From: Neospora caninum Liverpool | Lineage: Eukaryota > Apicomplexa > Conoidasida > Eucoccidiorida > Sarcocystidae | Reading direction: 5' to 3' | Assembly (NCBI RefSeq): GCF_000208865.1 | Contig: NC_018390.1 | Span: 510,798-574,797 of the forward strand | DNA length: 64,000 nucleotides | Shown: positions 1 through 64,000 of the stretch, piece after piece | Position numbering within the stretch: the stretch's first letter is position 1 | Layout: the number at the start of each line of letters is the position of its first letter | Position numbers and translations under genes: made by a program | Notes under the pieces: model-generated | What the model was told of the DNA's origin: nothing | Database searches by the model: none | The model's input: the letters and a program-made list of their open reading frames with translations, nothing else

Positions 1-1
1 G

Positions 2-1267
2 AGTCCCGAGGTTGTCTTTCTGCGCATCTACTGTCTCCTGACGAATCTCCGCGTCGCGTTTCTCCCTTCGCGCTACCCTTCGACGCAAGCCCTCGGGAAC
101 CTCCCCGCCGCCTTCTACAACGACGGCGTCTTGAACGGCCGTTCTCTTCAGCTTCTCTTGCAGGAAGAACGGGATCTCGACGCGCTCGTCGCTCCGGCCT
201 CGCCCAGTCGTCTGCGCGCCGACTCCGAGGCGCTCTCTGCATACATCGACGCCAAACTCGCCCAAGTCCTCGACTTCACGCTCTGGTGCTACGAGCCTTG
301 CTACTCGCGGTTCACCTCTCGGGTGTACAGACGCTCGCTGTCGAGTGTCTACGCACCGTTCTTCTTGTTCCGCAGGCGGCGAAGCGTCGCGGCGCGCTTC
401 CGCGCGGTCGACGCCGTCCACATTTTGCGAACGTTCCTCGAGGTCCTCGAGCGCCTCGCCGTCGACGAACGCACGAGCAAAAAAGACGTTTCGCCGTCGC
501 GGGGAGCTGGGCGGTTTCTCCTCGCTGACGCACCCACGAAGGCAGACGTCAATCTGTATGCGTACCTCTCAGTTCTCTTCCAGATCCCCTCCGAATATAC
601 GCCGTGGTTCGGCGCGCGGGCGTTAACCGCCAGTCCGCGCGGGGAAGATGCTGCGGAAGCCGGGAACCCTCCGGGCCCCCGAGCTCGAGGCGGCGCGATC
701 CTCCCCTCAGAGACGGAAGATGAAGGCGGGAACGCGTCGACTTCTTCTTCCTCTCCAGTGGATGCGACGAGCTGGGTGTCGGCACCTGGTTCTCTCGGCG
801 GCGCGGGAATCGAAGAAAAGGAGAGACCGACGCCCCTAGGTTCTCACGCGTCACTCACCGCGCCTGTCGCCTCCCGGCTTCTCCGCACGCTGCAGCAGGA
901 ACAAGACATCCTCTCGCGCCTCGCCGCTCTTCTTCCGGTCGCGCGAAGCTACCTGCGCATGTTTGATGAGTTCCTGGCTGAGACAGCAGTCGCCGCCCTC
1001 GACCTCTCCTCTATCTCTGCCGTGGAAAGGCGGAAGGAAGGTTTGGATTCGGTGACAGGTGACGAGGCGCGAAGCTCTGTGTCACTCTTTTCCCTGCCTC
1101 CGAAAAAGATTTGTGTTTCTCTGGACGAAAGCGTGAAGGAAGGCGACGGCGCGAAACGCTCCGCGTCCGAGAGCGAGGAGAAAGAAGCTCGTAGCTGGAC
1201 GAAAACCTCGGCCCTCGTTGCCGCTGTAGCGACACTCGGGCTCTTGGCGGTGTGCCTGAAAAGATGA
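2..1267 (+). CDS. Metaxin/SAM37-like mitochondrial outer-membrane protein, 5' truncated by window
   Basis: The frame is open from base 2 and no start codon is visible, so the N terminus lies outside the window; 421 residues remain. The first 43 residues resemble the thioredoxin-like N-terminal part of metaxins (a 'NLPAAF' stretch where metaxins have an LP.L segment). They are followed by an all-helical GST-C-like region. Around residue 175 a segment reading FLLADAPTKADVNLYAYLS matches the metaxin pattern of a bulky-hydrophobic/GD/P/S/D/A helix. Residues about 220-285 are a low-complexity acidic/Ser insertion. The last ~20 residues form a hydrophobic helix (SALVAAVATLGLLAVCL) ending in KR, as expected for a tail-anchored outer-membrane protein. 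Metaxin/SAM37 proteins work in the sorting and assembly machinery that inserts beta-barrel proteins into the mitochondrial outer membrane. The assignment rests on family pattern and tail anchor; a more distant GST-like tail-anchored protein is the main alternative. Confidence 0.72.
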   Translation, partial: SPEVVFLRIYCLLTNLRVAFLPSRYPSTQALGNLPAAFYNDGVLNGRSLQLLLQEERDLDALVAPASPSRLRADSEALSAYIDAKLAQVLDFTLWCYEPCYSRFTSRVYRRSLSSVYAPFFLFRRRRSVAARFRAVDAVHILRTFLEVLERLAVDERTSKKDVSPSRGAGRFLLADAPTKADVNLYAYLSVLFQIPSEYTPWFGARALTASPRGEDAAEAGNPPGPRARGGAILPSETEDEGGNASTSSSSPVDATSWVSAPGSLGGAGIEEKERPTPLGSHASLTAPVASRLLRTLQQEQDILSRLAALLPVARSYLRMFDEFLAETAVAALDLSSISAVERRKEGLDSVTGDEARSSVSLFSLPPKKICVSLDESVKEGDGAKRSASESEEKEARSWTKTSALVAAVATLGLLAVCLKR

Positions 1268-4121
1268 GAAAGCGCCTGGCGAGAGAGGAAGAGGAAGGGA
1301 GCAAGGCAACACAGTCGAGGAAACAAGATGGGATGAACAATCTATAACTTCCCAGACGGAGCGAAAGACGAAGGGTGTTGAAAAACTGGCAGACGACAGG
1401 AGACGCGGCTTCGAGAGGAAGAGAAGGTGCGTTTTTTTGGAGCGACAAGGAAGGCTCGGAGAGAGATCCAGAATCCACATCGGGGGCGAAGAAGAAAGGA
1501 CGGAAAAGAAGGGGAAGAGAAGGGCGGAGGTCTGTTCTCTCATGTGAGGTTTGCGTGTGGTAGATTGAAGTTCTCATTTTTTTCCGTGTGCGTTTCGTGT
1601 TTTCGACTGACTACTCGGATCCTGTCGCCTCTTTCTCGCTATGGCAATTGCCGGGTGCGTGTGTCTCCTTTCCACCTTTTTTGGCTGCTTCCCATTCACT
1701 CGCTCGTTTTTCCAGAAAGGTGCGGTCCTCGAGTTTTTGCGCCAAGCTTCCCTTCTTTTTTCCTTGTCTGTCGACCGCGAGAGACGCAGGAAACAAATTA
1801 ACGGGAACCGAGAGACTGGGCGAGAGAGACGACAAAACGACACAAAGAGAGAAGAGAAAACGAGAGAGAAGAACAAACAAGAGAGAAGAGAAAACGAGAG
1901 AGAAGAACAAACAAGAGAGAAGAGAAAACGAGAGAGAAGAACAAACAAGAGAGAAGGACAAACGACAGGACCAAGCAAGATGACACACAGGGGTCGATGC
2001 ACAGGGAAGAGGACGGAACTACGCTAGGACGATACTCCGACCGCTTTAGCACACGGCGCGACGCGTCTCCCCTCAGTCTTCGCGGTCAATGTAGTTTCCG
2101 GAAGAGTGTATCTCTCCAGCAATCGCCCTTTTCTTCAGATATGACTGCTAAATGTGAAAATCCGCTACCAACTCAAGAAAATGTGCATGCACCTACAGCA
2201 CACATACTCATATACATATATATATACATATATATATATCAACCTATGTATGTGTATGTACGAATAGATAAGATTGGATAACGATACACGTATGAACAGT
2301 AAATTATATATATATTTAGAGGTATGACTGTGCAAATGGGTGTCGGTCAGTGTAGATCCGTTCTCTACATTTGCGGAAATCTTTTTTCCGTGGAAGACGA
2401 TTTGGAGAGAACTCGCACGTTTCTGCGGCCTGCCGAATTCTCCCCTTTGCGTGTCTTGGCGAGGAGGCAAAAGCCTTTTCACGACTCAGCCGCTGCGCGC
2501 CTGCGACGATTGAGCAGCTTCGCGAGACACGAAAACCCTCTTTTTCTCACGTGAGGCCACCGTTCTCGCTTCCTTCTGAAACAGGCAGAAACGCACATCT
2601 CGCAGTGGACACCCAAAGAGAAACAGGAGAAACAGGACACACCACACAAACGGGCGATGGCGATCTCTCTTATCTTGCTGTGTGTTTTTTCGTGTGCTTT
2701 TTCCCGGACGTCTCACTCCTCGACACCAGATGGCTACGGGTCAGAGCCTCGCAGATGCAGGGTGTCGGATTTTCCTCCGAGGACGCGAGGCGCGGTCTGA
2801 AGAAAGGCAACAGCTTAGATGAGATTGGGTCGAGAGCGTCGGGAGACTGCTTTCTTGCTCATATCGATCGCGGGTCGCGACTCCAGAGCCGTGCGGCGTG
2901 TTTAGACAGCTCGTGGAGAGAGGTAAGGTAGCGAAAAAGGGAGGGTTGCGAGAGGCGAGAAAGCGGAGAGCCTGCAAAAGGCGACTGTCTCTCCATGGGT
3001 ACGTTCTTTTCTCAGCTGTCCAGAGTGTGGAGGAACAGAGAGACGTGCATGTAACTTTGAGCCTGTATCTCTGAACCCGCTTCTCGCCTTTGTGTGTGAA
3101 GAAAAACCCCCGAACCCTTCCCCGTTGTATCCTGTGCAACCTTCAGCTTTGGGAAACGCCAGACGAGCGGTGAGAGGCCGATCGGCACACACACACATGG
3201 AAGAAGTGCACCAGCACACTGGTTCTCGGCGTCTTGCCGGCGAGGGCTGAGAGATTTCTGGAACGCGGATCGGACGCTCGTCGTTTCCAACTCTCCTTTT
3301 TGACATGAACAGGGCGAGTGCGAACCAGAAGGCTTCTCTGTCTCGTACTTGCTCTTAGGCCTCGCAAACGGGAACAACACAAACAGGAGAGGACCTCTCT
3401 CAATCTCTGAAGGAACAACTTGCCATGTCCTGACCATCCTCGTTCTCTCGCTCTCTCTCCTCGTATTCTCTTTCTCGCTTGTCTGTCTCCGGTTCTGTCT
3501 GCGCCACCGTCTGTTTCTTCCTGTGCCTTCTTTTTTCGAAAGTGGCGTTTGCGCTTGAGGGTGTCGGGCACACGACGAAATCGCCGTTTCTCTGTTTTTT
3601 CGCCGAGTCTTCAGAGAGAGGCAACAGACCTGCGCCTCGCCCCTTCTTCTCCCTCCTCTCGCGCGGTGTCTTGCGCGCATGCAACTTTTTGTTGACCAGT
3701 CACCTCTTCTCTCCGCACGGCCTTCCGAGAACCTTTGGATCCGTTTCGACACACAAAACCGGTTTTCCTCAAAGTTTCTCTCTGTGAACACAGACCGTCC
3801 TTTCTCCTCTTCCTGCCAGGGACTCGAGACTCTTGCTTCAACGCGTGCCTGTCGGCGCTGACGAGCTGAGCGGTCTGGAGTCCTTGCTCGTCGACTTTTC
3901 TTTTTTTTGGCGCGTTCGCCTTCACGTCTTTCCGTCCTCTTTCTTTTCGTCTTCTCCCCTTTCTTTCAAACTGCTTCACTGCCTTCGTCTCCACCCTGCG
4001 AGCTCGCCTCGCCAGCTTTCCGCCTGGACTTCCACTCTCCGAGGTGGAGAGACACCTGACGGGCTCCAGTTCCGCAGTCGACTTCCTCCGTTTTCCCCCT
4101 CTTTTTCTCGCGTGCCTCGAA
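1268..4121. other. Intergenic region between metaxin-like gene and RPT2
   Basis: About 2.85 kb with no convincing gene. It should hold the metaxin-like 3' UTR and the RPT2 promoter and 5' UTR. It contains a purine-rich tandem repeat at 1846-1963, a TA-rich microsatellite near 2206-2241, and long pyrimidine-rich stretches just upstream of RPT2. The overlapping open frames on both strands are compositional (Arg/Ser-rich) and show no family similarity. Confidence 0.6.
1846..1963. repeat. Purine-rich tandem repeat
   Basis: About three copies of a ~34-bp unit of the form gagagaagagaaaacgag + agaagaacaaacaa. Related in composition, though not identical in unit, to the repeats at 27.7-28.05 kb and 34.1-34.27 kb. 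Confidence 0.75.
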
Positions 4122-7100
4122 ATGGGAAACGCCCAACCGCGCGGCGGAGGCTTCCCAGGAGGCTCTGAAGGTAAAACATCCATCGCCACTCTCACGTTCT
4201 TTCTTCTCTCTCCCTTCTCGCTATATCTGTATGCAGTCTGGACAGAGGTTGTGTATGTGCGCGTGTGTATCTGCATGCACGGATGTCGGTTTTGTATAAA
4301 GAATGCGCACTCTCGTAGGCGTCTCCATGGATCCCTATCGACGTGGGTGCATCTTCACATATACATTAAAATTCATCTTTTATCTGTATTTCGGTGTTTG
4401 TAGACGGATAGAGAGAAAGGATCGAAGACCTGTCTCTTTATTAAGTACACACAAGTCCTTGTGTATATGCGTTTTCCTCCAAGTGAGTGCACGAGTTGTG
4501 CCTGCATGTGGAAGCCGTCAAAGGCTCGAAAGCGGGAAGCATGTTCCGTAACTGGTGAAAGAATCCTTTTTGTCGATTTTTCCCCGAGTGAAAGAAGGGA
4601 GACAAAGACGCACACCGGGGGAGGCAGCCGGCGTGGACGAGGCACGGGTTCCTTTTTGTTTCCTCTTCTTTCCCTGCGCCTTTAATCTCTTGACTCTGCC
4701 CTATCTGGCTTTCTGCAGAAGACAAGGAGAAGAAGAAAGAGAGAAAGAGACTCGAGGCGGCTCCACCCACCCACGTCGGAAAGAGAAAGAAGCGAGGAAA
4801 GGGACCGGTTGGACACAGCAAGCTTCCCACTGGTTCGTCTCTTCTTTGCATCTTGTTCTTCGTTCACCTTCTGTTATTCCTCACTTTTTCACCTTTTTTG
4901 CCTCGCAATCCTCCGTTACTCGCACCCATCTACCTTCTTTCCTGTTCACTCGCGCCTGTTTCTCTTCCCCTCTTTCTTCTCTTCTCTCTTGTCTCGCTTC
5001 TTTTCCCTCACTGTCGTCTTCCTCCAGTCTGTGACGTGTGCTCTTCTGTCTGCTGTCCTCGATTTCTCTCCTCTCGGCCGTCTCGCCTCGCTGGTCGGTG
5101 CCGGTGCTTTCTCGCGCGCGTCTTTTGTCCGCGTTTTCGCACTCGCACGTCTTTGACTTCTTTTTTGCGATTTGCAGTGACGCCGATTACAAAGTGTCGC
5201 CTGCGTCTCCTCCGTCTCGAGCGCATCAAAGATTACCTTCTTCTCGAGGAAGAGGTTCGTTCCTCGCTGCGATAAACGTTTTTCGCTGGGTTCCTCCGTC
5301 TCAAGTTTTTGTCTTTTTTCCTGTCTCTTTCGCGTCTTCCAGATGCTGTCGTCTTTGTCTCTTTCTCTCAGCTCGGGGCGGGTGTCCCTAGGCGACGCAG
5401 AGACTGTGCGTTCCTTGGACCGCTCCTTCTCCACGCTGTTCTCTCCTCTAGCTGTGCAGTTTGCGCTGCGCGCGCCTCCTCTCTTCTTTCATTTCTTTCC
5501 TTGTCGTCGCCCGTGTGACTTGTCGCTTTCTCGTCCTCCGTGAGGAGTGTCGCGCGTGTGTCTCTCGTTTTTTCGCAGTATATCACGAACCAGGAGCAAC
5601 GGAAACCCGCCGAGGAGAAGAACGAGGTGAGCGCGAGAAGCACAGCCGCGCGCGCGCGGCAGAGACAAGCTGAAAGGGAGAGGGCCAAGCCCAGATAGCC
5701 AACAGCGCCGTTTTGCCCTTCTTTCTCAGGCGTTTTGCGTCACGCATGCTTTTCCCTTTTGCACTTTCTTCACCAGGAAGACGTGAACCGCGTGGACGAA
5801 CTGCGAGGCTCGCCGCTGAGTGTCGGGAACCTCGAAGAAATCATCGACGAGCAGCACGCGATCGTCTCGTCCTCAATCGGCCCCGAGTACTACGTCAACA
5901 TTCTTTCTTTCGTCGACAAAGACATTCTCGAGCCAGGATGCAGCGTCCTCCTCCACAACAAAGTACGCGAAAAATCGACAGAGACAGAAATCGAGGGAGA
6001 CACAGACAGAGGCAACAAGGCGAAGCGATGCAGCACCGAGACGGGGTTCCTCGCCGGTAAAGGCCCGCGCGCCGGTGGCCTGGTCCTCGAGCCGCCAAGT
6101 GTGTCTCCTTTCTTTTATTCCCTCGACAATTTTTGTTTAGTGGGGCGGGGCGCAGCAATCGTGAAGAACCTGGCTGTGTCTGTGTCTCATAACTGGAACC
6201 ATGCATTCCGTTTCCTACGTGCTCGGGTTATGCCTGTGTCCCTCAGACGAGCAGCATCGTGGGAATTTTGAACGACGAAGTTGATCCCCTCATCTCCGTC
6301 ATGAAAGTTGAGAAGGCTCCCCTCGAGACTTACGCCGACATTGGCGGCTTGGAGAAACAGATTCAGGTGCGAAAAAAGCNNNNNNNNNNNNNNNNNNNNN
6401 NNNNNNNNNNNNNNNNNNNNNNNNNNNNNNNNNNNNNNNNNNNNNNNNNNNNNNNNNNNNNNNNNNNNNNNNNNNNNNNCCGGTGCGAGGCAAGGGGACG
6501 CGAGCGAGAAATCGGAGGCAGTTTCGCAAAAGCACAGAGAGACAGGCGTTTTTCGGTGCTCACAATCTGTCCGCGAAGATCACCTAATATGCAAGTCCGT
6601 TCCTGGCAACCGAAAGAACTTTCACCGACTGAAGGCGCGGCGCGTTTTGCCTGCGCGGCACGCGGGACAAAGTGTCCGCCGCGAGGAACGGTTCGCGGGT
6701 GTCTTGCCTTTCCCTCGCACCGTGCTCGCGTCCTCTGAAGTTTTCTGTGGATCTCTTTTGAGAACCTCTGAATCCTCTTTCTCTCTTGCAGTCCTGGCCT
6801 TTTGGTTTCCTGCTTCATGTTTCGCAGGAAGTGAAGGAAGCGGTCGAGTTCCCTCTGACCCATCCTGAGTTCTTCGACGACATCGGCATCAGTCCACCAA
6901 AGGGCGTCATTCTCTACGGGCCCCCAGGAACAGGTACTTTTTCTCTGCTTTGTTCTTGGCCTTTCTATTATGGGCACTTCGACGCGTTGTCTTCGCCTCC
7001 GATCTCCCCTTTCCCTTCGCCTCTCCTTCTTGAGCGGCGCCGTCACATTTTTTGTCTCTGCGGTGTGTGTGTGTGTGTGCTTCCAGGAAAGACGCTTCTC

Positions 7101-8407
7101 GCGAAGGCCGTGGCCAACGAGACTTCCGCGACCTTTCTTCGAGTTGTCGGGAGTGAACTGATTCAAAAGTACTTGGGAGACGGACCGAAGCTGGTCAGGG
7201 AAATGTTCAAACTCGCCCACGAGCACGCGCCGAGCATTGTCTTCATCGACGAAATCGACGCGGTCGGGACGAAACGGTGAGCGTGGCACGCGCTGTCGAG
7301 GAAGTTTCGCAATCGCAAGAAGACAGTTACCCTCCCACAAAAGAATTCAAGTGGATGCGTGCCTGGACAGTCTCTAGGGTGTTTGGCGTTTGTTCGGTTT
7401 CGTTTCCCCAATCGCAAAGAAATCGCGCGCGCGTCCAGGGAGGGTACCGGTGTGGACTCGTCGCGGAGGTGCGCACAGACACACAGCTGTCGAGAGAGAA
7501 GTACGGCGAGAGCGAGAGCCGCGCAAGCGTGGGAGGAAGAGACTGGGCGAGGCTCCATTTGTGTTCTTTTCGAGTGGAGTTACCTGCGCAAAAAGGAGAG
7601 AAAAAAAGACTGGAGAGAGCGCACACAGCTCTGATGGCGAGCGGCGAGGGGTGCGTTTCCTTTTTCAGGTACGACGCCACGAGCGGAGGAGAGAAAGAGA
7701 TTCAGCGAACTATGCTGGAGTTGCTCAACCAACTCGATGGCTTCGAAAGCAAAGGAGACGTGAAAGTGATCATGGCCACCAATCGAATCGAGAGTCTTGA
7801 CCCTGCGCTCATTCGACCTGGACGCATCGACCGAAAGATTCAGCTGCCGAATCCAGACACCAAAACAAAGCGGAAGATCTTCCAGGTAAAGACAGAACGA
7901 GAAGCGACAGAGGAGGCAATGCGTCAGCGAAGCAGAACACGCCGGGTTCCGGGGTTGCGAGACGGTCTCATGTGCCTCTGGAAACATCTCGTGTGTTTTT
8001 CAGATTCACACCGCGAAGATGACCATGGCGGACGACGTCGACCTCGAGGAGTTTGTCATGGCGAAGGACGAACTCTCCGGCGCCGACATCAAGGTAAACC
8101 GCAGCCAGCGCAGTCGCGACGCATGCAGCCACGAAGCGTTGCCTGCATGCGTGTGCATGTGCTCACTAAAAAGAGCGACAGGGGTGTGGAAACGTCGGGC
8201 CTGCCATACTTGGGCGTGCGCGCGAATGCATGCAAAGTGGCGGACGGGTGTTTTTCTGCATGCGTTGTTCAGGCGACGTGCACGGAGGCAGGGCTGCTGG
8301 CTCTGCGCGAACGGCGCATGAAGATCACCCAGGAAGACCTGAGGAAAGCGAAGGAGAAGGCGCTTTACCAGAAGAAGGGAAACATTCCGGAGAGTCTCTA
8401 CCTCTGA
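4122..8407 (+). CDS. RPT2: 26S proteasome regulatory ATPase subunit RPT2
   Basis: Eleven exons: 4122-4170, 4719-4832, 5178-5254, 5579-5626, 5777-5962, 6247-6366, 6828-6933, 7087-7276, 7669-7885, 8004-8093, 8273-8407. They join in phase to 443 residues, close to the ~440 usual for Rpt2. The product is one of six AAA+ ATPases in the base of the 19S particle, which unfolds ubiquitinated proteins and opens the 20S gate. The protein begins MGN, matching the N-myristoylated MG start typical of Rpt2. Next come a Lys-rich stretch, coiled coil, OB fold (about residues 85-165) and the AAA domain. Walker A GPPGTGKT (229-236) is rebuilt across the exon 7/8 junction. Walker B is IVFIDEID (284-291), and the sensor and arginine-finger region ATNR...PGRIDRKI is present. 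The C terminus SLYL carries the HbYX-type gate-opening motif. The 100-N gap falls in intron 6, so the coding sequence is complete. Confidence 0.97.
6380..6479. other. Assembly gap (100 N)
   Basis: Exactly 100 N, a conventional placeholder for a gap of unknown size. It lies in RPT2 intron 6 (6367-6827), so no coding sequence is lost, but the true intron length is unknown. Confidence 0.97.
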
Positions 8408-10083
8408 AACAGTGGAGAGAACGGCGCAGAAGAGTCAGAATGGCTGACCGGGCGGGGTCAAGTCGGATGAGCCCGCAGGAAGCTCTGTTTTTTTGAACCT
8501 GGGATCGTAGGAATGGGGAGACCATGCTGTACCAAAAAGTTAGGGAAGGTCGCAAAGACACTTTTTGTCGGAAAAAAATGGCGCTTTCCACGCCGTGAGC
8601 TCTTCAGGTGCGCAGGGGAGCAGGCATGAGACGACACACCGTTCTTTCAACGGTTCCAGAGGGGCGATGAAGGCAGAGCTAACCCGACCTTTTTCTCGCC
8701 CCGTCCCCTTCGCGAAGACCAACAGTGTGTAGTAACTTAGCGAACCAGTCTTCTCGAGTGGATCACAAAAACTTGGATTCTCTGCGGACGCGAAAGCAAC
8801 GAGGCTTTCTGTCTTTTTGGGCACAAGTGGCAAATGCGGAAAAAGCCTCAGGAACGGGCATGCTTCCCGAGACACGCACACCCGCTTGTCTTTTCAGTTA
8901 GGATAAACACCAAAGACGCAACACGCCGAGGGCAACCCAAGTCGCACAAGCACTCCTGTTCCGCCGGAAGGGGTTCCCGTAGACTCATGTAGAAACAGGA
9001 GTGAAGCTCTGCACTCCGGTTCTCCGCGACAGATTTGGAAAACGAAGCGAGTCTCCCTTTTCTCGCCAGGGAACCCTGCGCAACTCAGAGATCTGTTCTG
9101 GGACGTTTTTTCTTTTGGTTCAACACCTCGGCCGCAAGAAGAGGCCTACTATAAATACGCTCGAGCGCGGGGGGCGGTCAGGACGACACAAAACGCTCAA
9201 AATATGGAACGAGGAGAAAAGCGCGCGTAAAGAGTCTTCCACGCTCGGGTATGCTCTTCCAAACCACAAGCCATATTCTGCACAGGTCGTCGTGTTCGCC
9301 TCGCGCTCTCGTCTTTAAAAGCTTTTCCTTCTGGAAAAAGCCAAGACCCATAAAGCACGTACGGAGGTTTGTCCATGTAAAAAGTCCAAAGATGACTCGT
9401 TGACTGGCGCGTAAGTTGTTTTTAGGCGCGAAAAATACCTCCGCGTCCTAAAAACATCGTTCTCTCAGGGATTCCCCCACGTGCGTCGATTCAGAAAGCA
9501 AAAGCACCTCAGTTCCAGGCTGGTTCCAGAAAAATCTGACGATGTGATATCTTTATACTCTGCTCTGGAGGAAGTGCGGCATGGGGGGGGGGAAGACTTC
9601 TCCCGGTGAAAAGGAACGCGGAGTGTTTTGTAAATCTTAATAGCGCAGGCGGCTACTCTCGTTTCTAGCGTGGCTGCGTCTTTCGAGTGGCATTGGGGTC
9701 CCCCGGTTCTCTCGTTCCGGTAAAGTGGTGTTGACGCCACCGCGTGAAACTGTACAACGACTTGGCAGGCACTGGACGTTTTGTTTTCCTAGTCTCGATA
9801 CATTATCAAGGGAGTCACCAAGTCGTAAAAAGAGCGTACGACGACGCCGACAAAACGGGCCCCCACGGACGGTACGAGAGCACCGCGAAAGATAAAAATC
9901 CGAAGGGCCACAAACAGTCTTTCCAGCTTTTAGAGATTCGTCAGTGCAGTATAAAAAGACGTTTGCTTCGAGACGCACACGCGGAGCACAATTGCCTACA
10001 ATTTAATCGGCGTGAAACGGTTTCTTGGCCGTTCTCCCGGCGTCATTTAATGTCAGCTCGGCTTTTCTCTGTCGCTGACTTCT
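8408..10083. other. Intergenic region between convergent RPT2 and aquaporin genes
   Basis: About 1.7 kb between the two stop codons of convergent genes; it should contain both 3' UTRs. I see no coding pattern. There is a run of eight or more G near 9583. The short open frames on either strand look random. Confidence 0.6.
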
Positions 10084-11523
10084 TCATGCGTGTCTTTGGT
10101 ATCGGCTAGGTAGGAGCGAGAGGAGGCCGGAGGCGAGGAAAGAGCCGAGAATGGGGATGGTAAGGCACGCCACGGCACTCCCCCAGTCTTCGGCGTAGCC
10201 GTTGAGAAGAAGCTGGCTGATGATGATGCCGAAGGCTGTTTGGACGTTGAGAGTGAGGGCCTTAGAAGAAACCAAGTGGAAAGCTGTATACACCGCGCCG
10301 ATCACAGTCCCCGCAGGGCGTCCAAAGAGATCTCCAAACGTCAAGGAATAGGCGGCCATGAGGAGCATACTGAAGAGGAGCAGCGTCAGGAGGTCAGAGA
10401 TGTGGTTTCCTGACGATAGAATGTTGAACAGCCCGAGAGGCCCCATCGTGTACCGCGCCAAGACGGCTCCCAAAACGCCTGCTCCACACTGGAAGAAGCA
10501 GTAAAACAGCATATCGGCGACGCGGTTGTGACCCGAGACCAGCGTGCCCAAGGTGACGGCTGGGTTGAGTGCGCCGCCAGATTTCCAGCCTATCGCGTAA
10601 ATCAGCGCCGCCGCCATGCACCCAATGCTGATAGCTGTGTTGGTGCCTTTGATATCCCCTGTCATAGCGCAGCACGCGCAGTAGGTGAAGGAAAGACTTG
10701 AAAAGAATTCCGCCATGAGCAGGTTGTCGTACGACAGCTTGTAGGCGCCCCAGCCCGCCGCCGCAGCCAAGAAGGGGATCACCACAAACGACGCAAACTG
10801 GGAGTAATTGATTGAGGTTCCTTGCAGTGCATTTCCGATATTTGTGCCGAGCGCCACTGCGGGGTTGAGGTATCCAGAGAGGCCAAAGGTCGCGGTGTAT
10901 GCGGCGTACGTGACTAGGGCCACGGTCACGCCGGAGAGTTGGCCGCCGTCCGCTGACGTCTCGATGTGGGCAAACGCCAAAGTGGTGCAGAAAACGAGCT
11001 GTGCGAGAAGAATTTTTGAAGACACCGCGCCTTCTATTCCAGCGGGCAGAATGCCCGACTCGCCGCAAATCAAGGCCGCCAGCGAAGCTCCGAGAGCCGC
11101 TCCGGCAAACTGAAGAACCATGCTCATCAAAGCACTCTTGAGCTTGATGCGTCCGGCAAAAACTTCAATCAGCGTCAGGATCGGGTTTAGCTGTACACCG
11201 CGGAACTGGTGGAGGGCTGAAGCCACGACGGCGTAGGTCAGGGACAACGCGAGGCCGTACGAGAACAGGTCCGACCTGAACAGGCTCAGGAGCTCGGCGG
11301 CGAAGAGGAGTGCAAAGCTCCCAACAAACTCCGCCGCCATGCTCTTTTTCTCAAAGTCCTCCATCTCGGAAACCGTCTTGAAAGGCTTGCCTTCAGAAAT
11401 CACGGCTTGAAGCCTGAGCGCTCCGTCTTCACTGGGCGCGCTGTGTCGGGATACGCGAGACGCGAGGCTTACCACAAAAAAGACCCGTCTTCGAGGTCTT
11501 CGAAAGAAGTGCAAGAGCGACAA
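10084..11523 (-). CDS. Double-length aquaporin (two fused MIP repeats)
   Basis: Single exon, 479 residues from the first ATG. A more natural start is Met54 (11364), immediately before the first membrane helix. The protein is about twice the length of a normal aquaporin and contains two consecutive MIP-like units. Residues ~60-265 begin KSMAAEFVGSF and residues ~268-470 begin MAEFFSSLSF. Each unit has about six hydrophobic helices. The NPA-type motifs are NPI (113-115) and NPA (220-222) in unit 1, then NPA (320-322) and RPA (402-404) in unit 2. The residue after the second motif of each unit, normally the selectivity-filter Arg, is Val and Gly respectively. Aquaporins conduct water, glycerol or other small solutes; substrate and location cannot be inferred here. 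It is convergent with RPT2 and divergent from RPL14. Family membership is clear; the tandem architecture is discussed as a finding. Confidence 0.88.
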   Translation of the reverse strand: MSLLHFFRRPRRRVFFVVSLASRVSRHSAPSEDGALRLQAVISEGKPFKTVSEMEDFEKKSMAAEFVGSFALLFAAELLSLFRSDLFSYGLALSLTYAVVASALHQFRGVQLNPILTLIEVFAGRIKLKSALMSMVLQFAGAALGASLAALICGESGILPAGIEGAVSSKILLAQLVFCTTLAFAHIETSADGGQLSGVTVALVTYAAYTATFGLSGYLNPAVALGTNIGNALQGTSINYSQFASFVVIPFLAAAAGWGAYKLSYDNLLMAEFFSSLSFTYCACCAMTGDIKGTNTAISIGCMAAALIYAIGWKSGGALNPAVTLGTLVSGHNRVADMLFYCFFQCGAGVLGAVLARYTMGPLGLFNILSSGNHISDLLTLLLFSMLLMAAYSLTFGDLFGRPAGTVIGAVYTAFHLVSSKALTLNVQTAFGIIISQLLLNGYAEDWGSAVACLTIPILGSFLASGLLSLLPSRYQRHA

Positions 11524-12067
11524 GGGGCTCTTTTCAAACGTTCAGAAAAGTGAGGGCAGCCGCAGCCTCCGCTTCTCTCTCAAGACACGCCCGCGTTTTT
11601 TAGTCGACCTTGCGCGAAGGTGCGGGTCGAGCGATTGTGCCGGAGAGAGACTCGAAGATCGGCTTGCGCCGCGTGTGCGCGTCCGGCTAACAGCCACCGG
11701 AGGAAAAACTGCGATGCTCGCATTGCAGCCACGAAAACTGATTTCTAACTAACGATCTTTGGTCCTTCCAACACCTCGGCTCTTGCGTCCTCAGTGGACG
11801 GCCCCCGTTCGAGGCACTCGCAGCTGCGGAACAAGCTGCTGGCGTCACCGTTTTTTGTCGAGCCCGGACGTCTCGAGCGGGGCGCCAAGGACGAAGGCAG
11901 CCTTCCAAAAAGATTTCCCGAAAACGCTGGAGCTTGGCCGCTGGTGTCAGAAGTCAGACGCCCACGGATACGAGCGGAAATGCAGGTTTCACCTGTCCGT
12001 CAGCCAGTGACTCACAAACGGTTTCTTGCCTCGGCAAGACGGCGAGTCTCGCTGTCTCACACTGGTT

Positions 12068-12074
12068 TGCATGC
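12068..12074. promoter_or_regulatory. TRP-2-type element TGCATGC (copy 1)
   Basis: TGCATGC lies 310 bp upstream of the RPL14 ATG. A [T/C]GCATGC[G/A] consensus, called TRP-2, is reported upstream of Toxoplasma ribosomal protein genes (from memory). This copy matches the core but is followed by C. A palindromic GCATGC core is also a known ApiAP2-type site. Confidence 0.55.
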
Positions 12075-12111
12075 CACGAACACCACACACCGTGCTACCG
12101 CACGCGTTTCT

Positions 12112-12126
12112 CCGAATATAAGCCGA
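12112..12126 (-). promoter_or_regulatory. TRP-1 element of ribosomal protein promoters
   Basis: The minus strand reads TCGGCTTATATTCGG, identical to the TRP-1 motif described for Toxoplasma ribosomal protein promoters (recalled, not searched). It lies about 260 bp upstream of the RPL14 start codon, where a cis element for coordinated ribosomal protein expression would be expected. Confidence 0.8.
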
Positions 12127-12198
12127 TATCGATTTCGGAGAGGGGCCTTGTGGCACGGTTGTGTCGTAGTGACTGCGTTAGCGTCAAAATGGAGCGAA

Positions 12199-12205
12199 TG
12201 CATGC
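12199..12205. promoter_or_regulatory. TRP-2-type element TGCATGC (copy 2)
   Basis: Second TGCATGC core, about 180 bp upstream of the RPL14 ATG and ~75 bp from the TRP-1 element. It too is followed by C. Confidence 0.55.
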
Positions 12206-12383
12206 CCTTCTCCTTTTTTTCGGGGAGCAATGCGTTTTTCGCGAAAACGTACCGTAGAAAGGCCGCGCTCCGTCTCCTCGGACCTGAGAAACATTTGGGG
12301 GACACCGGTCATCCTTTTTATGGAATTTTGATTTTTTGTTGGTGTTGTCCCTTGCGGTTTTTCCTACCTTCCGCGCGACAAAC

Positions 12384-14277
12384 ATGGGGCTTTTCACCCG
12401 ATACTACCAGCCTGGAAGGCTTTGCGTCGTTCAGTATGGCCCTGACGCAGGAAAGGTGGGTTCCTACACAGTTTCCCTTGGCTTCGGGGACTTTTTACGT
12501 AGAAAACTCGACGCGCCACGGATGTTCACAAGCGCTCGCTTCACCTCACGTACTGCTTTTGTTTGTGATTCTTCTGTACGAAAGGAATTGAAGAGTACAC
12601 GACGGTTTGCGCGTTTTTCCTTGCCCGCAAAAACCGGGTGTGGGGGCCTGTGTGGCCTCTCTCGTCGACGGCTGCGCGTGCATGCTCGCAATTCTTCCAA
12701 GAAAACGAAATCTTATCTGAATGTCACGCGCAGATTTCCAGGATCTTGCGCTGTTCATCGTATTTATCGTGCGAGAATACGGCGAAATTCACCGAGGGAG
12801 TTCGTGGTCCAGAACGCGGCAAGGCCCCTGTTCCGCGCCGTCCTCACTTGAACACTAGTGGACTGAGAACGCAGGGTCTGGGAAGTGTTAACTTCGCGTC
12901 GCTTTTTACTTTTACATGCCGGGTTGACTCTTCTTCCGGCGCTGCGAGGCAGCTTCGAATGCCTCCTTAACGCAAGTGTCGTTCTGTCCTGTTTGTGTGG
13001 GAGAGGGCGGAAGGAAGTCCGTCCTTGGGGGGACTCCGTAGCCAGGCTGCTCTGTTTGGTGTACGGGGAAGAAACGAGACGCCGCTCGAGTGGCGGTAGA
13101 TGGGCGTTGGTGTTTGGGAACACAAGGAAGGCTTTCGAGGAACGGGGTGACGCGTGCAGGGCTCTTTGTGTGCTCCCCGCGTCCTTTCTCGGAAGGTGAA
13201 AATGTCTCACTTGAGTGTGTTCACGGAGCGACGGAGTCTGGTGGCGGATGCATTTCCGCTTCACACAAAACACACCACCAAAGAACGGCAGGCTGTCTGT
13301 GGCGCTTGGTGCCGTGGTCTACTTCTACCGTCGAGCACGTTCCTCTCGTTGCGCCATTTTGTTTTGCTCCCTGAGTCCTAAATGTTTTGGCTGTCTCTGC
13401 ATGTCGTGCAGCTGTGCTTCGTCGTGGACATCATCAACCAAACCCGCGTGCTCGTTGACGGCGCTGGAGTGACTGGGTAAGTCAGCGTCCGCTGCATTCA
13501 TAAGCGATGGACCTGCCGGTGGATCGGGCTCCGATATTCTCGGAGGGAGTCGCAGGAGACCGTCTTTGCGTAGATGCGAATGCTCCACGAACCGCCCTCC
13601 ACACGAAAACTGTGACTGTATTTTCGCAGCCTCCTGTCTTCACTTGATGGACGTTACTGATATCGCGTATCGGTGCTCGTGCAACGGGCCTTTTCGCGTG
13701 CTAACGATATTGTGTGATGTGTTGTCTTTTTATCGGCGTTGAAGAGTGGTGCTTTAGGCCGTCTGCGGTGTTGCTGAGAGACTCGCCTTGATTCCGTTCG
13801 GTTCGAGCGATTGGGGGAGCTGGCTCTCATTCCATTGACGTGTGTCCATCCTGTGTCACACTCCGTTTTGCATTGATTCTCAAGTCCACATTATAGTGTC
13901 TTGTATTCGTGCTACTAGCACGGCGTCGCACATTCTTATGCAGGCGTGCGTTAGCAACTTGTGTCTTCACTGGAGCGAGGTTTGCGTGTGCGCATTTCGC
14001 CATTCTCAGCGTGAAGCGTCAGTCCATGCCCGTGCGCCGCATTGCGTTGACGGACCAGTATCTGAAGATCCCCCGCAGTGTGCGCTCCGCGACGCTGAAG
14101 AAGGCCTTGGAGAAGGATGATGTGATTGCAAAATTCAACCAGTCCTCCTGGGGAAAGAAGAGACAAGTCAAGGAACAGCGTGCAAACATGACCGACTTTG
14201 ACCGCTTCAAGCTCATGGTCATCTTGAAGCAGCGGAGAAAGGTCATGCAGCAGAAGCTGAAGACTTTGAAGAAATAA
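12384..14277 (+). CDS. RPL14: 60S ribosomal protein L14 (eL14)
   Basis: Three exons: 12384-12455, 13412-13476, 14010-14277. They join in phase to 134 residues, the usual size for eL14. The N terminus GLFTRYYQPGRL...YGPDAGK and the second exon LCFVVDIINQTRVLVDG form the eL14 KOW/SH3-like barrel. The third exon has the family signature AQKADI-like helix followed by KMTDFDRFK-type residues (here NMTDFDRFKLMV) and a basic tail. The product is a structural protein of the large cytosolic ribosomal subunit. The first intron is long (956 bp) and sits directly after the barrel's first strands. Upstream TRP-1 and TRP-2 type motifs support a ribosomal protein promoter. The exon 2 donor GTAAGT and the exon 3 acceptor rebuild a Gly codon. 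Confidence 0.96.
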
Positions 14278-15832
14278 GTCTCTAGACAGAGAACAAGTTA
14301 AAGATGTTTCTGCTGTGCGTCGAGTCAAAAGAAGGAGTCGCGCAACACAGACACGGGCGACATAAGGGGATGTGGGGTAGAACGTGTTTTGCTCTCTAAC
14401 TGTTTCTTAAGGTTCCTAACTCAACCTCTCCGTTCTCCTTATCGTCTCCAAACACTTGCGTCTCACCAAACGCATCTCGCCAGGTTTCGCCGCAGAAGCT
14501 GCGCGGGGACACAAAGATCGCTCTGTGGCTAGTGCTGGTAGAGAAGAGACATAACGCAGTTCTGACGAGCGCCAGCAACCGGCCAGCTGGGACGCCGTTT
14601 GCTCAAACGCATCTCCACACAGGGTGGCTTCATCGCACACCGCCTCTCGGTTGTCGCTTGTAGATTCGCTACGCCATAGCGTCCTCGAAGTCGAAGCTTT
14701 GCGTTAGAGCACCGTCATCTACCTATCTTCATTGCTTGAAATGTAGTGGGGACACGAGATTTGGTGCCCACCTAGAATGTCTTTCCACTGCAGCAACACT
14801 TGAGCGCGGCATGTTTGTGAGAAACCTGTTTTCCGGAGTGGACCGAGAATTCAGTCTAGCGACGCGGCGATTAAAAAGCCCCCATTAAGTACCAGTTTAA
14901 CGGTGTGCACCTGGGTAGTCAACATGTGTAACTACGGGAGTTGCTCCTGGCATATCTGCAGTCGTGCTTCCAAGCGTATGTGAGCCGATAATCGCGCGGG
15001 TTTGAAAGGAAAGACCCAACAGAGGTAGTGGTACTCGATGCTGACGCAGAAATGACGACAACTGCACTAGAAAGGCACATCAGAAGAAACCTTGTTAAAA
15101 AGTCGCGATCAGGCGGTTTGCCATTCCTTGGGATCATACCCCTCGGACACAACGTGCGGCTGCAACACCACTCAAGCTGCATGGTACTGGGACGCGGCAC
15201 GTGGGGAATGTGAGTACATGTGTATATCTATGCATATGTACCTAATAGAAATGCAGTCCTCGCCACGAGCTCGGAAAAGTAGGCGAGGGCACGGGCACGC
15301 AGATGCAGTGTGTGCCACAGAATCAGATAATTGTATGTAAAAAACAGAAAACTTCGAACTGTAGTTGCGTCTTAACCCGTACCTACATGCGGTCGTAACG
15401 ACGCTGTTGCGTCTGTAGCAATTTGTAAATCTGGCCTTAATGCATCCTTCTAAATCGTTACTGTATTCTGAAAACTGAACTAGGAAGTCAAACGCATGAT
15501 ACACCCTATGCAGTTTACCGGCCAATCCCCCATCTGTAGTAGGCGACTTTTAAAAAAAATTCGGAGACGTGGAGACCGGCACGGGATAGAGTGCCTGTCT
15601 CCGCTGTGCTGGTGTGTCTTTTCCTGTCGTTTGTCCATCTCCACATGAGTCAGCAGTAGGGAAGGAACGATTTTTCTCGAAGGAAAAACCTTCTTCCTTG
15701 ACGTTTTTTCCATTGCTCCGGCATTCCGAGAACTCATGCGTCCCTGCGTGATCACAGACAGGCTTTTTCTCCCAGTGACGGAGAAGAGCTCCTGACTCGT
15801 TGGCGTTTTCGCACGCACACAAGGCGAACAAA
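14278..15832. other. Intergenic region between RPL14 and hydrolase
   Basis: About 1.55 kb, presumably the RPL14 3' UTR and the hydrolase promoter and 5' UTR. I see no open frame with family similarity and no strong repeat. Confidence 0.6.
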
Positions 15833-18434
15833 ATGCCGCAGGCAAACATCCCTGACTGGCGCTTTGCCAATGAGTGAGTTTTTTCGGGAGAATTCACGAG
15901 AAGATTCCAAATTCCCCTGATGCAATGTTCCGTGGCAGCTACTGGGTTGTCCACTTTCGCGCTCGTCCGAGGGTCAAACCACAAACATCGCTGGCGGAGG
16001 CACGGAGCAACTGCTTCACGGTTACTGCTTTCGCTTCTTTGTTCTGCTAAGTTCCAGCACTCCACCGAGCCGTATTTCTCCTCTCAGAGACATGTTCTGA
16101 CGCTTTTTTCTGTTTTATGGACCAAGTTGCGGTGTCCTCTCTCAGTGGGAGCCGTACGCGGCGCATTGAGCGGTTCGCGGCAAGCACATCCCAGCAGTAG
16201 TTTCTTCGCGTCTTTTGTTTGTTCTGCCCGTGCCTCCTCCGCGAGAAGTCGTTCCCAAAGCGTTACAAGCACGTTGCACTTCTTCTTTGCACCTGGATGC
16301 ACCGTAGAACGCAGCTGGCGATTGGACACCAGCATTTTTGCGTACAATCTCCAACACGGTGTGACCGGTACCGAGTGAACACGAGGGGGAATGAATGCGG
16401 CAAAATTCTTGATACAGTGGCCATATGAGGACATCGACGAGACTCATGGTGGATGGAAGCTAAAGAAATACGTTTTCCTTGCTTCATCCTTACCTATATG
16501 CCCCGCTACTGCTGCCACGGTTTCCTTAGTGTTGCCCAATGCACTGGGCTTTTGAGTGCGTCTTCGTTTTCTGTTGCTTTCGCAGTAAAGGCAGGTTCTC
16601 CGTAACTTCCTTCAAGGGCCACAAACTGGCCTGCAACGTCGACATAAAATACCCTGACTGCAACAAAGTCGCGATTCTCTGTCCAGGGTAAGCCGTCGCA
16701 CGGGAGGTTGGTGTGGCCAAGAAAGACGCCATCACCCGGCAGGATAAATGGGGCGATATTCTGAAATCGACGGCTCGTAGAAATGGGAAACGTGTAGCAA
16801 TTCACCGTAGCTTCCGGCGACAGATGTTCGGATATGTTTTCCGCTGAATGCCCAAATGTCTGTCATAATGGCCCTATCATCTCGGGTGTCTTAAATGCCC
16901 GTTGCTTGGAATGCTGCACAGACCTACATGTTTGGGGGGATTTCTGCAAACTGCTACTGTGTGCACCTATCAGGCTGTACGCGACCAAATGCCACGTACT
17001 TCTGACTACTATAGCCGACGGGCTACCGGTCAATTCGGTAAGTGTTTGCCCCGCAAAGACTTGCGTAAGGAGAAAACAACCCGATGTAAGGTGTCTAGTG
17101 AACCCTGATCTTTCATATCTACGTCCTGTGCAGAGACAGCCAACGAGTTAAATCTGACTGATCTCCTGGGGAAGCACAAGTGGAATCGAATCTAACAAAG
17201 CCCGAGGACCAATGAGTGCAAGGTTTACTGGGGTACAGATATGTATCCCATGATAGTCCGTTCAGCTGCTGTAGACAACAGAGTTTCAACGTCAGCTGTT
17301 GTCACGAGATTTATTCTGAGAAGCAGTTTCCACGTAGCAAAGTCAGCCGTGAAAAAATGAGAAGCCACAGATGTCACTAGGGCCAGAAAGTCGATGGTGA
17401 CACAATCCTTCTGATCAAAGTTGGGCCTTTCTGTAAGTTTAAAGAACGAAAAGCGAAGCCCTCGGGACGGCAGGCACTGGAAAGGAAGTAGGGGAAGCAA
17501 GTGTTTTTTTTATTGCAGATCCCCTGGCAGCGGGGTCCCTCTCAACGTTAAGTGTATCGTTACGGAGAATTGTTGTGTGAATCCAAACCATCAACAGAAA
17601 GATGGGTTTCCCTCGACTAGCATAGTAACGGCCTAAAGAGTGCGCACCAGGCATTTGATTCAAAAGACAGAACGCCCACTATCCCTCCTACCTGGCATGG
17701 TTGCCGTGGTTCAGATTCGTTTCGACTTCCGCGGCAATGGAGAATCTGAAGGCGATGAGGACTGGAGCTTTGGAGGCTATGTGGATGAGGCAAAGGATGA
17801 CTTGCACGCAGTTGTCGACGCATGCTCATCGTATAATCTCGAGGTCGTGTGTATAATCGGTCACTCCCGATCGGCGACGACCGTTCTTCTTCACGCTGCA
17901 ATTTTTGATGATATCCCACTAGTGGTCAGCCTTGCGGGTCGTTACGATATGCGACAAGGCCTAGAAAAACACTTTTCTTCTGAAAAATTCAAGGGGTTCT
18001 CAGTGCTGACTGCCGGTACGGGGATGGGCAAGCAAGCTGACGTTCTGTCAGCCACGCTTGAGAATGACAAAAACATTTTGAAGAAGCAAGGCGCAGAAGT
18101 CGACGAAAAAGTCGAATTCGTTTCCCCAGATGGCCGCAAACGCGTCATAACAAAAAAGTGTGTCCTCGACCGTCTCACGCTTGATCTCCGACAGTATTTC
18201 TCGCAGATCAAAAATACGAAAAAGATTCTAATCCTCCACGGCTCTGAAGATCGTACTGTGCCTTGTGAAGACGCTACACAACTGGCTAACGCCCTTCCAC
18301 AGAACAAGACCAAAGTTGTGATTATCGAAAAGGCATCCCATTCCCTCGTGGACAGTCAGGCGATCAAGACCCAGGTCGTCCAGGTCATCGAAAACTTCAT
18401 AGTCGAAAACGGCCTCAGTTGCAAGAAGGCTTAA
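15833..18434 (+). CDS. Plant-like alpha/beta hydrolase (serine esterase/lipase family)
   Basis: Four exons: 15833-15873, 16586-16687, 16974-17037, 17715-18434. All junctions are phase-consistent and give 308 residues. The order is that of the plant and bacterial family with an RFDFRGNGES signature: a first beta-strand region (residues ~15-47, ending VAILCPG where relatives have a catalytic-pocket HG), a helix, then RFDFRGNGESEG (71-82). The nucleophile elbow is GHSRS (118-122), giving Ser120; Asp248 lies in HGSEDRTVP and His278 in a SHS context, completing a triad. A lid-like insertion of ~75 residues lies between strands 6 and 7. The elbow is GHSRSA rather than the commoner GHSKGG, and the oxyanion HG is PG. 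The exact substrate is unknown; a carboxylesterase or acyl-hydrolase role is inferred. No signal peptide or membrane helix is visible, so it is probably cytosolic. Confidence 0.85.
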
Positions 18435-20693
18435 AATTGTCGGTCTGCCTGCTTCGATCGTATCCGCACCTTTTCCTTACATACATGTAAAAGCGTATAC
18501 AAATGTATTCGCATCTTCGCATGCGCATTTGTCCTTTCGCGACAGGCGTGTGAATGGCCTGAAGGAGAGGGCGTATCACGCTTCTTTTTTTCCATAGTTG
18601 CTCTAACGATGCATTTGTGAAAGCTGTGCTGTGATGAGCCAAGTAGATTGAAGCGTTTGACGCCCGGTTTAAAAAGGACAAAATTGCACTTCGTTTTACG
18701 GTGGAATGCTCGTGTACTGGTGCACATATTCATTCTGTCGAGCTCGCCGTGCCCCAGCAGCGCCTTCACGAGTCCGTTTCTCGCAGACGCGGGTGGCTCG
18801 AGCACCCCATTTCAAGCGAGGGTCTACCAGCAACTACATGACATGCGCGCTGGCAGGGAGGAAACGAACGACAATAACCGTGTCTTTTCAAATAGACTGG
18901 TTCCGGGAACTGATTGTATCTCCGTCATATGGCGTCATACCAGCACACACGTCGGCACGGACTGCTCTGCCGTGAGGAGGCTGCTTTCTTATCTTCTCAA
19001 CTCACGTGGCCACGAATGTAGGTCATATATATATATATATATTTATATTTGTGTGTTCGTTTACTGAGGATCAGCGGGCGGAAACACGGCGAGCTTGCGT
19101 AGGCTGTGGCCCAGAGACAAAGAAAACAGCGTAGGCTACTGGACCGAGCAGGCACGCTGTCGAGCAACGGCGAGTCGCAGCGCGATCGCGGCCATCAGCA
19201 GACCACGATGCAAATCGAGCAAAATAAAGCCTATCGAACAGAGCGTCTTCCGCCGTTAGACTCAGCGTTAGCCGGAAGTGTTCCCAGACTAGAGAACCAT
19301 GCGTAGTCGGGTGTATACTGCGGTTCCACTTTTGCAGACTCGAAAAGGGACTCCACTGATGTTGACGAGATTGACACTTCCATGCATCACAACGTTGCCG
19401 CAAGTGTTCGTAACGAACGCGGGTCCGGGTTGCTGGTGGAAACGAGATTTCGTTCTTCTAGGTGAGCCATATATCCCTGGTCTCCGTTGTTTTGCATCCA
19501 GACGCGACTCGGTGTGACGCTCTGCCTAACGAGTTTGTTCCGGCACATGTTCTCAGCCTTGCTGTGTTGAAGGCTCTTCTGGTTTTCTCGCTATGATGGC
19601 TGTTGTACGTCACTGGCGAAGTCATCTGGTATCCACAGGCTACCACACACCGGAACTCACCTGGTTTTCAAAACAACACGCTGCAAAAACAACGAAATTC
19701 CACGCATACCCAGACTCGCGTCTGTTTCGTGGACGATTTCTCCTTATCCACACGCCGTTCCGATATGTAAACAAGCGCACAGAGCGTCAGAACCAACTGT
19801 CCTTTTGCCTCGTATCGCCGTGGTGCTTCCTGCCGATCGCCTTCTTGCCTTTTCGTTCCGAGGTGGGGCGGGTTCTCGCCTCAAAGCTGGCCGCCCCTCC
19901 GGCAGTGAAGCGCATGCAGTTGTGGCGTTTCACGGCTTCTCTTGGTCAGAGGAGAGTTCCCTTCACGTCCGGTGGGAGACAGCGCTCGAAAGCAATGTCT
20001 CGTCTAGAGGCTCTTCCCGAGGTACCGGAAAGCCCGCCTGCGCTGGGGCGTTCTTGGGCATCCCAGGACAAAGCATGGTAAACCTTACCCGCAGTCAAAG
20101 CTTACAAACACGGACGTGTCCGCTAGTATTTCCCAAATGCCTCCGCGGCGTGTGCTTCTTGACAGAACAGATCTCGTAGCTGGGCTGTCGCGTGTAACGG
20201 CACTTCTTCAGTAGGGAACTCCACAATCTATTCGCCTGAAGATATACATATACGTATGCAGTATATATTTATATGAACCACGGGAAATGCTCGCCCCACT
20301 TTGCCATCAGCTTGTCTCCTCGTATGCATCCAGGAACAACCCCTAGATTTGCCTGACCACCTCCACGTACTGTCTTCCTGTCTGGTCAGCCACGCTTAAA
20401 CCTCGCCAGGCTGTAACAGCGGCAGAGTCACGAGATTCGCTTAAGTTCTTGACGATCTCTGTCTAGCAGTCTGAGTCCAAGAAGGGGGTTTCCTGAGGTC
20501 CACAGAGCGTGCAGACCTCTTTCGAATCTTAATTTTAGCCGCTTCTCGCTGGTTGTGCTGGGAAGTCACCACACCGGACGGAACCTCGGCGGCGCGGAAC
20601 GCATCGATTGCGCCGGTAGATCGACTTCCTGGCAGAAAGCCTCTTAGGTTCTTTAGCAGAAGCGCTTTTACCTAAACCGCTGAGGTAGAGAAG
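18435..20693. other. Intergenic region between hydrolase and RJL GTPase
   Basis: About 2.26 kb. It has a short (TA)n tract at 19026-19046 and a TA-rich patch near 20240-20275. I considered a 162-codon open frame at 19593-20081, but it has no recognisable domain and lacks homopolymer or splice evidence. The region most likely holds UTRs and a promoter. Confidence 0.55.
19026..19046. repeat. (TA)n microsatellite
   Basis: Simple TA dinucleotide run, intergenic. Confidence 0.85.
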
Positions 20694-22205
20694 ATGCTGG
20701 CATTCGCGCCTATCACGCGCCAGCCGCAGGATCCAGTTCTTCGTTGTTCAAAGGCAGTCCGGATCGCTGTGATAGGCGATTCAGGCGTCGGCAAAACGAC
20801 TCTTTTGCAACGGTATTTAGAGGGAACAAATCTAAATTTCAGGGAAGACTTGAAGGTAAAGGATGAGCCCACACTGGGGGTCGACTACGCAAAGAAAACC
20901 GTCCGTATCAAGTGAGGAAATACCAGAGAAAATACTGCGATGACTCAGTCTGAGAACACCTTCTTCCGTATCAGCGTATTCCAAGGGAAGCCGATACCGA
21001 TCTACAAGGAGTGTATGCCTAGGTGTAAATAGAATCAAGCGTAAATACAAAGAATTCATACATGACACCGAGAGTTGTGCCCCTCGAAAACTTGTTTCAC
21101 CGCCAGTGCCTGCCTGTACTACTCTTCCCGTTCGCCGTATCCCTGGCGGCAACCAGCCGTTTGCACATCTGGAACCAAGTTAGTCAGACAATTGCTTTCC
21201 TTTTCGGGAAAACATTTCCGAGGAACGACCCCAAAATCCCGGCGATGCGATGTAAATTTGAGTTTCAACCCTGAGGCGTGCATGCTGAAAACACCAGTGT
21301 CATGCAAGGGTATACTACATTACATGTATATATATATATATATATATGATATGATATGTGTGTATAGCCATGTCCTCTTGAGTAGTTTGGTGGATTTCAC
21401 AATGCAATTTGTTTTAATGTGTGTGACCAGCCTATCGAGGTAATTGTGCGTCTTGGCCCCGCAGGAATGAAGAAATCTGTTTACACTTTTGGAATCTATC
21501 TGGCGACGCGGTCTTCGAGGATATGCGGAGAGAATTCTACAGAGAATCGGACGCAGTAGTCCTCGTCTTCGACCTCACATCTCGTGCCTCCTACGAGTGC
21601 CTTTCTGCATGGCTTGGCGTGCTTCAGCCCCTTCTCGATGATCGCCGGTTCACTCTCTTTCTTTGTGGGAATAAAGTGAGAACCGAATTTCATTTGCAAG
21701 GCCTTGACCAAACTCACACAGGAACATTATCCCCTTCCACTCTGGCGCACTTCTCCCTTCATATCCGTGTAGTCATGTATGCACATATATAAAGTGGATA
21801 CCTACACTGATGCAGATATACGCTTCCAGATGGTTTCGGTGTAACTGGTTCGACGAAGATGTGTGTGTATGCAAAGATATGTGTTCACGTCAAAGACTAA
21901 CCGTAGCCCTGTGCGCCAGACCGCAGGTGGAAGCACACATCTTCGTTCATGAGCACAGGCGGAAAACAACTGTATGGCGAGAGTTTATCTTCTTCCAGGT
22001 GTCTCCGTTTTCGGCTGCATCTGCTAGTCTTTCCGTCCGTTCTGGCTTTCAGGCGGACTCCCCGAGCCGCGCCGTGGAGGAGAGCGACGCACGCCTTTGG
22101 GCACTGAAGAACGGCCTGCCTTACTACGAGGTCTCGAGTGTCACCGGACAGAACGTCGATTCGTTGTTTGAGAATCTTATTCTCTCGTTGCCACTTCTTT
22201 CTTGA
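20694..22205 (+). CDS. RJL (DNAJC27-like) small GTPase
   Basis: Three exons: 20694-20911, 21465-21675, 22053-22205, phase-consistent, 193 residues. It is a Ras-superfamily GTPase. G1 is GDSGVGKT (28-35), and G2 has the Thr in EPTLGVDY. G3, normally DxxG, reads NLSG (83-86). G4 NKAD (142-145) is rebuilt across the exon 2/3 junction. G5 is SSV. The segments REFYRESDAVVLVFD, a central AWL, VEESDARLWA and YYEVSSVTGQNVDSLF follow the RJL/DNAJC27 pattern. No J domain follows, as is usual for protist RJLs, and there is no C-terminal Cys for prenylation. RJLs are reported mainly in flagellate-forming eukaryotes, which would fit a microgamete role; that is inference. The missing G3 Asp and the absence of a Gln61 equivalent suggest altered Mg2+ handling and little intrinsic hydrolysis. 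A divergent RAB-like GTPase is the alternative. Confidence 0.86.
21327..21347. repeat. (TA)n microsatellite in RJL intron 1
   Basis: About ten TA units inside the first intron of the RJL gene. Confidence 0.85.
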
Positions 22206-22938
22206 ACAGGAAAGCGAGGCCGGGAAAGTGCGCAGAAGCTGCGATAATCACAAATACGAGCGTGCTATGGGTGCGGTTGTCGTGCTTACTCAGAAAATGT
22301 GTTCGTTCCTCGAATACCTCGTTCGTATAATGACATGCGCACATTTAACTGTACTTTTTTTCGTACCTTTGCATATTCCGCTCGTGTGTGTCCCTTGCGA
22401 AAGTGGCGTTCTTAAACATAAAAGCATTTTTCGTGCGAAATGCGTCGACACGAGTAGTATCCGTAGATTTTTACCTACATCTATGACATGTGCACGAGTC
22501 GGGTGAAACCTCTGTCTATTTTTGACCATGGTGTAAACTGTGTGCGTTCCGGTTGTCAACGGGGAAGAGAACCTTTATGTGCTGACTTTCATCTGGAGCT
22601 TTTGTCCTTCAAGGCAGTAATCGGTTCTCGTGGGGGAAACCGGTTTTTTCGTGGAAGTGTCTATCCACTGAACAGACAGGCAACGAACGAGAACGAAAAG
22701 AAAGGCGACACACCACCGCACAAAGAAGAAACAAAAAAACAAACGTGATGAGGAAACTCGACGTGTTTCCTGTGGTGTAGGACAACGGGAGAAAAAGTTG
22801 GACCGAGAAAAAAGTGTCCCTGCACTGAGAAGCCACCGCAGAACGAGGCCTCAGGCGCTCTTGACCAACGTTTTGCTTGCAATGCAGAAGTGAAGAAGAG
22901 GAGCTTCCGCCCCTCTTTCCTTATGAGTATCCAAGTAT

Positions 22939-22993
22939 ACATATATATATATATATATATCTACAGGTATATATGCATATATATATATATATG
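22939..22993. repeat. TA/CATA-rich microsatellite
   Basis: Two TA runs separated by a short spacer, at about 22939-22960 and 22976-22992. They are intergenic. Confidence 0.8.
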
Positions 22994-23162
22994 CATACAT
23001 ATGTATATGCACATACACGTCTGCATGCGTGTATATGGCAGCTGCATGCTTTTCCAAGAAATATCATTTGCCTTCCGTGCGTGTACAGAAAGATGCCAAA
23101 AGCGAAGGTTGCTTCGTGGCCCCCCTACGAATAACGAGAAACCTGTACATACCCACGCTCAG

Positions 23163-23164
<2 letters not shown>

Positions 23165-23194
<30 letters not shown>
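23165..23194. repeat. (TA)n microsatellite
   Basis: About 14 TA units near the predicted 3' end of the RAP-like gene. Confidence 0.85.
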
Positions 23195-23197
<3 letters not shown>

Positions 23198-23336
23198 GAC
23201 ACAGAGATATATTTGCGCTGCTCCACCTGTACTCTTGTATATAGTCATATAGGTATTTGCGACTACGATAGGTATGGAGAGACGCCTGGCCAGAGGTAGA
23301 TGTGTACTTGCACGCCGAAGCAAACCGTTGTTTGCG

Positions 23337-24933
23337 TTAAATTTCGAGTTTCTCTGGAGGCCATGTCTCGAATTTTTGTCGCGCATGGCGTCGGAAGCGG
23401 AGGTTTTTATCTTCTTCGTATGCCTTCTGCTCTTCTTTGACGACTTCGAGCACGGGGGGGAATTGGGCAAGCAGGCGCGTGAGCTGGACGTCTTTTTGCT
23501 CGAGATTCAGATGCGACCAGAAAGACCTGGAAAACGCAAGCAGAAGAAAAACTGTTTGCCGTGTGTCAAGGGAGAGAGCAAAGAACGGGGAACACGAGGG
23601 ACGGGACGAGGCCTGACGGGGCGTGCGCACAAGGAAATCACTGAATCCAAAAAGGAACAAAAGACTGCGAAAGAGGGAATTTGCCCCACGGTCTTACTGG
23701 TGGATCGTGGCGACGTTGAGACCGAAAGCCTTGAACATCCTGCGTTTGCACGCCAGCCAGCCGGACACCTTCGGTCGCCCCGGCCCTGAAAAAGGACAAA
23801 CCCGTTCCGTTTCTCGCTCGTGAACCACAAACTACCCTCCCTTTGCTCTCGAAATGCCGGCTTCCCAGAAATCGAAACCATTTACTGTTTTTCTGCGTTT
23901 TTTAACTGCGCGACCTGCCTACAAAACTCCCTTCGGCGGCACCGGCATCTGGGGGTGAATTCCGTTTGCCTTTGCCGTCTACAGTTTTCCTCGTCTCCCG
24001 CCGCAGCGGAGCAGGGGCGTTCAAAGGAAGGCGGCTCTCTGGGGCTTCTGCCTCTTTTCTTCTCACCTAGAGGGAGGAGGTAGTCGTACTCGAGAGCGAG
24101 GTTTCGCGAGCGAATCAGATGACCCGCGAACCAGCAGTGCTGCTCGTCCCACTGGCGACCGGCCGAGCAGTTGATGAGCGCGTCGGAGACGTACAGCCTC
24201 TTCAACGCGGCGTCGACGTCGAGTTGAAGGAGTTCGCCGCCCTGAAAACCGCAGCGAAGGAGAGCGCGAGAAAGGAGAGAAAGTAACGGCGAGAAAGGAG
24301 AGAAAGGAACGGAACTGCGAGATTGCGTCAGTCTGGGAAACCGCCTTCCGAACCCTTCCACACACACACACAGAAGCTGGGACCAAAGCGTCGCCGGCTG
24401 AGTTCACACAGGTCGGCGCTAACACACGATTCGACCGTCCGTCCAAGATCTATTTACCGACCGCCTGGGAAGGAAGGCACTCCGGTGCGAAACGGGCGAG
24501 CAAAAACAAGGACGGAGGAAAGGCAGAACGGGGAAAGAGACGAACGGAACCGGTGCCCCAGGTTTCAGACGAATGACGAGGCGACAGCGAGAAGACCAGC
24601 AGGGAGGTCACACACCTGAGGCTGAGCATTGATGAGGATTTTGTCTAGCCAGGAAAGATGCAGATGCTTCTGGAACGCGAAAGGGACTGCCTTCTTCACC
24701 TCCACTTCCCTCTGGGGTTTCTCCACGTCCACGCAGTACAAAGTTTGGTACAGAAAAAATTGTACCCAGCCGCTGTTCTCCAGCTGCTCCAAGGACAACT
24801 GGAAGACAGAAAACACAAAACACGGCAAGAAAACAGAGCCGAAGTGTTCATTCCGAGAGGCACATCCAACTGAGAAGATCCCCACATAGATCCCTATATG
24901 CATAACAAGTCAGCAGATGAAAACACACACATG

Positions 24934-24973
<40 letters not shown>

Positions 24974-25008
24974 GGTAGCGAGGGAGCGAGACTGAAAAGC
25001 CTATTTAC

Positions 25009-25050
<42 letters not shown>

Positions 25051-28000
25051 TATACGAATGCACTTTTGCGAATATGTTGTATGCCTCTTAATGGTTGTGT
25101 GTCTGTGTCATTGGGAGATCCCCCTTGTAATGTTCCCCTGTTCATCGCAGAGATAACCGAGGTTCGTTTGCGCACCGCCTTTGTTAGGGACGGGTCAGCC
25201 CTGTGAGAAGCACTTGCAAAAAAACCGCATGCAGATTTGCCTGCTCACCGGTTCACATGCGCGCTGGAGGAAGAGCGCGAGAGTCGACTTCCCCGCTTCA
25301 TCCGAGGGCAGATGCCTGGACCGGTCAGGAAAGAAAGCGAAAGAGAAAACAGGAAAGGGGACGCAATGGGCGTATCCGAAGGCAACGTATCGGCCGACGA
25401 TACAGCCACAAGAGCGGGACAAAAAATCTCCTGTAGCCTCCTCCAAAAGACGGCGAAAGGTCTTCTGGGGATTTGCGCAAAAAACCAAAGAGATACCGTG
25501 AAACCCGACGGGGCGCTGCAGGGAATCACGCGGACGCGTCCTGTCTCGTCAAAACGCGGGGATGTCGCCTCACAGGTCGTAGCTGCCTTGCAATGTGAGC
25601 GCAAAGGCAAGGCTGGCGTAGTCAAAAGGCATGCAGCCAAGACTGTCGTGCAACGGACTCCTTCTCGGCTCCTCGACAAACGCACTGTCGCCTTCTCCAG
25701 AATCCCCCGACGAAGGGAGAGAAGCGATGCGTCGGTGGACTTCGAGAGCTAATTTAGAGACGAGGCCCGAGTAGTCGCGCGAGAGCAAATCTGCCGGGCC
25801 GAATTGGTTGGTGTCTGAAGCCAGGGAAACAGACGCGAGTTTTCTGTTCTCTGCAAGCTCTCTCCTGCGTCCTAGAGAGACGAGAGAAAGGCGGCTAGGC
25901 AGTTCCCGACCGTTTTCCCCTTCGCAGGACGCGTAAACCCCCCCCCCAAAACACTGCTGTGAGCGCATGCCTTGCTTGACACACAGCTAGCGTTCCTGAC
26001 ATCTAATCCTCGCTCACTCCTTTCCTCCTCATCCTTGCGTGCACGCGTGCATGGCCCCTCAAAGTCAATGCATGCATCCACAAGTCCTCTCTCCCGACGT
26101 GTGCCTCCAGCGGCGCAGGCCGGCATCTGTGTCTCTCGGCATGTTGCCCATCTTTGTTCGGTTCCGTTTTCGGGACGCCGCCGCGTCCCTGACTGAGACA
26201 AAAACTACCCATCCCGCAATCCTCGCCTCCCTGCGGACTGCGCAGGAAAGCGCTCTCTGCCTATTTTCCCCGCGTCTTCCTGCGTCGCTCGCGGTCGCGT
26301 GGAATCTCGCGAAGCGAGCGACCGCGCGCCGTCTCCCTGGCTCTGTCTCGCCTTCGATGCTGCTCCCTCTCTTCCTCTTTTCTTTTCCTGCCGACACTGC
26401 GGGTTGTATTCTGTTTTTGAGACGGTATCTCTCTGTGCTCGCTTGGGGCAGCACTTAATTCCGAGTGCATGCGAGCCTCGCCTCTCCTCACCTGGCGCAT
26501 CGTCGCCGATCCCCATCAGAGAGAGCGTGAGAGCCATGTTCGCCAAGGTAGGTGTTCGCCACTCCTAAAACGACAGAGAGAAAGAGAAAAAACCGAGGAG
26601 AGCATGAAGCCTCGGCGCGTATACCTCGCGACCGGGCAGTGGAGACAAAGAAAGAAAAGAGACTCGAGAGAAAGAAAAGAGAAAGAAGAGCGAGAAGTGC
26701 ACAGCCCGGTCTTCTCCCTTGCACACACCGTTTTCTCAGTTTGCTTACTTGCAGATTCGCCTCGACATGCTCCAGAAGCGTCGGAAGGAGGTACCATGAT
26801 CGGTACTCGAGACAGGCTGAGGCGTACAGCAGGCGAGGAGCCTGGTGGGGCTGAACAACCGCGGGTGGGCGAAGGCAGAAAAGAAAAGTGGAGGGGGCGA
26901 CGCAGCGAAGCAGGCAGAGAACACGCAGTCGGGTGGAGAGCCCGCGAGTCACGGGAGAAGACAGGCTGACGAAGAGGGTCTCGCGTCTTCCAGGAAAGGT
27001 GAGGAAAGGAACGAAAAGGGACCGAGAGGCAACAACAAACAGGTGCTGAGGCGACTCGACGTTTTTTTTGTTCGAAGACGAAACGGGCGAGACGACCCGC
27101 GTCGCTTTTTCTCCTCCGCACAGAAGCGTTTGAAAAAGACGGCAGCACGGAACGCCCAAACGCGGTGCGTGCGCGAAGAGTTGGTCAGCCGAGGCACAAA
27201 CACAGGAAAGCCTGAAAGCTCTGGAGAGGCAACCAACCCATGGCAGTGTCCCGCGCGTCTCTGCCAAGTTCGTTTCCTACCTCAATCAAGTGCTTCCGCT
27301 CAATCAGGTCATACACGAGGAACTTGAAACTTGGCAACGCGTGAATCACTTGTTTGTCCTTCGTCGCCCTGTCGACGCAAAGGGAGACGCGTTAAAAACA
27401 GGATAAACAAGCGCGCGGGACCTATGCAAAGCGCGTCACGAGGGAGGCAAAAAGAGAAAGCGACAGCGGAACGCGGGAGGCAGAGAAAGAGAAGAGAGGA
27501 GGCGAAAAACAAGTCAACTAGAGCCCGGAACGGGTCCAGACGTGATAAACGGAGTGCGCATCTCTCTCGCCCCCCCCCCCCCCTTGTCTCACGTGGACTG
27601 AGAGAGGAAAGAGGAGAGGCAGAAGACCTCGCGAAGAACGGGCGCAGGCAGTCAACGGAGAGAACGAGGGAAGGAAAAAGAACGAGAGAAGAACAGAGAA
27701 CGTGAGAAGAAGAGACAACGAGAGAAGAAGAGACAACGAGAGAAGAAGAGACAACGAGAGAAGAAGAGACAACGAGAGAAGAAGAGACAACGAGAGAAGA
27801 AGAAACAACGAGAGAAGAAGAAACAACGAGAGAAGAAGAGACAACGAGAGAAGAAGAGACAACGAGAGAAGAAGAGAGAACCAGAGAAGAAGAAACAACG
27901 AGAGAAGAAGAGACAACGAGAGAAGAAGAGACAACGAGAGAAGAAGAAACAACGAGAGAAGAAGAGACAACGAGAGAAGAAGAGAGAACGAGAGAAGAAG

Positions 28001-30126
28001 AGAGAACCAGAGAAGAAGAGAGAACCAGAGAAGAAGAGAGAACGGGGCGGGGAACACCCACCAGAAGGAATTAAATCCAAAGACGTTTCCCAACTGGCAG
28101 AAGCAACGGACGAGCCAGTCGTACGCTGGATAATCGTCCTTCCTCATGTATTGCCGATACAGCCTAAGCAGAAAAAGAGAAGTGAACGCAAAAACAGAGT
28201 CAATACACCACATATGCACGCGTCTCCACACAGATATAACTACACACATATGTAGATGTGGTTGCTTACCAACAAATCCACATCTCTATCTCCATCTGTA
28301 CAACTACACCCCATAAGCAAAGTACATGCACGCATATATATATATATATATACGTCGTTAGATAGATAGATAGATAGAGATAGGTAGATGGGTAGGTAGA
28401 TAGATAGATAGATAAAAATGCATAAGTATTATCCATGATTGTGTATCGAGAAGCGTAGGGCAATTAGATGTATCTGCATTCCTGTCTTTTCACAAATTGA
28501 CGCATAGGGCTACGTGAGTATATATATATATATATCTGCAGGTGTGAAGCAATGTTCACACAATCATAGAAGCACGAAGGAACGCGGGTGCGGGGAAGTA
28601 AAGCGGGCACAGGCCGGAAGCCCAAAGCGGGAAGCTGGGGAAAGGTTCTCGAGCAGAGGCTTTCAAAAATTGGCAAATGTCTTTCGTTCTGTCCGCAGCC
28701 CTTTCCTTATTTCACTGTTTTGTTTTCCCGTTTGGTCTTCCCGTTTGCGTTTCGTTGTTTCTTAGACCGTCGACTGCGAGTTTTCCTCTTTTCAGTTTTC
28801 TTCTCGACGGACTTGAGAATGGAGCGCGGATTTGAGTGCGCGTTGTCGAGGCGCTTGTGGAAAAAGGCAGGAAGTTCGCTGGGCGGCGGGGTATTGAAGA
28901 CCTGAAACGGGCAAAACGCCGCCGCGACAGCAACGACAAAGTGACCAGGCAGACGCACCAGACGAGAAACGCGAACGGAGAACGCCGAAGAAGAAACCAA
29001 AGAAGACGACGAAGCACGGGAAGAAGCAGGAAGACGCAGGCGAGGAAGAGAGAGAATTAGGAGAACAAACAGAGGCAAGAGAAAAAGAGAACAAGGGAGA
29101 GAACAAGAGGGAGAACAAGAGGGAGCACACGACTGAGGAGAAGAAGAAGAGAAAGGAGAAGAGAAAGGGAAAGAGAAAGGAAAAGAGGAAGAAGAAGACC
29201 ACACAGGAGGAGAGGCGAGAGATGACGCAGACAGCGAAGAGTGCCTTGCGGAAGAAACAGGTTGTTTGCCGTTTGTGTTTCCTGTGCATTTGTTTGTCGG
29301 GGGCGGCTATGGCTTTTCTCGAGAGAAATGGATGGCTTTCCCCTTCATTTTGCGCCCCTGAAGCTCTGTCTTCTTCACCCACTCGTTGTTCGCGCGTTGT
29401 TTTCTTCTCCTCCCCTCGTCTTTCTCCTCTGGCTTTCTCCCAGCTGGTCTCTTTCGCTCGGCGCTCAGTCTGCGTGTTTCGGCCGCTTCGCACTTTGCTT
29501 ACCTTGATGCGTTTGAGGCGTCTCGGCAGGAAAGCCTCTTCGTACTCGCGCGTCGTCATCTGTCCGGAGGTGAGAGAGGCCATGACGCCGACGCCGCGTT
29601 GCGCCTCTTTCCGCCACGCCGGAGGGACCGAGAAGGGAAAGCGCGAAGACAGCGAAGGGAGTGGAGACGAGAGAGCCGCAGAGAAAGACGAGCGCAGCAG
29701 AGACCGCGAGAAAGAGGAAGAGGAAGACGAGCGCAGCAGAGACCACGAGAAAGAGGGAGCGGAAGACGAGCGCAGCAGAGACCGCGAGAAAGAGGAAGAC
29801 GAAGAGCAGCGCGACTGGGCGGGTCGCGCTGGCCGTGGGGGAGGCATCCGGGGAGAACGACAAGAAAGCCGCGAAGGAATGGAGCGCACGAGACAAGTTT
29901 CCCGTTCCGCACGCGCACGGGGAACCGCAAAGGATGAAGGCGACGAGAACGGTCGCCGTTGCTGGAGAGAAGGCTGCGCTCGGAAGGCCGACATTTCTCT
30001 ATGGGCTAGCGAGCACAGAGACAGAGAGACGACAGAACGCGGAGCGAACGCACGGAGTGCTCTTCTCGCAGGAGCGAAAGAAGACTCCTGTGAGCCTACA
30101 GGCACGGGGCGAGAGGCGAGCATCAC
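23337..30126 (-). CDS. Multi-exon protein with C-terminal RAP-like domain, probably mitochondrial
   Basis: Exons in transcript order (complement): 29503-30126, 28768-28901, 28062-28163, 27281-27368, 26749-26805, 26492-26564, 25574-25871, 24616-24798, 24067-24241, 23698-23785, 23337-23526; about 670 residues. Phases agree at all junctions except 25574/24798, where the donor leaves phase 2 and the acceptor needs phase 0. A small exon was probably missed or a boundary is wrong. The first ~75 residues are Arg/Ser/Ala-rich with few acidic residues, like a mitochondrial presequence; an alternative start is 29583. The core is rich in helices with Trp, Leu and Tyr (for example YRSWYLLPTLLEHVEANLQ), as in helical-repeat organellar proteins. 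The end matches a RAP domain: LEYDYLLPL, then GRPKVSGWLACKRRMFKAFGL, then IHQSFWSHL. RAP proteins act in organellar RNA processing and are expanded in apicomplexans. The family call is moderately secure; the function is inferred. Confidence 0.6.
24937..25050. repeat. (TA)n microsatellites in RAP-like gene intron
   Basis: Two long TA runs (about 24937-24970 and 25020-25050) within the intron between the exons at 25574-25871 and 24616-24798. This is the same intron whose splice phases do not agree. Confidence 0.85.
27703..28050 (-). repeat. 18-bp tandem repeat, about 19 copies, in RAP-like gene intron
   Basis: The plus strand shows about 19 near-identical copies of gagagaagaagagacaac with single-base variants. 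It lies entirely inside the intron between exons 28062-28163 and 27281-27368 of the minus-strand gene. In the transcript it is therefore a pyrimidine-rich gttgtctcttcttctctc array starting about 10 bases after the 5' splice site. The same unit recurs in a Dicer intron at 34.08-34.27 kb. Confidence 0.9.
28335..28420. repeat. TA and GATA microsatellites
   Basis: A (TA)n run followed by about ten GATA units interrupted by GGTA, in the intron between exons 28768-28901 and 28062-28163 of the minus-strand gene. Confidence 0.85.
29697..29812 (-). repeat. Three-copy tandem repeat in N-terminal leader coding sequence
   Basis: About three imperfect copies of a 39-48 bp unit (agcagagaccgcgagaaaga plus a GA-rich tail on the plus strand). 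In the minus-strand protein it encodes Ser-rich blocks each containing SLLRSS, within the presumed targeting leader. Confidence 0.75.
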
Positions 30127-32304
30127 GCCGGAGGCTCAGCAACGGCAAGGGAGAAGCAAAGAGAACGGAGCGGAAGGGTAGAGAGGAGACGAACGAGACG
30201 AAGACACTGGATCCACGGGGCAGTTCCGCTCCTCTCTAGCATCCTTTTGGCGGTGGAGAGACCGCGAGGGCTCGTGCTCACACCAGTCGACGGAACCGAG
30301 ACGGGCAAGACGGCGGCAAACAAGGACGAAGAAGGGAAAGAAAGAGAGAAAGGGAAACAAGGAGAAGGGAGAGGAAAGGCAGAGACAAGTTAAAAGAATC
30401 AGGGAAAGACGGAGACAGGCGGAGGAAGGAATGCGAACATGCGTCCTGCGTTTCCACCGTTGTCTCCCCTCTCCATAGCCCTTTTTTCTCGTCGGGGTCC
30501 GGGAATCCGTGAACTTTCTCGCTCAGTTGTTACGCAGCCTGAAAGAGGCTCCGCTTCTTCGTTGTGTCGCGCAGGCTTCTCGTTTCCTCTGCGTTTTGCG
30601 GAGAACGCATGTCCTCTCGCCGCTTTTTGTCACGCGGGGTTCCCTCCTCTGCGGTGCGGGTTGTCCCCGCGAGACAGTGGCGAGCAAGGGAGGAGAAAGA
30701 GGAACGCGAGGTGGACGCGAGAGAAGGAGACACTTGGAAAGAATGAAAAGGGGGGGGAACCCTCGCGGTCGGTCGTCGTTCGGCTCTTCACTATCTATAC
30801 CCTCTGGGTCTGCTGAAAAACGCGGGGAGCGAGAAACGAGAGGGGACGCGCAGTCTCAATGGGGACTTCTCAAGCGAGAAGCTGAAAAGAGAAGGAGACG
30901 AGGAGCGAAGAGTTTTCCTCCTTGAATGCGTCGCTCTCTCTTTCCTTCTTTCTCTTCGACTCCTGCCGCTCGCCACAGCGTTGCTTCTGCGAACAGTCAC
31001 GGGAGATGCACACTGAGAGGGAGAACAGGACAGGCGTCTCGGGGCGCGTGAGACAGCGGCGCGAGAGCGAAGAGAGGGAAATGTCTAGTCGGGTTCTTCT
31101 TTTGCCGTCAAAACACGATAAACGCGACACAAAGGGACAGGGGGAATGCCTCGCACCCTAGACGAAAAAATGACAAAAAAGGGAAACTCGGCCTTGAAAA
31201 AGCGAACGCCGAGGTGACACAGGCGCGCGCGGCGAGAGGAGACCCCTGAGTCGCTCTCTCCCGCTCTCTGTCTCAATCGGGAGGAGAACGAGAAGTCAGC
31301 GGGAGGAACAAGAAAGCGAGAAAGAGAAGAAGCATAGAAGAAGGAGAGAAGAAAAAGAGAAGAAGGAGAGAAGAAAAAGAGAAGAAGGAGACAGGGAAAG
31401 ACGAGAAAAAGAAGACAGAACGGGAAGAATTGGCGTGGCGAGTTGAGCCTTGCGTTGAGTCGCTTGAGGGGGGAGAGCGGCAGCCTCCCAGCCGGAGAGG
31501 GCTGACGGTCTCTTTTTGGAATTAGAAGGTCAAAAAACCAAAGACGAGAGACAGGACACTCCTTCCGGTTGCCAGCGAGAGAACGCGCCACTTCTTTCTC
31601 CACGTTTTCTCCTTGTCTTGCGGCCAGCCTGGTGTCTTAGCCGCGCAAGAGTCAGCGAACTCGCATCTCTCAATCGCTGTGGGTCCGAATTCACCTTTTC
31701 TTCTCTCGTCTCCCTTGCTCACCTTCCAAGGCTTCACTTCTCGTACGTCGGAGTACTTGTCGCCTCTCGGGAATCCAGCGTCGCTCCCCCGCCAGAAAAC
31801 TGTCCTTCCACCGGCTACACACTTCCAGGTAATGCACTTGTAAAAGAAAAAGGAAACAAACAGACTCCGCCACAAAGAACCTCTCACCTCAATACAATCT
31901 ACCCTTGCCGCACCTCTATATATATATATACACAACTACGCATAGATACAGGTACATGCATACACACGAATACTATATATATATATATATAAGTATATGT
32001 ATATGTATAGATGTATGTGAAAAGGTATGTAGGTTTCCCATGTATTTGTGCGTCTCTGGTTCTGTGTGTATGACCATGCCGATTTGCATGCAGGCATCTG
32101 CGCCCCGTTGGCGGTTCCCCGCTTCGCGAAGAGTGAAGCGAGGCTGTTTGTGTTGCCTCTGCAGGGCGGAGTTTCTACGAGGCGGCGTGTGCCGGTTAAC
32201 GAGGCAGGACACTGACCTGGCACGGAACACAGCAGTGAGAGGGAAGTAGGGCGAACAGAGGACGAGACGATCAACGGTCTCAAAACGCGTCTGTTCTCGT
32301 AACA
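30127..32304. promoter_or_regulatory. Divergent intergenic region between RAP-like gene and Dicer
   Basis: About 2.2 kb between two divergent starts, so it should hold both promoters and any 5' UTR exons. It contains a GA-rich repeat at 31325-31400 and TA microsatellites at 31916-31932 and 31974-31992. An upstream noncoding exon of Dicer cannot be excluded. No protein-coding pattern is recognisable. Confidence 0.55.
31325..31400. repeat. GA-rich imperfect repeat
   Basis: Repeated gaagaaggagagaagaaaaaga units, purine-rich on the plus strand, between the divergent genes. Confidence 0.7.
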
Positions 32305-35300
32305 ATGTGGGCCCCTGGAGGCTGGTCACCTCCCCACGGAAGTGCCGCGCAAATTTCTGCACTGTCGCCTTCATCGCTTTCTTTTCATCCTTCTGACTCC
32401 ACAAAATCTGCTTCACTTCCGGATCTTCCCGACCCTTCGTCCTTTGATTCTCCTCATCCTTCCGTTCCCCCTCTGCCTCCCTCCTTTCCTCCCTCCTTTC
32501 CTCCCTCCTCTCCTCCCTCCTTTCCTCCCTCCTTTCCTCCCTCCTTTCCTCCCTCCTCTCCTCCCTCCTTTCCTCCCTCCTTTCCTCCCTCCTCTCCTCC
32601 CTCCTTTCCTCCCTCCTTTCCTCCCTCCTTTCCGTCCTTTCCTTCTTCGCATTCTTCCAGATGCCCCAGAGCTCAGGAGTTTCCTCAACAGGCAGCGGTT
32701 CGGCGCGACCAACCCGGTTCTTTTCTTCCGTATTTTTCGGAAGGCGAAGAGGCGCGTTTGCTGTCATTTCTGCTCCAGGCGCTCGCGCCTTCTGCCGCCT
32801 CTGCGCTTTTCGCTGAGGAGTTGAAAGCGCGGGAAAAAGAGAAACGGGAAACGCGAGACGAGAAAGGAGACTGCACAGCTCTCTGTGGCGCTGGCCTCGG
32901 CGCTGCAGTCGAGACTCCCGAGGAACGTCCGATCTCCGTTTCCTCGTCGACCTCAGGTTCCCTTTCTTCTGTGCCTTCTGACCCTGTTGCCTTGCCGTCT
33001 TTCGCTTCCTCTCCAGAGTTTGCAGCCTTGCGAGACGTCCTGCTCGGTCAAATTCGACAGCTCGTCGAGGAGGGGAAGAAAGCCCACGAAGGCTGTCGGC
33101 GTCTTCTGCAGGTTTCTCGCCCGGCTTTCGCGTCCACGTCGCGTTTCTCCGAGTCCTTCCGATCGCCCTACGACGCACAAAATGTCGTTCCGTTCCTGGA
33201 CCAGATGGAGATCCCGCGCGAGGCCGGCGAAGCGGGCGCAGACGAACGGCGAGCGCGAACGCGAAATCGGCGGTCTGAGCGGGCCAGAGGCGAGCGAAAG
33301 GCCGCCGAGTACGCCGCGGGGAAACAAGGCGAAGCGGGGGGAAAATACGAGCAACGTGGAGAACGCGAACAGGCAGAAGAGGCTAGAGTGTGGGAGGACG
33401 GAGACAGCGAGACACTGGAGAGGCCTTTCTACGAGGCAGAGACTCCCCGCGAATCGGAGGAAGACGAAGGAAGCGACGGAGAGGAGACCGAAAACGCGGC
33501 AACGGAAGGAGAAGACGCTGTTTCAGGAGAACGCGATGAGGCAGGCCAGAAGAAGCTAGACGCGAGGAACGCGAGAGAGGAGAGAGAAGAGGAAAGAGAC
33601 CGCATGCACTGCCGTCTCGACGACGAAGCCAGCGTAGGAAAGGAAGAGAAACGGATGAGCGACGCGACTCGCGGCACAGAGAGGAGAAACGAAGAAGCAG
33701 AGAGCGAGGATGCGACAGAGAGGAACGCCGCCGCGTATTTTGGGTGGCAAGCAGGAGCAAGACAAACGAGAGAGAGAGGTCAAGGGGAAATCCTAAGGGA
33801 CTGCGATGCTGTCCTTCCTGTGCCTGAGGAAACGTACTCAGATCGTGGCACGCAAGGGAGTAAGAGAGAGTTGCCTTGGACAGTCCTCTGGCTCGTAGCC
33901 TGTAAACCCACTACACCGCCACACCGGCTAGATGCACATCAACTGCGTTGAAAACCCCTCCCTCTCTTCTCTGGTTCGACTCCCTCTGTTTCTTGTCTCT
34001 CTCTCTGTTTCTTGTCTCTCTCTCTGTTTCTTCTCTCTCTCTGTTTCTTCTCTATCTCTGTCTCTTCTTCTCTCTCTGTCTCTTCTCTATCTCTGTCTCT
34101 TCTTCTCTCGTTGTCTCTTCTTCTCTCGTTGTCTCTTCTCTATCTCTGTCTCTTCTTCTCTCGTTGTCTCTTCTTCTCTCGTTGTCTCTTCTTCTCTCGT
34201 TGTCTCTTCTTCTCTCGTTGTCTCTTCTTCTCTCGTTGTCTCTTCTTCCCTCGTTGTCTCTCTTCTCCTTCTGTCCCCTGCGTCTCTTTTCTGCCCGTGA
34301 TGTCTCTGGTCATTTCGTGTGTGTGTTTAGAGCTGCAGGCGTGGAGTTACCAGTACCGGGTGTATCGGCACGCAGTGTTGGAGAATGCGATTGTGACGTT
34401 GCCGACTGGGGCGGGAAAGACGCTCATCGCCTCGATGGCGACGCACACGTGGCTTCAGAACGCCTTCGCCGCCGACAAGATCGTCGTCTTCCTCGCGCCG
34501 ACAGCCTTTCTCACCCTTCAGCAGCAACGCGCCTTGTCCGCCGTTCTGTCTCTCTTTTGTGACCCTGTGGGCGCAGGCGCACCCTGGACGGGCCGTCTCG
34601 TGGTGCGTCTGCGCGGCATTCTCGAGACGGAAAGGCTTCAAAGAGACGAAGACTGCGAGGACGAAACCGCGTATTTCCGCCACACGCTCCAGGCCGACTG
34701 GTCCCATCCCAAGTACTGGAGCGCCTTCTACTCGGCGCTCTCCGAGTACAGAGCCGCGCTCCTCGACCTGCATCAGGTACGAGACTGCGCGAAAGAAGAG
34801 GGACGAGAGCGGGGAGGCGAGGAGGCGAAAAGGAAGGCGTGCAAAGCGAGGCGCCAGAGGGAACATAGCGCACTCAGTTCGGCTCCGACGCTTCGAAACG
34901 GTTTTCAGAACAAGAGGGGAAAACGCGTCTGCTGTCGAGGCTCAAGACAAAACACATCCTGGCTCTCTCAACCGAGACGCCTCCTTTCCCTTTTGTCTCC
35001 GTGTCTTCTTCCTTTGCATGGCATTCTCTTCTTAAAACTCTTCTTTCCCCCTCCTTTTTCTTCTCGCCTCTCTCTCGCATCTCTCTCTCTCGCTTTCTCG
35101 CCTTCCTTCTTCCAGTCCCGTTTTTTCTGTTTGTGCGTGCAGTTGCCTGCGGCGCCTCCAGCAGATTTCGATTTGCGCCGCTTCAACTTGGGCCGTCTCC
35201 TCGCCCCGTTCCGCTTCGCGCCTTCGCAGCGCGCGGCGCTCCTGCGCGAAGGTCCGGGGGTTGAGCATACCAGCGAGCGCGGACGCGTCGAGGGCGACGC

Positions 35301-38300
35301 CCCAGGAGACTCTGAGGTCGACGAGCGTCTGAGCCTCCGCTGGCCGCGCGTCTTTGTCATGACGCCGGATAAATTTCGGAATCTCGCCTCTCGAGGATTG
35401 CTCCGCATCGACCGCGTTGGGCTCCTGATCTTCGACGAGGCCCATCGTGTGGGGCGTCTCCTGCAGGGGAACTCGAGCGCCTACGCGACCATTCTCGGGG
35501 TGTTTGTTCACCTGTGTCGCGCTGAGAAGAAGCCGCGCATTCTCGGCCTCACTGCGTCGCCCATTCCCGACAGAAAGCTCTGCTTCTTCGATCTGGACAA
35601 CGAGCTGAAGCGCGCCATGCGAACCCTGGAGACGCTCTTCCAGGCGCGAATTGTGAAGGCCGAGACGGAGAAGGCGCCTGCGGGGGCAAGTGGAAGGAGA
35701 CAGGAAGAAGGCGACAACGAGGAGGAAGCGACTCGGCCGCGAGAAGACGGCGGGGCCGAGAGAAACGCCGACGGGTACCGACGGCTGCGGGCGACGGAGA
35801 CGGAGGCGCAGAGAGACGACGCGTCCACGTGCACTCTGAGAACTGTGCGCTACCTGCGGGCGCCCGCCCCCTTTTACTGCGACCGCGAACTGCGCGTCCT
35901 GCATCGCCTCCTGAGCAGAAGATCCTGGGAGACAGGGCGCAGAGCGGAAGGCGAGGGCGAACAGACGGCGGGGAAGTCCGCGGAAGACGCGTCAGACGCG
36001 TCAGACGCGGGCTTTGAGACGGAGCAAAGCGACGGAGAGAGGAGACGGGAAGCGCGATACCTCGGAGAAAACGAAGCAAGAGAAGAAAGGAAAAAGCGAC
36101 ACATTCTGGAGGAAACAGACGCGAAACAGAAGAACGACACGGAGAGGGAAGAGAAGAAGGAAGAGAAGAACGAAACGGAGAGCGAAGAGAAGGAGCAAAG
36201 AGAGGAGATGGACCTTGAAGAAGGCCAAGAGAAGAGTGAGGGACGCGCGAGCGCAGCGAGGTCGAGGGGGAGAGAAGACGAGGCCTGGCAACACTTTTTC
36301 GAACGCGAGACCCGAGGTCGCCACACTTACTTTTCGTTTTTGCTTCAAGACGTTCTTGACATCTGTTCGGCCTTTTTCTACGTCGAGGTGACTCGCCTAG
36401 AGGGTGGACGAGAGGAACGTGGAAAGAGCGAAGATCAGCCCGAGACAGCGAATGGGGAAACTTCCCCAGGAACCCGCGAACGGGGACCAGGCGGAAGCTG
36501 CGCCTCGTCTTCTCCCTTTCCCCAACCGTCTTCTTCTCTTTCTTCCTCTCTTCCTTCTCTTTCTTCCTCTCTTCCTTCTCTTTCTTCCTCTCTTCCTTCT
36601 CTTTCTTCCTCTCTTCCTTCTCTTTCTTCCTCTCTTCCTTCTCTTCCTTCCTCTCTTCCTTCTCGTTCGCCGTGGTCTTCTTCTTCTCCGCCGCCGTCGT
36701 CTTCTTCTTCTCCGCCGCCGTCGTCTTCCCTGTCCTGGGACTCTTCACAGTCTGGACCGCCTCGGTCGGACCTTCTCTCCGATGTCGTGCACGAGGAAGA
36801 CGTGCGGCTGAACGTCGAGGTGATGAGGCTGCTCTGGAGGAGCGTGGAGACGCCTGTGCGTCAGAGCGCGAAGCGGAAGTGGGAAAATTTCCGTCGGCAC
36901 ATGCTGCACATCCAGCGCGACTTGGGCTTCTGGTGCGTGTGGAGGCTCAAGGCGAAAGTCGACGAAGAGTTCGCAGCGTGGCAGAGACGCCTGGCCTGTG
37001 GCCAAGGCGGCGCGTCGAATCTCGGCCCGGGAGACGACAGCGGCGAGGGAGACACCAGAGGCGAGACAGACGGGGGCGAGACAGATGGCGGCGAGGGGAG
37101 AGGGCGAGGAGACAAGATCGAGAAGCGAACGGTTTTTCAGGGAACAGACACCGGAGAAGGCAAGAGAAAAGCGAAGGAACAGCGTGCCCAAGACAGACCG
37201 CGCTCTTCCTCTCGTGCCTCGTTGCCACTCTGGATTTTTTTTCCGTTTCTCCCACCTCCTCCCTGCCACGGCCGGTGCTTCCGGTCCTCTTCCGCTCCAT
37301 CTTTTTCTGTTTCTTCTTTCGGCAGGGCGGGAGCGAAGGAGGCTGTGGCGGCTCTTCCCGTCGACTGCCTGCTGCGTCGCCTGTTTTTCGGGTATTTCCA
37401 CTTTTTCTCCAAACTGCTCTCCGCGGCTCTGTCCAACTCCGATCTGAAACTGACCATGCGTCTCTGTCGCTCGCGCGACCTCGCGCACTTGGGGAAGGCC
37501 TTCGACGCCCTCCCTTCTCGGGGACTCGAGGCGGAGGCGACGCGAGCTCTGGTTTTGCAACGCGTCGCCTGGTCACTCTTCTCCCACAAGCTCGTGCAGC
37601 TCGACCGCAGCCTGCGCGAGGCCTTCGGCGAACAGGCGCAGACGCAAACGCGGGAAGGCCTGCGCGGGGAGACATGCGAAATCAGAAAAGAACAAAGGAT
37701 CCAACTCGGCCGAGACGCACAGAACGCAGCGGAAAGCACAGACTGCGAAGCCGCACGCAAGTCCAACAGTGGCGCGAACCTCCGCGCTCCTCCCCACTCG
37801 TCTCCCCCCTCGTCTTCCTCCTCGTCTTCCTTCTCGTCTTCCTCCTCGTCTTCCTTCTCGTCTTCCTCCTCGTCTTCCTTCTCGTCTTTTTTTTCTTTTC
37901 CTCCTTCGCCTGTCCCTTGTTCGCCGTCCTCGCCAGGCCTGGCTCTGGGAGACGTCCCGAAGTGCGGACTCGTCTTTTGTCGGCGGCGCGTGGACGCGTG
38001 GCTCCTGTGCGAGTTCCTCAAAGCCCGTCGCCTCTTCTTCGTCGACTGGATTTGCAGTTCCTCCGTCGCCTCGCAAGACGCCGCCTGGCTCTTTGGAGTC
38101 GGAAAGGCTTCGCGCGACCGAAACCGCTGCCTCGACCGCCTTCGTGCCACGCACGTAGTCTGGGAGAAACTCAAGGCTTCCAAACACAAACTCCACGACC
38201 GCACACAAAGATCCGAACAGACCTCAGTTCCGCAACAGCTCTCCTCTTCTTCCTCTTTTTCTTCCTCTTCTTCTTCCTCTTTTTCTTCCTCTTTTTCTTC

Positions 38301-41300
38301 CTCATCTTCCTCTTCGTCTTGTTCGCCTGATGGAGATGGAGGGAGAGCCGTGAGTCGTCTGATGCGTCGACTCGGCTGGGGGGCGCCTCTTCAGCTTCTC
38401 GTCACGACTTCTGTTTTGGAGGAAGGCATCGACTTGCCGGCGTGTAACCTCGTCGTCCAGACGGATGTTCCCTCCTCGCTCGTTCGCTACGTCCAAGCCA
38501 AAGGTCGCGCGCGGAAAAAACCTGCGGAATTCATTGTCCTCTGTCCCGATTCGGGGCCCGACCCTTCCTGGATGGACGCCTCACTTCCCCCTCCCTCTTT
38601 CTCATCGCTCGCTTCTTTACAGTCGCCACCTCCTCGCCCCATCCCTTCTCTTTCTCCTCTTTCTCCTCTTTCTCCTCTTTCTTCTCGTTCTTCTTGTTCT
38701 TCTTTGCTTGCGTGGTTGGAAGAGAACGGTGAACGGTCGCGAGGCGCGGTCTGGGCCTCGGGCGCCTCGGGAGCTGCTTGCATGCATGGCGTCTCTGGGA
38801 GCTTCTCCGAGCTTGCGTGGCTGCAGGTCTGCGAAGCGAAGGCGGCGGAACTGGCGTGCGACGTCGACGCGCCGGAGACGCCCGGGCGTTCGCAGCCGCT
38901 GCGGAGACTGCGGAGATCTTTCCGCCTGGAGGAACTGCTGCTGACGCGCACTGGGACACTCGTCCACAGCGCCTTCGCCCCCGCGCTCTTGCGGGAAATC
39001 GTCGATGCATGCACAGTTCCGGACGCCCGAGGCGCGGGAAAGACCCAGATGCTAGACGTCCGCGGAAACGCACTCCGCGACACAGACAGCCCAAACTCCA
39101 GACTCCGCGAGACTCCAGGAGATGGAGCAGATGTGAGGACTGACAAGCAGGCCTTGTCTTTCGCGTCCCTGGAGGGGCGTCGTGTCTCTCGTCTCTCTGT
39201 GGGCAAGGCGACGCCTCGCGGAAGAGCGCCTCCCCTCCGTGTGCTGCGCACGGAAGACGGGAAATGGGCCTTGGATGTTCCTTCTCTCCAGGGTTTTCGG
39301 GCGTCTCCTCTCCCAGCCTTCTCTCTCGAGCTCTCGCCTTCCGCGTCTGCGGCTCTGCCTGCCACCGCCGCCTTCGCGGTCCTCGCTCTCCAGGCGCTTC
39401 GCCGCCTCGTGGCAGAAGGGGTCGTCGACACTTTCCTCAGATGCAGAGACGCCGACTCGGTCCAAGTCGACAGGAACCGCGGCGACAAAGAGCGGGAAAA
39501 GCGCGAGAGTTGGGGCGGAGTCGGCGCCGTGGACCTCCTCTGGAGGGAACTTCCCGACTGCTTGATGCCCCCACGTTCGTGGCGAGGCTGGCGGACGGAA
39601 GAAACCAGCGAGAGCGAGAACGCGGGGAAGCCGGGAGACGAGCCAAGGATCGGCGAGCGAGAACGCAGAGGAGTCCTCAAGGTGAAAGACGGACGGCAAG
39701 GAACAGCACAGCCCAACGGCCGAGCTGCGCGAACGGAAACCAAGCGTCAAACAGACACGGCGTCTCAGCCGGGGAAACCCCGCAAACATTCACGGCCGTA
39801 GGTCCTCGCCTCGCGCACAACACCCCTCGCAGCTCTCCTTCCGCGTGTCCAAAACCAACCGAGAGATGCGCCTCGCGTTCAAACTCTCCTCTTCTCGCTC
39901 GAGTCTCCCTTTACCTGTCTCTCGCCTCCTCGATCCACGTCTCGTGCTTCTTCTCCATAGATAGAGAGAGATACACATAGAATGTTTGGTGGAGTATATA
40001 CGTGATATGTATTACGTATCTATATATATATATATGTATATATATGTATATAAGTATTTGTGTGAGTCCAAAGGCACATGTAGATGTGTGTACATCTGTG
40101 TAGGCGACTCGGGGGTGCGACGTGAGCGCACATGCGGTTTGTTCTTGTCTCGCTCGTTTTCGGTTGTTCCTGAGTCGAGCAGGGTGTCGGGACGCCGCGC
40201 TTCTTTGCCGGGTTCTCAGTCGCGCGAGGCTCTGGCTTGGTTGGTTGGAAGGCCCCGTGCCAGCCACAGCGCGCGCGCGAGAGTGCCCGTAGGCCATTGG
40301 ATTCTTGTTCGCATGTCGCCGTCTCTTTCTCTCTCGGTTCGTCTGTCTCCCAGGCCGCCTCCGCCCGCGGGCGTCACGCGCCTGTTCATCCACCGGGTGT
40401 GGTGCACGCCGCTGACGGCGCGCGAAGCGGCGCTGGAGCGGTCCTGGGTTCCGCCGAGTCAGAAGAAGAAGAAGGAACGTCTCCTCAGGCGGCTGAAACG
40501 GGCGCGAGGTTTGCTGCCGTCGCCTCTGTACGCAAGCGGAGGTTTCTGCGGTCTGTGGAGACTCTTTGCCGACGCCGAGGCGTCTCTGCGAACGGCGGAA
40601 GTCGCGCTCGAAGACGATTTGCGGTGTCGAAAGACGGCCGCAAAAACGAAGGGCGAAACCGAGACGAGAACTGGAAAAGGTTTGGACAACGGCCTGTGGT
40701 GGTTTGGCAACCGACGGCAGCGAGAATCCTGCTTTGTGAGGAGAGAACGGGAACGAAGTGGCGAAACGGGGGTGAAGGGAAAAGATACACAACAGAGACC
40801 GGTCGCTGAGGGAGAAGAAGAAGAGGAAGCAGAAGAGGAAGAAGAAGAAGAGGAAGAAGAAGAAGAAGAGGAAGAAGAAGAGGAGCGAAAATTGAAGTCG
40901 CAAGAGGAAGCGGAGAACAGACAGCGGAGAGGAATACTGCAGTTGATACGTTCACGCATCGACGCCGTCGCGGAGGGGCGCGGACCGGATAGTGTCCTTC
41001 AGGTAAAACGCCTTCGACAGCCAAAAAGAAGAAAAGAAAGATGTGCATGCACACCTCGAAAGAGGGCAAGAGAGTAGAGAGACGACGAGAGGAGAGAAAG
41101 GAGAGAGAAGAGAGAAAAGAGAGAGAGAAAGGGACCGAGAGAGAGAAAACAAGAGAGTTAGAGACGGAGAACGAGAGAGATGGGGGAACTCCGAAAGGAC
41201 TGCGATCTTTTGCTGAGGGATTCCGAGACGCGTGCAGAGAACCGTCTGCTGGAGACGAGTGGGGTCATGCAGCAGTGCACTTGCCGAGAGTTTCTGGTGT

Positions 41301-44300
41301 CTCGGGAGTTCGTTTTCTCTTTTTCTACCCTCGGTTTTACCTTGCCGCACTGCGCTTCTTTTCGTCGCCTGCTTCCCAGCCTCTCTGTCTGTTGCTCTCA
41401 CGCCCCATCGCGTCGCCGATGGCCTTCCACGCTGTGCATCCCGAGGCGGAGGCGACAGGTCCGGCGGCGAGGCGGCGCGGCTCCACCGAGCCGCGGTTTG
41501 GTTCGCGCGGAAAGGAAGAAGGAGACGAAGACGCCTGGAATAGCCAAGACGCAGAAGAAGAAGAAGAAGGAGAGGGAGAAGGAGAGGGAGAAGGAGAAGA
41601 AGACGAAGGAGAAGAGGACGAGATTCCAGGACTGATGAGGGTGGAAGTTGAGAAGCCAGAGAAAACGATGTTCATTGATCTCCCAACGGCCTACGTCGAG
41701 CAGGTGCTTCTGGTAGGTTCTGAGAGCAGGCACAGCGGAGGAAAAATGCAAAACGATCTGTTTTTCGCGTCCTTTGCGTGTGGGGCTGTCGTCTTTGTGT
41801 GTCCTCGCGCGTTGTTTTTGGATGTTCGAAACGAGCGCTAAACAGAAAACGAAGCAGGAAGAGAAGACGAAAGGGGGGACGTGTGGCGCGAAGCCCCAGG
41901 GGGGAAGCATGAGGAAAAGGAGAAACTGAGGTGTATTTTAGGATACGGTTCTGTCTTCGATCTCCTTTGTGCGGCACAGTTCGTGAAGGAGTCTTGTCTT
42001 TCTCTCATGCACCCATTTGAAACGACACACATCATGTGCTTCTGTTCAGCGGTTCACACACATCCATCTTTGTCGCCTTCTTCAACTCTTCAACTTCTCT
42101 CCCAGTGGCACGTGCAATCCTCTCATTCTCGCCGTTCTCCAGTTTCTCTCTGCTCTCCCGTCTCATAACTCTTTTTCTTCCTGTTCCTCTTTTTCTTCCT
42201 CTTCTTCTCCCTCTTTTTCTTCCTTTTCTTCTCCCTCTTTTTCTTCCTTTTCTTCTCCCTCTTTTTCGTCCTCTTCTTCTTCCTCTTTTTCGTCCTCTTC
42301 TTCTTCCTCTTCTTCTTCATCTTCTTCTTCATCTTCTTCTTCCTCTTCTTCTTCCTCTTCTTCTTCCTCTTCTTCTTCCTCTACTTCTTCCTCTACTTCT
42401 TCCTCTTCTTCCTCTTCTTCTTCCTCTTCCTCTTCATCTTCTTCTTCCTCTTCTTCTTCCTCTTCTTCTCCCTCTTTTTATCCCTCTTTTTCTTCCTCTT
42501 CTTCCTCTTCTTCTTCCTCTACTTCCTCCTCTTCTTCGTCCGCTTCTTCTTCTGCTTTTTCCTCTTCATCCTGTCTTAGAGGGGAGGGAGAGAAGAAGTC
42601 TCGTCTCGTGTCTCTTCCTCTGCGTCTCTTCGCTTCTTCTCGGCTCCTCCCGTCCCACGCGCCTTCTCTCTTTTCGCCGCCGCCTTCTTTCTCCTCTCTT
42701 CTCTCTCTCGCGGTCGAAGACGCGAAAGAGAAAAGTTCTCTTTACTGTCCTTCGCTCTCTTCCCCCTCTTCGCTCTCTGCTTCTTCGGAGGCCCGAGAAG
42801 AACAGCTGAAGACGCGGGTGGCGGAAGCATGCACGAGCCTTGCACAGGCCGGTGTGGTGAATTTGCAGCGCGTTCTCTTTCCGTTTTTCCTTCTCGCGCC
42901 GCTCTCTCCTGCAGACGCGAAAAGCGTCGATCTCGACTTCATTCACCGCGTCGCCAGCCTTCGTGTGTTTCTTCGCAGCGGTCAAAGGTCAGCATTTTCT
43001 CTCTTCTCCAGATCTTGTCGTCCTCTCGCCTCGCAAAACACAGAACCTCTCTCTACACCAGAAACGCCTGCGCCTGCCTGCGATTCAAAGGATATATACA
43101 TGCCTACACATCGCTGTGTACATCTCTATATATACATATTTATACTGCGCACACGGGTTTATATAAACGTATGTATATACACAACATTCGTTTTTTGTGC
43201 ATATAAATATACATACGTATATGTGTATAATTGTATATGCATGTGTGTATGTATCTTCTTGTCAGTTTGTGAATTCTTTTGCAACGCGAGTGTGCGGTGA
43301 GCGGGTCGCGGTGGTCAGGTTCTGCACTTTGAATTGGAAGGGAGTAATGAGCCGACATGGAGGCGCTGGTACAATCCGGGGATTGGAGCCGCCAATATTA
43401 TCTGACCTGTTCTCCCCGGCGTATGTCTTACGACCGTTATAGAATTTAGAAGCGTCCACACTTTCTTTTCAGCCGCCGGCGAGGCCTTCTGGAAGCCTGG
43501 GAACGCCCTCCGTCTCTTCTACAGCTCCACGACCGCCGTTCCTTCCGGGGCGCAGTGGAGCGTCTGCACTGTCTCCCGTCCCTCTCCGCAGTTGCGCGTC
43601 TTTTTGGAGAAACCCGCGGAAAAGCAGGACAGGAGGATCGCGTCTCTCTGGAGTCCAAAGGCGGACGCTGGGGAAAAGGGGAGAACGCCACCCGCGAAAC
43701 AGAGGAGACAGCCTCGCCCGCCGTTGACCGGGGACTCTTGACCCGTCGCCTCCCGCAGCCTGGCAGCAAGAGCCCGAGACGGAAAGAACGAACAAACAAG
43801 AACGAAAAAGAGGGAGAAGAGGGAGAGGAAGAAGGAGAGATGAGAGGAGAAAGGACGTTGTCGAAAGACGAGCGTTTTTTTCTGATGCTTCAGACCTATA
43901 ACGGCGACAGTTTGTATCGCATTAGCGACACGGCGCAGGCTGGGAGTCGACAGGAAAAGAATCTTATGCGTAGGTTGCGTGCCGAATTCGAAAAGGAAGA
44001 GAGCACAGAAAACAGGGGAAAGACAGAGAAGGACGAAAAGAGGGACGAGCGCGCAAAACCGGAAGGAAAAGGGAACTGCCGAGGCCATCTACTCGGAGCG
44101 GCTGATCCAGGTTCCTCCTGCGCGCCGAGAAGTTCTCGTCTTCCCTCGTGTACCTAGACGTGAAGAGGAAGAAAGCCTTCCACGATTGTCTCATTCATCC
44201 CTCCGCGTCTTCATGCTGTCGCCACAAATGCTCAACCCATTCATTATACAGATATATATAAATATATATAAATATATCTCTATGTGCGTGTAAGGCTTCA

Positions 44301-44331
44301 CTTGTTGACATATAGGTAAACGTGGATGTAT

Positions 44332-44370
<39 letters not shown>

Positions 44371-47300
44371 TTATAGCGAGACATGTGCACGCCCGTAACT
44401 ATACAGATGTACATGTTTGCATGCAGTTGGGTGTTTCCGCTGGATGATTGCGGCGTCTTGTTTGTTTCTTTGGTTCAGGTTTTTTTCGACGAAGAAGTGA
44501 AAATGCGCTTTCCGTGAAAGACGCGCTCCGGGAAGAAGGAATGGAAATCTTTTACCATCTTCGGTCTCGCGGCCTGGAGCCTGTCGCCCTCAGGATGACG
44601 CATCAGTTCGGTCGTTGCTTTCGATTCTACCGGCTCCACACCATTCACCGACATGTCAGCGAAAAGGGGGGAAATCGGTGATAGGCCAGCGAGGAAGAAA
44701 AAAGAGAAACCGCCAGTCCACGCGCATCTCAAAACGCATACAGATGCGCAAACATACACCACTCCTCTATATACGGAGAGGTATATGTTTATGTTCCTTG
44801 ATGTATACATATATATGTATATATGTAGTTATACGCTTACATGTATATATATATATATATATTCGTATATCCGCACCACGTATATATATATATATACATA
44901 TATATGTATATATGGATGTACACGTATATGTGCATATTGAGTAATGTGTCATGCAGTACATACAGATATGTAAGTATCTGGATGTGTATATCTGTGTGCT
45001 TCCGGGGGAGGAGGAAACGGTTATGGGCATACGTTTTCGACGCGAACGCGTAGGCTCACGGGGTTTTCTTCTGTTTCCGTTTTTCGAGGGGAAACGAAAA
45101 AGTTGAAGAAGACTGCAGTCCTCTGTGCAGTGCTGCATTGCGTGTTTTGCGTGGGCCTTGAGAGGGGAAAGAGCCGTTCTGGTTTGCGAAACACATGGAG
45201 CAAAAGGCAGAGAACATGTGATTTTTCAGCTGACACCGCACAACGTGATGATCAACAGCGACGCAGGCTTCACCCTGGGCACCCTCTGTCGGTAAGCAGA
45301 GCTTCTTGGAACGAAGGCAAAAGATCCTTTTTCGAAAAAGAGATCAGGACTCTTTTTCTGCAGAACGTATTCGAAGAACGGTATTGTGATAGGTCGGCTC
45401 GGACTCCGGAAAAGGAAAACAACTCCAAAACTCGTTCAAGTCTCGCAATCAGTCCTTCTCCCGCGCAATGCATCTCCAGAGAAAGGCTCTTCCCTGACTC
45501 TCCCTTCGAGTGCACTACCACCTTCCCGTCTCTTCACCTGTTTCCACATCCAAAACTGCACATTTAAACATAAATATAAATGTAAATATTAAATGTATAT
45601 ATGCATATATATGCACAGATATGTAAATATATACACAAGTATATATTATATATAAACATAGGTATAAATCTATAAATGTGTGTGTGTGTCATTCGCGTGT
45701 CTTCCGCTTTCAGAGTTTATCTGAAGCAGTTCAAACAACAGCTGGAAGAGCCGCATCCAGACCGGGAGCGGGGACCGCGCGGAAATTGCTTCCTCGTTCA
45801 GGCTGTCAAACTGAGACAGGTGAGAGAAAGAGAAAGAAGAAAAGAGAAAGAAGAGGAAGACGCGAAGGCGCGGATGTCAGGACGGCGAAGGCCCGCGCAG
45901 AAGCCGGTGCGCGAGAGAGGCGCGAAAGAGACGAAAGCCGAGACACCCCCTCGACGCGCAAACCCGCTAGTGGGAAGCAGTCCATGCCCAAACCTTCAGG
46001 CATCTCTCTCTCTGTGTTGATGTGTCTATATGTTTGTGTGTATGGGAGGGTTTATTTCTCTGTCTCTCTGTGTCACTGTCGGTGTCTGTTTGCTTGTCTC
46101 TTTCTCTGTCTCTCACCACTTTCTCTGTCTCTCCCCACTTTCTCTGTCTCCTTCGTGCCTGCGCTTCCAGGGTGCGCGGCAGCTCTTCTCTCGCGACCGG
46201 GCTCTGGACGCCGACGTCTTTGGCGGACTCCATGCGCCCCAGTTCGCACATCTTCTGCCCATCTCGGAGCCGATGTTCCAGGCGAGTTGCTGCGCCAGCT
46301 GCCGTCAGGCTCCTCCAAAAAGAGAAGAAGCGAAGTGGCAGGATAAACGCGAGCGACACTGGCGACCAGCGCCGGAGACACGCATGCGACAAAAGGATAG
46401 AGAGAGACATGCAGCAGCGGCGAGACGCTTCTCGTGGTGCGCGCTCGCGCACAAGAGAAAGGGCGAGACCGCAGGACGGAAGCGAACGACTCCGAGAGTG
46501 CCGAGGAGAGAAAAGGACGAGGCGAAGGCTCTGAGGCGCCTGGTTTTGCTCTGTCGTTCTCCATCTTTTCTGCTCGCTTCTGTGTGGTGAGGGGTGTCTT
46601 GGCTCCCGCGAGAACGGCGTTCTTCCTGCTCCTTCAACTGTTTCTCTCTTCAGGAAATTTCGTGGATGCCGGCGATTCTCTTCGAGCTCGAGGTTCAGGC
46701 GAAACACTGCGACCTCGTGCGGCGCTTGAAACGCGATTTGCAGCCGTTCCTCTTCGCTCCGGGAGCCCGAAAAGTTCGCCTGCCTCTCGGTGCGTCGGCC
46801 AGCTGCTGCTTCGCCTCTCTCTGTTCTTCGTCTCTTTGCTCCCCTTCCGCATTTCGCTCCTTTTCCGTCTTTCGTCGACACGCACCTGCAACAGGCGGTG
46901 AAGCAAGTTGAACCCCCCCATGAGCGTCTAGGATCGGAGACGCGAGAAGAAAAGAGAGAACAAGGAGAGAGAACAGATCATGGCGCTCCCGATGTGCGAC
47001 CGGGGGATAGAAGGACTTCCTTAAATGCCGATATGCACGCACAAAAACACGTGCATTTTAACAGGTTCCTCACTTGTGCATCCTTCACCTGATTTATATA
47101 TATGTATATATATACGTGCATCTGTTGATATGTGGATCTGTGTAAATGTATGTGTGTAGGTGTCCCAACATGTCTCTATATTCATGTGTGTACGTGTGTC
47201 AAGTGTGTGTGTGTGTATGCACAGCCTAGTCAGTTCTCGCGTAGGGGGCCTTCTGCGTCTCTCTCGTGGTTCTGCAGGTCGCGTTTTTCTGTCGTGTTTT

Positions 47301-50219
47301 TTCCAGAAGTTGACTTCCCGCTCGTCTCCAAGTCCTTGACAGCTCCGCAGAGTCGCCTCGCGGGCGCCGTGGACGCGGCCGGCGTCGAGTGGCACAGCCA
47401 GCGTTTGGAACTTCTCGGCGACGCCGTCTTGAAGTTCATCGTCTCGACGTACCTTTTTTTCCACGTGCACGGAGACGCGCCTCCTCCCTGCGAGCAGACG
47501 CACACAGACGAAGAAACGAAAGAAGAGAAGGAGGCGAAGGAAGAGAAGGACGCGAAGGAAGAGAAGGACGAGGAGAAAGAAAAGGACGAGGAGAAAGAGA
47601 AAGACGCGGAGGAATTCGGAGAGAAAGAAGAGAGGGATGGGGCGAAGCTCGAGGGGGGAAGAAGGGATGCCTTCTCTGCTTCCTTTGCTGCGTGTTTGGA
47701 GTCCGGCGAGGGCGAGGCGCCAGGGTGGAGACGCGGGCCAGATCGAACCCGAGAGAGAGCGAGAGCGAAGCGTCGCCTGGACGTTCGCGAGGGAAGGCGA
47801 CGCTCGCGGAAAGACGAGGACTGCGGGGGTTCTCCGCTTTCTGTCCTCACGCAAGAACGCGCTGACGCCTTCTTTGGCGGGGTCGGCGAGGGGACACTGT
47901 CGAGGCTCAGACAGCATTACATTGCGAACGATTATCTGCGCTTCGCGATGCGGCGCTTTCGCCTCCAGGCGCACCTCGTTGCCTTTCCCTTTGTGGGCCA
48001 CAAGAAGTCGCTCGCGGACCTGCGGGAGCAACCCGTCTCCGAGAAGATGCAGGCCGATGTCGTCGAGGCTCTGATCGGCGCGATCTACTTGGCGAACGTG
48101 GAAAACGTCTCGCTCTTCCCCTTCTCGCAGAGCGAAAAGCTCCGCGGCGAAAAGGTTGGCGGCGAGAAGAAAGCACAGACAGAGGAAAGGGAAAGACGCG
48201 ACAGCCAGAGAGTCGAGAAGGAGGCAGCTGAACGAACGGGGGCTCAGAGGCAGGCGGTGAGGCAGAGAAGGAGGAAGCGACGCGAAGGCCGTGAAGCAGC
48301 CAGACAACAAGAGAAAGACACGCGTTTCGTCGGATCGAGCTCGGGGTGCGTGGCGGCTGCAGCCTTCTTCGACGCTTACCTTCTTCTCCCGAGCGTCGTG
48401 GACGAAGCGGTCTGCCGTCTTGAAGAGGAAAACCAACGAACGCAGCAGCACAGACGGAAGGCCGAGGAACAGAAGGGCGAAAGCGGAAAAGAAGAGGACA
48501 GAGTCCAAGAAGGCTTGGCGGTCAGGCAAGAGGGCGATTCTCCAAGCGAGGCAACTCGCGACGAAGAGAAGGAAGTGCTGGAGCGCCGGAAGGCTCGTCT
48601 CGCTGAGTTTGTCGAGAAGGCGGCACGCGCCGGGGAGTGTTTCTGTACGAGCGAGGAAGGAAGCGAAAAAGGTGAAAAAGAAATCAACAAAGACGCGTGG
48701 AAGCTCCTCCCCGACAGGCTCACGAAACAGACAACAGATCTGCGCGCTCTCGCCCGTCTTCCTCACATGTCGCAAACGTTTCTTCTTCTCTGGACAGCGA
48801 CCGAGACATGGCGAAGATCCCACACCTATCTCGCAAAACAGGAAGAAGAAGATGAAGAAGAAGAAGAAGAGGAGGACGGAGAAGAGGAAGAAGAGGAAGA
48901 TGGTGAAGAAGAGGAAGAAGAAGAAGAGGAGGACGGAGAAGAAGAAGAAGAAGAGGAAGAAGAAGAAGAGGAGGACGAAGAAGAAGAAGATGAGGGGGAA
49001 GAAGAGGAGCGTGGTGTTTGGAAGGAAGCTCCAGCTAGGCGGGAAGTCGACAGATCTCAGTTTTTGTGGATGCGCAAGATTTTTTCCCGCTACGTGACAG
49101 ACGGCAGAGGTGATATCGATCGCCTCATGGAGATTGATCCCGTGCGGGGCGTGTATCTGCGGCCTAAGGAAAGTCTCCTTTCGTCTCTGCATAACGGCAC
49201 AAGCGTCTCGGGCCAGGAGACGGAGGCGGCAGACGCAGGCGAGAGAGAACGTCTTCTTCGCTCGCTGCATCTCCTCTCTCAGACAATTCGTGGAGTTTCC
49301 AGCAACGCCAGCGTCTTGCGCATGTGGCGGAGTCCCGGGGAGAACACAGAGAGAAGAGAAGCGCAAAGGAAAACGGAGTCTGAGCAAACAAACGAGAACG
49401 CGGTTTCCTCTTCTCTCTCTTCCTTTTCTTCTGTCTCTTCTTCTCGCGGGAAGCGTCAGAGAGACAGAGGCTTCCACCTGCCTGGGTTGTTGACTGTGGC
49501 GAGGAACCGCGACGTCGTAAGTGACAAAAGACGCGAGTGGAGAGACGCTCCTGAAAATCCCTTTATCTGTTCACCGCCTCCTTTCTCCGCCCTGTTTGCT
49601 TCATTTCCCCTTCCAGTCTATTTCACGCAGTCGAGCTCCTGGGCACAAAAAAAGACGACGCAACTCTCCGCGCTCGCCTCATGACGTTACCACACCACCG
49701 CCACTGCAACTCGGCGACACGTCTCCGGGACCTTTGAAGTCGACGCCCGATTTCAACACACAGAGACGTCGCCAAATCAGCAAAATCTGCTGTGGCTGTC
49801 GCTCCTTTCTACCCTTTCTACGTTTACGATTTCATGCTCCACTTTGTCGAGGGAGAAAAGAGGCGATAGGCGCAAGCAACTTTCATGTGTTGAGAGGCCT
49901 TGCATTTCCGGTCTTTTGTCGCAGATCCTTCCCGGCCTCGCCGAAACCTACGAGCGCCTCGAGTACCTCGGCGATTCCGTCATCGGCTTTCTCGTCACGG
50001 ACTGGCTGTTCTCGCGATTTCCTGCCTTCCGCGAGGGCCCTCTGAGTGAAGCGAAAAACGTACTGCTTTCCAATCAATTCTTCGCCAGAAAACTCCTCAG
50101 AAGGTAAGACGACCCAAAGGTTCCCAAGACAACTGCCATACATGCTCCCGTCTGCACAAATACACATCAATATATACATGTATACATATATATATATATA
50201 TACATATATACATATATAC

Positions 50220-50255
<36 letters not shown>

Positions 50256-52120
50256 GCATATATATATATATATGCATATCTGCAGGTGTTTGTATGTGCA
50301 TATATGTGGGAGTCTGTGTGGTGCGTTTACTGGGTTCAGGGTCGGTGCGGTGGGCGTGTTTTCAGAGGAGGGGGAAATGCGTCTCCTCGATTCGCGAATA
50401 CCTTCGCATGAAGGCGAATCGTATCGAAAAACTCAAGGACGAGCGCCCGCAAATCGAGTGTGGATGTGTACTCTACGTGGATGTGGATGTGCCGCATGTC
50501 TTTAGATGCAACGCGGTGAGCCTAGATCCGGCGACGCTCCTCATTTGCAAGCGTCGCGTTGCCGGTGCGGAGCCTTGCGCATGTGAGTCGCTCTGTGCGC
50601 TTCCGAGGAAGAAGGAGACGCAGAAAACGAGGAAAGGCGACTTCCAAACGCCCTTGCTTCCCAGAAACGCGCCACTAAGCACAAAGGACGACGGCACACG
50701 AGTCCAGAAACGCGAAGCAAAACCAGAAGAACAAGGAGAAAAGGCACGAGAAAAAGAGAGACAAGGAGAAGCATACAGAGGAGAAGAGAGAGGAGAAAGG
50801 GGAGGAGACGAGGAAGAAGAAGAAGGAGAAGAAGAAGAAGAAGAAGAAGAAGGGGAAGAAGGGGAAGGTGCCGAGGGTGTAGGAGTCAGAAGAGACAGAG
50901 CTGGAATCGGAGAAGAATCCTGTCGGCTCCGTAGGGGCGGAAGATGCTCGTGTTTTTGTTTCGCGTGCGCGATGGACAAACTGAGAGCCTTAGCGCGCGA
51001 CGTGGCGGCGCAGGATGCCGCGACGGATTTCGACGTTTGCGCTGCAGAATTCATTTGGAAGAAACGGAAAGAAACGCAAAGGCGACTCCGAAACGAACGG
51101 CAAAAAGCAGAGAAAGCGCCGCATAGTCCGGTACCAAGAGTCAAGCAAGAACAAGAGATAGAAGGAGAAGACGGGAAAGAAGGAAAAGGAGAAGGAGAAG
51201 AAGGAAAAGGGGAGGGAAAAGGAGAAGAAGGAGAAGGCGAAAGGGGGAAAAACGTAGAGATGCTGAGAGCGTCAGGAGCACCGAAGGCGGATGACGGAGA
51301 GGAGCAAGAGGGAGCGCAGAAAGGTGGAGAGGAAACGGAAAGTGCCAAGGCGTCGACACGAGAAGCCGATGGAGACGAAAAGGCAGAAGAAGAGGAAGCG
51401 CGAATGCCGTCGGCGTGGGCGCATACAAAGAGCATCGCGGATGTCTACGAGGCGCTTGCAGCGGTCTCTCTCATTTCGGGGGGGTTTGATGTCCAGGTGA
51501 GAGGAGCGGCGGGAGTGTGTGTTTGGAAGATTCTCAAGGCCACGTTTTCCGCCGAATCTCCCGTCTCCTTTCCGTCTCCTGGTGTTCTTCGTCTCTCTGT
51601 GTTTTACGGGTTTTCCGGAGAATTTGGCCGGGAGGGAGGAGCCTCGATCTGTCGAGAGATGTTCGCCTCGCATGTGCCGCAGTTCCACAGATACGCGTGA
51701 ACGGACTTCTCTAGCATGAAGTCTTTAGTATTCATGGTCCGATGCAGTAAACCACACTTTTCTGGAGAGTATATGCATGTTGGAATACTGGTTTAGAACA
51801 TGAGTTTTTTAATCGGATGTTTTCTTTCTCGTCTGCTCTGTGCGTTTCTGTTCCTTTCTCTCTGCTCTCCCGTCATTTTTTCTGGTTTTATCTCTGCGCT
51901 GTGGGTTGGTGCCTTCTCTCGCGGGGATTTTTTCCTTTGTCTGTCGTTCGTGTTTTCCGTCTTTCTCTTCCAGGCAGTCTGGGAAGCAATTCATGAGGAT
52001 TTCGACAGTTGTGCGAAGCCAGTCGAACTCTTCCTGAAGCAAGTCGCGAGCTCGTCTGAGGAAGAGTCGCGTGATATGCCGCCAGGACCAGACGAAAAGA
52101 AGAAAGATGACGAAGGATAA
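32305..52120 (+). CDS. DICER: Dicer-like ribonuclease III, very large
   Basis: Exons: 32305-33859, 34331-34776, 35143-39797, 40354-41002, 41380-41712, 42791-42987 (or from 42143), 43473-43969, 44479-44654, 45230-45291, 45714-45819, 46171-46281, 46654-46789, 47307-49516, 49925-50103, 50368-51496, 51974-52120. All are phase-consistent, giving roughly 4,200-4,400 residues against ~1,900 for animal Dicer. Dicer cuts double-stranded RNA into small RNAs. Helicase: motif I LPTGAGKT (~542), DEAH (~764), TASP, a Dicer insertion with LGFWCVW, EEGIDLP, QAKGRAR. DUF283: [17 protein letters not shown] and [21 protein letters not shown]: 44479-45819, including LTPHNV and [14 protein letters not shown]. RNase IIIa: RLELLGD (~47.4 kb) and ADVVEAL (~48.06 kb). 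RNase IIIb: RLEYLGD (~49.96 kb) and ADVYEAL (~51.44 kb). All acidic catalytic positions are kept in both. Ser-, Pro- and Glu-rich tracts split the domains; no C-terminal dsRBD is visible. The start and internal low-complexity exons are least certain, and exon 3 may contain further introns. Confidence 0.92.
32464..32640 (+). repeat. CTCCCTCCTTTC repeat in Dicer exon 1
   Basis: About 14-15 copies of a 12-bp pyrimidine unit (ctccctcctttc, sometimes ctcctctc). Read in the Dicer frame it encodes a Pro/Ser/Phe repeat (PPSF). If this part of exon 1 were instead untranslated, the repeat would be a sense-strand pyrimidine tract like the others. Confidence 0.85.
34080..34265 (+). repeat. 18-bp pyrimidine repeat in Dicer intron 1
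   Basis: About eight copies of tctcttcttctctcgttg with variants, preceded by shorter tctctgtttctt-type units from 33970. It ends about 65 bp before the 3' splice site at 34330. It is the reverse complement of the unit at 27.7-28.05 kb, which makes both pyrimidine-rich in their own transcripts. Confidence 0.88.
36526..36680 (+). repeat. TTCTTCCTCTCTTCCTTCTC repeat in Dicer exon 3
   Basis: About seven copies of a ~21-bp pyrimidine unit in open frame, encoding a Ser/Leu/Pro-rich tract inside the helicase insertion region. It is either a coding low-complexity insertion or part of an unrecognised intron. Confidence 0.75.
37795..37905 (+). repeat. Serine-coding TCTTCC tract in Dicer
   Basis: Repeated tcctcgtcttcct units giving a poly-Ser/Phe stretch directly before the second helicase lobe ([10 protein letters not shown]). 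A similar Ser tract sits at 38240-38325 within that lobe. No stop codon interrupts either. Confidence 0.7.
40815..40890 (+). repeat. GAAGAAGAG tract encoding poly-Glu (Dicer exon 4)
   Basis: Uninterrupted purine trinucleotide tract encoding ~25 Glu residues in the platform region of Dicer. Comparable poly-Glu tracts occur at 41555-41630, 48840-49010 and 50810-50865. Confidence 0.85.
42165..42575 (+). repeat. Long CTT/TTCC pyrimidine tract upstream of Dicer exon 6
   Basis: About 400 bp of nearly pure pyrimidine (ttcttcctcttcttc and relatives) on the sense strand. It can be read as poly-Ser in the frame of the following exon, or as an extended intronic polypyrimidine tract. Both an acceptor before it (42142) and one after it (42790) keep phase, so sequence alone does not decide. 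Confidence 0.8.
44333..44373. repeat. (TA)n(TG)n microsatellite in Dicer intron
   Basis: A TA run followed by a GT run in the intron before exon 44479-44654. Further TA-rich patches lie at 44806-44925 and 45585-45660 in the next introns. Confidence 0.85.
48840..49010 (+). repeat. Poly-Glu coding tract in Dicer RNase IIIa exon
   Basis: About 55 codons, nearly all Glu or Asp, within the large exon 47307-49516, after the RNase IIIa catalytic core. Confidence 0.88.
50160..50285. repeat. TA/CATA microsatellite in Dicer intron
   Basis: Repeated tatatacata units in the intron separating the two halves of the RNase IIIb domain (50104-50367). Confidence 0.85.
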
Positions 52121-52190
52121 GGCAAAGAAGAGGAGAGAGAAGAAGAGAAAGAAGATGAAGGATAAGGCAAAGAAGAGGAGAAAGAAGACG
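52086..52190 (+). repeat. Tandem duplication across the Dicer stop codon
   Basis: The segment running from the last codons through the stop (gatgacgaaggataaggcaa...) is repeated about 49 bp downstream as gatgaaggataaggcaaagaag..., again including the TAA. The copies differ by small changes. Confidence 0.75.
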
Positions 52191-52957
52191 CTTGGGAAAA
52201 GTGAGCATGTTTGGAGAAAGAGGTTCCTTTCTTTGGAGGCATTTGAAGGCGAGTGTCGGGGAACGAAAATGAAGCGGCGAAAGCTGGAAGCGGCGTGTGC
52301 TAGAATTGTGTTTTTTTGGCGAGGAAAGAAACGGAAAATGGTATGGGTTCGTGTGTCTGTGTCAGCACATGCATGGGTGTCGATGCACACAGACAGAGAA
52401 GTGTGCATGCATTCCCAAGTCTCTTAAATATAAATGTATGTATGCTTAAATGAGTCTAGGTAGAAATGTACTTGCGTGATCTTTGGCAGCAGGTAGGCCA
52501 AACCCGTGTGTGAGAGCCAAGGGCCATGCTCTTGTCCATGAATCTTGGCGGGTTGTCTGTCCCTTCAAATGCAAGAAAACTCCATTTTGGTCACTCGCAA
52601 CTGTCCCTCTTTTGAAACTTTTCCAGAGAAAAAAGTCAGCAACGCCCGAGTCGGCCGTTGGAGGCTTCGCCGCAGAGAGACACGCTCGGGCACTCGCACA
52701 GCCCCATCCAAATGCATCTTCACGCAAAAGGAATGCAGAGAGACGGAGATGGAGGCCGAGAGATAGAGAGTGGTGGTTTTGGAGGGAGGTGAAAATAGCG
52801 AGCTCACCCACAGAGACAGAGCCAGCGAGACAAGGAACCTTCCCTTCGACTTGAATTAGTGTTATGAATCGACATACAGAGCTACAGAGAAAGATACGGC
52901 AAGACGTAGATCTGCCTTGATGGCCGTAGAGGAGGAGCTATCTACACCAATCGATCA

Positions 52958-52998
<41 letters not shown>
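52958..52998. repeat. (TA)n microsatellite
   Basis: About 19 TA units in the intergenic region downstream of Dicer. Confidence 0.88.
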
Positions 52999-53005
<7 letters not shown>

Positions 53006-53467
53006 TATCGACATCGGCCCTTTCGATATCTCGGCTTTCCTCCCCCCGCGAGAGGGAGAGAGTTTGGTCTCCAGAGGAGAGGTCGAGAGAGGGGATGTCT
53101 TTTTTCTGTGGCAGGTTTTTCTCTTCTCCGGCCAGGTTTCAACAGTCCACGGACGGTGTTTGCGAAACAGGAGAGGGCGACGGCGCCGCGAAGTGTGTCG
53201 CTGCCAGTCTGTGCACGAGAGGCCCGAAAAACGCGTGGAAGGATTCGCTGGAGAATCCGTTTTTCTCTCGAGACACAAAAAGAGACGCTCACCTCGTCCC
53301 TCACAGCCCGCACGGACACAAAAAAGCCTTCACCTCTCTCCGACGTCTTTGTCTCTGTCTCTCTCTCTCTCGCCTCCCCGCGCGGTCCCTTCCTTCTTTT
53401 GCTCGGACGAAAAAACGAGGCAGGTCTCCTTCCTGCCGGCTTCTCTCGCCTGTGACTCCCCAGAAGA

Positions 53468-53683
53468 AGCTTATAAATAATCCTGTATCTTCATACCTAT
53501 GCATCTACTTGGATTTAACGTTATGCCAATTGAAGGATCCCAGATTAGCCTGATTATCTTTGTTACATTAATACATGGTGTTCAATTGGTTCTACTTCCA
53601 CAATGGTTATCATCTTAACTGTGCTCTGCTAACACAGTAGAACTTGGATACGGTAAGCAAAGACATTCAAGATCTAAACCAGT
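53468..53683 (+). other. Nuclear insertion of mitochondrial DNA (NUMT)
   Basis: About 215 bp, abruptly AT-rich without being simple repeat, with composition unlike its GC-richer surroundings. Reading from base 53500 gives MHLLGFNVMP, a cox1 signature of the C-terminal region. The open frame then continues into unrelated hydrophobic sequence with a stop at 53614-53616, as if two mitochondrial blocks were joined. The last ~56 bp (53628-53683) recur at 59068-59123. Toxoplasma nuclear DNA is known to carry many short mitochondrial insertions, and its mitochondrial genome consists of shuffled blocks. No functional product is expected. Confidence 0.72.
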
Positions 53684-54495
53684 TTTGTCGCCTTTTCTTT
53701 TCGCGGTTCGTACTCTGTCGAGTGGCGAGGTGTAGACTCCCAGTGCTTCAAGCTTTTTAGGCGTTGCATGCGCCCCCCCGCTGGATGCATGCAAGCACTC
53801 GCTGCGCCTTCACGTGTGTTTCGGGTCTTCTTTCTGTGCTCGACGGATCGGGTCTCTTTTTCTTCCCTTTTTTCGTGTCGGCGACTGGAGAGAAGAGAAG
53901 AGGTTCCGCGTTTCTCGGCGGAGGCTCTCGCGCGCGAGAGTCCCTGCGCATGCAGCCCGCTTTCTTCTCCCTCTGCGCAAAAAAGACAAGACAGCACGGC
54001 CCCCGCCGCGGCGTTGCCACGTGGTTTCTCGTTCTCCTTCCTCGTCTTTTCCCCTTTCTTTCCACACTTTTTTCGCCGCCGCGCTCGCTTGCCTGCGTCT
54101 CCTCACTCCTTTGCCATGTTCAGAAAGAAGGGTGACTCGCCAGGAGAGAAGAAACAGGCGACGGCACAGACCGAGACGGAAACACCGCCGGAAAGAACGG
54201 CTGTGAGACAGAGAAGGAGGAAGGAGAGAGAAGAGGGAACGAAGGCACGGGTTCCGTCCTTCCAGGCCGTTTTTAGACAAGGAATCGTGGTTTTCCTCCT
54301 TCCGCGGACTGTCCTTGCTACGCTCTCCCCTCCCCGAGCTGGGTTTTCTCGCTTGCCCTGTCTCCGTTCTTCCCTGTCAGTGTCCTTCTGTCTCTGTCCC
54401 TGCGGAGATCGCTGCGCACATGCACGCTCCGGCGCACAGAGAGGATGGTGGACCTTCGCTTCCACCTTCTTCCGGAAGGGTCGCGTGGTCCTCGC

Positions 54496-57400
54496 ATGTC
54501 GCGCGCGCCGAGCTCCTTTTTCTTCCTTCTGCTCTTCGCCTTCCTCCACTTCTCTACGGCTTCTTCAGTGATCTTTAGTCCCCCCGCTCCGCCGACAAAA
54601 CGCTTTCCACTTCCCTCACGGGCTCTGTTTGTCTCTCCGCGCTCTTCTTTCCGAGAACCCTTCTCTCCTCTTTCTCCTTCTCTTCCTTCTTTTCTTCCTT
54701 CTCCTCCTCTGTCGACTCCTTTTCCTTCCACCTTGTCTTCTCTCGCATCTCTTTCTTCTGCGTCGCTCTCTTCGTTTTCTCCTCTCCAGAGGCAGGACGA
54801 GCGTCTCGGCTTCCTCTGTCCTCGGTTTTTTTCGCGGCGGGCGTCTCTCTTCTGCGTAGGGCCGTCGGCTGTTTGCTCTACCGTTTCTTCTTCTCCTCGT
54901 CGGAGTTTTCCCCGCCTGTCCTCTGCAGCGTGCGCGTCGCTGTCTTCGCGGAACTCCGTCTTCTCTCCTGAGGCGCCCTCTGCCTCCTTCCCGCATTTCC
55001 TCTTGCCGGCTTCCTCCTCTTCTCTCTCCTCGTCTTCTCTTTCCTCGTCTTGTCTTTCCTCGTCTTCTTCTCTCTCGTCCTTTTCTCCTTTTCCCTCCTT
55101 TTCTCCTTTTCTCTCAGTTTGTTCTTCTCCCTCAGCTCTCCATGGTGCGTCTCGCGGACCTCCGCGTGGTGCACTCGTGGAGGCTGCAGAAGTTGAAAAA
55201 AGGAGGAAAAAATCTGGTGCGCCAGCGTCGCCGCCTGCGGGCGCTACCTTCCACGTCTTGATCACTCCCGCCACGCTGCCTCCGGAGCATGCGCGAGAGG
55301 CGAGGGCGGGCGAGAAGAGAAAAGAAGCGGCAAATCGGAAGAGGAAAAAACACCGAAACTCGCCGAAACGCGGGGAAGAAGAAAGACAAGAAGAGGGAGA
55401 AGACGCGAGAGAAGAGGGAGAAGAAAGGGTAGATCCGAGCGCTCATCGCGTGAGAGAGGCATTGCAGGCGCTTTTGTGGGAGTCGAGAATCCAAGGCGAA
55501 TTGACTCTCGACGTGTTTCCGAGCGAAGAAGCGGCCGAGGCCTTTCTCGCGACGCTTCCGTGCAGCGTCCGCGAAAACGACGGAGGCGTCGAGCTCGGCG
55601 CGAACTGCGAGGAAAGCGAGCGGCAATCGAGAAGAGCGAAAGAAATCGACCAAACAGACCAACCGCGTGGTGACACACCATTCAAACACACAGACACTCT
55701 CCCCCGCGGAGACAAAACGCAACCGCCCTCTCGCGTCTCTCCTCCATCTGCTCCTTCTTCTCTCTCTTCTTCTCTCTCTTCTTCTCTCTCTTCTTCTCCC
55801 TCTTCTTCTCCCTCTTCTTCTCCCGCTTCTTCTGTCTCTTCTTCTCTCTCTTCCGACGGGGCTCAGCGCTGGCTGTTGCCGAGGCCGGTTCGGGTGTACA
55901 TCCACTCGAGCACGCGGGGCTTGGAGGCGACGCAGGTGGTTTCCGACTTTTCGGCGCTTGCCTTTTTGGCGGATTTCGTGGTGCCGCGCGCGTCAAGAAA
56001 AGAGGCTTTCGGCGTAGCGTTGAAGATGCTCGAGCGGGGATTGCGTGAAGCGGCTGGGTCGGGAAGCGCAGAAACTGCGAACGTTCTTTTGGAAAGTGCG
56101 GCGCGGACGCTGCCGCTTCGCGGCGGCTTTCTCGTCTCCGCCATCTTCAGGAAACAAACGGAAGTGTTTCTGCGGGGCCGCAAAGGCCACGAAGCAGTCA
56201 ACGCCGCGATTCACGCAGTCGAGGTAACTTTGAACGCAGCGACGAGAGAAAACGCGCGGAAAACGGCGCAAAAAACTCCGTCCTTCTGCTAGGGAGGAGC
56301 GCTCGCCGGGAACGCAGGAGGCGAGGCGTACCAGGAAAGGGAAGAGACAGCGACGGACAGGAGGAGAAGCGACAGAAAGAAAGAAGCGAAAGAGAAAGTG
56401 AAGAACGCTGGGGCGTCTTGCGATAGATGTCTTCATGTAGATGGCTGTTAACGCCTCCCTCTCCACATGTACAAATAGGCGTGCCGTGAGGGTGTGGAGT
56501 ATCGGAACAGGACAAGAGAACAGAGGGGAGGCGGCAGTTCTACAACGGATGTTGAACGAACGTGTAGTCTTTTTCGCCTTCTCGCGTTATGGTTGTCCTC
56601 TCGATCTCTGTCTTTTCGAATTCTCTCTTGCGGTGGCAGTCCCCACTCGTTTTTCTGCTTTTCGTTTTCTTTTATGCTCCTTTTCCACAGGCTGCTCCAG
56701 AGTGCGCCGAAGCCTGGGGGGCTCTCGGCGACGCGTACCGATCTCTGCATCGCTTCTGGGAAGCACGGAGTGTCTACGAAATTGCCTCGCGTCTTTCGCC
56801 TTTCGGCAAGCAGAAATATTCTCTCCTCCTCCTCGCCCTCAACCGAGCGCTGGAAGGCGCCGACTCGGACCCGGAATTGCTGCAGGCGAACCTTCCAACG
56901 GCAGAGTGAGATTCGCTGTTCTCTGAGAAAAACGAACTGCGTTTCAAGCACCCGTGCTGCGGAGAAAAACATAAAACCGGCGAAAGTCGACTGCTCTCTG
57001 CAGCGCACTTCACAACCTGCATCTTCCTTTGCTTTCCACCTCTCTTTGCATCTCCAGAGGTCGGCACATATCTATTTTTATGGCCAGAAAGGAGAGATTC
57101 CACGCTTGTCTTGCTCCTTTTTTTTCCCGTCAGTCGCTTCGCCTGTACTTCCGCGTTCATTCTTCTCAGTCATTTTCTCGCTCTTCTGCCCAGCCTTTCT
57201 TTATCCGTCTCTCTGTATCGCGCGTTCCCTCCATGTCCTTTGCGTTCTTCTCTGCTCTTTGCTCTCCTTTGTTTGCACTTTTCCAGATCCGCGACGCTGA
57301 AAATGCCCACCGGTTTAGCCGTCGGCGCGAACGACCCTTCTCTAGGCGGCTGCTACGTAGCCTACGTTGCCGAAGACAGCAAAGCCGAAAAGGCGGGAGT

Positions 57401-57499
57401 GCGACCAGGTAAAAAGGAAAATGCGAAGGCCTCACAAGAGTGTACCGACGCAGCACACACATAGAGATAAACCCTACATATTCCTCACCTACATATGTA

Positions 57500-57540
<41 letters not shown>

Positions 57541-58202
57541 CCATACGCGTATGACTACATATATGCTTGTGCATATGTGTCTACCTATAGTTATATATAT
57601 ATATATATATATATATAAAGATATGTGTGTTCATCCAACACAGAGATGGACTGCATATGTATCTAGTTACTGTATACATGTGTGCGCCCGATATAGCCGA
57701 AGAAAAGGGGCGAGACTGCTTCCCTTTGGAGCAGACGCGCCAAGATGCCACACGTGTGTCAAGGCGTGAGGAGAGAGAGGAAGGGGACTTCTGCTGGAGA
57801 AATTCGAGTGCTGTTCTTTTTTCAGGCATGCAGATTGTGGCGGTTGGGAACGAGGTTTTGCTGGGGAAGCCGCTGGAGGCGTGTCTGAAGGCTCTGACGT
57901 TCCCGCCGCGTCTGTCGCGTTCGGCTCCAGTTCCTTCTCTGCCTTTTCTTTTTTTTCAAGGCTGCATCACAGATTTGTTTGGGTTTCGCGCGTTCGCCTT
58001 TTTGCGGAGCATCGGGCGACTGGAAGAAATCTTCGAAAGTGTGCCGAAGAGCGAAGACATTGTGCGGCAGATGCAGGCTGGCGAAAAAGAAGACGAGCAT
58101 TTTGTGTTTGCCAAGGCAAACGTCGGCAAACTCCGAGTCGATCGCGCGTACGGCCGCAATGCAGATTTCGACGACTTCTTGAGAAGGAAACAGTTGATGT
58201 AG
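54496..58202 (+). CDS. Probable apicoplast-targeted PDZ-domain protein
   Basis: Four exons: 54496-56223, 56691-56905, 57287-57408, 57826-58202, in phase, 813 residues. An in-frame ATG at 54445 is possible, but starting at 54496 puts a hydrophobic signal sequence (FFFLLLFAFLHFSTASS) right at the N terminus. A long Ser/Arg/Pro-rich, acid-poor leader follows, the bipartite signal-plus-transit layout used for apicoplast import in Toxoplasma. After low-complexity Ser and Lys/Glu tracts comes a conserved region (WLLPRPVRVYIHS...). Next is a TPR-like helix pair (AWGALGDAYRSLHRFWEARSVYEIA). Then comes a PDZ domain: LGGCYVAYVAEDSKAEKAGVRPGMQIVAVGNEVLLG, in which GG-YV is the carboxylate loop and AGVRPGMQI the classic core. 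The C-terminal ~80 residues are charged and helical. Plant plastid PDZ/TPR proteins such as MET1 combine the same domains in a different order. The partner and precise role are unknown; PDZ is secure, apicoplast location is inferred. Confidence 0.75.
57490..57617. repeat. TA microsatellites in PDZ gene intron 3
   Basis: Two TA runs (about 57500-57535 and 57592-57617) in the intron interrupting the PDZ domain. Confidence 0.85.
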
Positions 58203-58507
58203 CGGAGAGAACGGAGAAAAGGGAGAAAGAGAGAAGAGAAACGAAAAAAGAAAGAACTGGAGACGGAGGATCTGCAAGAACTCAGTTGAGCAAGGGCGAG
58301 GACGAGCAGAACATGGGGAACAGGAAACGGAGGTTCGAAGGGGTACGGGGAGCGGAAGGCGGAAAGACAGGAACGCAAGTCGAAAGAGGCGACGGCAGAT
58401 GCGAACGAAGAGCAATCGACTGATGCAAAAAGAACCTGAATGTTTCGCTCCCGGGGCTGTCTCTAACTCGCATTGCTCGCCCGCCTTCCGTCTACCTTCT
58501 ATCTCCT

Positions 58508-58508
58508 A

Positions 58509-58545
<37 letters not shown>
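58508..58545. repeat. (TA)n microsatellite
   Basis: About 18 TA units downstream of the PDZ gene. Confidence 0.88.
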
Positions 58546-58546
<1 letters not shown>

Positions 58547-59067
58547 TGCGTACATGTGATTAGAAGAGAACATATTTGTGTACATTTTTGTTTTTTCTGT
58601 GGTGGTTTCTTGTCAAATGTCGAGGGACCGGGGGACGGGGAGGCGAATGCATCCCGTGCATGTAGACTTGAAGGCAAAGCCAGCTCGCGCGTATCGATGT
58701 GCTGGAATCGACACAGGATACGTTGCTATGCGCACGATGATTCGCATGGATCGAGCAGAGAAAACTGGTCAGACGTGGTATTCTTGACTGAGTAGGATGG
58801 CCGCGCATCAGCCAAAATGCAGAAGGAATAGGACGCAATCCGCCGGCATGGGTAGCCGCAAGTGCCTGCGTGCCGCATTTTTCCCGGCGAACCCCTTACT
58901 CTTCGCTAGAGCTTCATGCACACACAGAACAGGAAAAAGAAGAAACGCTGCATTTGCGGGGTAAACTGGAGGCTGTGTGGAGACCCTTCGCATCTTGCGT
59001 CTCTCAGTCTCTCGAAGCTTTGACCAGCGCTACGCTCAGTAATAATGGACGCAGTTCTCGAAACCAT

Positions 59068-59123
59068 TCTAACACAATAGAACTTGGATCCGGTAAACAA
59101 GCTCCTTCAAGATCTAAACCAGT
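59068..59123 (+). other. Second mitochondrial-type insertion (NUMT fragment)
   Basis: Fifty-six bases that closely match 53628-53683: both read ctaacaca-tagaacttggat-cggtaa-caa and then ttcaagatctaaaccagt, with about eight differences. The shared block is probably mitochondrial, perhaps rRNA-derived. The flanks differ, so this is not a duplication of the whole first insertion. Confidence 0.62.
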
Positions 59124-61427
59124 AGTCAGAGTAGCGCAGGTGCTTTCCGTAGGAAGTCGCGTACATGCCTGTTTTAATCGAGCCTTGCTGTTGGTCGGGC
59201 AGAGTTTGCCGCACGAGTTTCTTTGCCGAGATGACCCGAAACGATGCATTTCTTTGTGGTAAGGCGCCAAAGTGTGTCAGCGCTGGGTTTCATTGCTGAG
59301 AGGCGGGTACACGCTGTCGAACGGCAAGACGGACGTGCCTCGACCTCCTGGCGATCGCGAGGAAAGCAGAGTACAGGAGGCTACGATGTCTGTGGTGTTT
59401 CAGGTATCTGCTGAGGTCCTGGCATCTGACTCGTGTGCTGCTGTGTTGGGGGTGTGCGGCATCGCGAAAGGCGGTACGGCGCTGCCGGTGGCGTCTTCGT
59501 GCGACCAGAGCCGTCGGTGTTTCCGCCTTTCCAGGAGAATCGCAACTGCCGACACTAACTCGTGAAGACGTGCCAGATGAAGCGCGAAAAACCCGGTTTT
59601 GTGTCCCGATGGACCTGGACAAGAGGCCAGCGTCGGGGAGTTCGTCGCCTGCGCTTCGGGTGTATGTACACCGCGAAGGCACCGCGGCCGAGCACTGAAC
59701 TCTCAGACGCCGTTTCTTCAGATACTCGCGGGTTTCCCCAACTCTGCCTTTCCGAGCTGTTGGAAAGAGTGGAACTAGGGAAACCGCTCTCCTCTCCCCA
59801 AAAGAGAAAGCAGAACGCGGGTTTCTCCGCAGAGAGACTAGCAAAAGTGGCGAGGTGACCTCCGCGGTGCGGCGGAGAGAAGTCTCAGAGGAGGAGGGGA
59901 ACCCCGGGCACGCAGCCCTCCTTCGCGCGCATTTTTGCATGTGGAGGGAACAGAAAAAGCGAGTCTTCTTCCCGGGTGTGTCGCTGTCCGCCTTCTTCTT
60001 TTCTTCCTCGCGGTGCGATTTCTCTCTTCGTGTTCGGCGTTTTACGGCCTTTCTGGTTTTCCCTTCCCTCCGTTTTCGCTCGCCACCAAGTGCGCCATGC
60101 TGCGCTTCAGGTGTACAGACACCCAAAAAGACTGACACAGGCCGGAGAGTCCACGGTCCAGGACAAAGAAGGCTTTCCGTCTGCTTCCTTCGTTTTGTCT
60201 TTTTGCCTCCTTCGCGAGACCACTGGAGTGAAGCGCCTTCTCTACGCCTTGGCAGCCTCCTGTCCATCTTCCGTTCCCTGTCTTCTTGCGCCGCAAAAGC
60301 GCCGTGTTCTGGTCCTTGCTGGCTCTCGGAAAGAGGGCTGTCTCCGACTCTGTTTTGTTTCGTCTCGTCTTCAGGTTTCCCGCTCTTCTGAATGCATCTT
60401 GTAGAGTCTTCCCTTTCCACTTTTCCCTCCCTTTTCTGCGGTTCCTATTCAAATCGTTTCCCGTGTGTAAATCGCCCAATACGTCGGCCGTACATGCATG
60501 TGCATCGTCGCGCGCCCGTGTGTAGATTGGCTTGTGCCGCACCGGACGCCCCTGGAAGTTGAGGCGCCGTTTCCCCTTTCCCCCATTTTGCTTTGCGCAG
60601 CCTTCTGCGATTTTCTCCGCGCAAGTGTACCCGCTTCTACGAGGGGCGACGGCCAGCAGAAAACACCAGTGCTGTTTCACTGACTGAAGTAAAACTTCCG
60701 TCGCGCCGTCCTCCGAACTACTCTCTCAGACCTCCAGTTTCCCTTCTCTCCTTTCTGCTGTCAAATTCTACATGTGTTTCAAAAGCTCCGTATATAAATA
60801 TTTGTATTTCTATGCATACACATGTGCGTGTGTTTGACTTCTGAAAGATTTTCGCCTCCTCTGCGGTCGCGATTCTTCTCGCCACGCCGTGTTCGCGTGT
60901 TCTTTGGCGACAGTTTCTCTGCTCCCTTCTCCTGTTTTCCCCCTCTTTCAACTGCGTCTCGCCGCCTTTCTCCTTCGTCACAGCTCGAGCTGAGATAACC
61001 TCGCCCTTCCTGTCCTCCGGCCTCTTCCGAGGAAGCATCCGCGCGCCTCTCGACGACGCCACAACACGAAGACACCGCCGCCTAGTCTCCGCAGCTTTGT
61101 TTCAGTCAAAACGTCCAAACCGTGCTTCCCTTCTCTCCACGATCACCCCTCTACGGTTCCTCTGTCTCGCGTGTCGCTCTTCGTTGTCGCCTTCCATCTG
61201 CCGTTCCTCGCGCCCATCATTCTCTTCGGTCTCCCTCGTCGGAGAAGCCGCCTGCCTCTCTTTTGGCTGGCACGCGTGTCGCTGCGGAGGCAGAGAAAGG
61301 AGAAGAGAGGAATCTCGGAGAGCAGCGAAGAGGCCTCAGGGCTGCAAGAGGCCGAGGACGTGGAAGAAAAAGCAGGCGGCTGAGCAGAGAGACTCGAAGA
61401 CTCAAAGACGAGACAACGCACAGCGCG

Positions 61428-62119
61428 ATGGAGCTGGAGCGAAACTGCACGCTGTACATTTACAGCAGTCGAGGGGACCCTCCCTCGACTGCGGAGTTGC
61501 AGAAAAAGATCGAAAGCCCCAACGAGGCGACAAAGGCGGAGGGCATGCAAGATCTCATCGTCGGTAAGGCGCCGGGAAGGGGGGAAAGGCGGAGGCAACC
61601 AGACAGGCCCTCCAGAAAAAAACCTGCCAAGAAAGAGAAAGGCAGAAAGGCGAGGGCCGTCGGAGGCAGAAGAAGGAAGAGACGGGCGAGAAGAGAAGTG
61701 GAAGGAAGAAGGAGAAGCGTGGAAAAAGCAGGAGGGGGAGAAGGAAGTTTAGTTCTTTCCTTCGCATCGTCCGGGCGTCCGCTCTCGCCTATCACGTGTG
61801 CCCGACTCTGTCCGCTTTGTCTCGACAGGCATGACGCAGGGGGAGGCGTACACTCGGCTGCTGATGACGGTTATTCGCTACGCGATGCCCAGCAAGGACA
61901 AGCAGGTCAAAAAACTCACGCAACTCTATCTCGAGATCGTCGGCAAATGCAGGCCGGATGGATCCCTCAAAGAGGAAATGATTCTCGTCTGGTGAGTCTC
62001 CAAGAAACGCGCATTCGTCTGTGTCTCACAGATCTATAAACCTACCTGTCGCGATCAAAAAATAGACACTCTCCTCTCTTTACAAAGATTTACACATGCA
62101 GATAAAGGCATTATATATC

Positions 62120-62151
<32 letters not shown>

Positions 62152-63522
62152 TATGTGTGTGGATGTGTATCTTATGTTTTGCCGGTGAGCCGTGTATGTT
62201 TTCAAATACATATTTGCCTATGTATCTACGTGTATCTCGAGGTTTTGTCTCTTTTTCTGGAGTCGGTCCTTTGTTGGAAGTGGTGTGTGGGGAGGTGGTC
62301 GGGGTGCCTGCACACGCCCATGTGTGAGGGTAGCCGAGCAGGATTCCTTTTTTCGCTGTTCTCTGTTTCCTCCCGTCTTTCAGCAACGCGCTGAGAAACG
62401 ATCTGATGTCTCCGAATGAGTACGTCCGGGGTTCGACGTTGCGCCTGCTGTCGAAGATTCGGCAGTTCAAAGTTCTGGAGCCTCTCATTGAGGCGATGCT
62501 CCAAAATCTGGTGAGTCTCGAGATCTCGCGGGAACGCGAAATTGCGAGGACAGGTGGAGTGCGCGGCAAGTTTCAGCGTATGGGCGAAGAATGTCCACGC
62601 ATGAGCGGTGCGTGCATTTTCCGTCGGTGCGCCCAAAAACGCGTGTAGTACGTCAAATTACAGAGCGAAACATTCCAAACTATACAGGTGATCGCGTCTA
62701 CCCTGCTCTCGTCTTTTCTCACTTGAGGCGGACAGATGTCTCTGCGGAGCGGACACAACTGGGCAAGTGGAAACCTGTAGTTTTCCGGTGCTTTGCGAGA
62801 AAAAACGCGTGTGACGTCGATCGCTGCTTTTGCGCGTTTCGCGTCAGACCCATCGCCACAGCTACGTCCGCCGTAACGCCGTTATGTGCGTTTACTCGAT
62901 CGTCAAGAATTTCGGACTTGATGCAATCCCCGCAGCCATCGATCAGGTGGAGCAACTGCTTCTCACGGTGAGCCTTTTCTTTCCCTTCCTTCTCTTTTTC
63001 TCTTTCTTTCCTTCTTCGTTCCCTTCTCTTCCTTTCCTTCTTCGTTCCCTTCTCTTCCTTTCCTTCTTCGTTCCCTTCTCGTCCTTTCCTTCTCTTCTCT
63101 TCCTTTTTTTCTTCGTTCCCTTCTCTTCCTTTTTTTCTTCGTTCCCTTCTCGTCCTTTCCTTCTCTTCTCTTCCTTTTTTTCTTCGTTCCCTTCTCTTCC
63201 TTTTTTTCTTCGTTCCCTTCTCTTCCTTTCCTTCTTCGTTCCCTTCTCGTCCTTTCCTTCTCTTCCTTTTCTTCTCGCAAGTCGGTAGCGTGCATGCACT
63301 GCGTGAACTCTCTTTTTTCAGGAAAGCGACTTGACGACGAAACGAAACGCCTTCCTCGTGCTGGTGCACTGCGCCAGCAAGCGCGCAATTCAATTCATTC
63401 TTCAGCAGCGGTCTGAAGACGGGACAGGCGGCCTCGGCTTCCTCCTCAGCTCTGGAGATCTCTTCCAGTTGGCGCTTCTTGAACTCCTCAGAAAAGTCTG
63501 CCGACAGAAACAGCAACAAAAA
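61428..63522 (+). CDS. COPB: Coatomer subunit beta (beta-COP), 3' truncated by window
   Basis: Five exons are visible: 61428-61563, 61829-61991, 62384-62510, 62848-62967, 63322-63522. All are in phase, encoding the first 249 residues; a donor GTAAAC at 63523 shows the gene continues beyond the window. Full-length beta-COP is about 950 residues. The product is a subunit of the COPI coat that drives retrograde Golgi-to-ER and intra-Golgi transport. The N-terminal adaptin-like HEAT trunk is recognisable: [67 protein letters not shown] and [11 protein letters not shown] all align with eukaryotic beta-COP. The N-terminal ~15 residues ([14 protein letters not shown]) also fit. One intron (62968-63321) is filled by a pyrimidine repeat. 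Confidence 0.95.
62110..62152. repeat. TA/GA microsatellite in beta-COP intron 2
   Basis: TA run followed by GA units in the intron between exons 61829-61991 and 62384-62510. Confidence 0.85.
62978..63275 (+). repeat. Pyrimidine tandem repeat filling beta-COP intron 4
   Basis: About 300 bp of ttccttcttcgttcccttctc-type units (roughly 19-21 bp, with ttttttcttcg variants), occupying nearly the whole intron. It starts about 10 bases after the 5' splice site and ends about 45 bases before the 3' splice site. It is pyrimidine-rich on the transcribed sense strand. Confidence 0.88.
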
Positions 63523-64000
63523 GTAAACACTGCATGAGCCTAAGCTGTGTGAATGGGGTGTACGTACACTCCAAAGGCGCTTCATGTGGGCGCCAAGTTG
63601 TGCCTAAAAATAACCCTTCTTTCTCTCGCTCTTTCGTATCTTCTCTCTCTCCGTTGGCGCGTGTGCACCGAGCTCGAGACCGTATGTTTCCGTGCGTAGA
63701 TACCCTCTTGTTCGGAAAGGACGTCTCGTTGTTTCCTCTGCATGCGTGTCCAGCATCGGCGACTCCAGGATCTCTGACCACCAGCGAATGTGCCCACAGG
63801 CCGCAGCGCCTGTGTATATCTCTGTGCGTGCATTTGCGCACTGTCGTTCTACACTTCTCTGTCGTGTTTCACCGCACGGAGTCGCCTGTGAGCGTACCTC
63901 CATGTTTCTATGTGTGCACATACATTTTGTACATATATATACGTATAATATGCGTATATACTTCAATGTTTTGTTCTGCATCTGTATGCTCACGTGCACT
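63523..64000 (+). other. Beta-COP intron continuing past the window end
   Basis: The sequence after the exon 5 donor shows no acceptor followed by the expected beta-COP continuation. It includes a short TA-rich patch near 63932-63960. Confidence 0.6.

Follow-up and report, generated by a model that had tools for sequence, protein, structure and literature searches.

The aquaporin-like gene and its surroundings

The 64,000-nucleotide window analysed here, the whole stretch taken from the Neospora caninum Liverpool contig NC_018390.1, carries on its minus strand an open frame without an internal stop (10084-11541), which the profile PF00230 matches above its cut-off at two places (E 1.9e-8 and 4.0e-6 in a search of one genome of 57.5 Mb and 14 contigs). 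The preliminary description of this DNA had claimed a single unbroken reading frame, which holds, and a product of 479 residues, which has to be corrected to 426. The longer version depends on a bacterial-type TTG start and adds 53 residues that contain no methionine, while the sole in-frame methionine start is the ATG at 11364, agreeing to within two residues with the start positions of the three orthologues described below. The context of this ATG, TCCGAGATGG, has a purine at -3 and a G at +4. From here to the stop codon at 10084, the coding sequence (10084..11364, minus strand) is delimited by open reading frame, orthologue and PF00230 evidence, and its whole 426-residue product scores 62.3 bits against PF00230 (E 7.3e-17; cut-off 25).

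Adjoining the gene on the opposite strand is a frame that holds the end of an AAA ATPase domain (7157-8404, plus strand), and an alpha/beta hydrolase domain is encoded at 17637-18431 (plus strand). Two further plus-strand frames, 33952-38100 and 47129-49681, contain DEAD/ResIII helicase and ribonuclease III domains and may belong to a Dicer-like RNA-silencing gene. An Rfam scan of the window at gathering scores returned no match, and an NCBIfam scan returned three matches, every one below its cut-off.

On the combined testimony of profile matches and predicted structure, the fused protein belongs to the MIP/aquaporin superfamily, with two units and 12 helices in one chain. Two structure models predict 12 membrane helices and four half-helices, and each unit is predicted to have the six membrane helices and two half-helices that define a MIP. 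The preliminary description had proposed two full aquaporin-like halves with about 12 helices in all, each beginning with an AEF-type first helix; PF00230 occurs twice, the topology check returned 12 membrane helices and not six, and the AEF-type helix 1 opens both units (A11-E12-F13 and A218-E219-F220), so that this part of the proposal is borne out. Unit N comprises residues 1-212 (10729..11364, minus strand) and unit C residues 215-426 (10087..10722, minus strand), and between helix 6 of the former and helix 1 of the latter lies a link of two residues in both models (213-214; 10723..10728, minus strand), placed by model secondary structure and spacing. The two halves are very dissimilar, the best stretch in a BLASTP comparison of unit N with unit C having 16 identical residues in 50, and the duplication or fusion behind the coccidian protein therefore looks old, as far as sequence divergence can tell.

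Orthologues of 425-428 residues were found by protein search in three other coccidians under the record name 'aquaporin 2', which gives no hint of two units. Those of Toxoplasma gondii (P0002), Besnoitia besnoiti (P0003) and Cystoisospora suis (P0004) share 84%, 72% and 67% identity, respectively, with the Neospora protein over 99-100% of the length, and have the same motifs, the Cystoisospora protein having isoleucine for valine at the arginine site of unit N. The two-unit architecture, which the preliminary description had suggested looking for in coccidian proteomes, is accordingly present in all four species found, and this retention excludes chance. The names of Eimeria, Sarcocystis, Cyclospora and chromerids do not occur among the matches listed, in searches that scored only word-sharing candidates and returned many nameless rows.

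Pore motifs and selectivity filters

Four pore motifs had been proposed at the outset: NPI, NPA, NPA and RPA. The first three stand, namely NPI at residues 60-62 (11179..11187), located by orthologue alignment, and NPA at 167-169 (10858..10866) and 267-269 (10558..10566), located by orthologue and double-MIP alignments, all on the minus strand. RPA (349-351; 10312..10320, minus strand) is rejected as the fourth, being placed in loop D or at the start of helix 5 by the alignment with 14 other double MIPs, by a HMMER alignment with solved structures in which RPAG lies opposite GRVPAG of an AqpZ, and by both models, where helix 5 of unit C spans residues 348-365 or 346-365. The NPA site is occupied instead by NVQ (373-375; 10240..10248, minus strand), on the evidence of double-MIP alignment, profile comparison and models. 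The motif set is NPI/NPA in unit N and NPA/NVQ in unit C in all four species, with NPI, LNVQT and RPAG each identical throughout, and the usual, albeit not universal, two NPA motifs per unit are found in neither. Loss of the fourth motif through sequencing error was considered and rejected on the same identity of NVQT in four of four species.

The position of the fourth motif deserves scrutiny. In an alignment of 18 double MIPs (four coccidian and 14 others), Asn373 occupies the column of the fourth-NPA asparagine, within the coccidian stretch LNVQTAFG, and all four profile alignments of unit C (with the dinoflagellate-type C half, a bacterial/archaeal set, the single aquaporin of this genome and unit N) pair Asn373 with the asparagine of the second NPA. 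In both models the half-helices begin one residue past the motif asparagine, at residues 61, 168, 268 and 374, and the last of them, modelled at 374-388, comes directly after Asn373. The common frame around the second NPA is N-P-A-R-S-F-G, which LNVQTAFG fits at the asparagine, the phenylalanine and the glycine. Two local HMMER alignments, on the other hand, run ungapped past His363 and imply a pairing two residues later; a single-sequence alignment sets Q375-T376-A377-F378 opposite NPAR, and the AqpZ alignment, which ends at residue 374, points the same way. NVQ is preferred, being backed alike by four profile comparisons, by both models and by the match at Asn, Phe and Gly, and QTA-F is regarded as the weaker pairing. 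The fourth pore motif is thus best read from alignments and models as NVQ, with moderate confidence for loop E just before it: the mean pLDDT in the two models is 59 and 63 for residues 341-350 and 67 and 69 for residues 361-370.

The filter positions were located by the usual offsets from each motif asparagine, offsets that we presume from AQP1 and AqpZ. In unit N they fall on Leu40 (orthologues: Leu, Val and Ile), Ala155, Gly164 and, at the filter-arginine (LE2) site, Val170 (10855..10857, minus strand; Ile in Cystoisospora). Their counterparts in unit C are Ile247, His363 (10276..10278, minus strand), the variable residue 370 (Leu, Val, Ala, Met) and, at the LE2 site, Thr376 (10237..10239, minus strand), of which Ile247, His363 and Thr376 are identical in all four species. 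His363 owes its place to the AqpZ alignment, where it lies opposite the histidine of HLIS in helix 5, a position which we take to be the H5 filter residue; the plain offset would put residue 361 there instead (Ala, Val, Ala and Gly across species). With His363 and Asn373 both in these places, loop E would be two residues shorter than its AqpZ counterpart. The filter arginine, usual but not universal in the family, is absent from both units, and the shifted pairing of the fourth motif, which puts Phe378 at the site, does not supply one either. Of the valine and glycine named earlier for the two arginine sites, the valine is confirmed as Val170; the glycine gives way to Thr376, or to Phe378 under the weaker pairing.

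Conservation is uneven between the units. In every one of the six species pairs the lower conservation is that of unit C (p < 0.05 in three of the six, uncorrected), and among the four coccidian orthologues 110 of its 214 columns are invariant versus 134 of 212 in unit N (p 0.015), the last helix of unit C retaining four invariant columns out of 23. The fixation of NVQT and His363 in four species nevertheless argues against a simple decay of unit C.

Relatives of the fused protein

Plant TIP1-type aquaporins also have valine at the filter-arginine site, and differ as single units with a helix-2 histidine and two NPA motifs. The aspartate that follows the second NPA-Arg in aquaglyceroporins of the GlpF type is replaced in the fused protein by alanine in unit N and, in unit C, by alanine in three of the four species and threonine in Besnoitia. 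The single aquaporin of the same genome (L001, 1321-2181), which we take to be the orthologue of TgAQP1, is a MIP with valine at the filter-arginine site (NPAV) as well, but consists of one unit with both NPA motifs; neither the tree nor the hhalign and HMMER scores gave any sign of it being the nearest relative of either fused half. Plasmodium AQP2 shares with the coccidian protein its name and the missing filter arginine. PMC10622946 describes it as one six-helix unit in a protein of about 600 amino acids with a long loop A, an NPA/NPM motif pair and an Arg-to-Phe change, and identity of the two proteins is rejected given the two units and different motifs of the fused one.

Fused MIPs are already known, and it is the coccidian branch with NPI and NVQ that is undescribed as far as our searches show. 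According to Irisarri et al. 2024 (PMC11316224), 1,101 of 7,541 MIPs contain at least two MIP domains, not all of them complete; 624 of these proteins sit in a single clade of ochrophytes and dinophyceans (SAR IX), and the authors ask that multi-domain MIPs be looked at more closely. Neither 'apicomplexa' nor 'toxoplasma' occurs in the main text of that paper. Lists of 12 and 17 proteins came from our two orthologue searches, headed by the four coccidian proteins and continuing with double MIPs (Symbiodinium where named); one and two single MIPs are among them. A dinoflagellate-type profile search found 3302 proteins at E <= 1e-10 among 7996 scored, the best 120 of which are listed. The two orthologue searches and the best 120 of the 3302 profile matches provided 129 non-coccidian proteins, and the 119 with exactly four pattern matches, many of them near copies, served as the set of doubles for comparison. 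We infer that these dinoflagellate-type doubles belong to SAR IX.

The multi-domain MIPs of SAR IX and the coccidian protein are alike in having two or more MIP units per chain, and all 119 doubles, like the coccidian protein, lack the filter arginine in both units. The filter of their N half is Ile (117), Gly (102) or Ala (16), Gly (113) and Val (119), and that of the C half is Ile (114), Gly (115), Gly (118) and Val (118, with Ile in one). Where exactly four NPx motifs are present (n=114), NPA occupies the successive sites in 114, 114, 112 and 113 proteins, in contrast to the NPI and NVQ found at the first and fourth sites of the coccidian protein. The link is shorter in the coccidians, with 52 residues between the second motif and the glutamate of the next helix 1 in all four proteins compared to 53-106 (median 63) in the 119 doubles, and identity to the 14 aligned non-coccidian doubles is 20-25%. 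Among the best 120 of the 3302 matches are also a few proteins of 800-900 amino acids with seven or eight motifs (P0021, P0022, P0023 and P0030); P0021 (a EukProt record, 900 aa) and P0022 (Durusdinium trenchii, 822 aa) have eight and seven NPA-type motifs, respectively, or about four MIP units. Judged by motif number, chains of this type are possibly a whole tetramer in one polypeptide.

The origin of the coccidian halves was addressed with a tree of 52 rows, eight of them for these halves, 32 for the N and C halves of 16 doubles chosen among the 119, and 12 for single MIPs. The coccidian halves sit on very long branches, and an AU test rejected none of six groupings: coccidian N with C (p 0.41), N with dinoflagellate-type N (0.20), C with C (0.23), all four together (0.30), C with N (0.13) and N with C (0.40). 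By hhalign, coccidian N scores 102 with the dinoflagellate-type N half versus 91 with C and 76 with the bacterial/archaeal set, while coccidian C has its top score with the bacterial/archaeal set (94 versus 87 and 79). HMMER disagrees with hhalign on the affinity of unit C: for all eight coccidian halves the bacterial/archaeal set is outscored by dinoflagellate-type N; with dinoflagellate-type C, two of the four coccidian C halves score lower than with that set. It is a speculative and on balance unlikely proposition that dinoflagellates and coccidia have in common an ancient class of covalently linked, arginine-less aquaporins, in which the coccidian unit C ceased to be an ordinary pore and took on another role, for instance as a built-in gate or as a new kind of pore with a conserved Asn-Val-Gln half-helix. 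Were this so, a single gene would encode a channel that is obligatorily assembled from two components.

A proposed pore and altered partner

Of the two halves, one probably forms a pore of ordinary appearance and the other is altered in some way. The reading that we favour, tentatively and with slightly less than even confidence, is a covalent dimer in which unit N forms a wide nonpolar pore and unit C is an altered partner rather than a second working pore. Two chains would pair into a four-unit assembly equivalent to the aquaporin tetramer, although a two-residue link may not suit adjacent places of a standard tetramer. Unit N would be an open pore of low selectivity, passing small neutral solutes of the water, ammonia, hydrogen peroxide and urea class, as suggested by its two intact Asn-Pro pairs and a filter of small or aliphatic residues (Leu/Val/Ile40, Ala155, Gly164 and Val/Ile170). 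Unit C, where the half-helix opens with Asn-Val-Gln, both proline and alanine of the second motif are lost and threonine stands at the arginine site, would conduct poorly or differently and may mainly serve assembly or control. Several points weigh against this reading: NVQT, His363 and Ile247, fixed in four of four species, fit an active second pore equally well, model confidence is lower around the disputed region of unit C, two HMMER alignments pair the fourth motif two residues later, and the filter positions depend on the offsets presumed from AQP1 and AqpZ. The preliminary description had envisaged a covalent dimer forming a pseudo-tetramer, with a different solute or a regulatory unit; this interpretation is partly supported, its two units in one chain and off-consensus motifs standing while RPA as a pore motif and glycine as a filter residue fall away.

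The same invariant residues underlie the main competing explanation, possible if rather doubtful, in which both units conduct different solutes, N through a wide nonpolar pore and C through a filter with His363 and Thr376, and the fusion fixes a 1:1 ratio of the two channels. Both half-helices of unit C are predicted in the models, NVQT, His363 and the NPA at 267-269 are identical in four species, and MIPs with non-NPA motifs can conduct; losing both proline and alanine at the start of a half-helix is, however, a greater change than a single swap, and unit C is the less conserved unit, most visibly in its last helix (4/23 columns). For Plasmodium AQP2 with its NPA/NPM pair, section 5 of PMC10622946 reports no flux. 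The converse division of labour, with unit C conducting and unit N as the inert partner, is very improbable: unit C outscores unit N against the bacterial/archaeal MIP set in all four species and its histidine aligns with the helix 5 histidine of AqpZ, but both Asn-Pro pairs are found in unit N and not in unit C, and with the dinoflagellate-type N halves as reference, unit N equals or exceeds the score of unit C in all four.

The absence of the filter arginine from both units and the loss of one motif could also indicate that neither is mainly a channel and that an aquaporin fold here serves adhesion, scaffolding or sensing at the membrane. This seems improbable for a protein in which unit N retains both of its Asn-Pro pairs and has a filter resembling those of many fused relatives, and a valine at the arginine site also occurs in the genome's single aquaporin. 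That two tandem genes were joined in error during assembly or annotation is scarcely credible and has no point in its favour; this idea is already contradicted by the frame without internal stop, by the link region GWGxYKL, conserved among the coccidian orthologues, and by the like length and architecture in four of four species, the occurrence of the same 425-428-residue protein in three other coccidians showing that the fusion is no assembly join.

No study of the coccidian fused protein was found among open-access papers, and PMC6488386 mentions AQP2 solely in a reference about another protein. Two reviews count a single aquaporin in Toxoplasma (PMC9799330; PMC5881087), against which a second, fused aquaporin is encoded and kept in four genera. 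If the fused protein conducts, it would be an unstudied route for the handling of water, ammonia or peroxide in coccidian parasites. The natural fusion also provides a fixed arrangement in which the pore of one unit is altered and that of the other far less so, and it may therefore be useful for probing the roles of the second half-helix and of neighbouring units in aquaporins.
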